Positions 1 through 64,000 of a stretch of 64,000 nucleotides of DNA are shown piece after piece (the stretch's first letter is position 1; each line of letters opens with the position of its first letter). This DNA comes from Gilvimarinus polysaccharolyticus (lineage in GTDB: Bacteria; Pseudomonadota; Gammaproteobacteria; Pseudomonadales; Cellvibrionaceae), in contig NZ_LFIJ01000002.1 of NCBI RefSeq assembly GCF_001187555.1, positions 992,545 through 1,056,544 on the forward strand. Reading direction: 5' to 3'. A program made the translations under genes and the position numbers. The notes beneath the pieces were generated by a model. That model did not search any database. It saw only the letters and a list, made by a program, of their open reading frames with translations, and was not told the origin of the DNA.

Positions 1-71
1 ATCGTCTTTGTGTGCTAAGTTGCAAGTTGATACTCAATTGCAATCTTCCTCCGTACGCAGGGTCGCCCTAA

Positions 72-1043
72 ATGTTGATGTTCTACCCAGAAATTAAGCC
101 GTTTGCACGGCATCAAATACCCGTCGAAACACCCCACGAGCTGTATGTAGATGAGTCGGGAAATCCCGATGGCATCCCTGTGATTTTTGTTCACGGTGGT
201 CCGGGTGCGGGTTGCGGTAAGTACGACAGACGTTTTTTTGACCCAGAGCGTTACCGTATTATTTTGTTTGATCAGCGTGGCGCTGGGCGCTCTACACCTC
301 ACGCCGAGCTTGAGGGCAATACCACACAAGCGTTGGTAGAGGATATGGAACGCATTAGAGAGGCGTTAAATGTCGAGCGTTGGGCGCTGTTTGGTGGCTC
401 TTGGGGCTCTACCTTAAGTCTGGTCTATGCAGAGACTTACCCCGAACGGGTGCTGGGGCTTATTTTACGCGGCATCTTTTTGTGTCGGGAGCGCGATCTA
501 CGCTGGTTTTACCAAGATGGCGCGAGCTCGATCTTTCCCGATTACTGGAAAGATTTTCTTGCCCCGATACCCGCCAACGAGCGGCACGATGTTATGCACG
601 CGTATTATAAACGTCTTACGGGTGATAACGAGCTGCAAAAAATGTCGGCCGCCAAAGCCTGGTCACTGTGGGAGGGACGTTGCGCTACCTTGCGGCCCAA
701 TCAGGATGTAGTGGATACCTTCTCGAACCCCTTTAAAGCTTTGGCACTGGCGCGTATCGAGGCTCATTACTTTGTTAATAAAGCCTTTTTAGACGACAAC
801 CAAATTATTAACAATGCCGATAAACTCGCCGGTATTCCCGGCATGATCGTGCATGGTCGTTACGATATGGTGTGTCCGTTGGATAACGCTTTTGCCTTGC
901 AAGAGGCTTGGCCCGATGCCGAGTTGCAAATTATCCGCGACGCCGGCCACGCCTCCCGCGAGGCCGGTATCGTCGATGCGCTGATTCGCGCAACTGACGA
1001 GCTAGCGCGCAAACTCAGTAACGACTCTGACCAAACGGCTTAA
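72..1043 (+). CDS. pip: Proline iminopeptidase
   Basis: Cytoplasmic alpha/beta hydrolase (peptidase family S33) that removes N-terminal proline from peptides. At 323 residues it has the normal family length. HGGPG at residues 41-45 is the oxyanion-hole loop, GGSWGS places the nucleophile Ser at 110, and Asp265 (GRYDMVCP) and His293 (DAGHAS) complete the triad. The ATG at 72 is followed by another at 78 and neither has a clear Shine-Dalgarno, so the start is uncertain by two codons. The stop lies 3 nt before dtd, which suggests co-transcription; the same pair is adjacent in pseudomonads. Confidence 0.95.
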   Translation: MLMFYPEIKPFARHQIPVETPHELYVDESGNPDGIPVIFVHGGPGAGCGKYDRRFFDPERYRIILFDQRGAGRSTPHAELEGNTTQALVEDMERIREALNVERWALFGGSWGSTLSLVYAETYPERVLGLILRGIFLCRERDLRWFYQDGASSIFPDYWKDFLAPIPANERHDVMHAYYKRLTGDNELQKMSAAKAWSLWEGRCATLRPNQDVVDTFSNPFKALALARIEAHYFVNKAFLDDNQIINNADKLAGIPGMIVHGRYDMVCPLDNAFALQEAWPDAELQIIRDAGHASREAGIVDALIRATDELARKLSNDSDQTA

Positions 1044-1046
1044 GTT

Positions 1047-1487
1047 ATGCGTGGTTTGATTCAGCGAGTGTCTCACGCATCGGTAGCCGTTGGTGGCGAG
1101 TGTGTTGGTCGTATTGATCGGGGTTTGTTGCTGTTGCTGGGGGTCGAGCGAGATGATACCCAAGCGCAAGCCGATAAATTATTGCACAAGGTGTTAAATT
1201 ATCGTGTATTTGCCGATTCAGACGATAAAATGAATTTAAACGTGGCCGAGGTGGCCGGCGGTATTTTAGTTGTATCGCAGTTCACTTTGGCCGCCGACAC
1301 TCGTAAAGGTTTGCGCCCTGGGTTTTCTAGCGCAGCCACACCGACACAAGCCAAAGAGCTGTACGATTATTTTGTGCAGCGCTTACAGGTGCTACACCCT
1401 ACAGTTGCCTGCGGTATTTTTGCCGCTAATATGCAGGTAAGCTTAACCAATGATGGCCCCGTGACCTTCTTACTAGAAGCCCACTAG
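1047..1487 (+). CDS. dtd: D-aminoacyl-tRNA deacylase
   Basis: Hydrolyses D-aminoacyl-tRNA (for example D-Tyr-tRNA) and so keeps D-amino acids out of translation; acts in the cytoplasm as a homodimer. 146 residues, typical for DTD. The family signature SQFTLAADT is near residue 80, and the NDGPVTF segment near the C-terminus carries the Gly-Pro motif responsible for chiral rejection. Starts 3 nt after pip with no room for a promoter, so it is read as the second gene of a pip-dtd operon. Confidence 0.96.
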
Positions 1488-1544
1488 TTATTGTTTAAAC
1501 GTTATAAATACGTTGATATTTAATAAGTCTCACAAGGAACGAAT

Positions 1545-2414
1545 ATGACACGCTTTAAAGGACTGCTTGCTGCCGGCGTTTTGTGCGCAAGTTTTGCCAG
1601 CTATGCCGACAGTTATGTCTGGCAGGTCAGCGATGGTGAAAACAAGTTGTTCATTGGTGGCACGATCCATATGTTAAAGCCCAGCGATTTCCCGCTGCCG
1701 GCCGAGTACCCTGCAGCGCTTGCCGCTGCTGATCAAGTGGTGTTTGAAGCCAACATGGATGTGCTGAGTGATGCGGAGTTTAGTCAACGGCTGCAGCAAG
1801 CGATGATGCTGGAGTCGGGGCAAACTTTAGAAGATCGGCTTAATAGTAAAACTTGGCAGCGGTTAAGTGCTTACGCGCTCGCCAGACAGTTGCCGCTAGC
1901 ACCATTACAAGCTTTTGAACCGGCGTTTGTAGCGCTTGCCTTCACCATGCTTGAGATGCAAAAGCTGGGCTTTGGGGAAGGCATTGATCGGCGTTACTTC
2001 GATATGGCAAAAACGCAGGGGAAAGTTTTAGGCGAGCTGGAGACCACCGAGCAGCAGTTGGGGTTTGTGGTGGCGATGACCAAAATGGACCCCAATTTAT
2101 TTATTAACTCGACGCTGGATGATCTTGAGCAGATGGCCGAGTTGTTTGAAACGATGGTGGCCGAATGGCGTGCCGGCGATGCAGACGATTTGTTTAAGCT
2201 GATGGGTAAACCCATGCTGGATGAGGCGCCCGAGCTTTACGATGTGATTTTGGCCCAGCGCAATAAAAACTGGTTACCCAAAATTAAAGCGCTACTGGCA
2301 ACGCCAGAAAAAGAGTTTATATTGGTGGGCGCGTTGCACTTAGCCGGCCCCGATAGTGTGTTGGCTTTATTGGAGCAGCAAGGTTATAACGTGCAGCGTT
2401 ACCGTCCCGAGTAA
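1545..2414 (+). CDS. TraB/GumN family protein, secreted
   Basis: 289-residue protein of the TraB/GumN (Tiki-like) superfamily, a group with a metalloprotease-like fold; its substrate in bacteria is not settled. A signal peptide is visible at residues 1-21 with cleavage after SYA. The family's N-terminal GGTIHML motif (about 38-44) and the C-terminal LVGALHL motif (about 262-268), which carry the conserved Gly/His residues, are both present. An AAGGAA Shine-Dalgarno precedes the ATG. It follows dtd by 57 nt and is closed by a strong terminator, so it may be read from the pip-dtd promoter or its own. Confidence 0.85.
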   Translation: MTRFKGLLAAGVLCASFASYADSYVWQVSDGENKLFIGGTIHMLKPSDFPLPAEYPAALAAADQVVFEANMDVLSDAEFSQRLQQAMMLESGQTLEDRLNSKTWQRLSAYALARQLPLAPLQAFEPAFVALAFTMLEMQKLGFGEGIDRRYFDMAKTQGKVLGELETTEQQLGFVVAMTKMDPNLFINSTLDDLEQMAELFETMVAEWRAGDADDLFKLMGKPMLDEAPELYDVILAQRNKNWLPKIKALLATPEKEFILVGALHLAGPDSVLALLEQQGYNVQRYRPE

Positions 2415-2454
2415 TAGAGTATGCTAAGGCGCTATGTGTTCTTAAGCAGACAAT

Positions 2455-2483
2455 AAAAAAGGCAGCCATGGGGCTGCCTTTTT
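2455..2483. terminator. Bidirectional rho-independent terminator
   Basis: A-tract, then stem GGCAGCC (2461-2467), loop ATGG, stem GGCTGCC (2472-2478) and five Ts. The A-tract/T-tract symmetry lets it serve both the TraB-family gene on the left and the convergent fimX-like gene on the right. Confidence 0.9.
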
Positions 2484-2512
2484 ATTGCTGTTATCTTTAA
2501 TAAAGAAGCGCG

Positions 2513-4624
2513 TTAGCCTTCCATATTAAAGTCGTAGCTCATTGACGATGTAGGCTCTTGTAGATAGTGGCCTTGAATATAGTGTGCGCCAGCTTGCCAT
2601 AGAGTCGAGAGTACGCTGGCGTTTTCGACAAACGGTACAATGGTGATTTTTTCGGCTTCGTGTAATTGCTCGAGCAATTGTGTTAACGACTCGGGGCTTT
2701 CGTTTTTGCTTTGTACATCTTGAGTAAACGAGCCATCGACTTTAATAAAAGCGGCGTTAACATGCTTGAGGGTATTAAATGGGTTGAGTGAGCAACCAAA
2801 GTTGCAAATGGCCAGCTTGCTGCCGATTTTCTCAAGCCCGCTATTAAGAGCTTTGGCGGCGTTAAGGTGGTTGGTTATGTCCACCTCTTGCGCCTGAAAC
2901 ACAATAGCATCGGGCGATAAACCGGCAGCCTTAAAGGCCACTCCCAGCCAAGCAACCAGCGAGCTGTCACAGATCGAGGCGCTGTTTAAGTTAAGAATTA
3001 GCTTGGTTTTGTTGCCTCGTGCGCGGTGCTCGGATAATAGTTTAACCGCTTCTAAAATAACCCAGCGATCTATCTTAACGCCAAAGCCCGCTTGATGCGC
3101 CGCCTCGATAAATTCATTGGGTGAGATTTCTTCGTTGTCGGCATTAAGTAGCCGCAGCAGAACTTCGTAATACTCTTCTTCTGAACCGCGCAAGCTAATA
3201 ATTGGCTGAAACAATAAACGAAACTGATCGTTATCCAAGGCGTGTTGTACGTCTTTGAGCATGTCGCGCTCTTGTTTTTCTTCGGCGCTTACGGGCGGCT
3301 CGTACAGCAGAGCGCTAGCATCTTTGTTTGCTCGTACTTGATCGGCGGCAGTCATGGCTTGCTCGATCACTTGCTCGGCGCTGCTGGAGTTTTCGTTTAG
3401 CACGGAAACACCGATAGTCGCGTTTAGCTGCAATGTTTTACTGTTTACCTCGACAATATGTTCGGCAATGGTCGAGCACAGTTTTTTGGCGCGATTAACT
3501 GTTTCTGTTGCGGTAGTGTTGGTGGTGAGCAAAGTGAAGGTGTTATCACCAAAGCGGGCGAGGGTTTCGCCTTGCTTAGCTTCACTGGTAAGCAGTCGGG
3601 CTAGATCCTCTAGCGCCGCATCGGCACCGGCCATTCCGAGCTTAGCTTGTACTGTGTCAGCAAAGTCATTGATGTCGATATACAGCAGGCAGCGGTTTTG
3701 ATCATCGCCGATACCGTCGATAACTTTATCCATGTGCGCTAACACATAACTGCGGTTATATAGACCGGTAATGCTGTCTTTCCATTTGGCTTCTTTTAAC
3801 TCTTGTGCTGAAACACCGGCTGCTGCCGCTGCGGCGGCTTCGGTGACAGCGGCACGGGTGCCGCGAGTTAAAAACTGCAAGCAGGGCTCATCGTCATAAC
3901 TGGCGTGGGCCACTTCTAGCGAGACGGCTGTTTGACTGCCGTCATGGCGTAGGCCTTCAAAGCTTAATGTGCTGGATTCGGCATCGAGCCCTTTAAGGGT
4001 GAAATCTTTAAGAAAGCTCTTAAGTTTGGCGTGATCACTTTTGGCCACCATGTCCATAATGGGCATGCAATCAATGTCGTCTTTGTCGTCGTAGCCAAAC
4101 AGCTCGGCAAACGATTCATTGGCGTATAGATACAAGCCATCTTGTACATAGGCGATGGCATCGCGCGAGCTATCTAGCAGCGACTGGGAGCGGCGCTCGG
4201 ACTCGCGCAGACGGCGATCGGCAATACGTTTTTCTTGGCGCTGGGCGCGGTTGGCCAGCTCACGGGTTATGACCAATAAAAGGTGCTGGTCTTCGTCTAA
4301 GCGTACTACATCGGCGGCGCCAGCTTTTAAGCCTTCGACAATAGCCTGACTGGTTTCGTCGTCGGTCAGTAATATCGCTGGAATATCTTTGTTGAGTCGA
4401 CGAATAAGCTGAATAGCTGAGGCCGGCAATAGGTTTTGGGTTTTGTCGTGGGCGATTAAAACGTCCCAGGCTTGCTCTTCGATAAGCTTGGTCAAAGATT
4501 CGTCGCAGGTGACATGTTGGGCTCGGTTGGGGCGCCCAGCATTGTGCAGCATACTGATTAGGCGCTCTGCCTCTGCCTGTGAATCATTAAGGATGAGCAG
4601 GCGGATCGTTTCATTGGAATTCAT
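2513..4624 (-). CDS. fimX: FimX-like degenerate GGDEF/EAL c-di-GMP effector
   Basis: 703 residues with the order receiver-like (1-125), PAS (about 145-255), GGDEF-like (about 280-440), EAL-like (about 455-695), the architecture and length of FimX, which binds c-di-GMP and controls type IV pilus assembly and twitching. Both enzymatic cores are degraded: the GGDEF site reads RFGDNTF (357-363), EAL is EVL (487-489), and the metal-binding DDFG position reads CNFG (607-610). This points to a binding rather than a catalytic role. A run of alanines (263-269) links PAS and GGDEF. A 12-bp palindrome CCGAATATTCGG lies at 4784-4795 in the 288-nt upstream gap. The gene upstream on the same strand encodes a PilZ-like protein. 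Confidence 0.85.
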   Translation of the reverse strand: MNSNETIRLLILNDSQAEAERLISMLHNAGRPNRAQHVTCDESLTKLIEEQAWDVLIAHDKTQNLLPASAIQLIRRLNKDIPAILLTDDETSQAIVEGLKAGAADVVRLDEDQHLLLVITRELANRAQRQEKRIADRRLRESERRSQSLLDSSRDAIAYVQDGLYLYANESFAELFGYDDKDDIDCMPIMDMVAKSDHAKLKSFLKDFTLKGLDAESSTLSFEGLRHDGSQTAVSLEVAHASYDDEPCLQFLTRGTRAAVTEAAAAAAAGVSAQELKEAKWKDSITGLYNRSYVLAHMDKVIDGIGDDQNRCLLYIDINDFADTVQAKLGMAGADAALEDLARLLTSEAKQGETLARFGDNTFTLLTTNTTATETVNRAKKLCSTIAEHIVEVNSKTLQLNATIGVSVLNENSSSAEQVIEQAMTAADQVRANKDASALLYEPPVSAEEKQERDMLKDVQHALDNDQFRLLFQPIISLRGSEEEYYEVLLRLLNADNEEISPNEFIEAAHQAGFGVKIDRWVILEAVKLLSEHRARGNKTKLILNLNSASICDSSLVAWLGVAFKAAGLSPDAIVFQAQEVDITNHLNAAKALNSGLEKIGSKLAICNFGCSLNPFNTLKHVNAAFIKVDGSFTQDVQSKNESPESLTQLLEQLHEAEKITIVPFVENASVLSTLWQAGAHYIQGHYLQEPTSSMSYDFNMEG

Positions 4625-4912
4625 AGATGTCTACTGCGCTCGCTATTCCATGGTTTGTATCGAATGCCAGTGTATCGCAGGTTCTTAAGTGCGATATTCA
4701 TCCGTTTATTCGGAAAGTTTAGCTGATTATCGGCTTTAGCTTGCAAACTGGCATTTATAGATTTGAAGAGGTAGCTATATTACCCGAATATTCGGCGACC
4801 TCAACACTTGTACACGTTTTGTGAAAGGCCGACCATGTTGGCGGTTGAAAAATGCGACCGGATCGACGCTTTAATCAGCCTGCTAATACCTTGTGGCGCG
4901 CCGCAGTCCACA

Positions 4913-6715
4913 TTACTCTTTACTGTCCCACAAAGCGCTAAAGTCTGTTTTTACATGTGTTTCTTGAGCCTTAGGGGGCTCGGCGTTTGCCAAAACTTTA
5001 TAGGCAAATTGGCTGATAATACCCGTCGAAAATAACCGGCGAGTTAGCTGCAAGGAGGTGATAACACCATTTTGGTAAAGCTTAATTTTTTGCAACTCGC
5101 GAAAACTAACCGCATTAGTCAGTAGGCTAGCGGGTTGGTTGGCAAGGCGCAAGGCTGGCAGTGCCAGCACCCGTAGGTACTCGGCATCCTCACCGGTTTT
5201 TTGCACAATGGCCGCGGCAGCTGGTTGAGCCTGCGGTGCGAGTAGTTGTATGCCTATCTGTGTTGCGCTACGGGATTGTTGCACCCAACGCACGGCGGCA
5301 ATTCCCCATTTTTGGCGTCCAGGCTCGCGAACCCCCAACAACTCTCCGGCTTTGAGTGTGGCAGGGCTCTGGCCTCGCCACTCTAAGCAATAACCACCGG
5401 CGCTGGCATCAATAACGGCGATTTTATCAATAGGGTGTTGGCCTTGGTAGTTGGCACGGCTAGCGCGACGAATATCATCTTCTAAATTCAACGTCGATTG
5501 CCCGCTGGTTTGCATGCTGGGCTTGGCGACATCAAAAGCTTCGCCCCAAGGGTCGGCAGCGTTTGGGTTGATACGGTCTTTCAGTTTTAAGCCACGCTGT
5601 TTAAAAATGCCTTGGTTGAGGCCGTCTAAGCCAAGTTCCGATGGGCTTTTAAGGTAAAGGCTAAACGGTGTTTCGTTGGCGCTGTAAAAATGCACATTGC
5701 TCAGCCCTACCGTGACTTCTAACGAGCCGTCCCCGGCGTGGCGTGGGTAGCTGCGCTCGACCGCGTGCTGCCAAGCGGGGAGTATATGTCCGATTAAGGT
5801 CGAGGATAGGCGTGTTTCTGTACCTGGAGGTTGGTTTTGTAGGGTTTTACATAGCGCATCTGTGTCGAGCAGCCGTAAGTCTTGGCTGTTGTATAGTTTT
5901 AAGCGGCTGCGGTAAACCGGCGGGCTGTCGTTGTCGAGCATAATCGCGTACAGACCATTGTGGGCGTTGTCGCCCTCCTCGTTATATTTGTGCAGCTGTG
6001 CCTGCAAGCTGAGCGATTCGAGCGATAGATACAAATTGTACAGATCGTTTTGCCCCAGCTGGTTGGGGTGCGCAGTGGCTAACAGCAAAATGCGTAGATA
6101 AGCTTGGGTAATTGTTTTGACGCCCTGATGGTTGGTCAGAGGGTCGTTTATGTGCAGCTCGGTTAGATCGTGACGCTCGGCTAATAAATATAACGTGTGC
6201 ACCTCGCGCCATAGTCGTTTAAGCGTGGGGGTGTAAAGTTGGTAGCTGCGCAGCAATAATAAACCTAGGCCGGTTAGTGTGCGGTGTATGGCTAAGGCGC
6301 GTAGCTCGGGTGGGCAGCGATTGGTAAAAGTTGTATGAACGGTCCTTAAGTAAGCGTTACTTAAGTGTTTTTGCAGTGCTTGGGCTATTACCGCTGCCTT
6401 GCGAGCGGCTTCGGGCAAAATAAGAGGTTGGTGTAAAAAGGCTTTACTGAGTCCCTGAATGGCGGCCTGTACCGCCGGCCGTACTTGATCGAGCATGTCG
6501 ATGTGATTTTGGCCGTCGGTTTTTAGGTGTATTAGCTCGGGGAGTGCGGCATACAGTACGGCGCTGACATAGCTAGTTTGCGTTAGTGGTTGCGCATCGA
6601 TCCATTGCGCCACCTGAGCCGCGGTAGCACTTTTGCAAAAACTAAGAGTTTTCCGATCAGCCTCGGGCAGCTCGAATAGGGCAAGTAGTGCGGCGTCAGA
6701 TAGGGCTTCATTCAT
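4913..6715 (-). CDS. PilZ-like domain protein next to fimX
   Basis: 600-residue cytoplasmic protein without signal peptide or membrane segment. The N-terminal 350 residues are helical and Leu/Ala-rich and match nothing I can name. The region about 412-495 looks like a PilZ domain: an Arg-containing RRASR stretch (416-420) followed by DASAGG (436-441), matching the D/N-x-S-x-x-G c-di-GMP motif, and a strand-rich tail. The spacing between the Arg part and DASAGG is long, so binding is uncertain. It is transcribed towards the fimX-like gene, as in pseudomonads where a gene of similar size neighbours fimX. A c-di-GMP-linked role is inferred from that pairing. Confidence 0.75.
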   Translation of the reverse strand: MNEALSDAALLALFELPEADRKTLSFCKSATAAQVAQWIDAQPLTQTSYVSAVLYAALPELIHLKTDGQNHIDMLDQVRPAVQAAIQGLSKAFLHQPLILPEAARKAAVIAQALQKHLSNAYLRTVHTTFTNRCPPELRALAIHRTLTGLGLLLLRSYQLYTPTLKRLWREVHTLYLLAERHDLTELHINDPLTNHQGVKTITQAYLRILLLATAHPNQLGQNDLYNLYLSLESLSLQAQLHKYNEEGDNAHNGLYAIMLDNDSPPVYRSRLKLYNSQDLRLLDTDALCKTLQNQPPGTETRLSSTLIGHILPAWQHAVERSYPRHAGDGSLEVTVGLSNVHFYSANETPFSLYLKSPSELGLDGLNQGIFKQRGLKLKDRINPNAADPWGEAFDVAKPSMQTSGQSTLNLEDDIRRASRANYQGQHPIDKIAVIDASAGGYCLEWRGQSPATLKAGELLGVREPGRQKWGIAAVRWVQQSRSATQIGIQLLAPQAQPAAAAIVQKTGEDAEYLRVLALPALRLANQPASLLTNAVSFRELQKIKLYQNGVITSLQLTRRLFSTGIISQFAYKVLANAEPPKAQETHVKTDFSALWDSKE

Positions 6716-6845
6716 GCTATTGGCTTTTTACTTTAGGGCTATTGCTACACTATAGCGGATGATACGGAGTTTGTGACTAGGGCTGCGTTGTACTCAACTA
6801 TATAGAACGGCGCGCCCCAGTAGTTTATGTGTTGTTAGGGCTGTT

Positions 6846-7853
6846 TTATATTACCGGTGTCTTGGATGGCTCACCGGGGATTTCACGCACTAATTTGGGG
6901 ACTAGGTAGCCCGACAAGCTGTGTAGTAGTTGCTGGTGGAGTTGATGTGCCTCGTGCTCTGGAACATCAAAGTGCGCCGCCCCTGCGACCTTATCCAGCA
7001 AGTGTAAATAGTAAGGTAACACACCACAGGCAAACAACCGTTCGCTAAGCTCAGTTAAGCTCTCGAATGAATCATTAACGCCTTTCAATAACACCGTTTG
7101 ATTCAGTAGTGTGACACCCGCCTCTCGCAGTAGCGCCAAAGCGCGCGCAACACTAGCATCTAGCTCGCGGGCGTGATTGGCGTGAATTACTAAGCTATTC
7201 GCAAAGCGCGGCCGGGCCAGCCATTCAAGGCACTCATCGGTAATGCGCGCGGGCAATACTATCGGCAGCCGCGAGTGCACCCGCAGGCGAGTGATGTGCT
7301 CGATAGTGCTGAGCTCATCGGTTAGCCACGCTAGGGTAGAGTCCGGTGCATTGAGCGGGTCGCCCCCGCTAAAAATCACTTCGTGAATGCTTGAGTCGCG
7401 ACGAATATAGTCCAGCGCTTGCTGCCATTGAGCGCGACTGGGGCGGTTGTCTGCATAAGGGAAGTGGCGTCTAAAACAATAGCGGCAATTAATGGCGCAG
7501 CTGCCAGTGACCACCAACAGTACCCGGCTTTGATATTTGTGCACCAAACCAGGGTGTGGATTGGCTGAGTTTTCATCCAGCGGGTCGTGACTGTAGCCGG
7601 GCGCGGCTAACAGTTCGTCGCCGATGGGCAGCACTTGGCGCAGTAATGGGTCGTTAATATTGCCGGGTTCCATTCGCTGGGCAAAGGCGCGCGGCACCCG
7701 CAGGGCGAAGTCGCCACTGGCTAAATGTGCCGCCGGAAGTAGGGCTGGATCCAGTTTTAGCAGATTAAATAGCTCTTCTGGGCTGCGAATAACGTTTTTC
7801 AGCGCCTCTTGCCAAGTCTCGGTCTGCCATGTAGCGACGGTTCGATGTATCAT
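6846..7853 (-). CDS. epmB: EF-P beta-lysylation protein EpmB (lysine 2,3-aminomutase)
   Basis: Radical-SAM, PLP-dependent enzyme that converts (S)-alpha-lysine to (R)-beta-lysine, the substrate EpmA attaches to elongation factor P. 335 residues, the short YjeK type without the extra domains of clostridial KamA. The [4Fe-4S]-binding CxxxCxxC is at Cys119, Cys123 and Cys126. The SGGDPL motif near residue 160 is the usual SAM-binding loop, and HANH near 225 also fits the family. Divergent from efp with only 40 nt between the starts, so the two promoters must overlap. Confidence 0.95.
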   Translation of the reverse strand: MIHRTVATWQTETWQEALKNVIRSPEELFNLLKLDPALLPAAHLASGDFALRVPRAFAQRMEPGNINDPLLRQVLPIGDELLAAPGYSHDPLDENSANPHPGLVHKYQSRVLLVVTGSCAINCRYCFRRHFPYADNRPSRAQWQQALDYIRRDSSIHEVIFSGGDPLNAPDSTLAWLTDELSTIEHITRLRVHSRLPIVLPARITDECLEWLARPRFANSLVIHANHARELDASVARALALLREAGVTLLNQTVLLKGVNDSFESLTELSERLFACGVLPYYLHLLDKVAGAAHFDVPEHEAHQLHQQLLHSLSGYLVPKLVREIPGEPSKTPVI

Positions 7854-7893
7854 TAGCGCCTTTCAAATTCCGTTAATATAAACGAGAGGGGTT

Positions 7894-8466
7894 ATGGCTA
7901 CCTATTCTATCAACGATTTCCGTACTGGTCTGAAAGTAATGCTCGACGGTGATCCATGTAACATTGTTGAGAACGAGCTGGTAAAGCCGGGTAAAGGTCA
8001 AGCCTTTAACCGCGTTAAGCTGCGCAACTTGGCCACCGGCCGCGTATGGGACCGTACTTTTCGGGGTAGCGAAAACCTAGAAAGCGCCGATGTTGTCGAT
8101 CGCGATATGGAGTATTTGTACACCGATGGCGAATTTTGGCACTTTATGGAGCCCGAGTCGTTCGAGCAGTTTGCCGCTGACGCTAAAGCGGTAGCCGATG
8201 CTGCCAAGTGGCTGCGCGAGCAAGATAAGTGTGTGGTGACTTTGTTTAATAATGCCCCTTTGGTAGTGACCCCGCCCAACCATGTTGAGCTGGAAGTGAC
8301 CGAGACCGACCCTGGTCTAAAAGGCGATACGGCACAAGGCGGTACTAAACCTGCCACTTTAGCAACTGGCGCGGTGGTAAAAGTACCATTATTTATGAAT
8401 ATCGGTGACGTGGTTCGAGTTGACACCCGCACTGGTGAATACTTGGGCCGTGCCACTAAAGACTGA
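7894..8466 (+). CDS. efp: Elongation factor P
   Basis: Translation factor that binds between the P and E sites and rescues ribosomes stalled on polyproline. 190 residues with the three beta-barrel domains of EF-P. Lys34 in KPGKGQAF is the expected beta-lysylation site, and the flanking modifying genes epmB (divergent) and epmA (10 nt downstream) confirm the modification route. A GAGAGG-type ribosome-binding site precedes ATG 7894. The C-terminal [14 protein letters not shown] is the family signature. Confidence 0.98.
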
Positions 8467-8475
8467 TTACGCCGA

Positions 8476-9453
8476 GTGAGTGATATCGACCTGCCGAGTT
8501 GTTCGCCCGCGCTGTTACAGGCGCGGGCCGATCTTAACTATAAAGTGCGTGAATTCTTTCGCATGCGCCAAGTGCTCGAGGTCGAAGTTCCAATTCTTGC
8601 CAGCTCCTTTGTTACAGACCCATTTATTGAGCCGGTAACCGCGCGCAATGCCGGGCAAACCTATTATTTACAAAGCTCCCCCGAATACGCCATGAAACGA
8701 TTGTTGGCCGACTGCCAGCACTGTATTTACGCGCTTACTAAAGTGTTTCGTGCCGGTGAGCATGGCTCGCGTCATAACCCCGAGTTCACCATGTTGGAAT
8801 GGTATCGCGTGGGGCTGGACGATCACGCATTAATGGCCGAGGTCGGTGACTTAGTCACTCAATTAATGGCCGAGGTAGTGCCGCAGCTTAGTATCTATAA
8901 GCTTAGCTACCGCCAGTGGTTTACTCAGCGCTGGCAGATAGACCCCCACACCATAGCTCTGGCGGATTTACGCGCGCTGGGAAAAAGCTTGATCGAAATT
9001 GACGATACCGGTCTAGACAAAGACGCTTGGCTGGATTTGTTGGTTACTCATGAATTAGAGCCCAGCTTACCGGTGGGGTTAACGTTCGTATACGACTTTC
9101 CCGCTAGCCAAGCGGCGTTAGCGCGGATTGTTAATGACGAGCAGGGCACACCCGTTGCGCGACGGTTTGAGGCGTACTTAGCTTCTGCCCCCGGTAAAGC
9201 GATGGAGTTGGCCAATGGTTATTGGGAGCTTACTTGCGCCCAGGAGCAGCGCCAGCGGTTTGATCGAGATCTTGCACGTCGTCGCGCCTTAGGGCTGCCC
9301 GGCTATCCAGTAGACGAACGGCTACTCGGGGCATTAGCTCGAGGCATACCTACATGTGCTGGGGTGGCGTTAGGGGTAGATCGACTTCTAATGCAGCAAC
9401 AAGGGTTGAAGCGCATCAGTCAAACCCTGAGCTTTGATTTTTCACGAGCTTAA
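8476..9453 (+). CDS. epmA: EF-P (R)-beta-lysine ligase EpmA
   Basis: Class II lysyl-tRNA-synthetase paralogue (GenX/PoxA/YjeA) that activates beta-lysine with ATP and transfers it to Lys34 of EF-P. 325 residues, equal to the LysRS catalytic core without the N-terminal anticodon-binding domain. Motif 2 (FRAGEHGSRHNPEF), the TMLEWYR strand and motif 3 (GVALGVDRLLM) are all present. The start is GTG at 8476, 9 nt after the efp stop. The sequence offers no earlier in-frame start, and the protein then begins exactly as the family does. Confidence 0.95.
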   Translation: MSDIDLPSCSPALLQARADLNYKVREFFRMRQVLEVEVPILASSFVTDPFIEPVTARNAGQTYYLQSSPEYAMKRLLADCQHCIYALTKVFRAGEHGSRHNPEFTMLEWYRVGLDDHALMAEVGDLVTQLMAEVVPQLSIYKLSYRQWFTQRWQIDPHTIALADLRALGKSLIEIDDTGLDKDAWLDLLVTHELEPSLPVGLTFVYDFPASQAALARIVNDEQGTPVARRFEAYLASAPGKAMELANGYWELTCAQEQRQRFDRDLARRRALGLPGYPVDERLLGALARGIPTCAGVALGVDRLLMQQQGLKRISQTLSFDFSRA

Positions 9454-9793
9454 TCATTCTTGACGCAATACGGCGTTGTTTTTTTGTCGAGTGATGGCCA
9501 TGCTAGCGCGGGGCGCAGTTATCGTGTTTGGCCGTCAAACAGCTGCTCATAGTAGCTGCTTATGTATCCTAATTGGTGCATTTTAAGGCATTGATTTTGT
9601 TTGTTTTTATTCTGTGTGAGAATCGCACAGTTGGCGTTACGCCGCCATTGGTACAGCCTTTGGGGGGTTACGCAAAGCTCATGCACAAAGTTGTCCACAG
9701 GCTGTGTGGATAATCCTCTACGCGATTTGATGCTGCCGTAATATGCAAAAATCCCGTAATATACCCCCACCTTTTTGGCTACGGAGACACTAG
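9454..9793 (+). promoter_or_regulatory. ppc upstream region with inverted DnaA-box-like pair
   Basis: 340 nt without a credible gene. It must hold the ppc promoter. The one clear structure is TTGTCCACA at 9691-9699 facing TGTGGATAA at 9705-9713. The second is a perfect DnaA-box consensus on the minus strand and the first differs from it by one base. A GGAG ribosome-binding site for ppc is at 9783-9786. No convincing terminator follows epmA. Confidence 0.5.
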
Positions 9794-12409
9794 ATGCAAC
9801 AGCTACCAGAAACCCTGCGGGAAAATGTCCGATTATTGGGCGAGCTGCTGGGTGAGATCATTCGCGATCATGAAGGCGAAGAGCGTTTTGCTAAAATTGA
9901 GGCTATTCGCCAACTGGGCAAAAGTATCAATCAAAGTGAAGACGAAGATTCGAGCGAGTTGGTGGCCATGTTGGGCGAGCTGGATGACAGCGACATCTTG
10001 CCAATCGTCCGAGCGTTCAATCAGTTTTTGAACCTTGCCAATATGGCTGATCAAGAATACAGCGCCAGTGCCGAGGCCGAGCCCGAAGATGGTTTAAAAA
10101 CCATGGTGCTAGATTTTGCCGATACTTATGGCAAAGAGAATCTGCTGGAGGTGATGCAAAACCTTAGTATTGAGCTGGTACTTACCGCGCACCCGACCGA
10201 GGTGACACGTCGTACCCTTATTCGTAAATACGATCAAATTGTAAACACTTTGTCGGATCAACAGCGCGGTAACTTACTGTCGTTTGAAAAAGACAAGGTG
10301 ATTGGACGCCTGCACCGCTTGGTCGAAGAAATGTGGAGCACCGATGAGATTCGCGGTGAACGCCCAAGCGCGGTCGATGAAGCCAAGTGGGGCTTTGCGG
10401 TGATTGAGAACAGCCTGTGGCAAGCGTTGCCCGATTTTATTCGGCACATGGACCGTATTTGCACCAACCACTTAGGCCAGAGTTTGCCGATCAATTTGCA
10501 ACCGTTTAGTTTTTATTCGTGGATGGGGGGCGACCGCGATGGCAACCCTAATGTAACGCACGAGGTTACCCGCGAAGTATTATTGCTTGGACGCTGGATG
10601 GCGGCCGAGTTGTATTTACTCGACATACAGAGTTTGTATGGCGATTTAAGTATGCACCAAGCGAGCGCCGAGCTGCGTGAGAGTGTGGGCGATAGCGAAA
10701 CTCCTTATCGCGATTTCCTAGCGCCCTTGCGCAGTCAAATTCAAGCCACGCTCGACTGGGCTGAAGCTAGTTTAAAAAATCAAGATCCGCAACGCCCCAA
10801 AAATCTTATCGAGTCGCGCGAAGATTTATTAGCGCCTTTGATGGCGTGTTACCGCTCGTTAAAAGATGTGGGTTTACCGCACATTGCCAACGGCCCACTG
10901 CTAGACACTATTCGTCGTGTTCACAGCTTTGGCATTAATTTAGTGCCGCTCGATATCAGGCAAGATGGCGAGCGTCATATAAAAGTGATGGACGAATTAA
11001 CCAATTACTTAGATATGGGTAGCTACCTTGAGTGGAGCGAATCACAGCGACAAGAATTTTTGCTGAAACATTTGCAAGAGAAGCGCCCATTGTTTCCCGC
11101 TGTCTGGCCGGTAAGTGACGAAGGCCGTGAAGTGCTTGATACTTGTAAAGTTATTGCCAGCGAACCGCGTGAGACGTTATCGCAATATATTATTTCTATG
11201 GCAAAACAGCCGTCCGATGTCTTAGTGGTGGCACTGCTGTTAAAAGAATGCGGTATGGGTTGGAATATGCCCATCGTACCGCTGTTTGAAACCTTGGATG
11301 ACTTGGATCGCTCGGCTGAGGTAATGGAATTGTTGTGGCAGCTGCCTTGGTACAAAGAGTACACCAGCGCAAAACAAACAGTGATGATCGGCTACTCTGA
11401 TTCGGCCAAAGATGCTGGTAAATTTGCCGCAACTTGGGCGCAGTACAAATCGCAAGAGCGATTGGTCACCTTGGCCGAAAAATACGGCATTGATTTAATT
11501 TTATTCCACGGCCGCGGTGGCACAGTCGGTCGCGGCGGCGGCCCGGTAGAAAAAGCCATGGCATCGCAACCGCCGGGTTCGGTAAAAGGTAAGATTCGGG
11601 TGACCGAGCAAGGCGAAATGATTCGCTATAAGTTTGGTCTGCCCAAAGTGGCCTTTAGTAGTTTCTCAATTTACGTAGCGGCGACTTTACGTGCAACTAT
11701 GCAGCCACACGCGGCACCTACTGATGAATGGCGCGACTTGATCGAGCGCATGTCGCATGCCAGCCTTGAGGGGTATCGGCGTGTGGTGCGAGGGCATCCA
11801 CAATTTGTGCCTTATTTCCGCAACCTGACTCCCGAGCAAGAGCTGGGCCTATTAGCGTTAGGTTCGCGTCCGGCCAAGCGTAAAGCGACCGGTGGCATAG
11901 AAAGCTTGCGCGCTATTCCTTGGGTGTTTGCTTGGATGCAAGTGCGGTTAAATTTACCCGCCTGGCTCGGTGCGCGCCAAGCGTTAGAGTTTGCACTAGA
12001 GCACGCGCCTGGAACTTTGAATGATATGGTCGACAACTGGCCATTTTTCTCATCGTTTTTGGACCTGCTCGAAATGGTCATCGGCAAAGCCGACGGCCCT
12101 ATTGCCGCGTATTACGAGAAGGAGTTAGTGCCCGCAGAGCTGCATCCGTTAGGGCAGCAATTACGCGCCGACTTAGGTGCCCTTGAGGTGCTGATAAATC
12201 GTATTAAACGTCAAGACGAACTGTTTGACTCCGACCCTATGTTGCGCCAAGCATTAAATGTGCGTAAACCGTATATAGATCCACTCAACTACTTACAGGC
12301 CGAGCTACTTAAGCGTCATCGTAGTGGTAAGCCTTTCAGTGAAGAGCTAGAGCGCGCGCTTAAAGTCACAATGGCGGGTATCTCGGCGGGGATGCGCAAT
12401 ACCGGCTAA
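9794..12409 (+). CDS. ppc: Phosphoenolpyruvate carboxylase
   Basis: Carboxylates phosphoenolpyruvate to oxaloacetate, the main anaplerotic step to the TCA cycle in many proteobacteria. 871 residues, normal for the bacterial enzyme. The catalytic His is His133 in LTAHPTEVTRRT; the second signature GYSDSAKDAG (about 534-543) and the glycine-rich FHGRGGTVGRGGG loop are intact. The C-terminus AGISAGMRNTG keeps the buried-tail motif of the family. Single-gene unit: 340-nt leader and its own terminator at 12458-12483. Confidence 0.98.
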   Translation: MQQLPETLRENVRLLGELLGEIIRDHEGEERFAKIEAIRQLGKSINQSEDEDSSELVAMLGELDDSDILPIVRAFNQFLNLANMADQEYSASAEAEPEDGLKTMVLDFADTYGKENLLEVMQNLSIELVLTAHPTEVTRRTLIRKYDQIVNTLSDQQRGNLLSFEKDKVIGRLHRLVEEMWSTDEIRGERPSAVDEAKWGFAVIENSLWQALPDFIRHMDRICTNHLGQSLPINLQPFSFYSWMGGDRDGNPNVTHEVTREVLLLGRWMAAELYLLDIQSLYGDLSMHQASAELRESVGDSETPYRDFLAPLRSQIQATLDWAEASLKNQDPQRPKNLIESREDLLAPLMACYRSLKDVGLPHIANGPLLDTIRRVHSFGINLVPLDIRQDGERHIKVMDELTNYLDMGSYLEWSESQRQEFLLKHLQEKRPLFPAVWPVSDEGREVLDTCKVIASEPRETLSQYIISMAKQPSDVLVVALLLKECGMGWNMPIVPLFETLDDLDRSAEVMELLWQLPWYKEYTSAKQTVMIGYSDSAKDAGKFAATWAQYKSQERLVTLAEKYGIDLILFHGRGGTVGRGGGPVEKAMASQPPGSVKGKIRVTEQGEMIRYKFGLPKVAFSSFSIYVAATLRATMQPHAAPTDEWRDLIERMSHASLEGYRRVVRGHPQFVPYFRNLTPEQELGLLALGSRPAKRKATGGIESLRAIPWVFAWMQVRLNLPAWLGARQALEFALEHAPGTLNDMVDNWPFFSSFLDLLEMVIGKADGPIAAYYEKELVPAELHPLGQQLRADLGALEVLINRIKRQDELFDSDPMLRQALNVRKPYIDPLNYLQAELLKRHRSGKPFSEELERALKVTMAGISAGMRNTG

Positions 12410-12457
12410 CCTAACAATGCTAAATCGGTTATGCTGCTTAGTCGCAGTGTCCATTAG

Positions 12458-12483
12458 GCCTCTGGGTAACCAGGGGCTTTTTT
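12458..12483 (+). terminator. ppc terminator
   Basis: Stem GCCTCTGG (12458-12465), loop GTAA, stem CCAGGGGC (12470-12477; one T-G pair) followed by six Ts. Confidence 0.85.
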
Positions 12484-12506
12484 GTATCAATCCATAAGGA
12501 AACACC

Positions 12507-13406
12507 ATGCGCTGGAAAAACCGTAGACGCAGTTCCAATATTGATGACCGACGTGGTCAACGTTTAGCAGGTGGCGGTAGCGGTGGTGGATCTACAGTTT
12601 TACTGCGCTTATTACCGATGTTGCTAGGGCGGCGCGGTGGCAAGTGGATGATCGCATTGGTGCTGGGTTTGATGGCGGCGTCATACTTTGGGATTGATTT
12701 GCCGTTTTTATCGTTGGGTAATAATACCAGCGCGCCTAGCCAAGCACATCAGCCAACTGCAGCCGAGCAAGAGTTGGCTGAGTTTACCGCGGTGGTGTTG
12801 GCCGATACCGAAGACACTTGGACGGAGTTATTTAAGCAGGCAGGCTTGCAGTACCAAAAACCTAAACTGGTTTTGTTTAGTGGCGCGGTGCAATCAGCGT
12901 GTGGTCGAGCCAGCGCTGCGGTTGGCCCGTTTTATTGCCCTGCTGATAAACAGGTATATATCGATTTAAGCTTTTATCAGGATTTAAAAAATCGCCACAA
13001 CGCACCCGGTGATTTTGCGCAAGCTTATGTGATTGCACACGAGGTTGGGCATCACGTGCAAAACTTATTAGGGGTGTCTGATAAGGTGCGCCAGCGCCAG
13101 GCGGCACTCGATAAGGCTGGTGCAAATCACATGTCCGTTTTACAAGAGTTGCAAGCCGATTGTTTTGCCGGAATTTGGGGGCACCACGCCGATCGCTTTC
13201 GACAAATGCTAGAGCCAGGTGATTTAGATGAGGCGCTGGTTGCCGCCGCTGCAATTGGCGATGACCGTTTACAGCGTGAAGCGCAAGGTTCGGTTCAGCC
13301 CGAAAGCTTTACCCATGGCACCTCTGCACAGCGGATGCACTGGTTTAAAATGGGCTTTGATAGTGGTTCTATAAGTGCATGTGACACATTTTCGACTGAC
13401 TCATAG
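12507..13406 (+). CDS. ypfJ: YpfJ-like neutral zinc metallopeptidase
   Basis: Membrane-anchored putative zinc metallopeptidase of the YpfJ/KPN_02809 family (Pfam zinc_peptidase type); the substrate is unknown. 299 residues: a basic N-terminus with RRSSNIDDRRG, a glycine-rich stretch, one transmembrane segment (about 47-66), then the catalytic part with HEVGHH at 178-183 (HExxH) and a downstream ELQADCFAGIW helix supplying the third ligand. AAGGAA ribosome-binding site before ATG 12507. It ends 5 nt before the stop of the convergent AraC-type gene. Confidence 0.9.
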   Translation: MRWKNRRRSSNIDDRRGQRLAGGGSGGGSTVLLRLLPMLLGRRGGKWMIALVLGLMAASYFGIDLPFLSLGNNTSAPSQAHQPTAAEQELAEFTAVVLADTEDTWTELFKQAGLQYQKPKLVLFSGAVQSACGRASAAVGPFYCPADKQVYIDLSFYQDLKNRHNAPGDFAQAYVIAHEVGHHVQNLLGVSDKVRQRQAALDKAGANHMSVLQELQADCFAGIWGHHADRFRQMLEPGDLDEALVAAAAIGDDRLQREAQGSVQPESFTHGTSAQRMHWFKMGFDSGSISACDTFSTDS

Positions 13407-13411
13407 ATGCG

Positions 13412-14572
13412 TTATGACATCTGACGTTTGCGGTATTCCGAGGGTGTCACCCCAACGGTTTTTTTAAACAGAGTGTTAAATGTTGCTTTGCTGTTAAAAC
13501 CTGCCTCATACAAAATATCTAAAACATTCATTGATTGTTTGTCCGGCGCCTGCAGTAATTCTTTTGCGGTAGTGATTCGATAGCTATTAATAAACTCAAA
13601 AAAGTTTCGTCCAAAATGTCGATTTATCATGGCAGATAAAGTTTTTTGCGGCATATCCAATGAGCACGCCAATTGATCGATAGTGAGGGAGTGTTGTAAG
13701 TAAGGTCGTTCGGTGTTCATGTATCTTAGCAACCGTTCAATGTCGTCGTCATTAAATGGAGCTTTATCACTTGGAGAGTGTTTTATTAACGATTCGTCTA
13801 CTGCTCCCACTACACTGGAGTGGCGTAAGCTGAAAAATATCAAAACACTGACTAAAAGAAATGCCAGATAGTTTGCGGTTAATCCTACTGAGCTGAAATC
13901 TAAGGTTAAGCCAAAGTGGATGCTCGCTAAAATCATACTGGCAACGACAATAGCTATTATTCTTAATACCAAGAATCCATCAACTAACAGGTTTAGCCAT
14001 TTAAAATCCATAGCTTGGATATCAGAGAAGCTATCGCGAATGCGTGCCCGGTAGCGACGTATTTCAAGCACGCAAGCAATACCAAAGCTAAGCCGAATAA
14101 GCTCGCGAAAAAATGTAACGTAGTTCATGTATTTGGGCGCCAAGGTCAGCTCGTACCCTTGTTGTAGCGCCAGTTTAGAGTCGGAACTTAAGGTGTAATA
14201 AAATACGATTTCATAAATGACGTATGCGCAAAATGGTAATAAGTACAATAACTCCCAAGATCTGGGGCGGTAATTTCGGTATACCACACTGCGGGTATAC
14301 CACAGTAGTAGTGGCCCTTCGATCCAATAGGCAAAGCCAAAAATATAAAATAAATTAGGCGATGCCTCGAGGGCGACAGCGCGAAACTCCGCGCCAAAAT
14401 TAATTAAAATATCCAGTGGTATTGCCGCATGCGATAGTAAAAATAATGCCAGAAATAAATTTTGAGGCATGTGACCACGGCTGAGCGCTAGCAACAGTAT
14501 GGCGTATAAAATGCATTGATACGCGGTCATTAAAAGAACGACATCGTGGGTGTTAAATATTACAGAGTCCAT
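13412..14572 (-). CDS. Membrane-bound AraC-family regulator
   Basis: 386 residues. The N-terminal 250 residues hold about seven hydrophobic segments (7TM-type sensor region). The C-terminal 100 residues form an AraC/XylS double helix-turn-helix: LTIDQLACSLDMPQKTLSAM near 290-310, and the ILYEAGFNSKATFNTLFKK helix with the GVTPSEYRK ending near 350-380. The same layout occurs in regulators next to polysaccharide-use genes. It diverges from the GH9 cellulase 354 nt away, which makes that gene a likely target; the ligand is unknown. Confidence 0.85.
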   Translation of the reverse strand: MDSVIFNTHDVVLLMTAYQCILYAILLLALSRGHMPQNLFLALFLLSHAAIPLDILINFGAEFRAVALEASPNLFYIFGFAYWIEGPLLLWYTRSVVYRNYRPRSWELLYLLPFCAYVIYEIVFYYTLSSDSKLALQQGYELTLAPKYMNYVTFFRELIRLSFGIACVLEIRRYRARIRDSFSDIQAMDFKWLNLLVDGFLVLRIIAIVVASMILASIHFGLTLDFSSVGLTANYLAFLLVSVLIFFSLRHSSVVGAVDESLIKHSPSDKAPFNDDDIERLLRYMNTERPYLQHSLTIDQLACSLDMPQKTLSAMINRHFGRNFFEFINSYRITTAKELLQAPDKQSMNVLDILYEAGFNSKATFNTLFKKTVGVTPSEYRKRQMS

Positions 14573-14926
14573 AATTTGGCCAAGTTTTTATTAGTTTTTA
14601 CGCGCCAATATGTTGTTATTTGTGCCAGCAAGAGTTGTTGATGTTACCTAAGCAGTATATCAATTTGACGTAAACAAGTCGCATTGCAGAAAAACATATT
14701 CACGAAGATAAATGTGCCAGCCTTGTGTGGTAAGGGCTGTAGGCGTTCGATGTTTGTTTGAACGTATTAATTCTCGCCCGGTCGGGTAGTTAGACGATGC
14801 TCTGATTTGATTGTGATTAATTGTTTGCCCTTCATAGATGGTGAAGAAAATGAAGTGAAGGATTTGGTGTCTATTGCGTTTTAATGTAATGCATAGACCC
14901 ATAACAATAATCAAAATGGGAGAGTC
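14573..14926. promoter_or_regulatory. Divergent regulator/cellulase promoter region
   Basis: 354 nt between the AraC-type gene and the cellulase, with no supportable gene. Visible dyads: CAGCCTT (14718-14724) with AAGGGCTG (14732-14739), and CCCG-GT-CGGG around 14770. Either could be an AraC-type operator but neither is strong. The cellulase ribosome-binding site GGGAG is at 14918-14922. Confidence 0.4.
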
Positions 14927-17900
14927 ATGGTGAACAAAAATCATAGATTTACATGCCGGCGAAACATGCTTGCGCTGGTGCTGGCCTGCGGTGCTGGATC
15001 ATTAGCGGCACAATCAGCTTTGGCTGAGGCAAATTTATTCGAGAACTCAAGCTTTGATGGAAATTATTTTCCTTGGGTTGTGAGTAGTGATTGGGGTGAA
15101 GCTGATTTTAGCGCCACTGTGGTGAATGATCAGCTGTGTCTGAATGTAACAGACTCTGGTACTTTTGAGTGGGGCATTACCTTGCGTCAAGATGGCATAA
15201 AGCTTACCGCTGGTACCGAGTACAGCTACAGCTTTGATGTAAAAGCCAGTAACGCCTCCAGTGTTAAATTTCAGGTGACGCACGAGCTTGATGGATGGAT
15301 TGGTATTCATACCCCTACGGCTAGTGCTGTCAGCACCAGCTGGACGACTCTCCAAGGTTTATTTACACCTAGCAGCGATTACGAAGGTGTTTACGCCGGT
15401 TTTCAGATGGGCGGAGGGCTTGTGCCTGATAACACCGAAATTTGTTTTGATAATATTGAACTGATCTGTCCTGATTGTGAGGACGTCACCGATGAGTCTA
15501 GCTTCACTCCCGTGCACGTCAATCAGGCCGGTTATCTCACGGCATTGGATAAAATAGCCACTTATGCGGTGCCTAGTGATGCGTCCGTTAAAACAGCTCC
15601 CCGAAGCTGGCGTTTACTTCAAGGTACGCGCGCGCAAGTAGAGGCGGGTAGCGCGACCGAGGTGGCAACAGGTGTTAGTGCAAGTGTTGGTAGTGATAGT
15701 GCATCGGGAGATTATTTACATAGCATAGATTTCTCTAATGTGACCGCGACGGGTGCTGAGTTTGTTCTTGAGGTGAGTGAAGGCATCGAGATAATTTACA
15801 GCCCTACGTTTGCGATTAATGATGATGTTTATAGCCAGCTGAAATACGACGCTTTGGCGTATTTTTATCATAACCGCGCCGGTATGGCGATAGATGCTGC
15901 ATTGGTGGGTAATGATTTAGCGCGCGATGCTGGGCATGTCTACGACAATAATTTATCTACTAAAGGCTGTGTTGATGCTAGTTTTGAATGCCGCAATAAC
16001 CTAGATGTAGGTGGTGGCTGGTACGATGCGGGTGATCATGGTAAGTATGTGGTCAATGGCGGTATTTCTGTCTGGACCATGCTTAATCAGTATGAGCGAG
16101 CAATGCATTTGGGTGCTAACGCGGCTGACTTTTCTGATGGCACCATGGCTATACCGGAAGCGGGAAATGGTATCGCCGATATACTTGATGAGGCGCGCTA
16201 TGAGATTGAGTGGATCTTAAAAATGCAGATCCCGCAAGGGGCTGATAAAGCGGGAATGGTGTATCACAAGCTTCATGATGACGCTTGGACCGGTAATGCG
16301 TTTAATCCAGCAGACGCCACGTCTACTGGAAATCCTCGTCACGTTTGGGCTCCATCAACGGCGGCGACATTAAATTTTGCAGCCATAGGTGCGCAATGCT
16401 ATCGCGTGTATCGCACTATCGATCCAGACTTTGCCGCAGAGTGTTTAACAAAAGCTCAGTTAGCTTATCAGGCGGCTAAGAATAATGCTTATCAGCGTTC
16501 CCCTTTAACTCACAGCTCAAACGATGGTGGCGGCCAGTATGAAGACCTGCCAGGTGATCGCTTGGCTGAAGGGGCATCCTATGTGCAGGACGAATTTTAT
16601 TGGGCGGCAACGGAGTTGTATATTGCCGCTAATTTATCGGGCACCTTAAATCCTGTTGGATTTGCATCCGATATGCAGGCCGCGAGCGCTTATCATCTAC
16701 TTATGCCTGCTACCGATCCGCAAACCAGTATGACATGGGCACACGTTTCAGGCCTTGGTGTGCTGTCTTTGGCGACGGTAGGTGACGATGTTCCGGTAGA
16801 TGCCAGCTGGGTTGCACAAGCTCGTCAGGCGGTGATTGATCGTGCCGATGTGTACGTGACAGCCACTCAGGCGGAGGGCTATGGTGTACCTTTTAATGTT
16901 AATACTGTGTATTGGGGCTCCAATTCCAATGTGCTTAACAACACATTATTAATGGGATTAGCGCGTGATTTTAGCGGTTGCACGGATGGTTCTTATGTCG
17001 AGGCTATGAACCGTTCTATGGGTTATATTTTAGGACGCAACCCAATGGGCGTATCGTATGTAACAGGTTTTGGTGAGACTGCCGTAGAAAATCCACATCA
17101 TCGCTACTGGGCTCATAGTGTTAATTCCAATTATCCAACGCCACCAGCAGGTGTACTTGTGGGTGGTCCAAACGCGGGCATGGAAGATCCTGTCGCTCAA
17201 GCTTTATTGGCCGGATGCGACCCTCTGAAATGTTATGTAGATGAACTGCAAGCTTTCTCTACGAATGAAATTACCATTAACTGGAATACTCCGTTAGCTT
17301 GGGCGGCGGCGTATATGGATGAAGTGGCAAAAGGTGATATACCGCAAGCGTGTGGTGGTGTTACGGCTTTGCCGGGCGTCTTACCTTTGGGGGCATCCAG
17401 TACCGGTCAAATAAATTTGGCGGTATTAAATGGTGACAATAACTCGTTAACTTACGAGATTGTTGATCAGCCTCAACACGGAGTATTGGGGACAGCAGGG
17501 ATCGGTTCCGGTATCGTGACTTATAGCATGACAGGCTCTGGTAGCTCGGACAGCTTTAGTTACCGTATCTTTGATATCAATAGTGGTGTTTGGTCGGAAC
17601 CGGCGCTAGTGAGTATCAGCCGGGATACGGTAGGTGCTGCTTGTAGTTTTGATACGACGCTATTGCCCCATCAATATAGCAACCAATGGCAAGGTGAGAT
17701 CGCGATTGAAAACACATCGGCATCGGCTACCTCTGAGTGGGAGGTGATTCTTGAGTTTCCTGCTGGAACCACGATGAGTTCTGCCTGGGGGCCGCAGATG
17801 GAATCCCTTGGTGCTAATCGCTATCGAGTGTTTAGCTCGGCATGGAATGCTGTGATTCCCGCCGGACAAGCCTATGTATTTGGTGTGGCTGGAGATGGTA

Positions 17901-18676
17901 GTAATGGCCTAATGGAAGAGCCCGTTTTATCGGGTGAAACCTGTGGTGAGCCAGTTAATAAAACATTGCTGCTTTATGACACGATTGATAATGGTGTTTT
18001 TTATTACACTTTGCCCGTAGCAAGCTTTTTTAATGCCACAGGTGTTCCTGACGAAAACATTATTGCTTACATCGATGGCGAAGCTTACGACTTGACCGGT
18101 ATTTTTTGCTGCCGAGGCAACTTTTTTATGTGGCAGCAAGGACTTAGCTTGGGCGATCACACTATCTCTATTACGACCGGTAGTGGCTTAGCGCAAGAAG
18201 AAGACAGTGCTACTTTCACGCACAGCAATGCTATGGCTTCGTGCAGTATCGATAGTGTTGAAGAGTGGGGCGGAAATGGTTGGGAGGCAACAATCGCCAT
18301 TGAAAACCGAGGCTTTGTTCCCGGCTCCTATTCGGGTTATTACTGGGATTGGGCAGCCCCCAATGCTGAAGTGTTAGCGGGTGACCATTGGTCGGTTAAG
18401 CTTGAGTGGCTGACTAATGATTACAGTACTGATGCATCATCTAAAGCGATTTTGGTGCCTGACGGTAGCGCCAATGTAGAAGAGCAACTTTATACAAATG
18501 GCTTTAATGCTAATCGTTATATGTATTTCTTGACCGCGGCAGATCGCACGGGAGAGATTGCGGGCCACGGTGTCCAGTATGTAACTTTGCAAGGGCAGGG
18601 AAGCTTCGTCCAAGCTGATGGAAGTAATCCGTATATTGGTTGTTCGTTTGGCAACTATGATCAATATGATCAGTAG
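14927..18676 (+). CDS. Secreted multidomain GH9 endoglucanase
   Basis: 1249 residues. Signal peptide 1-33 (cleavage after ALA); a CBM4/9-like beta-sandwich about 36-185; the Ig-like domain that precedes GH9 modules about 195-300; GH9 catalytic domain about 305-820; a cadherin/Big-like repeat about 830-905; and two CBM2-like modules near 910-1010 and 1105-1249 separated by a shorter beta-rich segment. Catalytic residues are in place: DAGD with Asp367 and Asp370, His724/725 in NPHHRYWAHS, and the acid Glu781 in STNEITINWN. It should hydrolyse beta-1,4-glucan outside the cell. Single gene with its own terminator, facing a membrane AraC regulator. The carbohydrate-binding assignments outside GH9 are by resemblance only. 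Confidence 0.9.
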   Translation: MVNKNHRFTCRRNMLALVLACGAGSLAAQSALAEANLFENSSFDGNYFPWVVSSDWGEADFSATVVNDQLCLNVTDSGTFEWGITLRQDGIKLTAGTEYSYSFDVKASNASSVKFQVTHELDGWIGIHTPTASAVSTSWTTLQGLFTPSSDYEGVYAGFQMGGGLVPDNTEICFDNIELICPDCEDVTDESSFTPVHVNQAGYLTALDKIATYAVPSDASVKTAPRSWRLLQGTRAQVEAGSATEVATGVSASVGSDSASGDYLHSIDFSNVTATGAEFVLEVSEGIEIIYSPTFAINDDVYSQLKYDALAYFYHNRAGMAIDAALVGNDLARDAGHVYDNNLSTKGCVDASFECRNNLDVGGGWYDAGDHGKYVVNGGISVWTMLNQYERAMHLGANAADFSDGTMAIPEAGNGIADILDEARYEIEWILKMQIPQGADKAGMVYHKLHDDAWTGNAFNPADATSTGNPRHVWAPSTAATLNFAAIGAQCYRVYRTIDPDFAAECLTKAQLAYQAAKNNAYQRSPLTHSSNDGGGQYEDLPGDRLAEGASYVQDEFYWAATELYIAANLSGTLNPVGFASDMQAASAYHLLMPATDPQTSMTWAHVSGLGVLSLATVGDDVPVDASWVAQARQAVIDRADVYVTATQAEGYGVPFNVNTVYWGSNSNVLNNTLLMGLARDFSGCTDGSYVEAMNRSMGYILGRNPMGVSYVTGFGETAVENPHHRYWAHSVNSNYPTPPAGVLVGGPNAGMEDPVAQALLAGCDPLKCYVDELQAFSTNEITINWNTPLAWAAAYMDEVAKGDIPQACGGVTALPGVLPLGASSTGQINLAVLNGDNNSLTYEIVDQPQHGVLGTAGIGSGIVTYSMTGSGSSDSFSYRIFDINSGVWSEPALVSISRDTVGAACSFDTTLLPHQYSNQWQGEIAIENTSASATSEWEVILEFPAGTTMSSAWGPQMESLGANRYRVFSSAWNAVIPAGQAYVFGVAGDGSNGLMEEPVLSGETCGEPVNKTLLLYDTIDNGVFYYTLPVASFFNATGVPDENIIAYIDGEAYDLTGIFCCRGNFFMWQQGLSLGDHTISITTGSGLAQEEDSATFTHSNAMASCSIDSVEEWGGNGWEATIAIENRGFVPGSYSGYYWDWAAPNAEVLAGDHWSVKLEWLTNDYSTDASSKAILVPDGSANVEEQLYTNGFNANRYMYFLTAADRTGEIAGHGVQYVTLQGQGSFVQADGSNPYIGCSFGNYDQYDQ

Positions 18677-18716
18677 TTTTAGAGTGAGTTAGTGAAGTTT
18701 TATATCAAGAGATAGT

Positions 18717-18748
18717 AAAAAGGCCAGTATTGCTACTGGCCTTTTTTT
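18717..18748 (+). terminator. Cellulase terminator
   Basis: A-tract, stem AGGCCAGTA (18721-18729), loop TTGC, perfect complementary stem 18734-18742 and seven Ts. The symmetry allows use by the convergent yjgR-like gene too. Confidence 0.92.
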
Positions 18749-18826
18749 GTTTAAAATTTTTTATAAATCGCGGTAGTTACTGTTGTCGCTGTATTATGAA
18801 TGGTGGTTTCTGGCGTAAAACGAGTG

Positions 18827-20272
18827 TTATTTTAATAACGAGCCAAGTAAGCCACGGACGAGTTTACGTCCCACACCGCTGCCTAAGCTGCGAACAATAC
18901 TTTTTAAGAATGCCTCACCGACCCCTTGTCGAGATGATGATCGTTTGCGGCTTGCTTTGGGCTTGGCTGATGATTTTTCCTCTTGTTTGGCTAAAGCCTG
19001 CTGGCGTTTTTGTAAAATCTCATGGGCAGACTCTGGGTCTACGGCGTTTTTATAGCGAGAAAACAATGCGTCGGTCTTGATAATGGTAGCTCTGGCAGCT
19101 TCGCTGATGGGGCCGATTTGAGATCGTGGTGGAGCCATCATAGTGCGCTCTACCATGCTGGGTATGCCGCCTTCTTGTAAGGTTGATACCAGGGCCTCAC
19201 CCACTCCCAGCTCAGAAATAAGCTGCTCGGTATCGAGCTCTGGATTGGGCCGAAAGGATTGTGCGGCAATGCGTACGGCTTTTTTCTCTTTTGGGGTATA
19301 AGCGCGTAGTGCGTGTTGAATTCGGTTGCCCAACTGTCCCAAAACCGAATCGGGGATATCGCTAGGACTTTGGCTGATAAAATAAATTCCTACTCCCTTT
19401 GAGCGAATCAATCTAACAACCTGCTCAATCTTATCGACAAAGACTTTAGGGCAATCTTTAAACAATAAATGCGCCTCGTCAAAAAACAGTACCATGACGG
19501 GTTTTTCTGGATCGCCTACCTCAGGTAAATTTTCAAATAGTTCTGACATCAACCAAAGTAAAAAGATGGCGTAGGTTTTAGGGGTGTTCATTAGTGATCG
19601 GGCATCGAGTACATTAATGATACCGCGGTTGTTGTGGGTCGCGATTAAATCGCTAAACTCGAGGGATGGTTCGCCAAAGAATGATTCTAAGCCTTCTTGT
19701 TCGAGCAATATTAAACGCCGTCGAATAGCGGCAATAGAAGCGCTAGAAATACGGCCATAAACCTTTTGTACATCGGCTGAGTTTTCTTGAATAAAACTTA
19801 GGCTAGTCTTTAAATCATTTAAGTCTATTAGCAGCAGACCCTGCTCGTCAGCGTAATCAAAGATAATACTTAAAATAGACTCTTGGGTATCGTTTAAATC
19901 CAATAGTCGAGCTAAAAATTGTGGCCCTAAGTCAGATAATGCGAGTCGTACAGGAATGCCCTTTTGCGCGTTAATATCCCAAAATCGTACTGGGTTTTCA
20001 GCAAAGGAGAAGTCTGCAATAGTCATTGCTGCAAGTCGTTCATCGACTTTTTTATGGGGTTTTCCTGGCTGCGCCAAGCCCGACAAATCACCTTTTATAT
20101 CCGCGACAAACACCGGCACGCCAATGTTGGCGAAACCCTCGGCCAGTACCTGCATGCTGACTGTTTTACCGGTGCCGGTGGCGCCGGCAATTAATCCGTG
20201 ACGGTTGGCCAATGCTGGCAATAAGCAGACATTGCGACCATTTGCGCCGCCGACAACCAAAGATGAAGCCAT
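18827..20272 (-). CDS. yjgR: YjgR-like HerA/FtsK-type ATPase (DUF853)
   Basis: 481 residues. Walker A GATGTGKT near 30-37 and Walker B VLFFDEAHLLF near 265 identify a P-loop ATPase of the DUF853 branch, related to HerA-type DNA translocases; its biological role is unknown. A Lys/Ser/Arg-rich basic linker precedes a short C-terminal region (about 430-481), as in E. coli YjgR (about 500 residues). Monocistronic, convergent with the cellulase. Confidence 0.88.
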   Translation of the reverse strand: MASSLVVGGANGRNVCLLPALANRHGLIAGATGTGKTVSMQVLAEGFANIGVPVFVADIKGDLSGLAQPGKPHKKVDERLAAMTIADFSFAENPVRFWDINAQKGIPVRLALSDLGPQFLARLLDLNDTQESILSIIFDYADEQGLLLIDLNDLKTSLSFIQENSADVQKVYGRISSASIAAIRRRLILLEQEGLESFFGEPSLEFSDLIATHNNRGIINVLDARSLMNTPKTYAIFLLWLMSELFENLPEVGDPEKPVMVLFFDEAHLLFKDCPKVFVDKIEQVVRLIRSKGVGIYFISQSPSDIPDSVLGQLGNRIQHALRAYTPKEKKAVRIAAQSFRPNPELDTEQLISELGVGEALVSTLQEGGIPSMVERTMMAPPRSQIGPISEAARATIIKTDALFSRYKNAVDPESAHEILQKRQQALAKQEEKSSAKPKASRKRSSSRQGVGEAFLKSIVRSLGSGVGRKLVRGLLGSLLK

Positions 20273-20388
20273 AGCATTTCCTCTGTATAGATGCTTATTC
20301 GTTGTGCAGCTTAATTATGTAGCTGATAACCATAGACTTTCCGTCCAAAGAGATCAAACTTTAATCTAGCAAGCAGCCTACCTTTATT

Positions 20389-20581
20389 GTCATAGTTGCT
20401 TAGACAGTTTCCCTAATTAATCAGGATTGACCCCTTTTTTAGCTTTACTGTCAGGGCCTGCATCAATAAGCCAGAGAGATAGGTCATGGGTTATAAAGCT
20501 TGGCTAAAACGAAAAAATAGCGGGACGAACAACGCCACAATATTTGCTATTACAGTAACGGTTAAGTGGCGAGCATTATGA
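20389..20581 (+). pseudogene. Decayed copy of the sortase-target promoter and first codons
   Basis: The region resembles 22377-22568, the promoter, leader and start of the sortase-target gene. Shared landmarks in order: CATA-TTGC, CCCTAATTA (20411 and 22399), CATCAATA, GAGAT, then ATG (20486 and 22476) at nearly the same distance (75 and 77 nt from CCCTAATTA). The ATG opens a 31-codon frame beginning MGYKAWLKRK and containing ITVTVKW, against MSYKLWRKAE and ITATVVW in the intact gene. It stops at 20581, before any VIT domain, so it is a remnant or a separate tiny peptide. The rest of the 553-nt gap (20273-20825) shows nothing I can name. Confidence 0.6.
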
Positions 20582-20825
20582 TTGAATCGAGGCTTTAATT
20601 GGCAGTTATTAATCGATTAAGCTTTATTGGCAGGTTAATGATAGTAACGCTGATATATTAAGTAACATCGAATGGATCGGTGAATGTGGGTGTTGTGATT
20701 AAACATAGTATTTATAACGGATAAAAATCATGTGTCATGACGGGCGTATTCCCTAGAGAAAAAGGTTCTGCGCGCATCATTATTTCTCAATTGTTGCAGT
20801 CGTTATTCGTGCTACCACTAAAATA

Positions 20826-21482
20826 CTACATGGATTCGATAAGTGGTTTTAAGACTTTTTGGCCACTAGCGCGCAGTTGTAGTCTGTTGGCGTATTTTAG
20901 CAGTTGCGGGTGTGTCGTGACCAAATTAATAGGCTCGGGTGTTTCTACGTTGTAGCTAAGCATCGGCGCAAGCATTGCATCGGCTAATGTAAACTGATTG
21001 CCTACTAAAAAGGGTTTATCTCCTAACTGTCTGGCAATGATGGTGATAGCATTTTCCGCCGCTGGCCGGTTAGCGGCAATTACATCCATGCGTGGTTGAC
21101 CATTTTCGCCCTTGGGGAACACAACCTCCAACATAAAGTTTCGTACCACGCAAAAATCAACATACTGAGTGATCAAAGAACACCATTGATCAACTTGGGA
21201 ACGCTCCCAGTCGTTTTCTCCTTGCAGCGTTTCTGGGCCAAAAGCGCGATCCAAGTAACGGCCGATGCTGGCGGTTTCACACAGGGTTCTATCACCGTGA
21301 ATCAGCACTGGCATTTTGCCAAACGGGTGTAGTTGAAAGTGCTCATCGCTGTGTATATCGATAGTTTTGTCGTTAAGTGTTTTTCCTGTTTGATAGGGAA
21401 TGCCTTTTTCCTCGCACACTAGCGCCGCCATGCGCACGAACACACTAAATGACGGACCGTAAAGTTGAACTAGAGGGCTCAT
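20826..21482 (-). CDS. Glutathione S-transferase family protein
   Basis: 218 residues from the start I choose. The N-terminal thioredoxin-like half (LYGPSFSVFVRMAAL; FGKMPVLI; LCETASIGRYLD) has the conserved Pro of the glutathione-binding loop and the ETASI turn. The C-terminal half is the all-helical GST domain with the FTLADAMLAPML N-capping region. The reading frame extends 38 codons further upstream, but the ATG at 21482 has an AGGAG ribosome-binding site, fits the family's N-terminus, and leaves the operator pair outside the gene. Divergent from a TetR regulator, so probably an inducible detoxification gene. Confidence 0.88.
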   Translation of the reverse strand: MSPLVQLYGPSFSVFVRMAALVCEEKGIPYQTGKTLNDKTIDIHSDEHFQLHPFGKMPVLIHGDRTLCETASIGRYLDRAFGPETLQGENDWERSQVDQWCSLITQYVDFCVVRNFMLEVVFPKGENGQPRMDVIAANRPAAENAITIIARQLGDKPFLVGNQFTLADAMLAPMLSYNVETPEPINLVTTHPQLLKYANRLQLRASGQKVLKPLIESM

Positions 21483-21527
21483 GACTAACTCCTTGCTGTT
21501 TAGGTTTGGTCGCAGGTTAGCAGTCAC

Positions 21528-21553
21528 AACAATATGTTCAAGAACATATTGTT
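21528..21553. promoter_or_regulatory. TetR operator, site 1
   Basis: Perfect inverted repeat with 12-bp arms: AACAATATGTTC (21528-21539), AA, then its complement (21542-21553). Between the divergent GST and tetR genes, 46 nt upstream of the GST start. Confidence 0.75.
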
Positions 21554-21577
21554 GGCTGGGCGGTAATTTAGCTTTCC

Positions 21578-21601
21578 AAAATATGTTAATGAACATATTT
21601 T
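21578..21601. promoter_or_regulatory. TetR operator, site 2
   Basis: Inverted repeat AAAATATGTT (21578-21587), AATG, AACATATTTT (21592-21601). The 20-nt core 21580-21599 matches 18 of 20 bases of site 1 (21531-21550). Centres are 49 bp apart, so each divergent promoter can have its own site. Confidence 0.75.
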
Positions 21602-21681
21602 GATGAATGTGTAAGATTGGTAAATCGTTTTCCCCTTTTTCGGGTTATTTTTGACAGGCTTACTACACAGGAGTTGAATTT

Positions 21682-22245
21682 ATGGCTTGGAGCAAGGCGC
21701 ACAAATCCCAAACCCGCGAAGCGATCGTTACGGCGGCAGCTGAGCTGTTTACTCGACTTGGCTATGAGCGGGTAGGAATAAATGATGTGATGGCCGCTGC
21801 GGGGTTAACTCGCGGTGCATTTTACGCACACTTTGTTTCTAAATCGGCGCTTTATGCCGAGGCCATTAGTGTCGCCGCCGTGCGGGCTAAGAACCGGGTA
21901 CTGCAAGGCGCCTCCGTCGCGCCGAGTGCGAGTGATATTGCCGAGCGCTATTTAAGCCGTGAGCGCGCCGATGGTGGCAATGATTGTTGTCCGTTAGCAT
22001 TTTTAGCCACAGATATTTATCAGCGAGATGAGCAGGTGCGACACGCTTACGCTCATGTGTTTAAAGGTTTTGTACGTAATATTGCTCGAGCCGATAGCCG
22101 CGATGAACAAAGCGACGTAGCGTTGCAAGCGGCAGTGTTAATGGTGGGTGGCTTGGCCGTTGCCCGAGCGTTAACGGATGACCCTATGAGTGATAGGATT
22201 ATGGAGGTTTGTAAGCAAGCTATTGCTAACTTACCCGATCACTAA
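21682..22245 (+). CDS. TetR-family transcriptional regulator
   Basis: 187 residues. N-terminal TetR helix-turn-helix: TREAIVTAAAELF, LGYERVGINDVMAAAGLTRG and AFYAHFVSKSALY within residues 11-57. The C-terminal ligand-binding part is of the small GST/reductase-linked type with a Cys-Cys pair near residue 99. Divergent from the GST gene with two matching dyads between them, so it is expected to repress both itself and the GST. An AGGAG-like ribosome-binding site precedes ATG 21682. Confidence 0.9.
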   Translation: MAWSKAHKSQTREAIVTAAAELFTRLGYERVGINDVMAAAGLTRGAFYAHFVSKSALYAEAISVAAVRAKNRVLQGASVAPSASDIAERYLSRERADGGNDCCPLAFLATDIYQRDEQVRHAYAHVFKGFVRNIARADSRDEQSDVALQAAVLMVGGLAVARALTDDPMSDRIMEVCKQAIANLPDH

Positions 22246-22376
22246 CGACAAAAATCGCCTTGTACAGAACGTTTATGATTGTATGTAGACATTATACTCC
22301 TGTCGTTACCTTAAGTTTGGTGGATGGGCACTCATTTTTACTATCCGCATCGCTATTAATTCCATCGCCACAATTG

Positions 22377-22568
22377 ATCATAATTGCCCAGAAGATTGCC
22401 CTAATTAGTCGCGGCTTGGCCCTATTGTTTTGTTGTACTGGCAGCATCAATACTAACAAAGCCGGGAGATAAATCATGAGTTATAAGTTGTGGCGAAAAG
22501 CAGAGAAAATAGCGAGGCGGGCAATACTGAGCATGCTCACTATTACGGCAACGGTTGTCTGGGCTGAG
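22377..22568 (+). repeat. Intact copy of the duplicated sortase-target leader
   Basis: Promoter, leader and first codons of the sortase-target gene, duplicated in decayed form at 20389-20581 (see that entry). The two copies lie in direct orientation on either side of the GST/TetR pair. GGGAG at 22464-22468 is the ribosome-binding site for ATG 22476. Confidence 0.55.
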
Positions 22569-24584
22569 CCTGATTCTGGTCGTTTGGTGCTGTTGGCTGA
22601 CGATGACAGTGTAGCCGGCACGACGACAGAAGCACTGCATTTGGGGACCCACATAGATCTTAGCGTACAGGGGTTGCAAGCCCAGGTATTGGTGTCGCAA
22701 ACGTTTAAGAATCAAACCGATGAGTGGGTGAGCGCGACCTATGTTTACCCGTTGGCGGAAGACAGCGCCGTTAGCCGATTAAAAATGGTGGTGGGCGAAC
22801 GCGTGATTGAAGGCGAAATTCAAGAAAAAGCACAGGCGCGTAAAACTTTTGAAGCGGCTAAAGTTGCGGGCAAGAAAGCCACATTGATTGAACAGCAAAG
22901 GCCCAATTTATTCCGGCAACAAATCGCTAATATTGCCCCTGGTGAGACGGTTAGAATTGATTTGGGATATAGCCAGCAGGTGATTTACGACTCTGGTGAG
23001 TTTCGCCTGCGTCTACCTTTAACCTTAACCCCACGCTATATTCCGGGCGTTGTAAGTACTGAGCTCGAGGCTATCCAAACACTCACCACTGGCGCCCAAG
23101 GTTGGGCCCGTGCCACCGATCAAGTCAAAGATGCGGCCTCCATTACGCCACTACAAAAATACGCCGCAGTAGGGAAGGTTGTAAATCCTGTAAGTATCGA
23201 TCTAAAGCTTGATGCTGGAATGCCTTTAGCTTGGGTGCGCAGTGCTACCCATCAGCTTACGGTTAACCAACCTAAGGGTGACGATTTAGGTAAGCGTCGT
23301 ATTCACTTTAGCCAAGCTAAGGTGAGTATGGATCGCGATTTTGAGATAAGTTGGCAGCCGACGGCGCAGAGTGCCCCGGTTGCGGCGCAATTTGTAAGCG
23401 AGTGGCAGGACGAGCGATATTTACAGCTTATGTTAATGCCGCCACGTGAAGTGGCGAGTAGCAGGCTAACGCCACGTGAACTGGTGTTGGTGGTAGATAC
23501 TTCAGGCTCTATGGCGGGCGATTCTATTAAGCAGGCGCGAGCCAGTGCGTTGCTGGCGCTGGATACGTTAACGGCGCAAGATCGGTTTAATGTTATTTTA
23601 TTCTCCAGTGATACCCGTGCAGTATTTTCTGATGTGGTAACGGCCACAGCGGATAATCTCAAAGTTGCAGCTAAAGCCTTGGCCAGCATGCAGGCTAATG
23701 GCGGCACTGAAATATTGCCGGCATTAGAGCAGGCATTTTCTTACAAAAAAGATGCCGAACATTTACAGCAAATTGTATTTTTAACCGATGGCAGTGTGGG
23801 TAATGAGGCCGCGCTGTTGCAACATATTCATAGAAACTTGGGTGATGCTCGTTTGTTTACGGTTGCTATTGGTAGCGCCCCTAACCGATTTTTTATGCGT
23901 CGTGCAGCGGAGTTTGGTCGCGGTAGTTTTACCGAGATCGCCAGCGCCGCGCAAATTGAACAACGCATGGCGGATTTGCTCAATAAGTTAAAAAGTCCAG
24001 TTGTTACTAATATCACCATTGATTGGCCACAGCCGGTGCAGATGTATCCGCGTCGTATTCCCGATTTGTATTGGGGTGAACCGCTACTGGTAACGGCTAA
24101 ATTATCGCCTTGGCCTAGCGGTTCACAGCCGATGATAACAGTGCGTGGTACAAGCGCCGGAAAATCCTGGCAGCGCGACCTTGTTTTAAATACTGTTGCT
24201 GGGCAGAGCGATACAAAATTATTACCCGTATTAGCGCAGCGCTTTGGGCGTGAAAAGATAAAATTTTTAGAAAACGAACTGTATGTTAATGGTCGAGATG
24301 TCAATAATGAAGCGCAGCAAGAAATATTACCAGTGGCACTTAAGTATCAATTAATGTCGCGTTATACCAGCTTGGTAGCGGTTGATAAAACTCCTGTTCG
24401 CCCTGCTGAAAGTGCCTTACGCGAGCGTGCCGTTAGTAATGCTATGCCGGCAGGTGCCACCATGCAGGCACTGAGTTATCCGCAAACCGCTCTAGGTGTC
24501 AGCTGGCATTTATTGTTGGGTGCTTTGGCTTTATTGGCGTTAATCGTTTTAAAGGGTATGGAGGTGCGTTATGCCGAAGCGTAA
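22476..24584 (+). CDS. Marine proteobacterial sortase target protein (VIT-VWA)
   Basis: 702 residues. N-terminal signal segment (about 17-31), a VIT domain (about 45-175, related to inter-alpha-trypsin inhibitor heavy chains), a von Willebrand A domain with an intact MIDAS DTSGS (Asp341, Ser343, Ser345), and a C-terminal sorting signal: YPQTA (668-672), a hydrophobic helix (about 676-694) and a short charged tail. This matches the family defined as the dedicated substrate of class GN sortase. The usual LPxTG-type leucine is Tyr here. The next gene is that sortase and overlaps by 14 nt. Probably exposed on the periplasmic or outer surface; function unknown. Confidence 0.92.
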   Translation: MSYKLWRKAEKIARRAILSMLTITATVVWAEPDSGRLVLLADDDSVAGTTTEALHLGTHIDLSVQGLQAQVLVSQTFKNQTDEWVSATYVYPLAEDSAVSRLKMVVGERVIEGEIQEKAQARKTFEAAKVAGKKATLIEQQRPNLFRQQIANIAPGETVRIDLGYSQQVIYDSGEFRLRLPLTLTPRYIPGVVSTELEAIQTLTTGAQGWARATDQVKDAASITPLQKYAAVGKVVNPVSIDLKLDAGMPLAWVRSATHQLTVNQPKGDDLGKRRIHFSQAKVSMDRDFEISWQPTAQSAPVAAQFVSEWQDERYLQLMLMPPREVASSRLTPRELVLVVDTSGSMAGDSIKQARASALLALDTLTAQDRFNVILFSSDTRAVFSDVVTATADNLKVAAKALASMQANGGTEILPALEQAFSYKKDAEHLQQIVFLTDGSVGNEAALLQHIHRNLGDARLFTVAIGSAPNRFFMRRAAEFGRGSFTEIASAAQIEQRMADLLNKLKSPVVTNITIDWPQPVQMYPRRIPDLYWGEPLLVTAKLSPWPSGSQPMITVRGTSAGKSWQRDLVLNTVAGQSDTKLLPVLAQRFGREKIKFLENELYVNGRDVNNEAQQEILPVALKYQLMSRYTSLVAVDKTPVRPAESALRERAVSNAMPAGATMQALSYPQTALGVSWHLLLGALALLALIVLKGMEVRYAEA

Positions 24585-25230
24585 CAAACCTCACACGGAG
24601 TTGCCTAGGTGGCATCGTGGCCGCTTAGTTTTGAGTGCTTTATTGCTGCTGGTGTTGTTGTGGCAGTGGGGGAGTGCGTTTGCCATAGAGGCTAAAGCAC
24701 AGTTGGCACAAGTGCTAATAGAACGCGCTTGGCAGCAAAAACTTGCGGCGCCGACACTGACTGTAGCGCCTTGGCCCTGGGCCGATACTCATGCTGTTGG
24801 GCGCTTGCAGGTGCTTGATGCATCCGGTGCCGTACGCCAAGATTTATATGTGCTAGCCGGTGGGCACGGCGAAGCGTTGGCTTTTGGTCCAGGTTTAATG
24901 TCAATCGGTGGGGCCGAAGTGAATAGCGCGCGCGTGATAGCGGGACACAGAGATACGCATTTTGCATTTTTACGCGAGTTAAAAGACGGCGATATTTTGC
25001 GTTGGCAAAGTACGGATGGTCGGTGGCGCCGCTATGTGATTAGTCAACAAAGTATTGCTAACTCAATGCAAGATTCGCTGTGGGTGAACCCGGAAGCCGA
25101 TAGTCTGTGGCTGATAACGTGTTATCCGTTTGATGCCATGCGTGCTGGTGGGCCGTTGCGATATGTTGTGCGGGCCGATCGCGAGAAAGTTGGGTCGAAT
25201 TATATGCGCAATAGACAGGTTAGCTTGTGA
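24571..25230 (+). CDS. Class GN sortase
   Basis: 219-residue transpeptidase of the Gram-negative sortase class. One N-terminal transmembrane segment (about 18-37) and a sortase beta-barrel with His126 (IAGHRDTHF), catalytic Cys184 (LITCYPFD) and Arg197 (GGPLRYVV). It should cleave the YPQTA signal of the overlapping upstream gene; a single substrate encoded next door is the norm for this class. The start overlaps the preceding gene by 14 nt, so translation is likely coupled. Confidence 0.94.
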   Translation: MPKRNKPHTELPRWHRGRLVLSALLLLVLLWQWGSAFAIEAKAQLAQVLIERAWQQKLAAPTLTVAPWPWADTHAVGRLQVLDASGAVRQDLYVLAGGHGEALAFGPGLMSIGGAEVNSARVIAGHRDTHFAFLRELKDGDILRWQSTDGRWRRYVISQQSIANSMQDSLWVNPEADSLWLITCYPFDAMRAGGPLRYVVRADREKVGSNYMRNRQVSL

Positions 25231-25247
25231 GTACAGTGGCACCAAGT

Positions 25248-26189
25248 TTAATCGTTCGATTTTTCTATGGGCTGAGGCTTATGCGCTAACAGTGGTTGAG
25301 CCAGTTCTGCCATAAGAACTGGGTTGGGATGTGTTAGTACCAAAATGTCGGTGTTTGGATCACCAATGCGCTGTATCGCAGGGCCAAAGTATTGCTTTAG
25401 TAATTGGTCGTGAGTACCGTTATCCGAGACTATTTTAAAGCCCTGTTCGATACGCTGTGCCAGCTCTGGATGTTTGCCACTTACCTGAAATACCATCGCG
25501 TGTGGGTAATAAATAATAGGTTGGTAAGCAATTGTTAATTGTTCGTGGAGTTTATTGGCTGAAAATTCTTGCTCGATCTCGGCAACACCTAAAAAGATGG
25601 CATCAAAGCGCGCATAGGCGAGCATCTCAAACATAGTTTCAAAGCGGCCGTTATCGTTGATGGTGAAACCGTTGTGGCGTAGGATTGCGGCATCTTCCCA
25701 GCTATGGCCCTGGCCGATAATTAAGTTGCGTAAATCGTGTTCGGCCGCAGCTTGTGCGTACCGCTGGTCATCGCCTTGGCGAATAATGGCGGCGCGATAA
25801 CCCAACAGGCCTTTCATTACCGGCTGCCGAATCAAGAGTATGGTGTTGTCGCGAGTGTATTGATCCTCTCGTAACCCCGATACATAAACGTTGGCGAGCT
25901 TACCCTCAGCAATGACTTGCCGGCCACGCAGGGTGCCTAATGGGGCGTTGTTAACCGAGAGCTTGTAGCTAGGGTAATGGTCGGCGGTGCTGTCTAAAAT
26001 GGCACTTAATAAGGCGATCTCATAAAGCCCACGAGCAGCCTTGCCGGCCCAAAGGGTGACTGGCATGGCGGCGTCATTATTTTGCTGTTGCTCGGATTGT
26101 GCGTTATTGATGGCATCGGCCTGTGATGCTTGAGCCAGCAGTAGGCAGGCCAATAACTGGCCGCATAGCAACAGCAAAGGCCGCAAATG
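25248..26189 (-). CDS. Periplasmic substrate-binding protein (PBPb type)
   Basis: 313 residues with a signal peptide at 1-24 (MHLRPLLLLC... ending SQADA). The body shows the two-lobe solute-binding fold of amino-acid-type binding proteins, for example the YARFDAIFLGVAEIE segment where the ligand lobe closes. No permease or ATPase gene is adjacent, so it may be a stand-alone sensor or binding protein. The frame extends to 26252; I prefer 26189 because the signal peptide then begins correctly, although no good Shine-Dalgarno marks either start. Convergent with the sortase gene. Confidence 0.75.
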   Translation of the reverse strand, partial: HLRPLLLLCGQLLACLLLAQASQADAINNAQSEQQQNNDAAMPVTLWAGKAARGLYEIALLSAILDSTADHYPSYKLSVNNAPLGTLRGRQVIAEGKLANVYVSGLREDQYTRDNTILLIRQPVMKGLLGYRAAIIRQGDDQRYAQAAAEHDLRNLIIGQGHSWEDAAILRHNGFTINDNGRFETMFEMLAYARFDAIFLGVAEIEQEFSANKLHEQLTIAYQPIIYYPHAMVFQVSGKHPELAQRIEQGFKIVSDNGTHDQLLKQYFGPAIQRIGDPNTDILVLTHPNPVLMAELAQPLLAHKPQPIEKSND

Positions 26190-26424
26190 CATAGCGGTAG
26201 CGACACAGTGTTTAATTTGACAGCTGCGCGTTGCGATAAATTGTAAGCACATAACCTAGCTCGATCGTCGGGTTAAAAACGCGGATACAGTTTGTCGTAA
26301 TATAAGGCGAACTCAAAACCTATGAATATTATTGTGGCTTCGATGGTATAACGTGCCAGGGTGTTTTGGCAACTGACGGCTGAAGTCTTAGAACGTATAA
26401 TAAAATTTTAGGGTAGGGTAAGTT

Positions 26425-28173
26425 ATGTCGGCGCGTCGCCAATTTCAAGGGTTACATATCGCCAGTGGGCTACGTGACAGTTGCTTGCGCGAGCGCTATA
26501 GCTTAAAACAACTGCGCGGCGATCTTATGGCCGGCCTAACGGTCGGAATCTCGGCAATCCCGCTATCTATGGCGTTAGCTATTGCGATAGGGGTGCCGCC
26601 AGAACATGGTTTGTACACCTCGCTAGTGGCCGGCTTGATTATGGCCGTTTTAGGTGGTTCGCGTTATTCCGTCTCGGGGCCAACGGCGGCTTTTGTCGTA
26701 ATCTTACAACCCGTGGTGCAGCAATTTGGTGTGCCGGGACTGATGCTAACCACATTGTTGGCGGGTGTTTTTATTTTACTTATGGCACTGGCGCAATTTG
26801 GCCGAGTGTTAAGTTACATTCCTCATACTGTTACCTTTGGTTTTACGCTGGGTATCGCCATTGTTATTGCCACCTTACAGATCCCAGATTTACTCGGCTT
26901 GGTGCTGACCGAGGCAATGCCGAGTTTCTTTTTTGCCAAGCTATGGGCTGTCGTCTCGCATCTGCCTACGGTGCATTGGCCAACACTTATTGTCACGTCG
27001 GTGTCGTTTGCGGTGATGTACCTTTGGCCTCAGGTAAAAGTACCGATTCCAGCGCATTTGATTACGTTATTGGCAGGTGTTTTCGTGGCATTGTTACTCG
27101 CACATTTTGGTTATCCTGTTGCGACAATCGCGAGCACGTTTGAATATCACGCGTTGACTGGCCATACAGTTGAAGGAATACCTAATTTTTTGCCACATTT
27201 CACGTTGCCATGGCAGGGGGTAGAGGGCAATTACTGGACATTTTCAATGTTGGGCGAGCTGCTGCCGAAAGCCTTAACCATCGCCTTACTTGGTGCGATC
27301 GAGGCGTTGTTATGCGCGGTTATGCTACAGCGTTTGACGGGCAAGCATTACCAAGCTAATGCCGAATTGTTTGGTCAAGGCGTGGGCAATATTGTCGCTC
27401 CGTTCTTTGGTGGTTTTAGCGCGGCCCCCGAGCTTGCTCGCTCGACTACAAATTATCGTGCTGGCGCAGCAACACCATTGGCTGCGGTTATCCACACTGG
27501 CGTTATCGCCGCGTGTTTGCTTTGGGCCTCGCCTTATCTTAAGCATTTGCCGATGGCCTGTATGGCTACGTTGGTTGTTATTGTGGCCTGGCGTATGTGT
27601 CACGGCCGGCAAATATTAAAAACAATCCGCACCGCACCCTCGGCAGACCTAATTGTATTTTTAATTTGTTTTTCATTAACGCTGTTGGTTGATATGGTGG
27701 TCGCTATTGGCTCGGCAGTGGTTATTGCCTCGTTGCTGTTTATGCGTGATATCGCCACTATGACCAAAGCGCGTGATATCACCAAAGCGCTCAGGCATGT
27801 ACCGCGCCCTTTGCCTGAGCACTGGCGAGTCATCAAAATATCCGGGCCATTGTTTTTTGCTGCTGCCGATAAAATATTCACCGAGCTGGATGCGTTAGCT
27901 AAAGATCAGCAAGGGCTTGTTATACATATGGACGGCGTACCGCTGCTAGATGCCGGCGGGCTCGATGGTTTAACGGGATTTATTACCCGCTGTAAAAAAC
28001 ACCAATGCCAGCTGATTTTTTCTGATATTCAGTTTCAGCCGTTAAAAGCCATGGTTAAAGCGGGCATTAAACCTGAAAACGGCAATTTTACGATTTATCC
28101 AATACTCACCGATGCACTTGATGCGGTATTAGAGCAAGAGCTCGAGCCGCAACTAGCCAATGTAGATAGCTAA
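26425..28173 (+). CDS. SulP-family anion transporter with STAS domain
   Basis: 582 residues: SulP membrane domain of 12-14 helices (about 30-435), including the signature DLMAGLTVGISAIPLSMA and SVSGPTAAF, and a C-terminal STAS domain (about 450-560) with the GVPLLDAGGLDGL core. SulP proteins move sulfate, bicarbonate, dicarboxylates or other anions; nothing here fixes the substrate. No carbonic anhydrase gene is adjacent. AGGGTA-type ribosome-binding site before ATG 26425. The following 96-nt gap has a small dyad (28215-28231). Confidence 0.92.
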   Translation: MSARRQFQGLHIASGLRDSCLRERYSLKQLRGDLMAGLTVGISAIPLSMALAIAIGVPPEHGLYTSLVAGLIMAVLGGSRYSVSGPTAAFVVILQPVVQQFGVPGLMLTTLLAGVFILLMALAQFGRVLSYIPHTVTFGFTLGIAIVIATLQIPDLLGLVLTEAMPSFFFAKLWAVVSHLPTVHWPTLIVTSVSFAVMYLWPQVKVPIPAHLITLLAGVFVALLLAHFGYPVATIASTFEYHALTGHTVEGIPNFLPHFTLPWQGVEGNYWTFSMLGELLPKALTIALLGAIEALLCAVMLQRLTGKHYQANAELFGQGVGNIVAPFFGGFSAAPELARSTTNYRAGAATPLAAVIHTGVIAACLLWASPYLKHLPMACMATLVVIVAWRMCHGRQILKTIRTAPSADLIVFLICFSLTLLVDMVVAIGSAVVIASLLFMRDIATMTKARDITKALRHVPRPLPEHWRVIKISGPLFFAAADKIFTELDALAKDQQGLVIHMDGVPLLDAGGLDGLTGFITRCKKHQCQLIFSDIQFQPLKAMVKAGIKPENGNFTIYPILTDALDAVLEQELEPQLANVDS

Positions 28174-28269
28174 CAAGCCCTATTTGAATTAATTTATGGT
28201 ATAAAAGCGGGGCAGTCCATAGCTTATGGACAAATATCGCCTTGCAATAATAATAGACAGGGAGTTTTT

Positions 28270-29622
28270 ATGATTCGTTTTTGTGTGTCTTTGGTATTAT
28301 CTTTATCTGTTTTTCTTTCTGTTAACGTTGTCGCTGCGGAGCAGGCCTCTGCTCAATCAGGGTTAGATGTTAACGGCCGTTATTACGTTAGTAAATTGGA
28401 TGTAGATCTAACTCAGTGTTGTGTATTTGGTGAGTTTCTTAATGAGCCACAATTCACCGCCGTAGTGCATAAAATGCTGTTATTTAAATTGCGTGAATCT
28501 GGTTTGACATTACTTGATCAGGCTGAAGATGATGCGATTGGTTTGAGTTTTCGATTAGATTACTACCGCCATTTCTGGGGCGATCAGACCCCAATGCCTA
28601 TGGCAAAAATGGGTGATCCCGAATTCTTTTATAGTGTGGCTGCAAAGATGGGCGAGCAGGAGCTATATAGCTTTGACTCTGATCGACGCACGATGAAAAG
28701 CATTGATTTAGCTGGAATAAACGGCACCGATCAGCAGAAAAAAGACTATGGCTACGCACTAAGAGCCGGTGGTGTGCTTGCCGGCGCCATGATTAAAGAA
28801 ATTGCCGGAGCCAGCTTTAATAATAAAGTGATACCAGCCGAATTTGTTCCAATGTTAATAGAGTTACAGGCAGAGTTTGCGGCCGAACCTGAGCGTGTTA
28901 ACGATTACATCCCTGCAACTGTGACCGACGGCTACTTAACGATATTTTCCAGTGGCGATAGTGATGATCGTATCGACGCCTATAAAGCCATACGCCGGGG
29001 TTGGTATAATGACAAGCGCTTATTTGACGCGATTGTTAATAACATTAAACTGCGCTATACCCTTGATGAGCGCAGTGACATAAAAGAAACCCGAGAGGCG
29101 ATGAATGCGTTGGCCAGTTCTGGCATGAGCATTTATGAAGAATTTTTTAAGGAGCTTGAGGTCGACGATAAAGCACCTAAAAAGATTCAGGGCCAAGCGG
29201 AAGATAGCCTGAAAATTCTGCAAAAACGTGCAGCATTAGTTGGCGCCGTGCACGACACTAGGACGATGGATCTAAGCCAAAACTGGCAAGTCAATCAGTT
29301 GGCCAACCGCGCCCGAAGCTTTGACAGAAAAACCTCGGTGGCGGCTTTAAAAGAGATTTATCGCAACCACCGTGACAATACCTATATTGTCGAATCGCTG
29401 GCTCAGATGCTAAAAGATGAGGCCTATGTGGATGGCTTTCGCTCTGGCCAGCGTACCGATGTCCATGCATGGGCCGTTCGTATTGTCGGCATGAGCGGAC
29501 AAGAGCAATACCTCAGTTTGCTAAAATCTTTGGAAGATGACGCTGTATTTTCTAAAGTTCGTGACTACGCTGAAAAGTATTACGAAGAGCTGGAAGACTA
29601 CATCGAAGATCAGCGTGATTAA
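28270..29622 (+). CDS. Secreted protein of unknown function with helical repeats
   Basis: 450 residues with a signal peptide at 1-22 (cleavage after VVA). The first 200 residues are mixed alpha/beta with a Cys pair (QCCVFGEF near 47); the C-terminal part, from about 210, is helical and repetitive, resembling HEAT/ARM repeats in its spacing of helices. No enzymatic motif. A GGGAG ribosome-binding site precedes the ATG. It stands alone with a strong terminator that overlaps the next gene's 3' end. I do not recognise the family. Confidence 0.75.
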   Translation: MIRFCVSLVLSLSVFLSVNVVAAEQASAQSGLDVNGRYYVSKLDVDLTQCCVFGEFLNEPQFTAVVHKMLLFKLRESGLTLLDQAEDDAIGLSFRLDYYRHFWGDQTPMPMAKMGDPEFFYSVAAKMGEQELYSFDSDRRTMKSIDLAGINGTDQQKKDYGYALRAGGVLAGAMIKEIAGASFNNKVIPAEFVPMLIELQAEFAAEPERVNDYIPATVTDGYLTIFSSGDSDDRIDAYKAIRRGWYNDKRLFDAIVNNIKLRYTLDERSDIKETREAMNALASSGMSIYEEFFKELEVDDKAPKKIQGQAEDSLKILQKRAALVGAVHDTRTMDLSQNWQVNQLANRARSFDRKTSVAALKEIYRNHRDNTYIVESLAQMLKDEAYVDGFRSGQRTDVHAWAVRIVGMSGQEQYLSLLKSLEDDAVFSKVRDYAEKYYEELEDYIEDQRD

Positions 29623-29634
29623 ACACTGTCGCTG

Positions 29635-29672
29635 GGTATCGGGCACTACAGTGCCCGATACCGTTTTATTTT
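29635..29672. terminator. Terminator overlapping a convergent gene end
   Basis: GGTATCGGGCACT (29635-29647) and its perfect complement (29650-29662) are followed by GTTTTATTTT. It serves the plus-strand gene ending at 29622. Its arms also encode the last codons and stop (29646) of the minus-strand gene. Confidence 0.85.
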
Positions 29673-30584
29673 AACGATAGAGTCAATTACAGCGACCACC
29701 AAATACCCCGCAATCCCCCATGTAATCCAATTGGCCGGTATATCAAACTGTTTAACGCTATCACCACTGCCGATCATAATGGCCAGTGGACTATCCCAAC
29801 GGTAAATCGTGGCCATAATGATTAGTGTGGCAACAGACAGCGCTAACTCGGTTAGAATCTTGCGGCGAGTCCAGTAGGGCGACAATAGTTTTGTCACGCT
29901 GATGAGCATGCCGACGATAAGCACGGTATTAATCCAAGGTAATAGTGTGGCCCATTGCTCTGAAAAAATCAGCGCAATGGGTTGCTCCCCCAAGCTTTGT
30001 GGAATCACATGGTTTAACCATGCGGTAAAGTATACCGTCACCACCAACTCAAAAGCGGATCCAGTGCGGCTGATGTATTCCCCCTGCGTCACAACGTTGG
30101 GTAGCGAATCTGGCTTCCAGCGTTTAAATAAGTCCGTGCGGCTAACGGACTCACCCAGTAGATAAAAGATCAAGGTCAGCCAGGCAAAGCCGTACAAGCT
30201 CTGATGCAAAATACTCCACAGTGTTTGCGGCAGCGCTTGCCAAAAACGCACATCGCCTTGCCCAATCAATTCGACCCCAGCAAAGCATACCTGTAGCACG
30301 GCAATGGCAATTACCATCCATTGCAGCAACTGTAGGTAGACAGGGAATAGGCTTTCGCTCACCAGTGTTGGGCGCGGTTGAAAGTCTGCCGCCACCAGCA
30401 TTGGGTGGCCGCGCTCGCGCAACAGCGTTTTTACTTCGTCGTCCGTAAGCGGGCGACCTAAAGATTCTTCGCGGTAATCGCACTCGTCTTGTAAATCGCT
30501 TAGCAGCTCATCGGCCACATCGTTTCTAACACTCGGTGGTAAGTGAGATTTAACCGCAAAGGTATAACGCTCAAGCCAGTTCAT
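29646..30584 (-). CDS. HAAS-domain membrane protein, PadR partner
   Basis: 312 residues. The N-terminal 75 residues (MNWLERYTFAVKSHLP, then DELLSDLQDECDYREE and GRPLTDDEVKTLLRERGHP) look like the HAAS signalling-associated domain often encoded with PadR regulators. Six or seven hydrophobic helices follow. The start overlaps the padR stop by 4 nt (ATGA), so the two are one operon. Its role is unknown; a PadR-controlled envelope or membrane stress function is an inference from other HAAS-PadR pairs. Confidence 0.8.
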   Translation of the reverse strand: MNWLERYTFAVKSHLPPSVRNDVADELLSDLQDECDYREESLGRPLTDDEVKTLLRERGHPMLVAADFQPRPTLVSESLFPVYLQLLQWMVIAIAVLQVCFAGVELIGQGDVRFWQALPQTLWSILHQSLYGFAWLTLIFYLLGESVSRTDLFKRWKPDSLPNVVTQGEYISRTGSAFELVVTVYFTAWLNHVIPQSLGEQPIALIFSEQWATLLPWINTVLIVGMLISVTKLLSPYWTRRKILTELALSVATLIIMATIYRWDSPLAIMIGSGDSVKQFDIPANWITWGIAGYLVVAVIDSIVKIKRYRAL

Positions 30585-30922
30585 TGGGTTGCCTCTTTAA
30601 TGTTTTTTAACGCCTGGTTTAGGTTTTGCCACTCTTCAGTCATTGCCACGCGAGCGCTGTCGCCAGTATCGGATAGCCGGTAAACGCGCCGTTTGCGCCC
30701 TTCTTGCAGCTGCCATTCACTGCTCAGTAAATCTTGGCTTTCCAACCGGCGCAGCAATGGGTAAAGCGTACCTTCGTCCACCTCTAATCCGCGCTCTTGC
30801 AAAAAGCGACGCAAAGAGTAGCCGTAATGCGGCTGCGCTAACGCCTCAAGCACCGCCATAATCAGCAGCCCTCGACGCAGCTCCATGGTTAGTTTGGTTA
30901 ATCGTTCAGGCTCGTCCGTCAA
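30581..30922 (-). CDS. PadR-family transcriptional regulator
   Basis: 113 residues from the preferred start. Winged-helix PadR domain: ELRRGLLIMAVLEALAQ, YGYSLRRFLQERGLEVDEG, then TLYPLLRRLESQDLL and the wing EGRKRRVYRLSDTG. The frame is open to 30985, but that would run through the operator pair. TTG at 30922 has AGGTG 5 nt upstream and matches the usual N-terminal length. First gene of the padR-HAAS operon; twin dyads immediately upstream indicate autoregulation. Confidence 0.85.
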   Translation of the reverse strand: MTDEPERLTKLTMELRRGLLIMAVLEALAQPHYGYSLRRFLQERGLEVDEGTLYPLLRRLESQDLLSSEWQLQEGRKRRVYRLSDTGDSARVAMTEEWQNLNQALKNIKEATQ

Positions 30923-30933
30923 AATTACACCTA

Positions 30934-30973
30934 TACTATGTATTGCACAGTATATACTATGTGGTACACAGTA
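30934..30973. promoter_or_regulatory. Twin PadR operators
   Basis: Two tandem dyads of the form TACTATGT-N3-RCACAGTA: 30934-30952 and 30955-30973. They repeat at exactly 21 bp, two helical turns, and end 12 nt before the padR TTG start. That is the expected position for autorepression. Confidence 0.7.
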
Positions 30974-31042
30974 GTGGGCTGTCAATAGGCTATTGAAAAT
31001 AAGATGGGGGTCAAATGAGGTGTTTATCTTGGCGTGTGGGTT

Positions 31043-32017
31043 CTAGGCTGGTTTAGCGGCGTGGGCTTTAAATTGCGCAAACACGCTAAGGCCTTTTTCC
31101 AAGCCTAAGGTTGTCACCGCTTTGGGGGTAATAAGCGCGTATAGCTCATAGCCGTGCCAATCTAGCGTGGCAATTAAGCTGGTATCGCTAATGTGACTTA
31201 AGTCGGTAACGGTGACTTTAAGGGTGTTGGCAATACTGGAGGGGCCGGGTTGCTGGCGGGCGATGGATACCTCGTGGGCATCGATGCGGATACGCAAGGT
31301 GCTGGGCGCAAGTGGGCCGCATTCGAGCCGGTGGCCGTTAACCAGCACTTGGCCATCGTGGGGCTTACCGTCTAACGGCCACAGGGCGCAAGCGTTACTG
31401 GGGTGGTTAAGGACGTGGGCTCGGTGGGCATCGGCTAGGGTGCTAAGCGTGTTGCTTTGCCAGTGATACACCCAGTGGCAGGTGGCGGTTAAGTCGTGCC
31501 ACTGGTGGCTGACTAAGATGGCCGAGAGCTGCCGTTGGGTAGCGATGCGATGTATCACACTTAATACCTGCCGCGCGGCGTTAGCGTCCAGGGCTGAGAC
31601 GGGTTCGTCGAGTAACAGTAAATGCTTAGCGCAGATAACCGCTGCCAATAGTGCGACTCGTTGACGCTCACCACCCGAGAGAGTGTCGCTATATTGTTGT
31701 AACAACGGGGTAATGTGCAGTTCGTGGGCAATGCTTTGCCAGTCGTTAAATTGATGCCGTTTGGCCAAGGTGCCAAGCATTGCTTGCACTTGTTGGTTGG
31801 GCCATAGCGGCGCACTTTGCGCAGCCCAGCCCAGGCCGCGTTTATGGCTGGGTAGGGCGAGTAAATTAGGGTGTTGGTCGCATTGCAACCAGCCACTAGT
31901 GCCACAGGCAATGCGGGTTAATAGTTGCGTTTTACCACAGCCTGAGGGGCCACTAATGCCAAGCCACTCGCCCTTGGGCCAGCGCCATTGTTGGCCGTCT
32001 AGCTCAAATTGCCACAC
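31043..32017 (-). CDS. modC: Molybdate ABC transporter ATP-binding protein
   Basis: 324 residues. Walker A GPSGCGKT, signature LSGGERQRVALL, Walker B LLLLDEPVSALD and switch His (SHQWHD) are intact; the C-terminal part (from about 250) is the MOP/TOBE molybdate-binding domain. The frame extends to 32134, but I choose GTG at 32017, which has GAGGG just upstream and overlaps modB by 14 nt. It powers molybdate import together with ModB and ModA. The C-terminal domain ends close to AHAAKPA. Confidence 0.93.
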   Translation of the reverse strand: MWQFELDGQQWRWPKGEWLGISGPSGCGKTQLLTRIACGTSGWLQCDQHPNLLALPSHKRGLGWAAQSAPLWPNQQVQAMLGTLAKRHQFNDWQSIAHELHITPLLQQYSDTLSGGERQRVALLAAVICAKHLLLLDEPVSALDANAARQVLSVIHRIATQRQLSAILVSHQWHDLTATCHWVYHWQSNTLSTLADAHRAHVLNHPSNACALWPLDGKPHDGQVLVNGHRLECGPLAPSTLRIRIDAHEVSIARQQPGPSSIANTLKVTVTDLSHISDTSLIATLDWHGYELYALITPKAVTTLGLEKGLSVFAQFKAHAAKPA

Positions 32018-32666
32018 GGGTGTGCCCTCGTTTTTTTTGCCAGCTGTAAAGCAGTACCAGAAGCGCGAAAGAGGCGGCCAATAACCCCCCAGCAATGCGG
32101 TGGGCCTGGGCAAAGTTAAGGGTTTCAACTTCATCGAATAATAAAATAGACAGCACTTGAGTCTCGCCAGAAATGTTGCCGCCGATCATTAACACTACGC
32201 CAAACTCGCCCACGGTGTGGGCAAACCCCAAGGCACTGGCCATCACAAATGCGTGGCGAGTGGCGGGCAAAACAATGTGGCGCAATAGCTGAAATGGGTT
32301 TAACCCTTGGCTGCGTCCCAGTTGTAATACTCGAGGCTCTAGCTGGCTAAAACTGGCAGCCAGTGGCTGCACCACAAATGGCAGTGAGTAAATGACCGAG
32401 CCTATGACTAAGCCGGTAAAGCTAAAGGCTAACCCCGATTGGCTGAATTGACCGATGGCACCATCGGGGGCGAGCAACAGTAAAAGATAAAACCCCAGTA
32501 CTGTGGGTGGGAGTATTAGCGGTAGCGCGACGGCGGCTTCGACTAATGTGCGTAAATGGCGCGCGCGGCCCTGCGCCAGCCACCACGCTAAGGGTGTGCC
32601 TAGTACGAGCAGCACCAGTGTGGTCACCAGTGCCAGTTTACAGGTAATCCAAATGGCGGCATTCAC
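32004..32666 (-). CDS. modB: Molybdate ABC transporter permease
   Basis: 220 residues with five or six membrane helices and the cytoplasmic EAA-type loop (VLQLGRSQGLNPFQLLRHIVLP, about 130-150) that contacts ModC. Partner of ModA and ModC in molybdate uptake. Overlaps modA by 4 nt (ATGA) and modC by 14 nt, so the operon is tightly coupled. Confidence 0.94.
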   Translation of the reverse strand: MNAAIWITCKLALVTTLVLLVLGTPLAWWLAQGRARHLRTLVEAAVALPLILPPTVLGFYLLLLLAPDGAIGQFSQSGLAFSFTGLVIGSVIYSLPFVVQPLAASFSQLEPRVLQLGRSQGLNPFQLLRHIVLPATRHAFVMASALGFAHTVGEFGVVLMIGGNISGETQVLSILLFDEVETLNFAQAHRIAGGLLAASFALLVLLYSWQKKRGHTRVAI

Positions 32667-33367
32667 GGTTTGGCGGTTAAGTATCCGTTTTGTTGAATAA
32701 GCTGTTGTGCTGTATCGCTCAGTAAAAAGGTTAAAAATAACGATGCTGCGCTGGAGTTATCTATCACGCTTGCGGCCTGTGTTAGCACGGCGGCGTGAGG
32801 TAAAGAATACCAGTATAGCTGGGGTGCAAGCTCGGTAAAGCTTGCGGCCACGAGTGCGCAGTCAGCGTTGCCAGTGACGACAAATTGCAGCGCTCCCGCA
32901 ACTGATCCGGCTTGAACTTGTTTGGCGCTAATACCCTGGCCGTGTTCGCTTAACCAGATGATGGCGGCGCGTCCGTAAGGTGCGGTACGGGTGTTGGCCA
33001 GCGCTAAAGTGTTGGCTTGTTGCAGTGCCTGGGTACTGGATTGGACATTTTGGTTGCAGGCGAGAATCAGCTGGCCGCGGGCGTATACCTGCGGCTGGGC
33101 GCTTTTACCTTGGTTAAAAAGTAGCTGAGGAAAATCTGCATCGGCCGATAAAAATAAACCAAAGGGTGCGCCGGCTAAAATTTGTTGCGTAAGTGCGCCA
33201 GAGGGGCCGCTAGAGAGGCTGATGGCAATATCGCTTTGAGCTTGCCAGACAGGTAATAAGGCCTCGAGTGTCGGCTTAAAGTTACTCGCCACGGCAATGC
33301 GCAATGTCTCGGCGGCCTGAGTATGGCAGACGAAGATCAATAATAAAGCGGCGGTGACAGCTCTCAT
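32663..33367 (-). CDS. modA: Molybdate-binding periplasmic protein
   Basis: 234 residues with signal peptide 1-18 (cleavage after TQA). Typical ModA features: the N-terminal LRIAVASNF strand, SSGPSGALTQQI (oxyanion-binding serines), LFLSADADFP, and a C-terminal lobe ending with the AQQLIQQNGY helix. It delivers molybdate (or tungstate) to ModBC. First gene of modABC; no ModE-type site or molybdenum-cofactor riboswitch was evident upstream. Confidence 0.93.
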   Translation of the reverse strand: MRAVTAALLLIFVCHTQAAETLRIAVASNFKPTLEALLPVWQAQSDIAISLSSGPSGALTQQILAGAPFGLFLSADADFPQLLFNQGKSAQPQVYARGQLILACNQNVQSSTQALQQANTLALANTRTAPYGRAAIIWLSEHGQGISAKQVQAGSVAGALQFVVTGNADCALVAASFTELAPQLYWYSLPHAAVLTQAASVIDNSSAASLFLTFLLSDTAQQLIQQNGYLTAKP

Positions 33368-33516
33368 ACGTTTTACCGGTAGTGATAGCGCCCAAGGTCT
33401 GTACGCTTAAAGTCGTTATTGTGCCATATGGGGTGAAGCCTGTTGCGACTAATTCGGCCCTGTGCTTGAGGATCGCCTATACTCATAAGGTGTTAATTAA
33501 GACAAGAGGGCGGGCT

Positions 33517-34653
33517 ATGGTTGGGGTAGCTTTAAAACGACAGTTAAAAAGCGTCGTTACGTGCCTGTTGTTGGCCTCTGTCTGCGCTTGCAGCAACACG
33601 AGTGTGAGTCAATTTGTCTCGGCGCCCGACAAAGCCTTGATTGATCGTGCGTTATCGGGGGCGGAGCTGGATATTTTGCAGCAAATACCCGCCCAGCGTA
33701 TTGCCCCCGACGAGCTTCTTGCTATAACTCCCCAAATGGCACACTTTGCCGAACAAGCTGTAAGTGCTGCACGCAACGACGCTGATAGGGTTCAAGCGTT
33801 GCATGACGCGCTGTTGTTACCCGAGTCTGGCGGTGGCCGAGGTATACAGTACGAGGCCAGCGCAACTTATACTCCAGCCCAAGCTTATCGGCTACAGCGA
33901 GCCAACTGCCTGAGTTTTTCATTGTTGTTTGTGGCTATGGCTCGCCACATTGGGCTGGAAGCGCATATCAACGATGTGGCGATTCCGCCCACGTGGGATA
34001 GAATTGACGACCGATTGCAGTTTATGCGACACGTTAACGTCAAAGTTAAATTGCGGCATAATATTGATACGCTTGTGATCGACTTAGATATGCGTAATTA
34101 CCGAGCATATTACTCGCAACAAACGATTAGTGACCGCACGGCAAAAAGCCAGTTTTATAACAATCTCGCCATTGCTCCCACCAACCCGCAAAGTGATACA
34201 CTTGACAGCCGATTTTATAATTTAAAGCAAGCTTTGGCGTTGGATGATCGTCAGAGTTTTTTATGGAATAATTTAGCTACCTTGTACCGTCAACAAGGTT
34301 TGCATGAGTTATCCGAGGCGCTTTATGCCGAAGCGCTCACACGCAATCCGCAAGATTTAACGGCGATACGTAATTTAAGCCAGCACTATCGTTATACCGG
34401 CAGGCTTGTTCTGGCCGAACAGCTCGATGCACTGGCGTATAAGTATCGCGAGAGTAACCCTTACTATCAATATCGTTTGGCATCTCAGTATTATCGCAAT
34501 GCTGAATATCAGTTGGCCGCAGAAAAAATTGAGATTGCCATTAAAAAGCACCCAGGAGAACAGTTGTTTTATAAGCTTGCGGTAGATATCTACGAGACGA
34601 TGGGGCTTACGCGAAAATTGCAAAAAGCCCAGCGGGCGAGTGAAGTGTTATAG
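33517..34653 (+). CDS. Lipoprotein with transglutaminase-like and TPR regions
   Basis: 378 residues from ATG 33517, which has AAGAGGG just upstream; the frame opens earlier at 33382, but that part lacks a ribosome-binding site and would bury the signal peptide. The hydrophobic CLLLASVCAC segment looks like a lipoprotein signal. Residues about 70-190 resemble bacterial transglutaminase-like domains, with an ANCLSFS Cys and an RHVNVKV His region. From about 230, four or more TPR helical pairs follow (LNNLATLYRQQGLHELSEAL). Function unknown; single gene. Confidence 0.75.
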   Translation: MVGVALKRQLKSVVTCLLLASVCACSNTSVSQFVSAPDKALIDRALSGAELDILQQIPAQRIAPDELLAITPQMAHFAEQAVSAARNDADRVQALHDALLLPESGGGRGIQYEASATYTPAQAYRLQRANCLSFSLLFVAMARHIGLEAHINDVAIPPTWDRIDDRLQFMRHVNVKVKLRHNIDTLVIDLDMRNYRAYYSQQTISDRTAKSQFYNNLAIAPTNPQSDTLDSRFYNLKQALALDDRQSFLWNNLATLYRQQGLHELSEALYAEALTRNPQDLTAIRNLSQHYRYTGRLVLAEQLDALAYKYRESNPYYQYRLASQYYRNAEYQLAAEKIEIAIKKHPGEQLFYKLAVDIYETMGLTRKLQKAQRASEVL

Positions 34654-34877
34654 TCTAGGTGAGATAGGCATAACCCAAAATTCATATAATCCCAAGTTCA
34701 CATGACACAGTGGCGATATTGCTAGCGGAATTCAATGTTGTTTTTAAATATCCAGAATGTACTGTTTTTAGATCGAGCCCTAAGCGCAGGGCTAAAGTGG
34801 TCAGCCTTTAATATACGCCCGATCATGCTTTGCTCGCTTAGACATCCATCTGATAAAAATATACATCGGCACCCAAA

Positions 34878-35804
34878 GTGTTGAGCTACTGTAAGATTAA
34901 AAAAATAATACGGTGCTCGATGGCTTTGTGCATATTGCCGGTAACGGTATTAAGCGGCACTGCACAAAGCGTTAATGATGTAAGTTTGCCCGAGCCCAAG
35001 GCCACTTTAAACGATGTCGAAAAAGCCTTAACCGGCAGCGCAAAAAGTGCCGATCAGTGTCAGGCAAAGCTTCGCCGTAGTCGAGCAAAAACCTATGGTT
35101 TGGAATATCAGCTGCCCAATGTTTTTTCGATATTAAGTTGGAATATCTATAAAGCGCAAAATAAGAATTTATTAGAAGATTTAACAGCTTTAAGTCATAA
35201 GGTAGATATCGTCTTGCTGCAAGAGGCGTTTAAAGATAAAAACCTTGAATCATTAAAACCATATTGGCGTTTTTCGCCTGGGTATCGTTCAGATAATATG
35301 CAGTCTGGAGTGATGACATTAAGCCATTGGCCAGCCTCGGTACACTGCCAATTTAGCCATCAAGAACCTTGGCTAAATACCCCAAAAGCCACCAATGTAG
35401 TCGAGTATGTGCTACAAAATGGTGAGCGCTTATTGGCGATAAACTTACACGCTATTAATTTTACGTGGGGTACTAAGGCTTACCATGCGCAACTAAATAC
35501 GGCTGCAGCCATTATGCGCGCTCATCGAGGCCCGATTATTTTTGCGGGCGACTTGAACAGCTGGAGCTACTCACGACGTAAGGTATTAACCGATGTGCTG
35601 ACGCCGCTTGGTTTAGTGGCGACCGAATTTCCAGTTGATAACAGAACGCTTACCTTTGGTCTGGCATTGGATTATGTGTGGTCGCGCGGTGTCACCATTA
35701 ACGCCGCCGAAGTGCCAATCTACGAAAGCTCTGATCATAACCCTTTGCTGGTAACTGTAAAAATAATCAAGTCTAAAAAGGCTTCCTATGTGGCGCAAGA
35801 GTAG
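34878..35804 (+). CDS. Secreted endonuclease/exonuclease/phosphatase family protein
   Basis: 308 residues from a GTG start; ATG 34920 is an alternative. The basic KIKKIIR then MALCILPVTVLSGTAQS reads as a signal peptide. The EEP (DNase I-like) fold is shown by LSWNIYK (about 89), VLLQEAF (Glu, about 115), NLHAINF (His), GDLNSW (Asp-Asn pair) and the C-terminal SSDHNPLL (Asp-His). Related proteins cleave nucleic acids or phosphodiester lipids; the substrate cannot be told here. Confidence 0.82.
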   Translation: MLSYCKIKKIIRCSMALCILPVTVLSGTAQSVNDVSLPEPKATLNDVEKALTGSAKSADQCQAKLRRSRAKTYGLEYQLPNVFSILSWNIYKAQNKNLLEDLTALSHKVDIVLLQEAFKDKNLESLKPYWRFSPGYRSDNMQSGVMTLSHWPASVHCQFSHQEPWLNTPKATNVVEYVLQNGERLLAINLHAINFTWGTKAYHAQLNTAAAIMRAHRGPIIFAGDLNSWSYSRRKVLTDVLTPLGLVATEFPVDNRTLTFGLALDYVWSRGVTINAAEVPIYESSDHNPLLVTVKIIKSKKASYVAQE

Positions 35805-35897
35805 CGGTATAATGGCCGCCTTTGGTGTTAGATCGCCGCTAAGGTGTCATGTTTGCTTAAGGCAAAAGAGCGCCTCCTTACTAGAAGTCGTTGCCGT

Positions 35898-36839
35898 ATG
35901 ACAAACAAAGCAAGCCTCCCTGCCAATAATTCGGTTTTAATGGCAATAATCGAGCAAGGTATTGAAGATTACTTTAACGAGTGTCGCGCTCGCATCCCTA
36001 GTTTTGTAAAGCAGCATTTTTTCTATCCTGGCGCTTGGCATACTAATCGGCGAGCGTTGGGCTGGGATATATTACGGGCACCGTTTAATTTGTTGTGGGT
36101 GCCTTTTTACATTGTTTTTCGCAGCCTTGCGTGGTTAAGCCATACCTGTGGCGGAGCTAAATTAGCGCATCAGTTGATGCGTATTCCCAGCGGTATGCAA
36201 ACTGATGTGCAGCGGTATTTAATGACATGCGCGGAGCGCGAGTTATTAATGCGCTCTGAGAATAAAAATCGACTGCGTGAGTGCATAGTCGCCGCTATTG
36301 TCGGGCACGAATCACTCACCCAATTAGACGCGGAGCACGAGCAGCGTTTAGGGCGTAATTTGGCTAATGCGTTAACTCAGTACACATTAACCCGTACAGC
36401 AACGGCTGATATTAGTAACACCCTGGTGGCAACCTTAGCTGGGGCTTTTACGCTGCAAAAATTTACCCCCGGTGGACTCGCAATCGGCGTGGTATTAGCG
36501 GGTGCTTTTGCCAATCGAGCCGCCGCGTGGGATTTTATTTTGGGCCCAACGTTGGGGGGATGGTATTACACGCTCTTTCCGGTTGAGCCGGGTGCTAGCT
36601 TGGTTGTGTTGTCGGCGACCGGTGTGATGGCGTTAATGGCCGTTTTTGCTTGCTTTTCTGGCTTGATATCAGACCCGCTACAAGGTTGTCTGGGCATTCA
36701 TCAGCGCCGTCTTAGGCATATGCTCGATAGTGTAGAGCGAGACTTTAAACGGCAAACCCAAGGGAGCTTTAGGCCTAAAGATGCCTATTTGGCCCGCCTA
36801 ATGGATATCATCGATGCCGCAAGATTGAGCGTAACATAA
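35898..36839 (+). CDS. Uncharacterised membrane protein
   Basis: 313 residues from ATG 35898; the frame is open to a GTG at 35844 and neither start has a strong ribosome-binding site. A soluble N-terminal helical part contains FVKQHFFYPGAWHTNRRALGWD, a recognisable conserved-looking block. It is followed by a hydrophobic stretch (about 65-90), a helical middle region, two or three membrane segments (about 185-270) and a basic C-terminal helix. I recall DUF6635-type proteins of this kind but cannot assign a function. Follows the EEP-family gene by 93 nt. Confidence 0.7.
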   Translation: MTNKASLPANNSVLMAIIEQGIEDYFNECRARIPSFVKQHFFYPGAWHTNRRALGWDILRAPFNLLWVPFYIVFRSLAWLSHTCGGAKLAHQLMRIPSGMQTDVQRYLMTCAERELLMRSENKNRLRECIVAAIVGHESLTQLDAEHEQRLGRNLANALTQYTLTRTATADISNTLVATLAGAFTLQKFTPGGLAIGVVLAGAFANRAAAWDFILGPTLGGWYYTLFPVEPGASLVVLSATGVMALMAVFACFSGLISDPLQGCLGIHQRRLRHMLDSVERDFKRQTQGSFRPKDAYLARLMDIIDAARLSVT

Positions 36840-36867
36840 GGCTTCTGGCGGGTTGTGGGTGAAGCAT

Positions 36868-36899
36868 CTTTGCGCCAAGGCTGCAGCCTTGGCGCAAAG
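36868..36899. terminator. Perfect 32-bp palindrome between convergent genes
   Basis: The arm CTTTGCGCCAAGGCTG and its exact complement meet at 36883/36884 without a spacer. It lies between two convergent stop codons (36839 and 36908), so it is probably a bidirectional terminator, although neither side has a T-tract. Confidence 0.55.
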
Positions 36900-36907
36900 T
36901 GAAGGCG

Positions 36908-38038
36908 TTAGCTGGTCGGTTCGGCAGGACTTGAATCGTCATCTAAGATGTCCTCTAAAACTTCCGGCGAGCTATCTTCTTTTGGCTCTTCGATATTGAT
37001 TTCACGCATAAAGATTCCCCAAAATGCTATAAACAACGCGGCGATTAAAGGCCCGATGACAAAGCCGTTTATGCCAAATAATGCCATGCCGCCTAAGGTC
37101 GATAGCAGCACTAGATAGTCGGGCAGTTTGGTGTCACGGCCCACTAGTACTGGACGTAAAAAGTTGTCAACTAAGCCAATTACACCGCCGCCAAAGACAA
37201 TTAGAATAATGCCATGGGTATAATTTCCCACCGCCAAAAAATACACCGCAACCGGCGCCCAAATAATAGCCGCGCCCACCGCTGGCAGTAGTGAAGCAAA
37301 CGCCATAACAACCGCCCATAGCAATGCCGCCGGAACCCCTAGCGCCCAAAAAATAAACCCGCCCAGTGCGCCCTGTACAATTGCCACCACTAAATTACCC
37401 TTAACGGTTGCACGGGTTACCTCAGCGAATTTGGAAAACAGTAAGCGCTCGCGGGTATCACCCATGGGGAGGGCGCGAATCATTAGCTCTAGCAGGTTGT
37501 TACCGTCGCGCAAAAAGAAGAAAGTAAGATAGAGCATTAAGAAAAAATCGAGTACAAACTTAAATGCATTTTGACCAATGTTAAAGGTGTACTGGGCAAT
37601 AAACTTACCGCTGTTCATGGCAAAGTTTACCGCTTGATCTTTTAGATCATTAAGGTTTACACCAAAATGTTCTAGGGTGTCTTGCACAATAGGAAAGCCG
37701 CCCTGAAACTGTTCAATTTTTTTGGCAGGGTCGATCTCCCCGGAATCGATTTGTTGGTATAACGTTGCCGCCTGACCGATAACCGAGCTGACTAGCAAGA
37801 TGACCGGAATAATGACAATGATCAAACAAAACAGCAGAGTGATTAATGCGCGAATATTGGGTCGGTTTTCAAATTTACTTAAAAAGCGAATTTGCGCTGG
37901 ATAAAAAATAATGGCCAGAGCGCAGGCCCAAAAAATTGGCCCAAAGAACGGTTGTAAAATACCTAAAAATGCGACGGACACCAATAACAGTAATCCGAGA
38001 AATGATTTTAGTTCGAGAGATTGTCTAAATTCAGGCAT
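36908..38038 (-). CDS. AI-2E family transporter
   Basis: 376 residues, about eight membrane helices, with the family's long cytoplasmic/periplasmic helical insert (about 95-150) and the C-terminal repeated GxxG-rich helices (ALGVPAALLWAVVMAFASLLP; FVIGPLIAALF). The acidic tail (EEPKEDSSPEVLEDILDDD) is variable. Members of this family export AI-2 (TqsA-like) or act as Na+/H+ antiporters; the name is a family label and the substrate is unknown. Confidence 0.88.
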   Translation of the reverse strand: MPEFRQSLELKSFLGLLLLVSVAFLGILQPFFGPIFWACALAIIFYPAQIRFLSKFENRPNIRALITLLFCLIIVIIPVILLVSSVIGQAATLYQQIDSGEIDPAKKIEQFQGGFPIVQDTLEHFGVNLNDLKDQAVNFAMNSGKFIAQYTFNIGQNAFKFVLDFFLMLYLTFFFLRDGNNLLELMIRALPMGDTRERLLFSKFAEVTRATVKGNLVVAIVQGALGGFIFWALGVPAALLWAVVMAFASLLPAVGAAIIWAPVAVYFLAVGNYTHGIILIVFGGGVIGLVDNFLRPVLVGRDTKLPDYLVLLSTLGGMALFGINGFVIGPLIAALFIAFWGIFMREINIEEPKEDSSPEVLEDILDDDSSPAEPTS

Positions 38039-38180
38039 AAATGTGCCTCGCTGTGTGGCCGCAGTGGCGATTATTTAAAGATGCAGCGAGTTTAACACGG
38101 AGGATCGTGAAGTGTCGTCGAGAGCCGATGGTTTGACGAGGTAGCGGGGCATTGCTCCCGCTACAGTAACGCTAAAATAG

Positions 38181-38201
38181 CCGGCGCGTTTATCGCGCCG
38201 G
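38181..38201 (-). terminator. Hexosaminidase terminator
   Basis: Stem CCGGCGCG (38181-38188) and CGCGCCGG (38194-38201) around a 5-nt loop. On the minus strand it is followed by the T-rich CTATTTTAG, 12 nt after the GH20 stop. Confidence 0.6.
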
Positions 38202-38213
38202 GCTTGTTGCCGG

Positions 38214-39722
38214 CTACCAGTTTAACGCAGGCTCGCGGTAGTACTGGATACCCATAGCGTCGAGCATCGGGCGCAGAGCGTTAAGACGCGTTAAAAACTC
38301 TTGGTAGTCACGATTTTCGGCGCGGCTCCAGCCGAGTTCGGCAGTCGCTGTCACGCGTGGCCAAAGTCGGTTGTCGGCGGTGTGGTCGGTATGAATCAGC
38401 TCTGACCACATGGCCGATTCCACGCCTAAAATTTGCGTGTAAGCTTGCGGATTTAATTGGTATGCACGCTCAAGTGGTACGCCTTCCTTGCGGCACCAAT
38501 CGTAAGTATTGGGTTGTCCCTGATAATTGCCGTGGTCAAAGTAGCTGTAGCTACAGGGCGACAAAATCAGTTGATGGCCACGATCAAGCGCCGGCTGTAT
38601 GTCGTATTTATCGTTCCATAGTTGCAGCAGTACGTCCGGATCGTTGTCGGCCACCGAGCCCTCTTCCCAAGCGATGGCCGTGCGACCTAAATCGGCGACA
38701 ATCCGAGTGGCACGAGCGATAAACTCTGGGTAGAGCGGGTCTTTAATTTCATCGCCACCGATGTGAATGTACTGCGATGGAAATAGTTTTACGATATCGG
38801 TTAGTACGTCGGTTACAAATGTGTAGGTTGTATCTGGGTCGGTTAAGCACAATTTGCTAAAGCCAACCTCTAAACCACTGTAGGGGGCGAGGTTAGTAAC
38901 ATCATCACAGGCCAGTTCATTGTAAGAGGCAATGGCCGCCTGAGTGTGACCGGGTAAGTCGATCTCTGGCACTAGAGTTACATGACGGTCTTGCGCGTAT
39001 TTTACTAAGTCGCGAATCTCGGCCTGTGTATAAAAACCACTGCGGCCACCGTCGACTGCGCTGGCCCCTCCAATCTGGGTAAGCTTAGGGTAGTCTGTGA
39101 TTTCGATACGCCATCCTTGGTCGTCACTTAAGTGTAGATGTAAGCGGTTGAGCTTAAAGCGTGCCATCCGATCAATGTGCGCCTTGATGTACTCTACCGA
39201 TAAAAAGCTACGAGCAACATCCAGCATATTACCGCGCCAACTAAACGTTGGGCTGTCGATGATGCTGGTATTGGGCAGCTCGTAGTGGGCTTGTACTTGA
39301 CTTGGCAACAGCTGGCTCAGGGTTTGCACGGCGTAGAACAGGCCGGTATCGGTGTTGGCACTGAGTATAATTTGCTGATCGATATCGAGCCGATAGCCTT
39401 CACTGCCAAGCGCGGGTTCATCGACTAAATACAATTGGATTTGAGTGCTGGCCGATGTGTCGCGAGTAATATCCAAAGTCTTAAGTAAATTCTTAAGTGC
39501 TAAGGTTGATGTTGCCGTGCCGTCGGCGGCTTCGACATGGACGACATTGTGCAGCACCAAGGTGCCGGGTAAGCGTGTTACGGATTCTGGATAGGGAATT
39601 AGCGCTAGCTGCTCGGTGCTTGTGGCTGCGAGCTTACTTGCCCCATTGGCGGCGCCTCGATCTATATGGCTGCCGCAGCCGGCGAGCAGGAAAATTGTGA
39701 GTGTAGTCAGTATTTTTTTCAT
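38214..39722 (-). CDS. GH20 beta-N-acetylhexosaminidase, lipoprotein
   Basis: 502 residues. Lipoprotein signal with the lipobox LAGC (Cys16). GH20b-like N-terminal domain (about 40-160) and a TIM-barrel catalytic domain (about 160-500) with HLHLSDDQGW (195-204) and the catalytic pair Asp324-Glu325 in HIGGDE. It removes terminal GlcNAc/GalNAc from chitooligosaccharides or glycans, here at the cell envelope. Divergent from a halogenase gene; not grouped with other chitin genes in the window. Confidence 0.93.
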   Translation of the reverse strand: MKKILTTLTIFLLAGCGSHIDRGAANGASKLAATSTEQLALIPYPESVTRLPGTLVLHNVVHVEAADGTATSTLALKNLLKTLDITRDTSASTQIQLYLVDEPALGSEGYRLDIDQQIILSANTDTGLFYAVQTLSQLLPSQVQAHYELPNTSIIDSPTFSWRGNMLDVARSFLSVEYIKAHIDRMARFKLNRLHLHLSDDQGWRIEITDYPKLTQIGGASAVDGGRSGFYTQAEIRDLVKYAQDRHVTLVPEIDLPGHTQAAIASYNELACDDVTNLAPYSGLEVGFSKLCLTDPDTTYTFVTDVLTDIVKLFPSQYIHIGGDEIKDPLYPEFIARATRIVADLGRTAIAWEEGSVADNDPDVLLQLWNDKYDIQPALDRGHQLILSPCSYSYFDHGNYQGQPNTYDWCRKEGVPLERAYQLNPQAYTQILGVESAMWSELIHTDHTADNRLWPRVTATAELGWSRAENRDYQEFLTRLNALRPMLDAMGIQYYREPALNW

Positions 39723-40204
39723 GTGGTGCTCCGCTGAGTACTGTTTTGCTAGCTTGGCTTCTTATTTGTTGCCGATCGAGCGGGCCGTTAATCCTAGTCG
39801 CTATAGCGGTCGGATTACCGGCAAGGCAATGATAAGGGCAGCTATAAAAAGGTAGCTATAAAATGGTTATAAAGTGTCAAGCCTCATTCGGTGATCTCAG
39901 AAATAAGGACTCTCTTGGCTGGGCATTCTATGGCGAGCATCATGGGCAGGCAGTCGATGGCGGGCATTTTTAGCCAAATATTGTTGCGAGTAAAATACAC
40001 GGCTGTAGATTATACTACCGAGAAGTTTAATCGCCCTAGGCGTTTATATTATCTACTAGTTGCGCCGCACAGGCTGCACTGCTAATCAAAGATAAATAAT
40101 ATCAACCCACATAGCAACATTGTTTGCAGGTTGAGTCGATATTCTTACATAACTTTAAAGTTAACCATAAAAAATAAACCTAATCGTACCGATGAGGAGC
40201 GCGG
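39723..40204. promoter_or_regulatory. Divergent GH20/halogenase intergenic region
   Basis: 482 nt with no supportable gene. An imperfect dyad at 39789-39817 has the arms TAATCC and GGATTA around a perfect core CGCTATAGCG (39799-39808); its CG-centred look resembles LacI-type operators and it lies 67 nt upstream of the GH20 start. A GAGGAG ribosome-binding site (40194-40199) serves the halogenase. Confidence 0.4.
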
Positions 40205-41719
40205 GTGGCAGAGTTAACCGCAATAAAGAAGTTTGTGATATTAGGCGGGGGCACCGCAGGCTGGATGGCGGCCACGACCCTCGGAAATATCTTTAAAGGC
40301 ACTGATGTCACCATTGAGGTGATCGAGTCGCCTAATGTTGGGATTGTGGGCGTGGGTGAGGCGACCGTGCCATTATTTATTGATTTTATTCGACGCGCCG
40401 GTATCAATGAAGTCGACTTTATCCAAAAAACTCAAGCGACATTTAAGTGGGGTATACAGTTCTCTGACTGGCGAGTAAAAGGCGAAGATTACTTCCATTC
40501 TTTTGGTGATATCGGCCGCACTATTGATGGCCATGATTTTTACCAGATTTGGTTAAAGTCTAGAGCGATGGGTGACCTTACCCCCTTGTTGGCGCACTCG
40601 CCCGAGGCGCAGTTGGCCAAGCACGGAAAATTTTACCTGCCTTTTAATGCAGCTAAGACCCCGCTTGCCAATGCACGTTATGCGTTGCACCTTGATGCCA
40701 CTTTAGTGGGGCGATACCTTGCGGATTACGCTCAATCGTTGGGTGTAAAGCGGCGGGAGGGGCACGTACAAAATGCGGTGCTAGATGAGCGTGGTTTTAT
40801 TGCGAGCCTGCAATGTGACGATGGCGCGAGTGTGAGTGCCGACTTTTTTATTGATTGCAGCGGTTTTACTGGCTTGTTGATCGAGCAAACTTTACAGGCC
40901 GGTTACGACGATTGGTCGAACTGGCTGCCTTGCGACCGGGCGGTTACCGTACAAAGTAAAAAGCCACCCGAAACAACCCCTTTTACTCTTGTGACCGCGC
41001 GTGAGTCGGGCTGGACCTGGCGTATCCCATTACAATCGCGCACCGGTAATGGTTATGTTTATTCCAGTCAATTTAGCAGCGACCAACAAGCCTGTAACAC
41101 CCTGCTTAATGGACTCGATACCGAGGCGATAAACGAGCCACGAGTGATTCCTTTTAGCGCGGGAATTCGGCGTAAGGTGTGGTACAAAAACTGCCTCGCT
41201 CTTGGTTTGGCGCAAGGTTTTCTGGAGCCGTTAGAGTCTACCGCGATCCACCTGGTGTCAAAATCGCTGGCACACTTTATAAGGCTTTATCCAAAGGCCG
41301 ACTGTGCAACAGTTTTACAGGATGAATTTAACCGGCGCATCAAAGCCGATTATGAAGAGATTCGAGATTTTTTAGTTGTCCACTATTGTACCAGCGAGCG
41401 AACAGATACCGAGTTTTGGCAATATTGTCGCGCGTTAACACTGCCTGAAAGTTTGCAGGAAAAATTAACCTTGTTTCGTCAGCAGGGCGGATTATTTGCG
41501 GGCGTAGAGGACTTTTTTCAGCCGTCTAGCTGGCAGATGGTGTTAACGGGTATGGGGCAGCTACCTGATGATTATAACCGGACGGTTGATGCGCTTGATT
41601 ACGAGGCACTGAAGCGTTCGCTGGCCAGTGGTGTCAATGCCATTGATAAGGTAGTTGCGGCGCAACCGAACCACGATGATTTTTTGCGTCAGTACTGTCA
41701 GGCGCCGCGGCTAGGTTGA
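40205..41719 (+). CDS. PrnA-like flavin-dependent tryptophan halogenase family protein
   Basis: 504 residues. FADH2-binding GGGTAG (14-19) at the N-terminus, the active-site Lys81 (FKWGIQF) that forms the halogenating lysine adduct, and the halogenase WxWxIP motif as WTWRIP (270-275), which blocks monooxygenase activity. All diagnostic residues are present. It needs a flavin reductase that is not encoded nearby. GTG start with GAGGAG 5 nt upstream. In marine gammaproteobacteria such genes usually sit beside TonB-dependent receptors; here the neighbours are GH20 and the feo operon. The 3' end overlaps the convergent Cys-rich gene by 22 nt. Confidence 0.9.
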   Translation: MAELTAIKKFVILGGGTAGWMAATTLGNIFKGTDVTIEVIESPNVGIVGVGEATVPLFIDFIRRAGINEVDFIQKTQATFKWGIQFSDWRVKGEDYFHSFGDIGRTIDGHDFYQIWLKSRAMGDLTPLLAHSPEAQLAKHGKFYLPFNAAKTPLANARYALHLDATLVGRYLADYAQSLGVKRREGHVQNAVLDERGFIASLQCDDGASVSADFFIDCSGFTGLLIEQTLQAGYDDWSNWLPCDRAVTVQSKKPPETTPFTLVTARESGWTWRIPLQSRTGNGYVYSSQFSSDQQACNTLLNGLDTEAINEPRVIPFSAGIRRKVWYKNCLALGLAQGFLEPLESTAIHLVSKSLAHFIRLYPKADCATVLQDEFNRRIKADYEEIRDFLVVHYCTSERTDTEFWQYCRALTLPESLQEKLTLFRQQGGLFAGVEDFFQPSSWQMVLTGMGQLPDDYNRTVDALDYEALKRSLASGVNAIDKVVAAQPNHDDFLRQYCQAPRLG

Positions 41720-41898
41720 ACCTCTATGGTGTGAACTTCGATGTTAGCATCGCGGCGGCTAACGGTTGAGCACGCCGACTGTGCGCTGCAGCCGCTGCAA
41801 CCGCTGGAGCAGCTTGAGCGCCGCCCAGGTAGCATGCGGCGCACCACAGCAATAGTGGCCAGCACAACACAGACGGCGACGATTAACTCTTGCCACAT
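41698..41898 (-). CDS. FeoB-associated Cys-rich membrane protein
   Basis: 66 residues: one transmembrane helix (about 5-20) followed by a Cys-rich SSCSSGCSGCSAQSAC stretch (29-44) and a short acidic tail. Small proteins with this layout are encoded after feoB in many bacteria and are thought to support ferrous iron transport. An AGGAG ribosome-binding site precedes the ATG. Last gene of feoA-feoB-Cys-rich, 74 nt after feoB. Confidence 0.85.
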   Translation of the reverse strand: MWQELIVAVCVVLATIAVVRRMLPGRRSSCSSGCSGCSAQSACSTVSRRDANIEVHTIEVQPSRGA

Positions 41899-41972
41899 GG
41901 TGTTTCTCCTGTTGAGCCGCGCGGTTATTTAACGCAGATCTATTTACTTGGTTACGGGTCTTTAAACGTTTT

Positions 41973-43835
41973 TTAACTTAAAACGGCGGTTGCTATTTGA
42001 TAGGTGGCAACCGCAAAAAAGTAAGCTAAGGCAAATAAGTAAATGGTAAAAAAGGCTGTCGCCGAGCGCGAGTTAGTTTCGCGGCGCACCACGGCAATAG
42101 TGGCTAAACACTGAGGTGCGTAAACAAACCAAGCCAAGTAAGCCAAAGCTGTAGGTAGCCCCCAGCTTTGACCTAAAGTTTGACCTAAGGCTTGCTCAAA
42201 GGTATCACCGCCAACCGCGTACACGGTTGCCAGCGCACTTACGGCAACTTCGCGTGCCGCCATCGCTGGAATCAACGCGATACACATTTGCCAAGTAAAA
42301 CCCATTGGCTCAAATATCGGCTGCATAAAGCGCCCAAGCTGGCCCGCTAAGCTGTATTCGATGGCCGGGCCAACCGCGCCAGCGGGTGGTCCCGGAAAGC
42401 TCGATAGCGCCCAGAGCACGATGGAGAGTGCGAGAATAATGGTGCCCACTCGACGTAAAAATACCCAGGTACGTTCACGTAATCCCAGCAGTAAATGGTA
42501 GGCCGACGGCCAGCGATACGCGGGCAGTTCGAGCAACAGTGGAAACTCCTCACGAGTGCGGCGCAGACGCATCAACCAAGCCATTAGGGCGGCACTGACA
42601 ATTCCCGCCATATACAGCACAAATAGTGTAAGCCCTTGCAGGTTAAAGATTCCCCAGACTTTTTGACTGGGAATAAACGCGGCGATGATGAGGGTATACA
42701 CGGGTAAGCGCGCCGAGCAGGTCATGAGTGGCGCCACCATAATGGCGATAATACGCTCGCGTGGATCGGGTACCGTGCGGGTCGCCATAATGCCCGGTAT
42801 GGCACAGGCAAAGCTCGACAGTAACGGAATAAATGAGCGGCCCGATAGCCCGACGCCGCGCATGGGGCGATCGAGCAAAAACGCGGCGCGGGTTAAATAA
42901 CCCGAATCTTCGAGCAATAGAATAAAGAAGAATAAAATAATAATTTGCGGCAAAAACACCAAGACGCCACCAACCCCAGCGATTAAGCCGTCGGCTAGAA
43001 AATCTTTAAGAATACCATCTGGGAGTGTCGCGGCCACCCATTCACTTAAGGCGCCAAAACTGCCGTCAATCAAGTCCATAATAGGCGCGGCCCAGGCAAA
43101 TACAGCCTGGAATATCAGCAGCAGTACCACAAATAGCGTGATAAGACCGGCCACAGGGTGCATCACAAAGCGGTCGAGCTTATCTTGCCAGGTTATGGTG
43201 TCGGGCGGGGCTGTTACGTAGGCTGCAGTGAGCTGTTCGATGTGTTGGTAGAGCGACTCGACCGATTCTTGACGGCTGGCATCGGCATCGCTGATCACAT
43301 TAGCTTGGGTGTTTTGTTGTTGCGCGGTAATCTGATCCATCGCGTCGCACAAGGCATTTAAACCGTGACGTTTAATCGCGACAGTCTCGACGACGGGTAC
43401 ACCGATGGCGGCGGCTAGACCGTCGGTATCAATTTTGATACCGCGGTGGGTGGCGGCATCTGCTTGGTTCAACGCTAAAATCATCGGCCGGCCGAGCTTT
43501 TTTAGCTCTAGCACTAAACGTAGGCCCAGGCGTAAGTTGGTGGCGTCGACCACAGCAATTAAGACATCTGGAGGCGCTTCGCCAGCCATTTGTCCCAAAA
43601 TAATATCTCGCGCAACCTTCTCGTCTAGCGACGATACATGCAGGCTGTAAGTGCCGGGCAGGTCGATTAACTGAGCCGGACTTGCTGTGCCAGACACCGG
43701 CCCAGTGCGCCGCTCGACCGTTACCCCGGGGTAGTTGGCAACTTTTGCGCGGGCGCCGGTTAAACGGTTAAAAATGGAGGTTTTACCGCAGTTTGGGTTG
43801 CCTACAAGGGCAAAGCGTAACGCTTGGACACTCAT
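41973..43835 (-). CDS. feoB: Ferrous iron transporter FeoB
   Basis: 620 residues. N-terminal G-protein domain with G1 GNPNCGKT (12-19), G2 in YPGVTVE, G3 DLPG and G4 NQAD, a helical spacer, then the paired Gate/Nucleoside-recognition membrane domains with the conserved Cys in FACAIPG and TCSARLP. It imports Fe2+ across the inner membrane. Somewhat shorter than the about 770-residue E. coli protein, mainly at the C-terminus, which fits a variant completed by the separate Cys-rich gene downstream. ATGA overlap with feoA. Confidence 0.95.
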   Translation of the reverse strand: MSVQALRFALVGNPNCGKTSIFNRLTGARAKVANYPGVTVERRTGPVSGTASPAQLIDLPGTYSLHVSSLDEKVARDIILGQMAGEAPPDVLIAVVDATNLRLGLRLVLELKKLGRPMILALNQADAATHRGIKIDTDGLAAAIGVPVVETVAIKRHGLNALCDAMDQITAQQQNTQANVISDADASRQESVESLYQHIEQLTAAYVTAPPDTITWQDKLDRFVMHPVAGLITLFVVLLLIFQAVFAWAAPIMDLIDGSFGALSEWVAATLPDGILKDFLADGLIAGVGGVLVFLPQIIILFFFILLLEDSGYLTRAAFLLDRPMRGVGLSGRSFIPLLSSFACAIPGIMATRTVPDPRERIIAIMVAPLMTCSARLPVYTLIIAAFIPSQKVWGIFNLQGLTLFVLYMAGIVSAALMAWLMRLRRTREEFPLLLELPAYRWPSAYHLLLGLRERTWVFLRRVGTIILALSIVLWALSSFPGPPAGAVGPAIEYSLAGQLGRFMQPIFEPMGFTWQMCIALIPAMAAREVAVSALATVYAVGGDTFEQALGQTLGQSWGLPTALAYLAWFVYAPQCLATIAVVRRETNSRSATAFFTIYLFALAYFFAVATYQIATAVLS

Positions 43836-44137
43836 GGCTGATCCTCCGTTGCCACTGCCACTTTGCTCGCCTCACTGCGGCGCAAAGCAAATTTGGTTCC
43901 GGCAATTTTTACCGCCAATGGGTCGCGTCCTAAAAATCCGTAACCAAGCACCGTCATGCTAACGCCGGGTAAAAAGCCAAGCTCTTTTAGCCGCAAGGTT
44001 ACCTGCTCATCTTGGGCGCCAAACGCAGGCTGGCTGAGCAGCTCGGTAATGCGCAAGGTTTCTCCTTTGCGGCATTGATCGAGTGAGCGAGGGCGCTGCT
44101 GTGGAGCGCTAGCGGTCGAGATAGGGCTGGGTGTCAT
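43832..44137 (-). CDS. feoA: Ferrous iron transport protein FeoA
   Basis: 101 residues with the SH3-like FeoA barrel (LKELGFLPGVSMTVLG; PLAVKIAGTKFALRRSEASKV) and a longer N-terminal leader than usual. Cytoplasmic partner of FeoB. First gene of the operon; overlaps feoB by 4 nt. A Fur-box-like sequence lies just upstream. Confidence 0.93.
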   Translation of the reverse strand: MTPSPISTASAPQQRPRSLDQCRKGETLRITELLSQPAFGAQDEQVTLRLKELGFLPGVSMTVLGYGFLGRDPLAVKIAGTKFALRRSEASKVAVATEDQP

Positions 44138-44158
44138 AGCGTGGAATGTTTCTTGGTT

Positions 44159-44177
44159 GGTAATGAGAGTAATTACT
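44159..44177. promoter_or_regulatory. Probable Fur box before feoA
   Basis: The 19-mer GGTAATGAGAGTAATTACT matches 13 of 19 positions of the Fur consensus GATAATGATAATCATTATC by eye. It ends 22 nt upstream of the feoA start, a usual place for iron repression. Confidence 0.5.
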
Positions 44178-44249
44178 AATTAGGATACTCGCTTTGTCGT
44201 GCGGGGGCAATGAATCTATCGTCAGTTTGGCCGCGCGAGTTTGCCGCGC

Positions 44250-46139
44250 TTAAGGCGCTAGCCGGCCGGTGCTAGGTTGCGCTAATAGTGCAAGGCGGGT
44301 ACTGATGGCATCGGCTATGCCTTCGGCATTAAGGCCTTGGCCGCTGAGTTGATCGGCTTGGCTGGCGTGATTAATAAACACATCGGCCAGCCCCAATTGC
44401 AGCAGTGGTGTAATTTGCGCGCTTGCGGCGAGGTGCTCGGCAACCGCCGAGCCTGCGCCGCCGGCGATGACGTTCTCTTCTAAGGTGACGACCAGCCTGT
44501 GGCGGGCGGCCATAACGTCGATTAAGTCGGTGTCGAGCGGTTTAACAAAGCGCATATCACACAGCGTAGCGCCTATTTTATCGGCTACCTGGCGAGCGGT
44601 TTTGCACAGCGTGCCAAAGCACAAAATGACGACTTCAACTCCCTCGCGCTTCACCACGCCTTTACCCAAGGGCAAGGCATTCATGGCGGAGTCAATACTT
44701 ACGCCAGTGCCTGTACCGCGGGGGTAGCGCACCGCGCTTGGGCCTTTGTGAGAAAAGCAGGTGTAGAGTAGTTGGCGGCACTCGTTTTCATCGCTGGGGG
44801 CGGCGATCACCATATTGGGGATGCAGCGCAAGTAGCTAATATCAAAGCTGCCAGCGTGGGTCGCGCCGTCTTCACCCACTAGGCCGGCACGGTCGATGGC
44901 GAAGGTGACATCGAGGTTTTGCAGCGCGACATCGTGAATTAATTGATCATACGCGCGCTGTAAAAAAGTCGAGTAAATGGCGACTACCGGCTTTAGTCCT
45001 TCGCAAGCCATACCTGCGGCCAGCGTTACGGCGTGTTGCTCGGCAATAGCAACATCAAAAAAGCGATCGGGGTACTCGCGGGCAAAATCGACCATCCCCG
45101 AACCTTCACACATGGCGGGGGTAATTGCAGTAAGTCGGGGCTCAAGCGCGGCCATATCGCACAGCCATTGACCAAAAACGGTCTGAAACTTGGGGCGGTT
45201 AGACACTGGTTTTTTGGGCGTAGGCTCAAGCTTATTCAGTGCATGGTAGCCCACTGGATCTTGTTCGGCCGGTTCAAAGCCCTTGCCTTTCTGGGTGATG
45301 ATATGCAGTAATTTGGGGCCTTTTATGCTGCGCAAGTTGCGTAGATAGCGCACCAGTGATGGCAGATCATGACCATCGATAGGGCCGATATAGTTAAAAC
45401 CCATTTCTTCAAATAAGGTGCCGGGCGAGACAAACCCTTTAAAGTGCTCCTCGGTGCGTTTGGCAAATTCCCACGCGGCCGGGATTTTGGTCAGTACTTG
45501 TTTGCTGCCTTCACGCAAAGAATTATAAAACTTGCTGCCCCAGATTTTAGAGAGGTAAGTGGCCAGCCCCCCAACGTTGGGTGAGATCGACATATTGTTG
45601 TCGTTAAGAATCACGAGCAAGTCGGCATCGGTGTGCGCGACATGATTGAGCGCTTCGAATGCCATGCCGGCTGTCATGGCGCCATCGCCAATAATGGCCG
45701 CGCACTTGCGCTCGCCACCGGCCAGCGCCATGCCCAGTGCGGCGCTGATGGAGGTGCTCGAGTGGCCTACGCCAAACGTGTCGTAGATGCTCTCTTCACG
45801 TTTAGGAAACCCAGATAAGCCTTGGGCTTGGCGCATGGTGAGTAATCGCTCACGGCGGCCTGTGAGTATTTTGTGGGGGTAGGTTTGGTGGCCTACGTCC
45901 CAAACTAAACGATCATCCGGGGTCTGATAAATATAGTGCAGCGCAATGGTCAGCTCGACCACGCCTAACCCTGCGCCAAAATGGCCGCCGGTTTGTCCCA
46001 CACTGTAAAGCAAGAACGCTCGCAGCTCTTCGGCTACGGTGGTCAGTTGCTTTTCGTTTAGCTCACGCAGATCCGCCGGCGACTCGATAGTGTCGAGTAG
46101 CGGGGTCACGGGACGCTGTGTGGGAATTTCGTTAAACAT
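44250..46139 (-). CDS. dxs: 1-deoxy-D-xylulose-5-phosphate synthase
   Basis: Thiamine-diphosphate enzyme that condenses pyruvate and glyceraldehyde 3-phosphate in the first step of the MEP isoprenoid pathway. 629 residues, typical. The ThDP/Mg site GDGAMTAG with downstream NDNNMS is present, as are the transketolase pyrimidine domain ([18 protein letters not shown]) and a C-terminal domain. Downstream of ispA with a 62-nt gap; last gene of xseB-ispA-dxs. Confidence 0.97.
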
Positions 46140-46201
46140 GAACGTTTTATCGCTTGCGGAAACCCGCTATTGTAGGTATTTAACGGCACACTGGCTACCG
46201 A

Positions 46202-47086
46202 TTAGTGGCGTCGCTCAATCACGTAGTGGGCAATACGTTGCAGCAGCTCGGTATCGCCGTCGAGCTCGGCAAGGGCGGTCAGCGCTTCTTGGTATAGCTC
46301 GTAAGCTCTTGCCTGGGCCGAACTTAAGCCTAATAACGATACATAGGTGGGCTTATTGCGAGCGAGGTCGGCACCTTGTTGTTTGCCCAAGGTTGCGGTG
46401 TCGGCGGTTACGTCAAGAATGTCGTCATGCACTTGAAACGCTAGCCCTAACGAGCGGCTGTAACGAGCTAAAATATTGAGCTGTTGGTCGCTGGCACCCC
46501 CTATCAAAGCACCCATGGTAACGCTGGCATCAATTAGCGCGCCGGTTTTACAGCGGTGCATGTGTTCTAAGCGGGTGATGTTTAGCTCGGTATCGACCGC
46601 GGCTAGATCAATCGCTTGGCCTACCACCATGCCCCGCATACCGGCGGCGCGACTGAGGCTGCGAATCAATTGCACGCGGGTGCTGTCGGTCAACCCAGGG
46701 GTGTCGGCTAATAACTCAAACGCTAGGGTTTGCAGTGCATCGCCAGCTAATATGGCTAACGCTTCGTCAAAGGCTAAATGACAGGTGGGGCGCCCACGGC
46801 GCAAGGCGTCGTCATCCATGGCGGGGAGGTCGTCATGGATCAAGCTGTATGCGTGAATCGCCTCGAGTGCGCAGGCGGCAATCTCGAGTGCTGGGTGTTC
46901 TTGTTGGCCCGCAGTGGCACGATAACCGGCAAACAGCAGCAGCGGTCGAATACGCTTGCCGCCACTGGCTAAGCTGTAGCGCATGGCCTCGGCCAACTGA
47001 CTATTGGGGGTCTCGGGGATAACTTGGTTTAACGCGATATCAATCCGCGCCCGCAAGGCTTTGGCGTACTCGGTAAAGTCGGTCAT
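46202..47086 (-). CDS. ispA: Farnesyl diphosphate synthase
   Basis: Condenses DMAPP/GPP with IPP to form farnesyl diphosphate. 294 residues. First aspartate-rich motif DDLPAMDDD (about 82-90), short-chain type, and second motif DDILD (about 220-224). GGKRIRP and the RRG after the first motif bind the diphosphates. Its start overlaps the xseB stop by 1 nt. Confidence 0.96.
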   Translation of the reverse strand: MTDFTEYAKALRARIDIALNQVIPETPNSQLAEAMRYSLASGGKRIRPLLLFAGYRATAGQQEHPALEIAACALEAIHAYSLIHDDLPAMDDDALRRGRPTCHLAFDEALAILAGDALQTLAFELLADTPGLTDSTRVQLIRSLSRAAGMRGMVVGQAIDLAAVDTELNITRLEHMHRCKTGALIDASVTMGALIGGASDQQLNILARYSRSLGLAFQVHDDILDVTADTATLGKQQGADLARNKPTYVSLLGLSSAQARAYELYQEALTALAELDGDTELLQRIAHYVIERRH

Positions 47087-47346
47087 TAAACCGCGCCGTT
47101 ATCTTGTGTGCTGTCTGGGGTATCAAACTCGGTCAGGGTTGCTTCGCCGTTTTGTTCTATGAGCATTTGTACTTGCTGTTCGGCTTGCTGTAGGCGTGTT
47201 TGGCAGTTGCGGGTAAGCTTAATGCCTTGCTCGAAGGCCGCTAACGATTGTTCCAGGGTTAGCTCGCCGGTTTCCATTTGCGCGACAATTGATTCTAGCT
47301 CGGACAGTGATGATTCTAGATCGAGGCTTTTTTTCTTGGCGGGCAT
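47086..47346 (-). CDS. xseB: Exodeoxyribonuclease VII small subunit
   Basis: 86 residues: the acidic two-helix XseB fold (ESSLSELESIVAQMETGELTLEQSLAAFEQGIKL) with the conserved EL-ELE-IV and GELSLE-like motifs. Small subunit of ExoVII, which degrades single-stranded DNA with XseA (not in this window). First gene of the xseB-ispA-dxs operon. Confidence 0.95.
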   Translation of the reverse strand: MPAKKKSLDLESSLSELESIVAQMETGELTLEQSLAAFEQGIKLTRNCQTRLQQAEQQVQMLIEQNGEATLTEFDTPDSTQDNGAV

Positions 47347-47609
47347 ACGGCAACCTGTATTGTCTGCAAGGCATTGAATTTAGGGTTATGTTCCTGCACT
47401 GGTGGCCGATAGCTAAAAATACTACAGCCGACTGCGGGCAATGATTGGTGGCCATTATACCGTTTGATGGCGGGTAGATGGCAGTACCTAACGCGCTTTT
47501 TCCGCGTTAGGGGTACTATTATGATTACAATAGGCTTAATTGCAGTGGGCTTGGGTGCTTTGGCGGTTCGTCGCAACCGATAAAGTCGTGCAGAAGTAAG
47601 GAGATGTGT

Positions 47610-48377
47610 GTGGATTTAGCAACGCTGATCGGGCTAATTGGGGCGGTAGGCCTGATTATTGTTTCGATGTTCATGTCGGGCGAGATAGGCATGTTTGTCA
47701 ATGGCCCGTCACTGGTCATCGTGCTGGGGGGGAGCGTATTTGCGGTAATGGCTAAATTTGGTTTAAGCCATTTTCTAAGTGCGTTTAAAGTGGCAGGAAA
47801 AAGCTTTGTCAACAAAATAGACGAGCCGCTAGATCTGATCGACGAAATAGTAGACCTAGCGGATGCCGCACGCAAAGGCGGATTGCTGTCGTTAGAGGGC
47901 AAGGAGGTCACCAATAATTTTTTGCAAAAAGGCATTCAGCTGTTAGTCGACGGGCACGATCCTGACGTGGTGCGGGTGATGCTGTCTAAAGATCGCTCGT
48001 TAGCCGAGCGGCGACATAATAGTGGCTCGTCTATTTTTGCCGCATTAGGCGATGTCGCACCAGCCATGGGTATGATAGGCACACTGATTGGTTTGGTGGC
48101 GATGCTGGCAAATATGGATGACCCGAAAGCGATTGGCCCGGCGATGGCAGTGGCTCTTTTGACAACCTTGTACGGGGCGATGCTGGCTAATGCGGTGTGC
48201 CTGCCTATTGCCGACAAGCTTAAACTGCGTGCGTCCGAAGAGCATATGATTAAAAGCATGATTATCGATGGCTTGTTGGCGATTCAAGCAGGGCAAAACC
48301 CGCGGGTTATTGACAGCATGTTGCGCACCTATTTGCCCGAGCGTAAGCGTGATGTCGCCGATACGGCGGATAGTTAA
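47610..48377 (+). CDS. pomA: Flagellar motor stator protein PomA
   Basis: 255 residues, four transmembrane helices (about 4-24, 29-49, 150-172, 182-204) with the large cytoplasmic loop that contacts FliG. I use GTG 47610: AAGGAG (47598-47603) sits 6 nt before it, whereas the in-frame ATG at 47604 abuts the ribosome-binding site. The resulting N-terminus DLATLIGL also matches PomA. Forms the Na+-type stator with PomB, encoded 5 nt downstream. Confidence 0.94.
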   Translation: MDLATLIGLIGAVGLIIVSMFMSGEIGMFVNGPSLVIVLGGSVFAVMAKFGLSHFLSAFKVAGKSFVNKIDEPLDLIDEIVDLADAARKGGLLSLEGKEVTNNFLQKGIQLLVDGHDPDVVRVMLSKDRSLAERRHNSGSSIFAALGDVAPAMGMIGTLIGLVAMLANMDDPKAIGPAMAVALLTTLYGAMLANAVCLPIADKLKLRASEEHMIKSMIIDGLLAIQAGQNPRVIDSMLRTYLPERKRDVADTADS

Positions 48378-48382
48378 TACCT

Positions 48383-49375
48383 ATGAATACTGATGACGAA
48401 GATATCGGTGAGGGCTGCGACTGCGCCCCTGGGCTGCCGGCATGGATGGCGACTTTTGCCGACTTGATGGCGCTGTTGATGTGCTTTTTTGTGTTGCTCT
48501 TGTCGTTTTCAGAAATGGACGCCATGAAATTTAAGCGTTTGGCCGGCTCGTTGGCGCAAGCGTTTGGTGTGCAAGCTGAGATATCGGTGAATGAAGTCCC
48601 CAAGGGCACCAGCATAATTGCCCAAGAGTTTAGCCCCGGTAAGCCCGAGCCAACCCCGATCAACGAGATCTTTCAGAGTACCCAGGACATTACCCAAATG
48701 AGTCTGGAGGTGCGCGACTCGCAAGAGTACGATATTGAGCGCGGCGAGCCAGATATGGACGATAGTGCGCGCGAACGGCTGGAGCAGATCATGCAAGAGC
48801 TGGTGGCGCAAACCCGCGCTGATGCGGCCGAGCTGGCAGATAAGCTCAAAGAGCGCATTGCCAATGGCGAACTCGAGGTCGAAACTCGGGGGCGGCAGAT
48901 TATTATTCGTATTCGCGAGAAAGGCTCGTTTGAGTCAGGTACCGCCACCTTAGCGCCAGATTACTACGATGTTATTGATGAGATCCGTGCGGTATTAATG
49001 CTTAAACCCGGACGTATCGAGGTGCAAGGGCACACCGACAATATCCCGATAAGCTCGGCGCGCTTCCGCTCTAACTGGGATCTATCCGCTATGCGCGCCG
49101 CTTCGGTGGCATCGCAGCTGTTGCTGGGAGATTATCTCGACCCGCGTCGTTTTGAGGTGTCGGGCTTTGCTGATACCCGACCATTGGTTAATAACAGTAC
49201 CGGCGACAACCGTGCACGTAACCGTCGGGTTGAGATTGTGATTCGACAGGGCTTAGGGGAAGATCTCGATCAAGCTGATATAGATTTATTAAAAACTCAG
49301 GGTGACGATATCAGTCGTAAGTTAGATGTTGCGCCACAGTACTTGTTTGATTTAGAGCCAGAAGAGGTTTTTTAA
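48383..49375 (+). CDS. pomB: Flagellar motor stator protein PomB
   Basis: 330 residues: short cytoplasmic N-terminus with a Cys pair, one transmembrane helix TFADLMALLMCFFVLLLSFSEMD (about 24-46) carrying the ion-binding Asp27, a periplasmic plug/linker region, and a C-terminal OmpA-like peptidoglycan-binding domain (VQGHTDNIPISSARFRSNWDLS). The transmembrane sequence is of the Vibrio PomB Na+ type rather than H+ MotB. No good ribosome-binding site; the 5-nt gap to pomA suggests translational coupling. Confidence 0.95.
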   Translation: MNTDDEDIGEGCDCAPGLPAWMATFADLMALLMCFFVLLLSFSEMDAMKFKRLAGSLAQAFGVQAEISVNEVPKGTSIIAQEFSPGKPEPTPINEIFQSTQDITQMSLEVRDSQEYDIERGEPDMDDSARERLEQIMQELVAQTRADAAELADKLKERIANGELEVETRGRQIIIRIREKGSFESGTATLAPDYYDVIDEIRAVLMLKPGRIEVQGHTDNIPISSARFRSNWDLSAMRAASVASQLLLGDYLDPRRFEVSGFADTRPLVNNSTGDNRARNRRVEIVIRQGLGEDLDQADIDLLKTQGDDISRKLDVAPQYLFDLEPEEVF

Positions 49376-49381
49376 AACTTT

Positions 49382-49399
49382 TGTACGACATCTCTTACA
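49382..49399 (+). promoter_or_regulatory. GacA-box-like upstream activating sequence
   Basis: TGTACG-N6-CTTACA (49382-49387 and 49394-49399), one mismatch from the TGTAAG-N6-CTTACA site bound by GacA upstream of rsmX/Y/Z genes. Its centre is about 65 nt before the inferred RNA start, as in those genes. A -10-like CATAAT is at 49444-49449. Confidence 0.7.
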
Positions 49400-49455
49400 A
49401 GAATATGTGACAAAGACGACTATTGCCGCTGGGTGAAGAGGCTCATAATACAACA

Positions 49456-49643
49456 CTGAACACGAGCATAGGGACTATGGCGGTTCAGAGGCAGTATACG
49501 GAATGTCATAGGGATTATGGCCTAACAAGGATATCCACACGGATTGTGAGGCAAGGAATAGACGGATCTCGCCAATTACTGAGCCCAAGGCTGGTCTCCA
49601 TCCTGTAAAAACCGCAGCAAGCCCCCTTGCTGCGGTTTTTTTT
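49456..49643 (+). ncRNA. Probable CsrB/RsmZ-type CsrA-sequestering sRNA
   Basis: About 188-nt transcript inferred from CATAAT (49444-49449) to the T-tract at 49643. It contains seven GGA motifs at 49472, 49500, 49512, 49529, 49541, 49555 and 49564. Two lie as the loop GGA on near-identical hairpins, CATAG-GGA-CTATG (49467-49479) and CATAG-GGA-TTATG (49507-49519); a third lies in a CACA/TGTG hairpin loop (49536-49548). CTGAAC (49456-49461) pairs with GTTCAG (49483-49488) to enclose the first. A terminator ends it and no reading frame with a ribosome-binding site fits. Such RNAs titrate CsrA/RsmA and are driven by GacS/GacA. The 5' end is an estimate. Confidence 0.75.
49610..49643 (+). terminator. 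sRNA terminator
   Basis: Perfect 12-bp stem AACCGCAGCAAG (49610-49621) with its complement (49626-49637), loop CCCC, and a run of eight Ts to 49643. The remaining 286 nt before the MFS gene show nothing I can assign. Confidence 0.95.
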
Positions 49644-49929
49644 CGTTTTGACGGGGAGCATCAGCTCTTCGCTTAGTCTCCAGTTAAGCCTACTCTTTTT
49701 ACTCAGATATTTAAGCCGTCTGCCATCCCCGCTATTTTTGTGATTATGTTTTCATCTCGATTAGTCGTGCATCTTAAGCGGTTTAATGTGTATCGAGAAA
49801 AGACGGGTAAAGCCGGGCTTAATTGTCAGCCATTGTGTTTTAATACGATGACTCCCGATGTTTTACCACGGCTTTTTGTTATCGCGTACTCGTGCGCGAT
49901 ACGGTTGTTTTTTGTAAATAGGCCTCTAA

Positions 49930-51336
49930 TTGAACACAAACTCTCCCGCAGTCGCTCAGCTCGCACCTCCTTGGCGAGTGTTGGTGATGGTATGCCTTGG
50001 TGCCTTTGTGGCGCCATTGGGTATGGCATCGGTGAATGTGGCGATCCCGGCGCTGGCCGAAGATCTAGGCGCGAACGCGGTGTTGGTTAGCTGGATTCCC
50101 ACTGTGGTGCTTATTAGCAACATTATGTTTATGTTGCCTGCAGGTAAGTGTGCCGATTTATGGGGGCGTAAACGGCTGTTCTTTTTCGGTGTGTGTATCA
50201 ATGCCGGTGCCAGCGCCGTGGCTTTTTTTGCCCAGTCTATCGAGGCGCTGCTGGTATTACGGTTTATTCAGGGTATTGGCTCGGCAATGATGTTTGCCAC
50301 CAGTATGGCACTGCTTATCTCGGTGTTTCCCGCCGACAAGCGCGGCCTGCCACTGGGGCTTAATGCCGCGTGTATTTATTTGGGGTTAACCTTAGCGCCG
50401 GCTCTGGGGGGATGGGTGACAGAGGCTTGGGGCTGGCGCCATGTGTTTTTATTGCCGCTACCTATTGCTGTGGTGGTGCTTGCTATCTTAACGCGAGTGC
50501 CCGGTGAGTGGCGCGGCCACAGTAAAGATCGATTTGATTGGCGTGGGGCGATATTATTTGCCGCGGTCGCCGTGAGTTTGGCGTTGGGCTTAGCCGGAAT
50601 CCCAGGGCTGGGGCATGTAGCCTTGGTGGCGCTTGCCTTGGTTTTGCTTGCGCTGTTTGTACGCATGCAAGCGCGCGCCCAAACGCCGTTGATTCGGGTG
50701 CAGATGTTTCGCGAATCAAAGTTATTTTCTATGTCGCTGACTACCGCATCGCTTATGTATGCCAGTAGTTACCCACTGGGCTTTATGCTCAGTTTGTATT
50801 TGCAATATGTACGTGGCTACAGCGCCGGTGAGGCGGGCCAGATTATGTTGGTACAGGCTTTGACGATGGCTTGTGTGGCACCGGTAGCCGGACGTTTGTC
50901 AGACTTCTTTCCTGCGCGCTGGCTGGCCAGTGCCGGCTGCGCTTGCACTTTGGTAGGCTTTGCGTTGCTTAGCACGTTAGATGCTACCACCGAGCGGCTG
51001 GATATTATGTTGGCATTGCTGCTGGTGGGTTTTGGCTTTGGCTTTTTCTCAAGCCCCAACAATCATGTTGTTATGCACTCGGCCGCAGCTCACGAGGTGG
51101 GGGTGGCGGCGGCAACGCTTAACTTGGCGCGGGTGATGGGTAACTTGGTCGGCATGAGTATGGTGAACTTGTTTGTGCACTGGCATTTGGGCGAGCGCCC
51201 TATGAGCAGTGCGCTTGCCGAGCCTTTACTGTTAACGTTTCATCAGGCAATAAACTTGGCAATGGGCTTTTTAGTATTAGCTACGGTTCTGTCGTTGCTG
51301 CGGGGTCGGACACACGCGGCCATGTTGCCCAAGTAA
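49930..51336 (+). CDS. MFS drug-efflux-type transporter (DHA2-like)
   Basis: 468 residues, about 14 membrane helices. Motif A GKCADLWGRKRLFF (about 75-88) between helices 2 and 3 and the helix-5 GWVTEAWGWRHVF motif place it in the EmrB/QacA-like DHA2 group. The likely role is proton-driven efflux of a hydrophobic compound; no membrane-fusion partner is adjacent. The start is TTG 49930 with only a weak AGG upstream. ATG 49987 would cut into the first helix, so the longer form is more likely. Confidence 0.88.
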   Translation: MNTNSPAVAQLAPPWRVLVMVCLGAFVAPLGMASVNVAIPALAEDLGANAVLVSWIPTVVLISNIMFMLPAGKCADLWGRKRLFFFGVCINAGASAVAFFAQSIEALLVLRFIQGIGSAMMFATSMALLISVFPADKRGLPLGLNAACIYLGLTLAPALGGWVTEAWGWRHVFLLPLPIAVVVLAILTRVPGEWRGHSKDRFDWRGAILFAAVAVSLALGLAGIPGLGHVALVALALVLLALFVRMQARAQTPLIRVQMFRESKLFSMSLTTASLMYASSYPLGFMLSLYLQYVRGYSAGEAGQIMLVQALTMACVAPVAGRLSDFFPARWLASAGCACTLVGFALLSTLDATTERLDIMLALLLVGFGFGFFSSPNNHVVMHSAAAHEVGVAAATLNLARVMGNLVGMSMVNLFVHWHLGERPMSSALAEPLLLTFHQAINLAMGFLVLATVLSLLRGRTHAAMLPK

Positions 51337-51470
51337 CAGATTGCTTTAATAGTATTGCTAGTCTGCACAATGTCGATTTTAGTACAGCCTCGCAGCGGCA
51401 ACAGCTCGACACGCTTGGGTTGTTTAAAGCTTAAAGATGGTTATTAACGTTAAGGTTTAAGTGGTGTGAT

Positions 51471-52088
51471 ATGAGTCGGCCTTATCAAGTGTTGGCAGAG
51501 CCTTGTGAATTTATGCTCGAAGAAAAGCGCAGTACCTTTACGGCGGTATTGAGCCCCGCTGCCGAGCGCGAAACGGCATTGGCGCAACTAGATGCGCTGC
51601 GACATGAGCGCCCCGGCGCTAGTCATTATTGCTGGGCGTACATTTTGGGCGCTGCCTTGCAGCCTAAAAGTATGGCGTTTAGTGACGATGGCGAACCGAG
51701 TGGTACGGCGGGCAAACCTATTCTTAATGTTTTAGAGCATCGAGACGCAGGTGATTGTATGGCGGTAGTGGTACGTACTTTTGGCGGCACCAAACTGGGC
51801 GCTGGAGGGTTAGTGCGTGCCTATGGTGCTGCGATTTCGGGTGCATTAGATATTGCGCGCTGGCGCTTGGTGACCCCGTCTGTAGCGATAACCATAGCGA
51901 TAAGCTTTGCCCATGAGGAGCGTGTCCGCCACTGCCTAGCACTGCACAATATACAAGTTAACGCCGCCGAGTACCTTGCCGATGTTACTCTTGCGGTTGA
52001 TGTGCCGGAATCGGCCGTGACCGATTTGGTTGCCGAACTTGGAGAGCTCACCTCCGGGGCGGCGCGTGTTAATTTGCCCGCAGCTTAA
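51471..52088 (+). CDS. yigZ: YigZ/IMPACT family protein
   Basis: 205 residues. N-terminal IMPACT domain (FMLEEKRSTFTAVLSPA; FSDDGEPSGTAGKPIL; VVVRTFGGTKLGAGGLVRAY) and a C-terminal ferredoxin-like DUF1949 domain. Widely conserved; the E. coli and yeast relatives are linked to translation control, and the bacterial role is unclear. Separate transcription unit after the MFS gene. Confidence 0.92.
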   Translation: MSRPYQVLAEPCEFMLEEKRSTFTAVLSPAAERETALAQLDALRHERPGASHYCWAYILGAALQPKSMAFSDDGEPSGTAGKPILNVLEHRDAGDCMAVVVRTFGGTKLGAGGLVRAYGAAISGALDIARWRLVTPSVAITIAISFAHEERVRHCLALHNIQVNAAEYLADVTLAVDVPESAVTDLVAELGELTSGAARVNLPAA

Positions 52089-52271
52089 TTCGGACTTTCA
52101 AATTCAGGCCTTAAAACACGAATCGAATGTAAGTTAATGCGTTTGCCGAGCTGAAGTAATCAGTTTGCAGGCTAAGCATTGAGGTGCGCGGGCGCTAGAA
52201 TTCTTGTAAGGTAATCATTTTTGCCGTTTTTGCTTTTGCATCTGCAAAAGAGTCGTCTTAGTGAGGTTAGT

Positions 52272-53216
52272 ATGACTGATTTATCTCGTCGCCATTGTTT
52301 GCAGTGGGCCGGTGCTTTGGCTGGCAGTTCCGCTTTGGGGGTACGCGCCGAAGCGTTAACCACCGCCGCGCCTTATCATTTTGATATCTCGCTGGCGCAG
52401 TGGTCGCTTAATAAAGCTTTTTTTGATCAATCATTAAATCCTCTAGATTTTCCTGCGGTGGCTCGTACCAGTTTTGATATTGGCGCGGTCGAGTACGTAA
52501 ACCAATTTTTTATGGATAAATCCCGCGACCCTGTTTTTATTCGTGGCCTAAAACAGCGAGCCGACGATCACGGTGTTAAAAGTTTGTTGATTATGGTTGA
52601 TGGCGAAGGCGATTTAGCCACTGCAGATGAAAAACGCCGCAAACAGTCGGTTGGCAATCATCACAAGTGGGTGGCAATGGCAGCCGAGCTGGGTTGTCAC
52701 AGCATTCGCGTTAACTTACACGGCAGTGCTCAGGCCGACGATTGGCATCGGGCTTCGGTAGCAAGTTTGGTTGAGCTGGTCGAGTTTTCAAAGCCGATGG
52801 GCATTAACATTTTGGTCGAGAATCACGGGGGATTCTCATCTCACGGCGCTAAACTCGCCGCTGTTTTAAAAGCTACCGGCAGTCCTTACTGCGGCGCCAT
52901 GCCCGATTTTGGTAATTTTTGTTATGAGCGTGAGGCGGGTGATTTGTGGGATTCGCCCTGCGTTAAACAGTACGATTTATATCAGGGTGTGGCCGAGTTG
53001 ATGCCCTATGCCGGCGCTGTTAGCGCTAAAACGTTTACGTTTGATGCGGCAGGTAACGAGCCGAATATCGATTTTTTACGTATTTTTAAACTGGTAAAAG
53101 CGGCTGGTTATCGCGGTTATGCGGGGATTGAGTACGAAGGACATGATCTTCCCGCGGCGGAAGGTATTCGTGCAACCAAAGCGTTGTTAGAGCGAGTTCG
53201 TACAGAGTTGGCATAG
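52272..53216 (+). CDS. Tat-exported sugar isomerase/epimerase-like TIM-barrel protein
   Basis: 314 residues. SRRHCLQWAGALAGSSALG looks like a twin-arginine-type signal (SRRxxL). The rest is an AP-endonuclease-2/xylose-isomerase-like TIM barrel: SIRVNLHGS, NILVENHGG (Glu ligand), MPDFGNF (Asp) and YAGIEYEG near the C-terminus. Secreted members of this group act in sugar and inositol catabolism, including 3-keto-glycosides. A GAGG ribosome-binding site supports ATG 52272; the frame opens earlier at 52221, but that part lacks one. Confidence 0.85.
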   Translation: MTDLSRRHCLQWAGALAGSSALGVRAEALTTAAPYHFDISLAQWSLNKAFFDQSLNPLDFPAVARTSFDIGAVEYVNQFFMDKSRDPVFIRGLKQRADDHGVKSLLIMVDGEGDLATADEKRRKQSVGNHHKWVAMAAELGCHSIRVNLHGSAQADDWHRASVASLVELVEFSKPMGINILVENHGGFSSHGAKLAAVLKATGSPYCGAMPDFGNFCYEREAGDLWDSPCVKQYDLYQGVAELMPYAGAVSAKTFTFDAAGNEPNIDFLRIFKLVKAAGYRGYAGIEYEGHDLPAAEGIRATKALLERVRTELA

Positions 53217-53438
53217 TGTTGTATCTGCGTTGCCGACTTTCTTGTTGAGATCGCTCGTGTCATGGCGTGATTGCTCTTCCGTATCGCCGGCCGATATAGC
53301 TTGTCAATACTCGTTAAGATAAGCGCGCTGAACTGCGTATAAAAGTAGGCCAAAGTGCAAGTGGTTGGTTAAACGGTGCAGCTTAGTAGTTCTTTAAATG
53401 TAACCGCTGGTGACTCACGATAACTGCAGCGCGTGCGC

Positions 53439-53792
53439 TTAGGTGTAAACCACTTGGCCGCGGTAGACTTTCACTGGACGTTTGGCGGCGGGCTCGGGAG
53501 CTGATTTAGTTGGGCTTTGCTCCAAGCTGGTTTGGCCGCGATAGACTTTGGTTTGTAGGTTGGATACTGCGCTGCTGTCAGGGTTTTTGAGTTGGCTGAC
53601 CCATGGCTCGCCGGCGAGTTTCATTAACTCTTTAATCAGGGTGCGTGTGATGGTATCGCTGGAGTCTAAGTAATGCTTCAACAGCTCCGTTAGTAGTTCA
53701 GGATTGGCAAGTTTGATGCTTGGTTTTAGCTCTGCCGGGGTGCGGCGGCGAACCTCCATGACAAGTTCAATCATTGGTTTAGTGTAATGCAT
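53439..53792 (-). CDS. Small conserved-looking protein with repeated KVYRGQ motif
   Basis: 117 residues, soluble, no signal peptide. The N-terminal 75 residues are helical (MIELVMEVRRRTPAELKPSIKLANPELL). The C-terminal third is Ser/Pro/Ala-rich and repeats a KVYRGQ hexapeptide twice, once in the middle (about 84-89) and once just before the end (KVYRGQVVYT). No family name comes to mind and there is no neighbour in the same direction. An AAGG ribosome-binding site lies about 10 nt before the ATG. Likely a real gene. Confidence 0.65.
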   Translation of the reverse strand: MHYTKPMIELVMEVRRRTPAELKPSIKLANPELLTELLKHYLDSSDTITRTLIKELMKLAGEPWVSQLKNPDSSAVSNLQTKVYRGQTSLEQSPTKSAPEPAAKRPVKVYRGQVVYT

Positions 53793-54068
53793 AGCTTTAA
53801 ACCTTCAGTGCCGGGAAGTAGAAGTTAATTGCCCAGAGACTTACATTATTAAGCAAGATATCCGCCAATAGCTCAGACACCGCTAATTCGTGCTTAGAGA
53901 CCTAAATTCGCGCCTGCTTTTAGGGCGCAGAGGCATACAGGGGCTAACTTGTGGTGCATAGTGGGGTTTGCTAGGCAAACAATACTTAACTTGAATGCCA
54001 CTTTTGCTGGCTTATACTCCAAACTCATAGATCTAGTCATATAGAATTTAACACTTCATACAATAACA

Positions 54069-57000
54069 GTGAGCACTATGTCGATAACTCATAAAAAAAT
54101 CCGCTGCGCTACTTTTACCTTTCGTTTGACCGCCCTCGCTGTTGCGATTGCTCTGGCCGGCTGCACTCAGGATGACCCAGCTGCCGCTGCAGGCGTTGTC
54201 GATGCTAACCTGCCAGCTACCGAGAGTGCAGCTGCTCCGGTTAAAGCAGTAACAATGACCGACGCCGAAATGGCGGCAAGCGCCGAGCGTATTAATTCGC
54301 AGGTCAGTTTAGATTTGACCGAAGGCATCGACATGACGTTGTGGGCATCGGAAGAGCTGATGGCTGATCCTGTCGCTTTAAGTATGGATAACCAAGGCCG
54401 AGCATGGGTAGCAATCACCCACCGCAGCAATGATTCTGAGTTTGATATTCGGCCTTACCCGCACTGGTTAACCGACTCGATGGCGATGCAAACGAATGAA
54501 GATCGTCGTGAATTTTTGCACAAAACCTTCGCTGCCGATAAAAACCTGACTGAGCAAGATGTGCCCGATCACAACAAAGATGGCATACACGATTGGCAGG
54601 ATTTAGCGATACGGAACGAGCAGGTGTTGCAAGTGAGCGATACCACTGGCGATGGCCGAGCCAACCGTGCGCAAACCTTTTTAGAAGACTTTAATTCCGA
54701 GATCACCGATGTGCTCGGTGGGATTTACTACGATAACCGCAGTGATGAATTATTTTTAGGCGTGGCGCCCAGCGCTTGGCGAGTAAAAGATACCAATGGT
54801 GATGGTATGGCCGATGAGAAACTTGCCATTTCCGATGGTTTCGCCGTGCATATCGGCTTTAGTGGTCACGGCATGTCGGGTGTGACTAAAGGTCCCGATG
54901 GTCGGATTTATTATGGTATCGGTGATATCGGTGCACATATCGTCGATGTTGACGGCAATCAATACCCTTATCCCAACCAGGGCGTTGTGGTGCGCAGCGA
55001 CTCAGATGGCAGTAACTTTGAAGTGTTTGCTCACGGCGTGCGCAATACTCATGAATTTACTTTTGATAAATACGGCAACTTAATCAGCGTTGATAACGAC
55101 GGTGACCATCCGGGTGAATCCGAGCGGCTAGTGTATTTGGTTGATGGCTCCGATTCTGGCTGGCGTATTAACTGGCAGTTTGGTAAATACACCGATCCAA
55201 AAAACAACACCTATAAAGTTTGGATGGACGAAGAGTTGTACAAGCCGCGCTTTGACGGTCAGGCGGCGCATATTCTGCCACCTATTGCCGCTTACCACGC
55301 CGGCCCTACTGGCATGGTCTACAACCCCGGTACCGCATTGAGCGAGCGCTGGGTCGATCATTTCTTTATTGTGCAGTACACCGGTTCTGCACCACGCTCG
55401 GGCATTAACGCTTTTACTCTTGAGCCCAATGGTGCCGGCTTTGAACTGGCAACCGACCAATCTGTAATGCGCGGTGTACAAACCACAGGTTTAGATGTTG
55501 GCCCAGAGGGCGCGTTGTACGCCAGTGATTGGATTGAAGGCTGGGGACGTAATGGCAAAGGCCGGATCTGGCGATTGGATACTCCTGCTGCAGCCGCTTC
55601 CGATGCTCGGGCTGATACCCAAAAATGGTTAACGACCGATTTTGCTCAGCTCGACCTCGCGACATTGACCTCGTTACTTGCTCACGCCGACATGCGGGTG
55701 CGCTCTGAGGCGCAGTTTGAATTGGTAGACCGCAATGAGCGGGCGACTCTTATCGCTGCGCTCGATAGCGATGATCAGTTAGCGCGGATTCACGCTATTT
55801 GGGGCTTGGGCCAGATCGCTCGCGATAGCGCCGATGCCGCTGAACCTTTACTGGCATTGCTCGATGATGCCGATCCGGAGATTCGCGCGCAGGCTGCCAA
55901 AGTTATAGGTGACGCAGCTTATCAACCAGCACTTAAGCCGTTGCTTGCCAATGTTAGCAATAGCAACGCGCGGGTACGGTTTTTTGCGACGCAAGCTCTG
56001 GGCCGATTAGGCAACAGCGAAGCGACCGCCCCAATTATTAGCATGCTCGAGTCGAACAACGACGAGGATGTTTACTTGCGCCAAGGGGGGGCCATCGCCT
56101 TGGCTCGTATTGGTGATGTTGACGCTCTAACGGCATTATCCAAGCACGCCTCAGAGGCGGTACGTATTGCTGCGGTAGTGGCCTTGCGGCAGTTGAAAAG
56201 TCCCGCCTTGGCAAGTTTTTTGAATGATGACAGCCAGTTTGTGGTGACTAACGCAGCGCGCGCGATCAACGATGATCTGTTTATCGATGATGCTCTGCCT
56301 GCGCTGGCAAAACTATTGGGCACCACTGGCTTTAGCAATGAGCCATTGCTGCGTCGGGTGATTAACGCCAACGCCTTTGTCGCCGATGGGGCAGCGGCAA
56401 AACGTTTAGCCGCTTACGCCGCTGATACTAAAGCTCCAGCGCCGCTGCGCGCCGAGGCGGTCGATACTTTGGCCAATTGGATCGAGCCGTCGGTATTTGA
56501 TCGCGTGAGCGGACGTTACCGTGGCGAGCGCACCGGCAGCGGTGATGACGCCAAAGCAGCACTGGCCGATGTCTATCCTCAATTGTTAAAAGACGCTGAC
56601 GCCAATGTACGTAAAGCCAGTGTTAACGCGCTGGGTGCACTGGTGTATGCCGATGCGGCCTCGCGTCTAAACGAAATTTTAACGACTGACGACTCGACTG
56701 ATGTGCGCTTAGCCGCACTGCAGAATTTGCAGGTGCTCGATTACAGCGATATGCAAAAGGCTATTTATCAAGCGCTGGAAGACGACGCGGTAAAAGTGCG
56801 CATGGCGGCATTGGCCATGGTGCCGTCACTGGATATTCCGGTGTCGACCAAGGTTGATATGCATACGATTTTATTGGCGCAAGGCTCGGTGACCGAGCAA
56901 CAGGCAGCACTAAAATCGTTAGCGCAAATTAAAGCGCCTGAGGCTGAAGAGGTATTGACCGAACAGATGCATCAATTGATCGCCGGCGCTATTGCCCCAG

Positions 57001-57569
57001 CTGTTAAGTTAGAGCTGATTACCGCTGCAGAAAACTCCGGAAACGATGTCCTGCAACAATTAGTGCAAGAGTACGAGGCGAGCAAAGATCGCGATGATCC
57101 GATGCAAGTCTATGCCGAGTCTCTCGCCGGTGGCGACGTCGAAGCTGGGCTTAACTTGTTCCGTCACAACAGTACGGCGCAGTGTGTTCGTTGCCACGTT
57201 GTTGGTACTCGTGGCAGTCGCGTTGGCCCTGAATTGACGCATATTGGTCAGCAGTTAACGGATGAGCAGTTGCTGCAAGCGATGGTCGATCCAGCTGGGC
57301 GTATCGCTCCAGGGTTTGGGCGTATTAGCGTAACCTTAACCGATGGCACTAAAGTGGAAGGTTTATTTACCGCAGAGTCTGACACCGACCTGACCATCGA
57401 AACCAACGATGGTCAATCGCACCAAGTGGCTCGCGCCGATATTGTCGCACAAACCAACTCGCCCTCGGGCATGCCGCCTATGGGGTTGTTGCTGGATAAA
57501 ACCCAGCTGCGGGATTTGGTGGCTTATCTAAGTCAGCTGGATGGTTCTGAGGCCTATGAAGGGCATTAA
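54069..57569 (+). CDS. Large lipoprotein: dehydrogenase-like propeller, HEAT repeats, c-type cytochrome
   Basis: 1166 residues. Lipoprotein signal with lipobox LAGC (Cys32). Residues about 80-500 form a PVC-type membrane-bound dehydrogenase/NHL-like propeller, with Ca2+-binding-like DTNGDGMAD and DVDGN repeats. About 520-990 is a long array of HEAT repeats (SEAQFELVDRNERATLIAAL-type units). The last part (from about 1020) has a c-type heme site CVRCH (Cys1039, Cys1042, His1043) and a Heme-binding/dehydrogenase C-terminal fold. Related proteins abound in planctomycetes and verrucomicrobia and in some marine gammaproteobacteria, where they are linked to sugar oxidation. The start is GTG 54069 or ATG 54078; neither has a clear ribosome-binding site. 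Confidence 0.85.
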   Translation: MSTMSITHKKIRCATFTFRLTALAVAIALAGCTQDDPAAAAGVVDANLPATESAAAPVKAVTMTDAEMAASAERINSQVSLDLTEGIDMTLWASEELMADPVALSMDNQGRAWVAITHRSNDSEFDIRPYPHWLTDSMAMQTNEDRREFLHKTFAADKNLTEQDVPDHNKDGIHDWQDLAIRNEQVLQVSDTTGDGRANRAQTFLEDFNSEITDVLGGIYYDNRSDELFLGVAPSAWRVKDTNGDGMADEKLAISDGFAVHIGFSGHGMSGVTKGPDGRIYYGIGDIGAHIVDVDGNQYPYPNQGVVVRSDSDGSNFEVFAHGVRNTHEFTFDKYGNLISVDNDGDHPGESERLVYLVDGSDSGWRINWQFGKYTDPKNNTYKVWMDEELYKPRFDGQAAHILPPIAAYHAGPTGMVYNPGTALSERWVDHFFIVQYTGSAPRSGINAFTLEPNGAGFELATDQSVMRGVQTTGLDVGPEGALYASDWIEGWGRNGKGRIWRLDTPAAAASDARADTQKWLTTDFAQLDLATLTSLLAHADMRVRSEAQFELVDRNERATLIAALDSDDQLARIHAIWGLGQIARDSADAAEPLLALLDDADPEIRAQAAKVIGDAAYQPALKPLLANVSNSNARVRFFATQALGRLGNSEATAPIISMLESNNDEDVYLRQGGAIALARIGDVDALTALSKHASEAVRIAAVVALRQLKSPALASFLNDDSQFVVTNAARAINDDLFIDDALPALAKLLGTTGFSNEPLLRRVINANAFVADGAAAKRLAAYAADTKAPAPLRAEAVDTLANWIEPSVFDRVSGRYRGERTGSGDDAKAALADVYPQLLKDADANVRKASVNALGALVYADAASRLNEILTTDDSTDVRLAALQNLQVLDYSDMQKAIYQALEDDAVKVRMAALAMVPSLDIPVSTKVDMHTILLAQGSVTEQQAALKSLAQIKAPEAEEVLTEQMHQLIAGAIAPAVKLELITAAENSGNDVLQQLVQEYEASKDRDDPMQVYAESLAGGDVEAGLNLFRHNSTAQCVRCHVVGTRGSRVGPELTHIGQQLTDEQLLQAMVDPAGRIAPGFGRISVTLTDGTKVEGLFTAESDTDLTIETNDGQSHQVARADIVAQTNSPSGMPPMGLLLDKTQLRDLVAYLSQLDGSEAYEGH

Positions 57570-57584
57570 GGTCAATCGTTAAAC

Positions 57585-57617
57585 AAAAAAGCCGCCCATT
57601 GTGGGCGGCTTTTTTTT
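57585..57617. terminator. Bidirectional terminator
   Basis: A-tract, stem GCCGCCCA (57591-57598), loop TTG, stem TGGGCGGC (57602-57609) and eight Ts. Lies between the cytochrome gene and the convergent DUF1080 gene. Confidence 0.92.
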
Positions 57618-57680
57618 GCCAAATTTTTAACGCATTAGACTAAAAATAATGGCTTAAATTGACGGCAACAAAGCCGTTAA

Positions 57681-58529
57681 CTATTGAGTGTATTGGCAGG
57701 CGGCGCTGTCATTTTTAATAAAATAAGAGCGGTAGTTACTGGCCTTGTCGTCCATACAGCCTTCCAAATTAAGCAGGCGGACACGACGAAAATCTGTTGG
57801 GCCGGTCTCGGCTTGTAGGGCGATATAACCGCTGCCCTGGGGCGTGCCATCGTCCAGTTGTAAGTCGGTATAAGTCATGACCTGTTCGCCGTTGACGCTG
57901 TGTATGGCAACTTCACTGCCGTGCACTTCTAGTCGAGCGGTTACCCACTGATCGCCGTGATAGGTTTTACTGGCTGAGTTAATGCAGTGATCTTTGCGCA
58001 GCTCGCCGTCTATAACAACCTGAGTTGCTGGCGTACAAAGGTTGGCCGTGGTGCGTTCATCGGTGCCATTACCACCTAACAGTTGGAACTCGATGCTAAC
58101 GGGAAAATCTTGATTTAATTCCATCATTGTTGGTGCTGGAGTGTGGTACATCATGCCGTTGTTGCGGTACGCCCACCCAGGGCCGCCTTTTACTTGCTCG
58201 CCAACAAAACGATACTCAACCTCTAAAATGTAATGCGAGAATGCGCGCTCGGCGTAAAAAATATGGCCAAAACCAGCGTTTTTTTGCGGAAAAGATTCGT
58301 AGTTATCGTAGCGCGCTTTAAGCAGCCCATCTTCTACGCGAAAGGTGTCTAAAGGGTTTTCACCCAGCGCCGAACCTTGAATTTTAATGGCCCAAGCATC
58401 TAAATCCTTACCGTTAAATAGGTCGATCCATTGCTCGCTGTCGGATGTGTTGCTGCTGACGCAGGCGGTGCCGCTAAGCAGAGATACTAACGCGAGGGCT
58501 AATGGTGTACGGAGTAATGGCGCGGGCAT
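57681..58529 (-). CDS. DUF1080 family protein (3-keto-disaccharide hydrolase type)
   Basis: 282 residues, secreted: hydrophobic signal 1-22 with a weak lipobox before Cys23. Concanavalin-like beta-sandwich of the DUF1080 family (WIDLFNGKDLDAWAI; ILEVEYRF; GWAYRNNGMMYH; YIALQAETGPTDFRRVRL), members of which include 3-keto-glucoside-type hydrolases. An extra Cys-containing C-terminal tail (LEGCMDDKASNYRS) resembles short secreted-protein modules. Faces the cytochrome-HEAT lipoprotein, consistent with a shared sugar-oxidation role. Confidence 0.88.
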   Translation of the reverse strand: MPAPLLRTPLALALVSLLSGTACVSSNTSDSEQWIDLFNGKDLDAWAIKIQGSALGENPLDTFRVEDGLLKARYDNYESFPQKNAGFGHIFYAERAFSHYILEVEYRFVGEQVKGGPGWAYRNNGMMYHTPAPTMMELNQDFPVSIEFQLLGGNGTDERTTANLCTPATQVVIDGELRKDHCINSASKTYHGDQWVTARLEVHGSEVAIHSVNGEQVMTYTDLQLDDGTPQGSGYIALQAETGPTDFRRVRLLNLEGCMDDKASNYRSYFIKNDSAACQYTQ

Positions 58530-58657
58530 AATGAGGTTCCTTATTGTTGGTGTACTTATTTATTGGTGTTGCTTTATTTATAGGTAATAAGCGACATCAA
58601 ATATACACCACATTTGCCAGCCAAAGGGTCAACAATTGCAAAGCCGCGCGGCCAATT

Positions 58658-59458
58658 TTACCCTTCCAGAGAGTGATCCATGGCGCGCGACGGGTGGTCG
58701 CAATCGGCGCTGCCGACAACTTTTGCTGGCACTCCGGCAACGGTGGTACGCGGCGCTACAGGTTTAAGAACAACGCTGCCGGCCCCCACTTTTGCACAGT
58801 GGCCGATTTCTATATTACCTAAGATTTTAGCGCCAGCACTAATCAATACACCGCTGCGCACTTTAGGATGACGGTCGCCACTTTCTTTACCTGTACCGCC
58901 CAAGGTGACCGATTGCATAATGGATACGTCATCTTCAACAATGGCGGTTTCACCAATCACAATGCCGGTACCGTGGTCGAGCATAATGCCACGACCAATG
59001 ATCGCGGCCGGGTGGATGTCCACTGCAAACACCACCGAGATACGGTTTTGCAAAAACAGCGCCATAGCGTGCCGCTCGTGCAGCCAAAGCCAATGGGCCA
59101 CGCGATACGCTTGCAAGGCGTGAAAGCCTTTAAAAAACAAAAAGGGGGTGGTCAGTGAGCAGCAGGCCGAGTCGCGCTCGTTAATCGCTTGGATGTCGGC
59201 TCTGACGGCGGCGCCGATAGCTGGGTCGTCTGCCAGCGCTTGATCGATCACCTCGCGCACCGAAATGGCCGCTAGGGCAGGGCTGTCGAGTTTATTGGCT
59301 AAGTGAAAACTCAGGGAGTCTTCCAGCGAGTCGTGATTTAAGATCGTGGCGTACAAGAAGCTGGCGAGCATGGGCTCGCGGTTTGCTTGCTCGAAAGCAC
59401 GTTGACGGATTTCGTCCCAGACGGGATCGGCACTTGAGGTTGCAGGCTCGATCGACAT
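58658..59458 (-). CDS. cysE: Serine O-acetyltransferase
   Basis: Makes O-acetylserine from serine and acetyl-CoA, the committed step of cysteine synthesis. 266 residues. N-terminal helical domain, then a left-handed beta-helix with hexapeptide repeats (VDIHPAAIIGRGIMLDHGTGIVIGETA; VTLGGTGKESGDRHPKVR) including the catalytic His pair region LDHGTG and DRHPK. I use the ATG at 59458 because AGGAG lies 6 nt upstream; the frame extends 8 codons further. Confidence 0.95.
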   Translation of the reverse strand: MSIEPATSSADPVWDEIRQRAFEQANREPMLASFLYATILNHDSLEDSLSFHLANKLDSPALAAISVREVIDQALADDPAIGAAVRADIQAINERDSACCSLTTPFLFFKGFHALQAYRVAHWLWLHERHAMALFLQNRISVVFAVDIHPAAIIGRGIMLDHGTGIVIGETAIVEDDVSIMQSVTLGGTGKESGDRHPKVRSGVLISAGAKILGNIEIGHCAKVGAGSVVLKPVAPRTTVAGVPAKVVGSADCDHPSRAMDHSLEG

Positions 59459-59505
59459 GGTGGCTCCTTGTGGTGCGGTCAATAGCGCTATTATGCGGCA
59501 ATACG

Positions 59506-60507
59506 CTAGTAAATCTCTAGCGCTGGCTCATTAATAGCCGCTAATTGTTCGCGCAGTTCTAATATATGCTCGGCCCAATAGCGCTCGGTATTAAACCAGG
59601 GAAAGCTGTGGGGGAACGCAGGGTCTTGCCAGCGCTTAGCCAGCCAGCCGCTGTAGTGCATGATTCGTAGCGTGCGCAGCGCCTCAATCAGTAACAACTC
59701 GGCGCTGTTGAAGTCACAAAACTCACGGTAGCCCTCCAATACCTCGGAGAGTTGCGCGGTTTGCTGAGCGCGATCACCGGACAGTAGCATCCACAAATCT
59801 TGGATGGCTGGGCCGTTACGGGCATCGTCAAAATCGACAAAGTGGGGTACCTCGTCACGCCAAAGAATATTGCCCGGATGGCAGTCACCGTGCAGACGAA
59901 TATTGCGGTAATTAACCTGAGCAAAAATATCCTGACAGCGCGCGATTAAATCTCGGCCTAGGGTCGTGTAGGCTTCGAGCAGCGAGCGCGGAATAAACTC
60001 ATGTTCGAGTAAAAACTCAAAGCTCGCCTCGGCAAAGGTCGCAGTATTGTGCGTTGGGCGATGCTCAAAAGGCGTGACTTGTCCAAGGGCATGAATGCGC
60101 CCTAGTGCACGGCCTAGACTTAACAGATGGTCAAAGTTGTCGAGCGTTGGTGCGTGGCCACCTTGGCGTGGGTAGAGCGAAAAACGAAACCCTTGATATT
60201 CAAATAAGCTGCGGTCATCGGCGCCGACAATCGGCGGCACTACCGATACTCCTAAATCGTGCAAGCTGCTCGAAAAGCTGTGCTCTTCAAGGATTTGTGT
60301 GTCGCTCCAGCGCGCGGGGCGGTAAAACTTGGCGATAATCGGAGCGCCCTCGTCGATACCCACTTGGTACACGCGGTTTTCGTAGCTGTTAAGCGCAAAC
60401 ACTCGTGCATCGCAAAGATAACCAAGGCTCTCTATGGCATCCATGACCACATCGGGAGTTAAGGTCTCGTACGGATGTACAGATTGCTCGGGTGATTGAC
60501 TACTCAT
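59506..60507 (-). CDS. srkA: Stress response kinase A (RdoA/YihE)
   Basis: Ser/Thr protein kinase of the aminoglycoside-phosphotransferase fold linked to Cpx stress and cell-death control. 333 residues. The catalytic loop HGDCHPGNILW (about 205-215) has the Asp-Asn pair, and VDFDDARNG (about 222-230) gives the metal-binding Asp. AGGGGGA precedes the ATG at 60507; a longer reading frame opens 12 codons earlier. Between comF and cysE on the same strand. Confidence 0.92.
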   Translation of the reverse strand: MSSQSPEQSVHPYETLTPDVVMDAIESLGYLCDARVFALNSYENRVYQVGIDEGAPIIAKFYRPARWSDTQILEEHSFSSSLHDLGVSVVPPIVGADDRSLFEYQGFRFSLYPRQGGHAPTLDNFDHLLSLGRALGRIHALGQVTPFEHRPTHNTATFAEASFEFLLEHEFIPRSLLEAYTTLGRDLIARCQDIFAQVNYRNIRLHGDCHPGNILWRDEVPHFVDFDDARNGPAIQDLWMLLSGDRAQQTAQLSEVLEGYREFCDFNSAELLLIEALRTLRIMHYSGWLAKRWQDPAFPHSFPWFNTERYWAEHILELREQLAAINEPALEIY

Positions 60508-60592
60508 ACAGTCCCCCTCGGGTGTGGGTGGTTGTGGGGGCATATTGTACGGGGTTTGATGGGGCTTAACACGCGCCGAGGCAAGCTTGCTT

Positions 60593-61291
60593 TTAAAGGT
60601 GAGCGTCAGGTGTGCGTGCCAGTGCCCAGATGTGTACCTCGGAAGCGCCGGCGCGGCGTAACACCTTGCTGATCTCGCGCGCCGTCGATGTGGTGGTCAC
60701 CACGTCGTCCACCAGTGCCACTCGTTGGCCTTTAAGCTCGCAAGCGGTAAACGCGCCATGCAAGTTAGCCAGCCTTTGCTGTCGGTTAAGCCCTTGTTGC
60801 GGTTGCGTGTCGCGGACGCGCTTAAGCAGCCGTGTATTTGCTTGTAAGTCGATAGCTTGCGCCCCGGCACGGGCTAAAATTTGCGTTTGATTAAAGCCGC
60901 GACTTATTTGGCGTCGCCAGTGTAGCGGCACCGCGACCACTTGCGTGGGGCGCTCCCGTTGCGGTAATGCACGATAGTAAAGCTCTATATTGCGCGCCAT
61001 CAACTGACTTAATGCCCGCGCACTGCGTAAACAGTGGTGGTGTTTTGCGCGTCCAATCACATAATCCAGCGGATGAGCATACAAGTAAGGCGCAATGACT
61101 CGGTCAAAAGCCGGCGGCGTGGCTAAGCACTCGCCGCAATACTCGGCCTCGGCATTGAGTGGTAATGCGCACTGCCGACACTGGTGCTGGCCAATGAGGA
61201 GAGTCTCTAGTTGCTCGGCGCAGCCTGCACAGACTATTAACGGAGTGCTTTGACGGCATAAAAGACACAAGTTGGCGCTAAATAAGGGCAA
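60593..61291 (-). CDS. comF: ComF family phosphoribosyltransferase-like protein
   Basis: 232 residues. N-terminal zinc-ribbon with four Cys pairs (CLLC, CAGC, CRQC, CGEC) and a C-terminal phosphoribosyltransferase fold with the PRPP loop VALVDDVVTTTST. ComF/GntX proteins are linked to DNA uptake and DNA-based nutrient use; the molecular activity is not defined. Directly after the 628-nt gdhA upstream gap. Confidence 0.92.
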   Translation of the reverse strand: MPLFSANLCLLCRQSTPLIVCAGCAEQLETLLIGQHQCRQCALPLNAEAEYCGECLATPPAFDRVIAPYLYAHPLDYVIGRAKHHHCLRSARALSQLMARNIELYYRALPQRERPTQVVAVPLHWRRQISRGFNQTQILARAGAQAIDLQANTRLLKRVRDTQPQQGLNRQQRLANLHGAFTACELKGQRVALVDDVVTTTSTAREISKVLRRAGASEVHIWALARTPDAHL

Positions 61292-61516
61292 AGCAAATCC
61301 TACTAGTTAGGTTTGACGAGTTAAAAGAAAGCAGCGGTATAGCAGGCCGTTAGCGGCGGCTTAACAAGTATAGCTGTTAGTTAGTTTTAGTAAGGGTTGA
61401 GGTAAAAGTCTAGCAACTGGTGATTTTGAGCCGGCTATATTGATTCTGCTCAAATAAGCGGGCTGCGACCTGCACCTTAAGGATGCCAGATTTTAGTGCA
61501 TTTAGGGCGCATAAGT

Positions 61517-61549
61517 GCCGCATTATGGTGCGAGGCCGCATTATGGTGC
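61517..61549. repeat. Tandem 15-bp direct repeat upstream of gdhA
   Basis: GCCGCATTATGGTGC occurs at 61517-61531 and again at 61535-61549, an 18-bp period. The GGTGC end recalls an NtrC half-site but the left half does not fit. No gene overlaps it. In the 628-nt comF-gdhA gap it is the clearest feature outside the gdhA leader. Confidence 0.5.
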
Positions 61550-61786
61550 ATAATTGGATCAGGACGGTAGAGCGAACAGCGCTCGCGTCAGTCATTTTTG
61601 TGTCAGTGATGGGCCAAGGGCATTGGCCTCTTTTATTTTCTGGGCCCGATTAGGCCGGTTTTGCAGTGAGTATGCTCCTGAGGGCGCTGCCGCCGTATAG
61701 AGGGACTAGAATCTACGGCTCCTTTGCCTTAACCCACTGATTTTGTTTGATTAAGTGTAGATTTAATGTCAGTCCACTTGCGCTGC

Positions 61787-61865
61787 GGTGGCATTTTTTG
61801 CCGCCCAAAAGTCGCCGTGAGGACAAGCAGCCACCAAACTCAGTGTGTGAATGGTGGCTGCTTGT
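61787..61865 (+). promoter_or_regulatory. Structured gdhA leader with competing hairpins
   Basis: Hairpin 1: GGTGGCA (61787-61793), five Ts, TGCCGCC (61799-61805). Hairpin 2: 14-bp perfect arms starting ACAAGCAGCCACC (61823-61836) and ending at 61865, with a 15-nt loop. GGTGGC of hairpin 1 can also pair with GCCACC of hairpin 2, so the two forms exclude each other. Hairpin 2 ends 54 nt before the gdhA start and has no T-tract after it. Confidence 0.45.
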
Positions 61866-61898
61866 GTCGTCTAAATAATGTGTAATTTTAATGAGTAG

Positions 61899-63302
<1,404 letters not shown>

Positions 63303-63304
<2 letters not shown>

Positions 63305-63338
63305 CATAACCGGCACGTTTAACGCCGGTTATGTTTTT
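63303..63338 (+). terminator. Second gdhA terminator
   Basis: 12-bp stem AACATAACCGGC (63303-63314) and its complement (63324-63335) with a 9-nt loop, followed by Ts to 63338. Confidence 0.8.
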
Positions 63339-63374
63339 CCAGAGCTTTTGGCGTATAAAGCACGTGCCATACAC

Positions 63375-63414
63375 AAAAAGCCCACCACACAATGACAGTG
63401 CGGTGGGCTTTTTT
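63375..63414. terminator. Third terminator, bidirectional form
   Basis: AAAAA, stem GCCCACC (63380-63386), a 15-nt loop, stem GGTGGGC (63402-63408) and six Ts. Reads equally well from either side. The following 357 nt (63415-63771) contain a small AAGTGC/GCACTT dyad (63689-63704) and the promoter of the next gene, nothing else I can assign. Confidence 0.8.
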
Positions 63415-63771
63415 ATTATTACCATCTAATTCGATGGGTTTCGGTATTTTTTAGCTGTATTGACACTCCGTGCTCGAGCATTTCTGTGTAATACACCGGT
63501 TTATTTCAGCATAAATGACGGCACTTCTTGACCGGCCAACATTCGTTGTGCAACCCATGTTGACTTTAATTTTTAACTAGGTAGTCTATAGCCATTGGTC
63601 TTACTTTAAGTTTTAAAAAGAGAGCTAAAAAGTGCATAACTTAATTCGTTTTATCACATGGAGAATTTCTCTTACCTTCCCCTTCTAAAAGTGCATTCGC
63701 ACTTAGCACCTCGTGTGCAAAAATTAATTACTTAAAAAATTTAATGTAAACATTGCAGATAGGATAAACCT

Positions 63772-64000
63772 ATGTGTTCCGTTCAACAGGTCGAATCTAA
63801 ACGATCGGTGCTTCGTCGCGCCCAAAGTTATTACCTTACCCGACCTTGGGGCCTAGGTATTGAACCACTTATGTTATCTAAAATATTTGAGCGAATTGAG
63901 CTGCATAATGGCGATATTAGTCAAAAATATAACCGAGTATCTATTAATAGCAGCGTAACGTTAATGGATTACCAAGAGAACCAGTTGGTTAAGTTGCAAA
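63772..64000 (+). CDS. Rnk/GreA-like C-terminal-domain protein, 3' end outside window
   Basis: Only the first 76 codons are in the window. An AGGA ribosome-binding site lies before ATG 63772. After a divergent N-terminus (MCSVQQVESKRS), the segment from about residue 60 (NRVSINSSVTLMDYQENQLVKLQ) matches the start of the FKBP-like GreA/GreB/Rnk domain. Likely a small nucleoside-diphosphate-kinase-regulator-like or transcript-elongation protein; the full length cannot be judged. Confidence 0.6.
   Translation, partial: MCSVQQVESKRSVLRRAQSYYLTRPWGLGIEPLMLSKIFERIELHNGDISQKYNRVSINSSVTLMDYQENQLVKLQ

Follow-up and report, generated by a model that had tools for sequence, protein, structure and literature searches.

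The analysed window is a 64 kb stretch of DNA from the genus Gilvimarinus. On its plus strand, the stator genes pomA (47604-48377, MotA_ExbB family) and pomB (48383-49375, MotB_plug and OmpA domains) are followed by a predicted small RNA of the CsrB/RsmZ type at 49456-49643, the start of which was derived from a -10 element. The next gene on the same strand encodes an MFS transporter (49930-51336, listed start codon uncertain).

Promoter, motifs and structure of the RNA

An 18-base palindrome resembling a GacA box, TGTACGACATCTCTTACA, lies at 49382-49399 (+) and starts 7 bases past the pomB stop codon; counterparts are present in 7 of 7 aligned Gilvimarinus loci. This box, which the earlier note does not mention, is the strongest evidence at the locus. 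It fits the published GacA consensus TGTAAGN6CTTACA (PMC11837529) and likewise the site proposed for GacA at Pf1, a Csr RNA of Pseudoalteromonas (PMC9927453). A probable -10 element, CATAAT, follows at 49444-49449 (+), 44 bases after the end of the box, and the distance from box start to CATAAT start is exactly 62 bases in all seven aligned loci. A GacA/UvrY palindrome upstream of the promoter, as is typical for the CsrB/RsmZ class, is thus found at this locus; a two-hexamer promoter was not detected here by a simple sigma-70 scan. Our box consensus was written after the Gilvimarinus boxes had been seen. Within this genome the search pattern has 72 forward matches versus 51 for the control, and because the control is matched so often, a single box in this genome is weak by itself. 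The own-genome boxes we report are those among the matches listed, and others may exist. One of them, at C1:1123770, was set aside as a promoter, as it sits within a coding frame.

The earlier note had pointed out seven GGA motifs within about 95 nt, and this count is exact: they start at 49472, 49500, 49512, 49529, 49541, 49555 and 49564, spanning 95 nt up to 49566, and all seven have the form ANGGA. The bare GGA count is ordinary (seven or more in 462 of 5000 dinucleotide shuffles) and was dropped as evidence for a sponge RNA. Seven ANGGA were reached in none of 5000 dinucleotide shuffles, which average 1.26. On both strands of the 64 kb, the density of ANGGA peaks at the sRNA locus with six per 95-nt window, the next best value being three. 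The RNA therefore carries the several ANGGA-type sites that mark the CsrB/RsmZ class.

The 5' part (49456-49519, +) consists of the stem CTGAAC/GTTCAG, with arms at 49456 and 49483, and two hairpins, CATAG-GGA-CTATG at 49467-49479 (CATAGGGACTATG at 49467) and CATAG-GGA-TTATG at 49507-49519 (CATAGGGATTATG at 49507). Hairpin H1, CACA-CGGAT-TGTG (49536-49548, +; CACACGGATTGTG at 49536), holds a GGA in its loop and has homologous GGA hairpins in many relatives. All of these motifs lie where they had originally been described. Element H2 (49550-49573, +), GGC ... GCC with two ANGGA, is strongly conserved across the genus and recognisable in 20 of the 29 homologues scored. The loop of hairpin H3 (49581-49598, +) lacks GGA in Gilvimarinus (0 of 8 copies), whereas each of the 12 scored copies from outside this genus has one. 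The conserved element ATCCTGTAA (49600-49608, +) precedes the intrinsic terminator and its T run (49607-49643, +). A terminator with T run had been predicted as a 12-bp GC stem with eight Ts; terminator and T run stand, while the scan counts 15 pairs, 7 of them G-C, at 49607-49640.

At the 5' end, only two of the seven aligned Gilvimarinus copies, those of the present species and G. agarilyticus, have a segment of about 72 nt; the eighth copy, in G. algae, also lacks it. Judging from these alignments, the conspicuous CATAG-GGA hairpins are a lineage-specific addition and not part of the conserved core. Missing conservation of the GGA hairpins had been named as an observation that would speak against the RNA; it applies to the two CATAG hairpins, yet H1-type hairpins do occur in relatives.

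Folding gave a mixed picture. The whole RNA has z = -1.87, with 9 of 200 shuffles folding as well. Most of the scored homologues allow GGA-loop hairpins to be drawn; the minimum-energy fold here keeps the terminator and the first GGA hairpin but not hairpins 2 and 3 as drawn earlier. The terminator stem covaries among relatives, both sides having changed in 7 of 8 pairs, and alone exceeds the controls; on a sequence-based alignment, covariation of H1 and H3 alone is not clearly above them. Stem tests on single sequences gave Fisher p values of 0.046 for H1, where the test is harsh because the loop GGA was demanded of the real sequence only, and 1.3e-5 for H3; they cover 20 of the 29 homologues, the other 9 being too divergent for scoring of H1, H2 or H3. 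Since the covariation of H1 and H3 does not clearly beat the controls, the exact structure of the predicted GGA hairpins is less sure than the motifs themselves.

The earlier note saw no translated frame that fits the region. The longest frame with an ATG, GTG or TTG start and a stop inside the RNA has 43 codons here and 46 in G. agarilyticus, and 0-13 codons in the other six Gilvimarinus copies; no coding frame is conserved across the eight. Like the members of the CsrB/RsmZ class, the RNA is thus noncoding and ends in an intrinsic terminator. A plasmid search returned three short matches and nothing more.

Conservation and genomic context in relatives

DNA similarity at the locus is clear in 6 of the 7 other Gilvimarinus genomes. 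The covariance model R1 recovers a copy in a genome outside its training set (G001, E 1.1e-28), and with it the RNA is present in 8 of 8 Gilvimarinus genomes searched. Alignment of the pomB-downstream regions, as the earlier note had proposed, confirmed that RNA, box and -10 element are kept in 7 of 7 Gilvimarinus loci.

For a wider comparison we used the best 80 of 155 places encoding a PomB relative, as found by a PomB alignment search, and called a box at 16 or more of 18 positions within 900 bases downstream of pomB. By these named loci, the genus of the present DNA is Gilvimarinus. A box occurs in 21 of the 80 loci, six of them from Gilvimarinus (15 of 74 without this genus), versus 0 of 80 for the reversed-consensus control. 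The remainder of the 80 loci, 457,096 bases, contains a single box, probably the one 2.27 kb past pomB in Exilibacterium, which is followed by the RNA. No box was found behind pomB in L111-L151, mostly more distant lineages.

Across 29 extracted homologues, 133 ANGGA were observed and 28.6 expected; each homologue has 3-8 ANGGA, and its own count is reached by at most 21 of 400 shuffles. Measured from the chosen start through the T run, the 27 without the 5' extension are 112-146 nt long. L046 and L047 nearly duplicate each other; L092 and L093 were kept with box scores of 14 and 15, while L084, L102 and L107 (the last with a box score of 15) are boxed and were left out as longer or different. 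Less similar box-bearing, GGA-rich RNAs lie behind pomB in L080, L081, L084, L091, L102 and L106. In L084 and L102 (Pseudomaricurvus) the boxed RNAs, longer or differently built, are located 697 and 583 bases past pomB, that of L084 with 14 GGA in 170 bases. A further GGA-dense stretch, perhaps a tandem second sponge RNA, is seen just past the RNA terminator in L092, L093 and L103. The terminator loop carries a GGA in at least eight relatives (L046, L053, L068, L082, L087, L091, L103 and L106), where CsrA may also bind at the terminator.

The same homologues bear on a different mode of action, in which the RNA works mainly through base pairing of its 3' ATCCTG with ribosome-binding sites, the GGA sites being of secondary importance. 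Right before the terminator, 29 of 29 homologues have ATCCTG or a near variant, although their extraction used CCTG as an anchor. Ribosome-binding sites of the AGGA type are complementary to this element, as is the ACAGGAU contained in the CsrA SELEX consensus (PMC7652899). Against such a mechanism stands the ANGGA excess in the homologues, and in many cases ATCCTG is predicted to pair with a GGA of the same RNA; we regard this mode of action as very improbable. Somewhat less improbable, though still doubtful, is a dual-function RNA that would be a GacA-activated CsrA sponge and in addition carry a conserved 3' ATCCTGT, the complement of ACAGGAU, the ideal site for CsrA. If this were true, ATCCTGT could close the RNA's own GGA sites, with the CsrA load switching the fold; or it could pair with CsrA-type ribosome-binding sites, so that the RNA both removes CsrA and occupies its sites.

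Independently of pomB, the covariance model R2 was built from 20 RNAs (alignment A5) with promoters excluded; L044, L068, L080, L081, L091, L092, L093, L094 and L106 belong to the 29 homologues and were left out of it. Of 390 genomes from the order, 47 give an R2 match at E <= 0.05. The 17 matches within the same family all have E <= 6.1e-6, and among the genomes listed at least one of this family has no match. The best 30 of the 47 matches (17 from the family, 13 others) were followed up as loci. All 17 family loci have a box, 15 of them within 102 bases upstream; in the present genome and G. agarilyticus it lies further upstream because of the 5' extension. A box also accompanies 11 of 11 family matches outside the training set, which do not count as 11 independent events: L202 and L204 coincide with L044 and L068, the boxes of which had already been seen, the box of L201 is identical in letters to that of L091, and five share one box sequence. 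The 13 weaker matches in other families have no box (best 10-12 of 18) and were rejected as chance terminators, one of them with a CCTGTRA element. Twelve out-of-family matches of R1 were likewise discarded as chance terminators (best box scores 10-14); some of these stand behind sequence which, inspected by eye, looks like 5S rRNA or tRNA. Thirteen loci lack a box behind pomB (L078, L079, L083, L088, L090, L097, L098, L101, L104, L105, L108, L109 and L110), and searching their genomes with R2 gave nothing below E = 0.002.

The neighbouring genes differ between genera. A relative of the MFS gene lies 3' of the RNA in 7 of 7 aligned Gilvimarinus loci, and an HNH gene (Pfam) in 16 of 19 loci examined from other genera. 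The RNA could in principle be a cis-acting leader or attenuator of the MFS gene at 49930, with CsrA controlling the transporter via the GGA sites, as it lies upstream on the same strand and is followed by an MFS relative throughout the aligned Gilvimarinus loci. However, the terminator ends 287 bases short of the MFS frame, the RNA has its own box and -10 element, and other genera have the HNH gene in this place, which makes the leader hardly credible.

Upstream, a PilZ-type gene was matched in 44 of 80 pomB loci and in 0 of 6 Gilvimarinus loci. In relatives this gene sits between pomB and the RNA, for example at L095:3993-4541 (the Pfam assignment refers to L095 only). Nine loci of one genus (g4) have kept the RNA and the downstream HNH gene, with no pomB within 1.5 kb. 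These arrangements speak against an RNA processed from the 3'-UTR of the pomB stator mRNA instead of a separate gene. The box starting 7 bases past the pomB stop with no gene between would suit such an origin, but a conserved box and -10 element precede the RNA, the PilZ gene intervenes in relatives and the g4 loci lack a nearby pomB; we give it very little weight.

The older gene order was likely pomA-pomB-pilZ-RNA-HNH. CsrA regulons commonly include motility, and the place of the RNA behind pomAB had been taken as a link to the motility-versus-attachment switch. This proposal builds on position only, is not supported and is weakened by the nine g4 loci without pomB within 1.5 kb. Since the g4 RNAs keep the HNH gene without a nearby pomB, the place behind the stator genes is more plausibly a matter of inherited gene order than a sign of function. 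A trans-acting sponge needs no local target.

The Csr/Gac system and known regulatory RNAs

CsrA has one match in the genome, above the family cut-off. The GacA candidate has UvrY/SirA/GacA as its best family with 256 bits, below the curated cut-off of 280; it is followed by uvrC and then by a gene which we take to be pgsA-like. A BarA/GacS-like kinase matches nearly the whole model with 713.6 bits, below the curated cut-off of 890. As in other organisms with RNAs of the CsrB/RsmZ class, CsrA, GacA and GacS thus occur in the same genome, the latter two as best family hits under the cut-off.

Elsewhere in the genome we found another putative RNA resembling CsrB, 346 nt long, with 16 GGA and a GacA-type box of its own (L039:1808-2153 = G000:C1:448307-448652, minus strand), adjoining a presumably LOG/PpnN-like gene. 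DNA similarity recovers it in 6 of 8 Gilvimarinus genomes, where a box is always followed by 14-21 GGA, and the 346-nt RNA has no Rfam match. Gilvimarinus appears to run CsrA with one long and one short sponge RNA. A further box, TGTGCGATATCTCTTACA (L040:2284-2301 = G000:C1:936283-936300), lies upstream of a gene for a short helix-hairpin-helix protein, which we presume to be comEA; by its box this gene is a candidate direct GacA target.

The test by Rfam models proposed in the earlier note came out negative. CsrB, CsrC, RsmX, RsmY and RsmZ have no match at gathering scores across the window; at lax thresholds there is none up to E = 10 in 49350-49950, and nine loci, seven of them Gilvimarinus copies, give none up to E = 1. 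The RNA nevertheless resembles RsmX, RsmY and RsmZ of Pseudomonas in being short, with several GGA and a palindromic GacA upstream sequence, and differs from them in lacking an Rfam match to these families. Their gene places also differ from the neighbours of the present RNA. RsmX-2 of P. brassicacearum has 110 nt, and the GGA counts are 6 for RsmX-1 and RsmX-2, 7 for RsmY and 10 for RsmZ (PMC7911923). CsrB and CsrC of enterobacteria and Pf1 of Pseudoalteromonas follow the same logic as the present RNA but are richer in GGA, and the 346-nt RNA with 16 GGA resembles them more. Pf1 has 21 GGA, and its putative site for GacA, CGTGAGACATCTCTTACA, is one base pattern off the boxes found here (PMC9927453). 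RgsA of Pseudomonas is a GacA-dependent small RNA (PMC2375449); in contrast to the present RNA with seven GGA and a palindrome, it has one GGA, lacks the GacA palindrome and cannot relieve RsmA repression.

Our literature search, which covered sources other than subscription papers, found none pairing Cellvibrionaceae with CsrA or Gilvimarinus with sRNA. For Teredinibacter and GacA it returned one paper, the T. turnerae genome report, whose quorum-sensing section names GacS, GacA and two CsrA but no RNA gene (PMC2699552). Among the matches listed by broader searches there is no such RNA, and Cellvibrio, Saccharophagus and Teredinibacter are absent from the main text of the InvenireSRNA paper. 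The predicted RNA represents a new sequence family, while the kind of regulator is a familiar one.

A probable GacA-activated CsrA sponge

The motifs, box, -10 element, terminator and conservation, as well as csrA, gacA beside uvrC and the BarA/GacS-like kinase, can be read directly from the DNA; transcription, GacA binding, CsrA binding, sequestration and all downstream effects are what we infer from them. The best reading, to which we assign a probability of roughly 0.9, is that the locus would be a gene for a trans-acting sRNA of the Rsm/Csr type, a GacA-activated CsrA sponge. The original proposal of a CsrB/RsmZ-type sRNA is supported and strengthened by the box and -10 element, the copies in 8 of 8 Gilvimarinus genomes and many relatives, the ANGGA excess, and csrA, gacA and the kinase. 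Phosphorylated GacA would bind the palindrome at 49382-49399 and activate a promoter in which CATAAT is the one clear core element. Transcription from near 49456 to the terminator would yield an RNA of about 188 nt, which would offer CsrA several ANGGA sites and bind more than one CsrA dimer. By this capture, CsrA-repressed mRNAs would be freed. The short RNA would work beside the longer CsrB-like RNA, which has the same type of box.

The reading of the RNA as a CsrA sponge draws on the ANGGA excess here and in 29 homologues, the fixed spacing of box and -10 element in 7 of 7 loci and the boxes behind pomB as compared with the reversed control. The family hits of R2, all of them boxed, argue in the same direction, as do the different downstream genes by genus, the company of CsrA, gacA-uvrC and the kinase, the second boxed RNA and the fit to the consensus. 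Against it count the ordinary number of GGA, the z of -1.87, the weak covariation of H1 and H3 and the missing sigma-70 hit, together with the scores of GacA and kinase below their cut-offs, the absence of an Rfam match and several relatives without a convincing copy.

The family of these relatives consists mostly of marine, polysaccharide-degrading bacteria. For this family, the RNA is a concrete candidate for an output of Gac signalling. Covariance model and box consensus together recover Rsm-type RNAs that Rfam misses, and the 5' extension indicates that short sponges can change size by gaining GGA hairpins.
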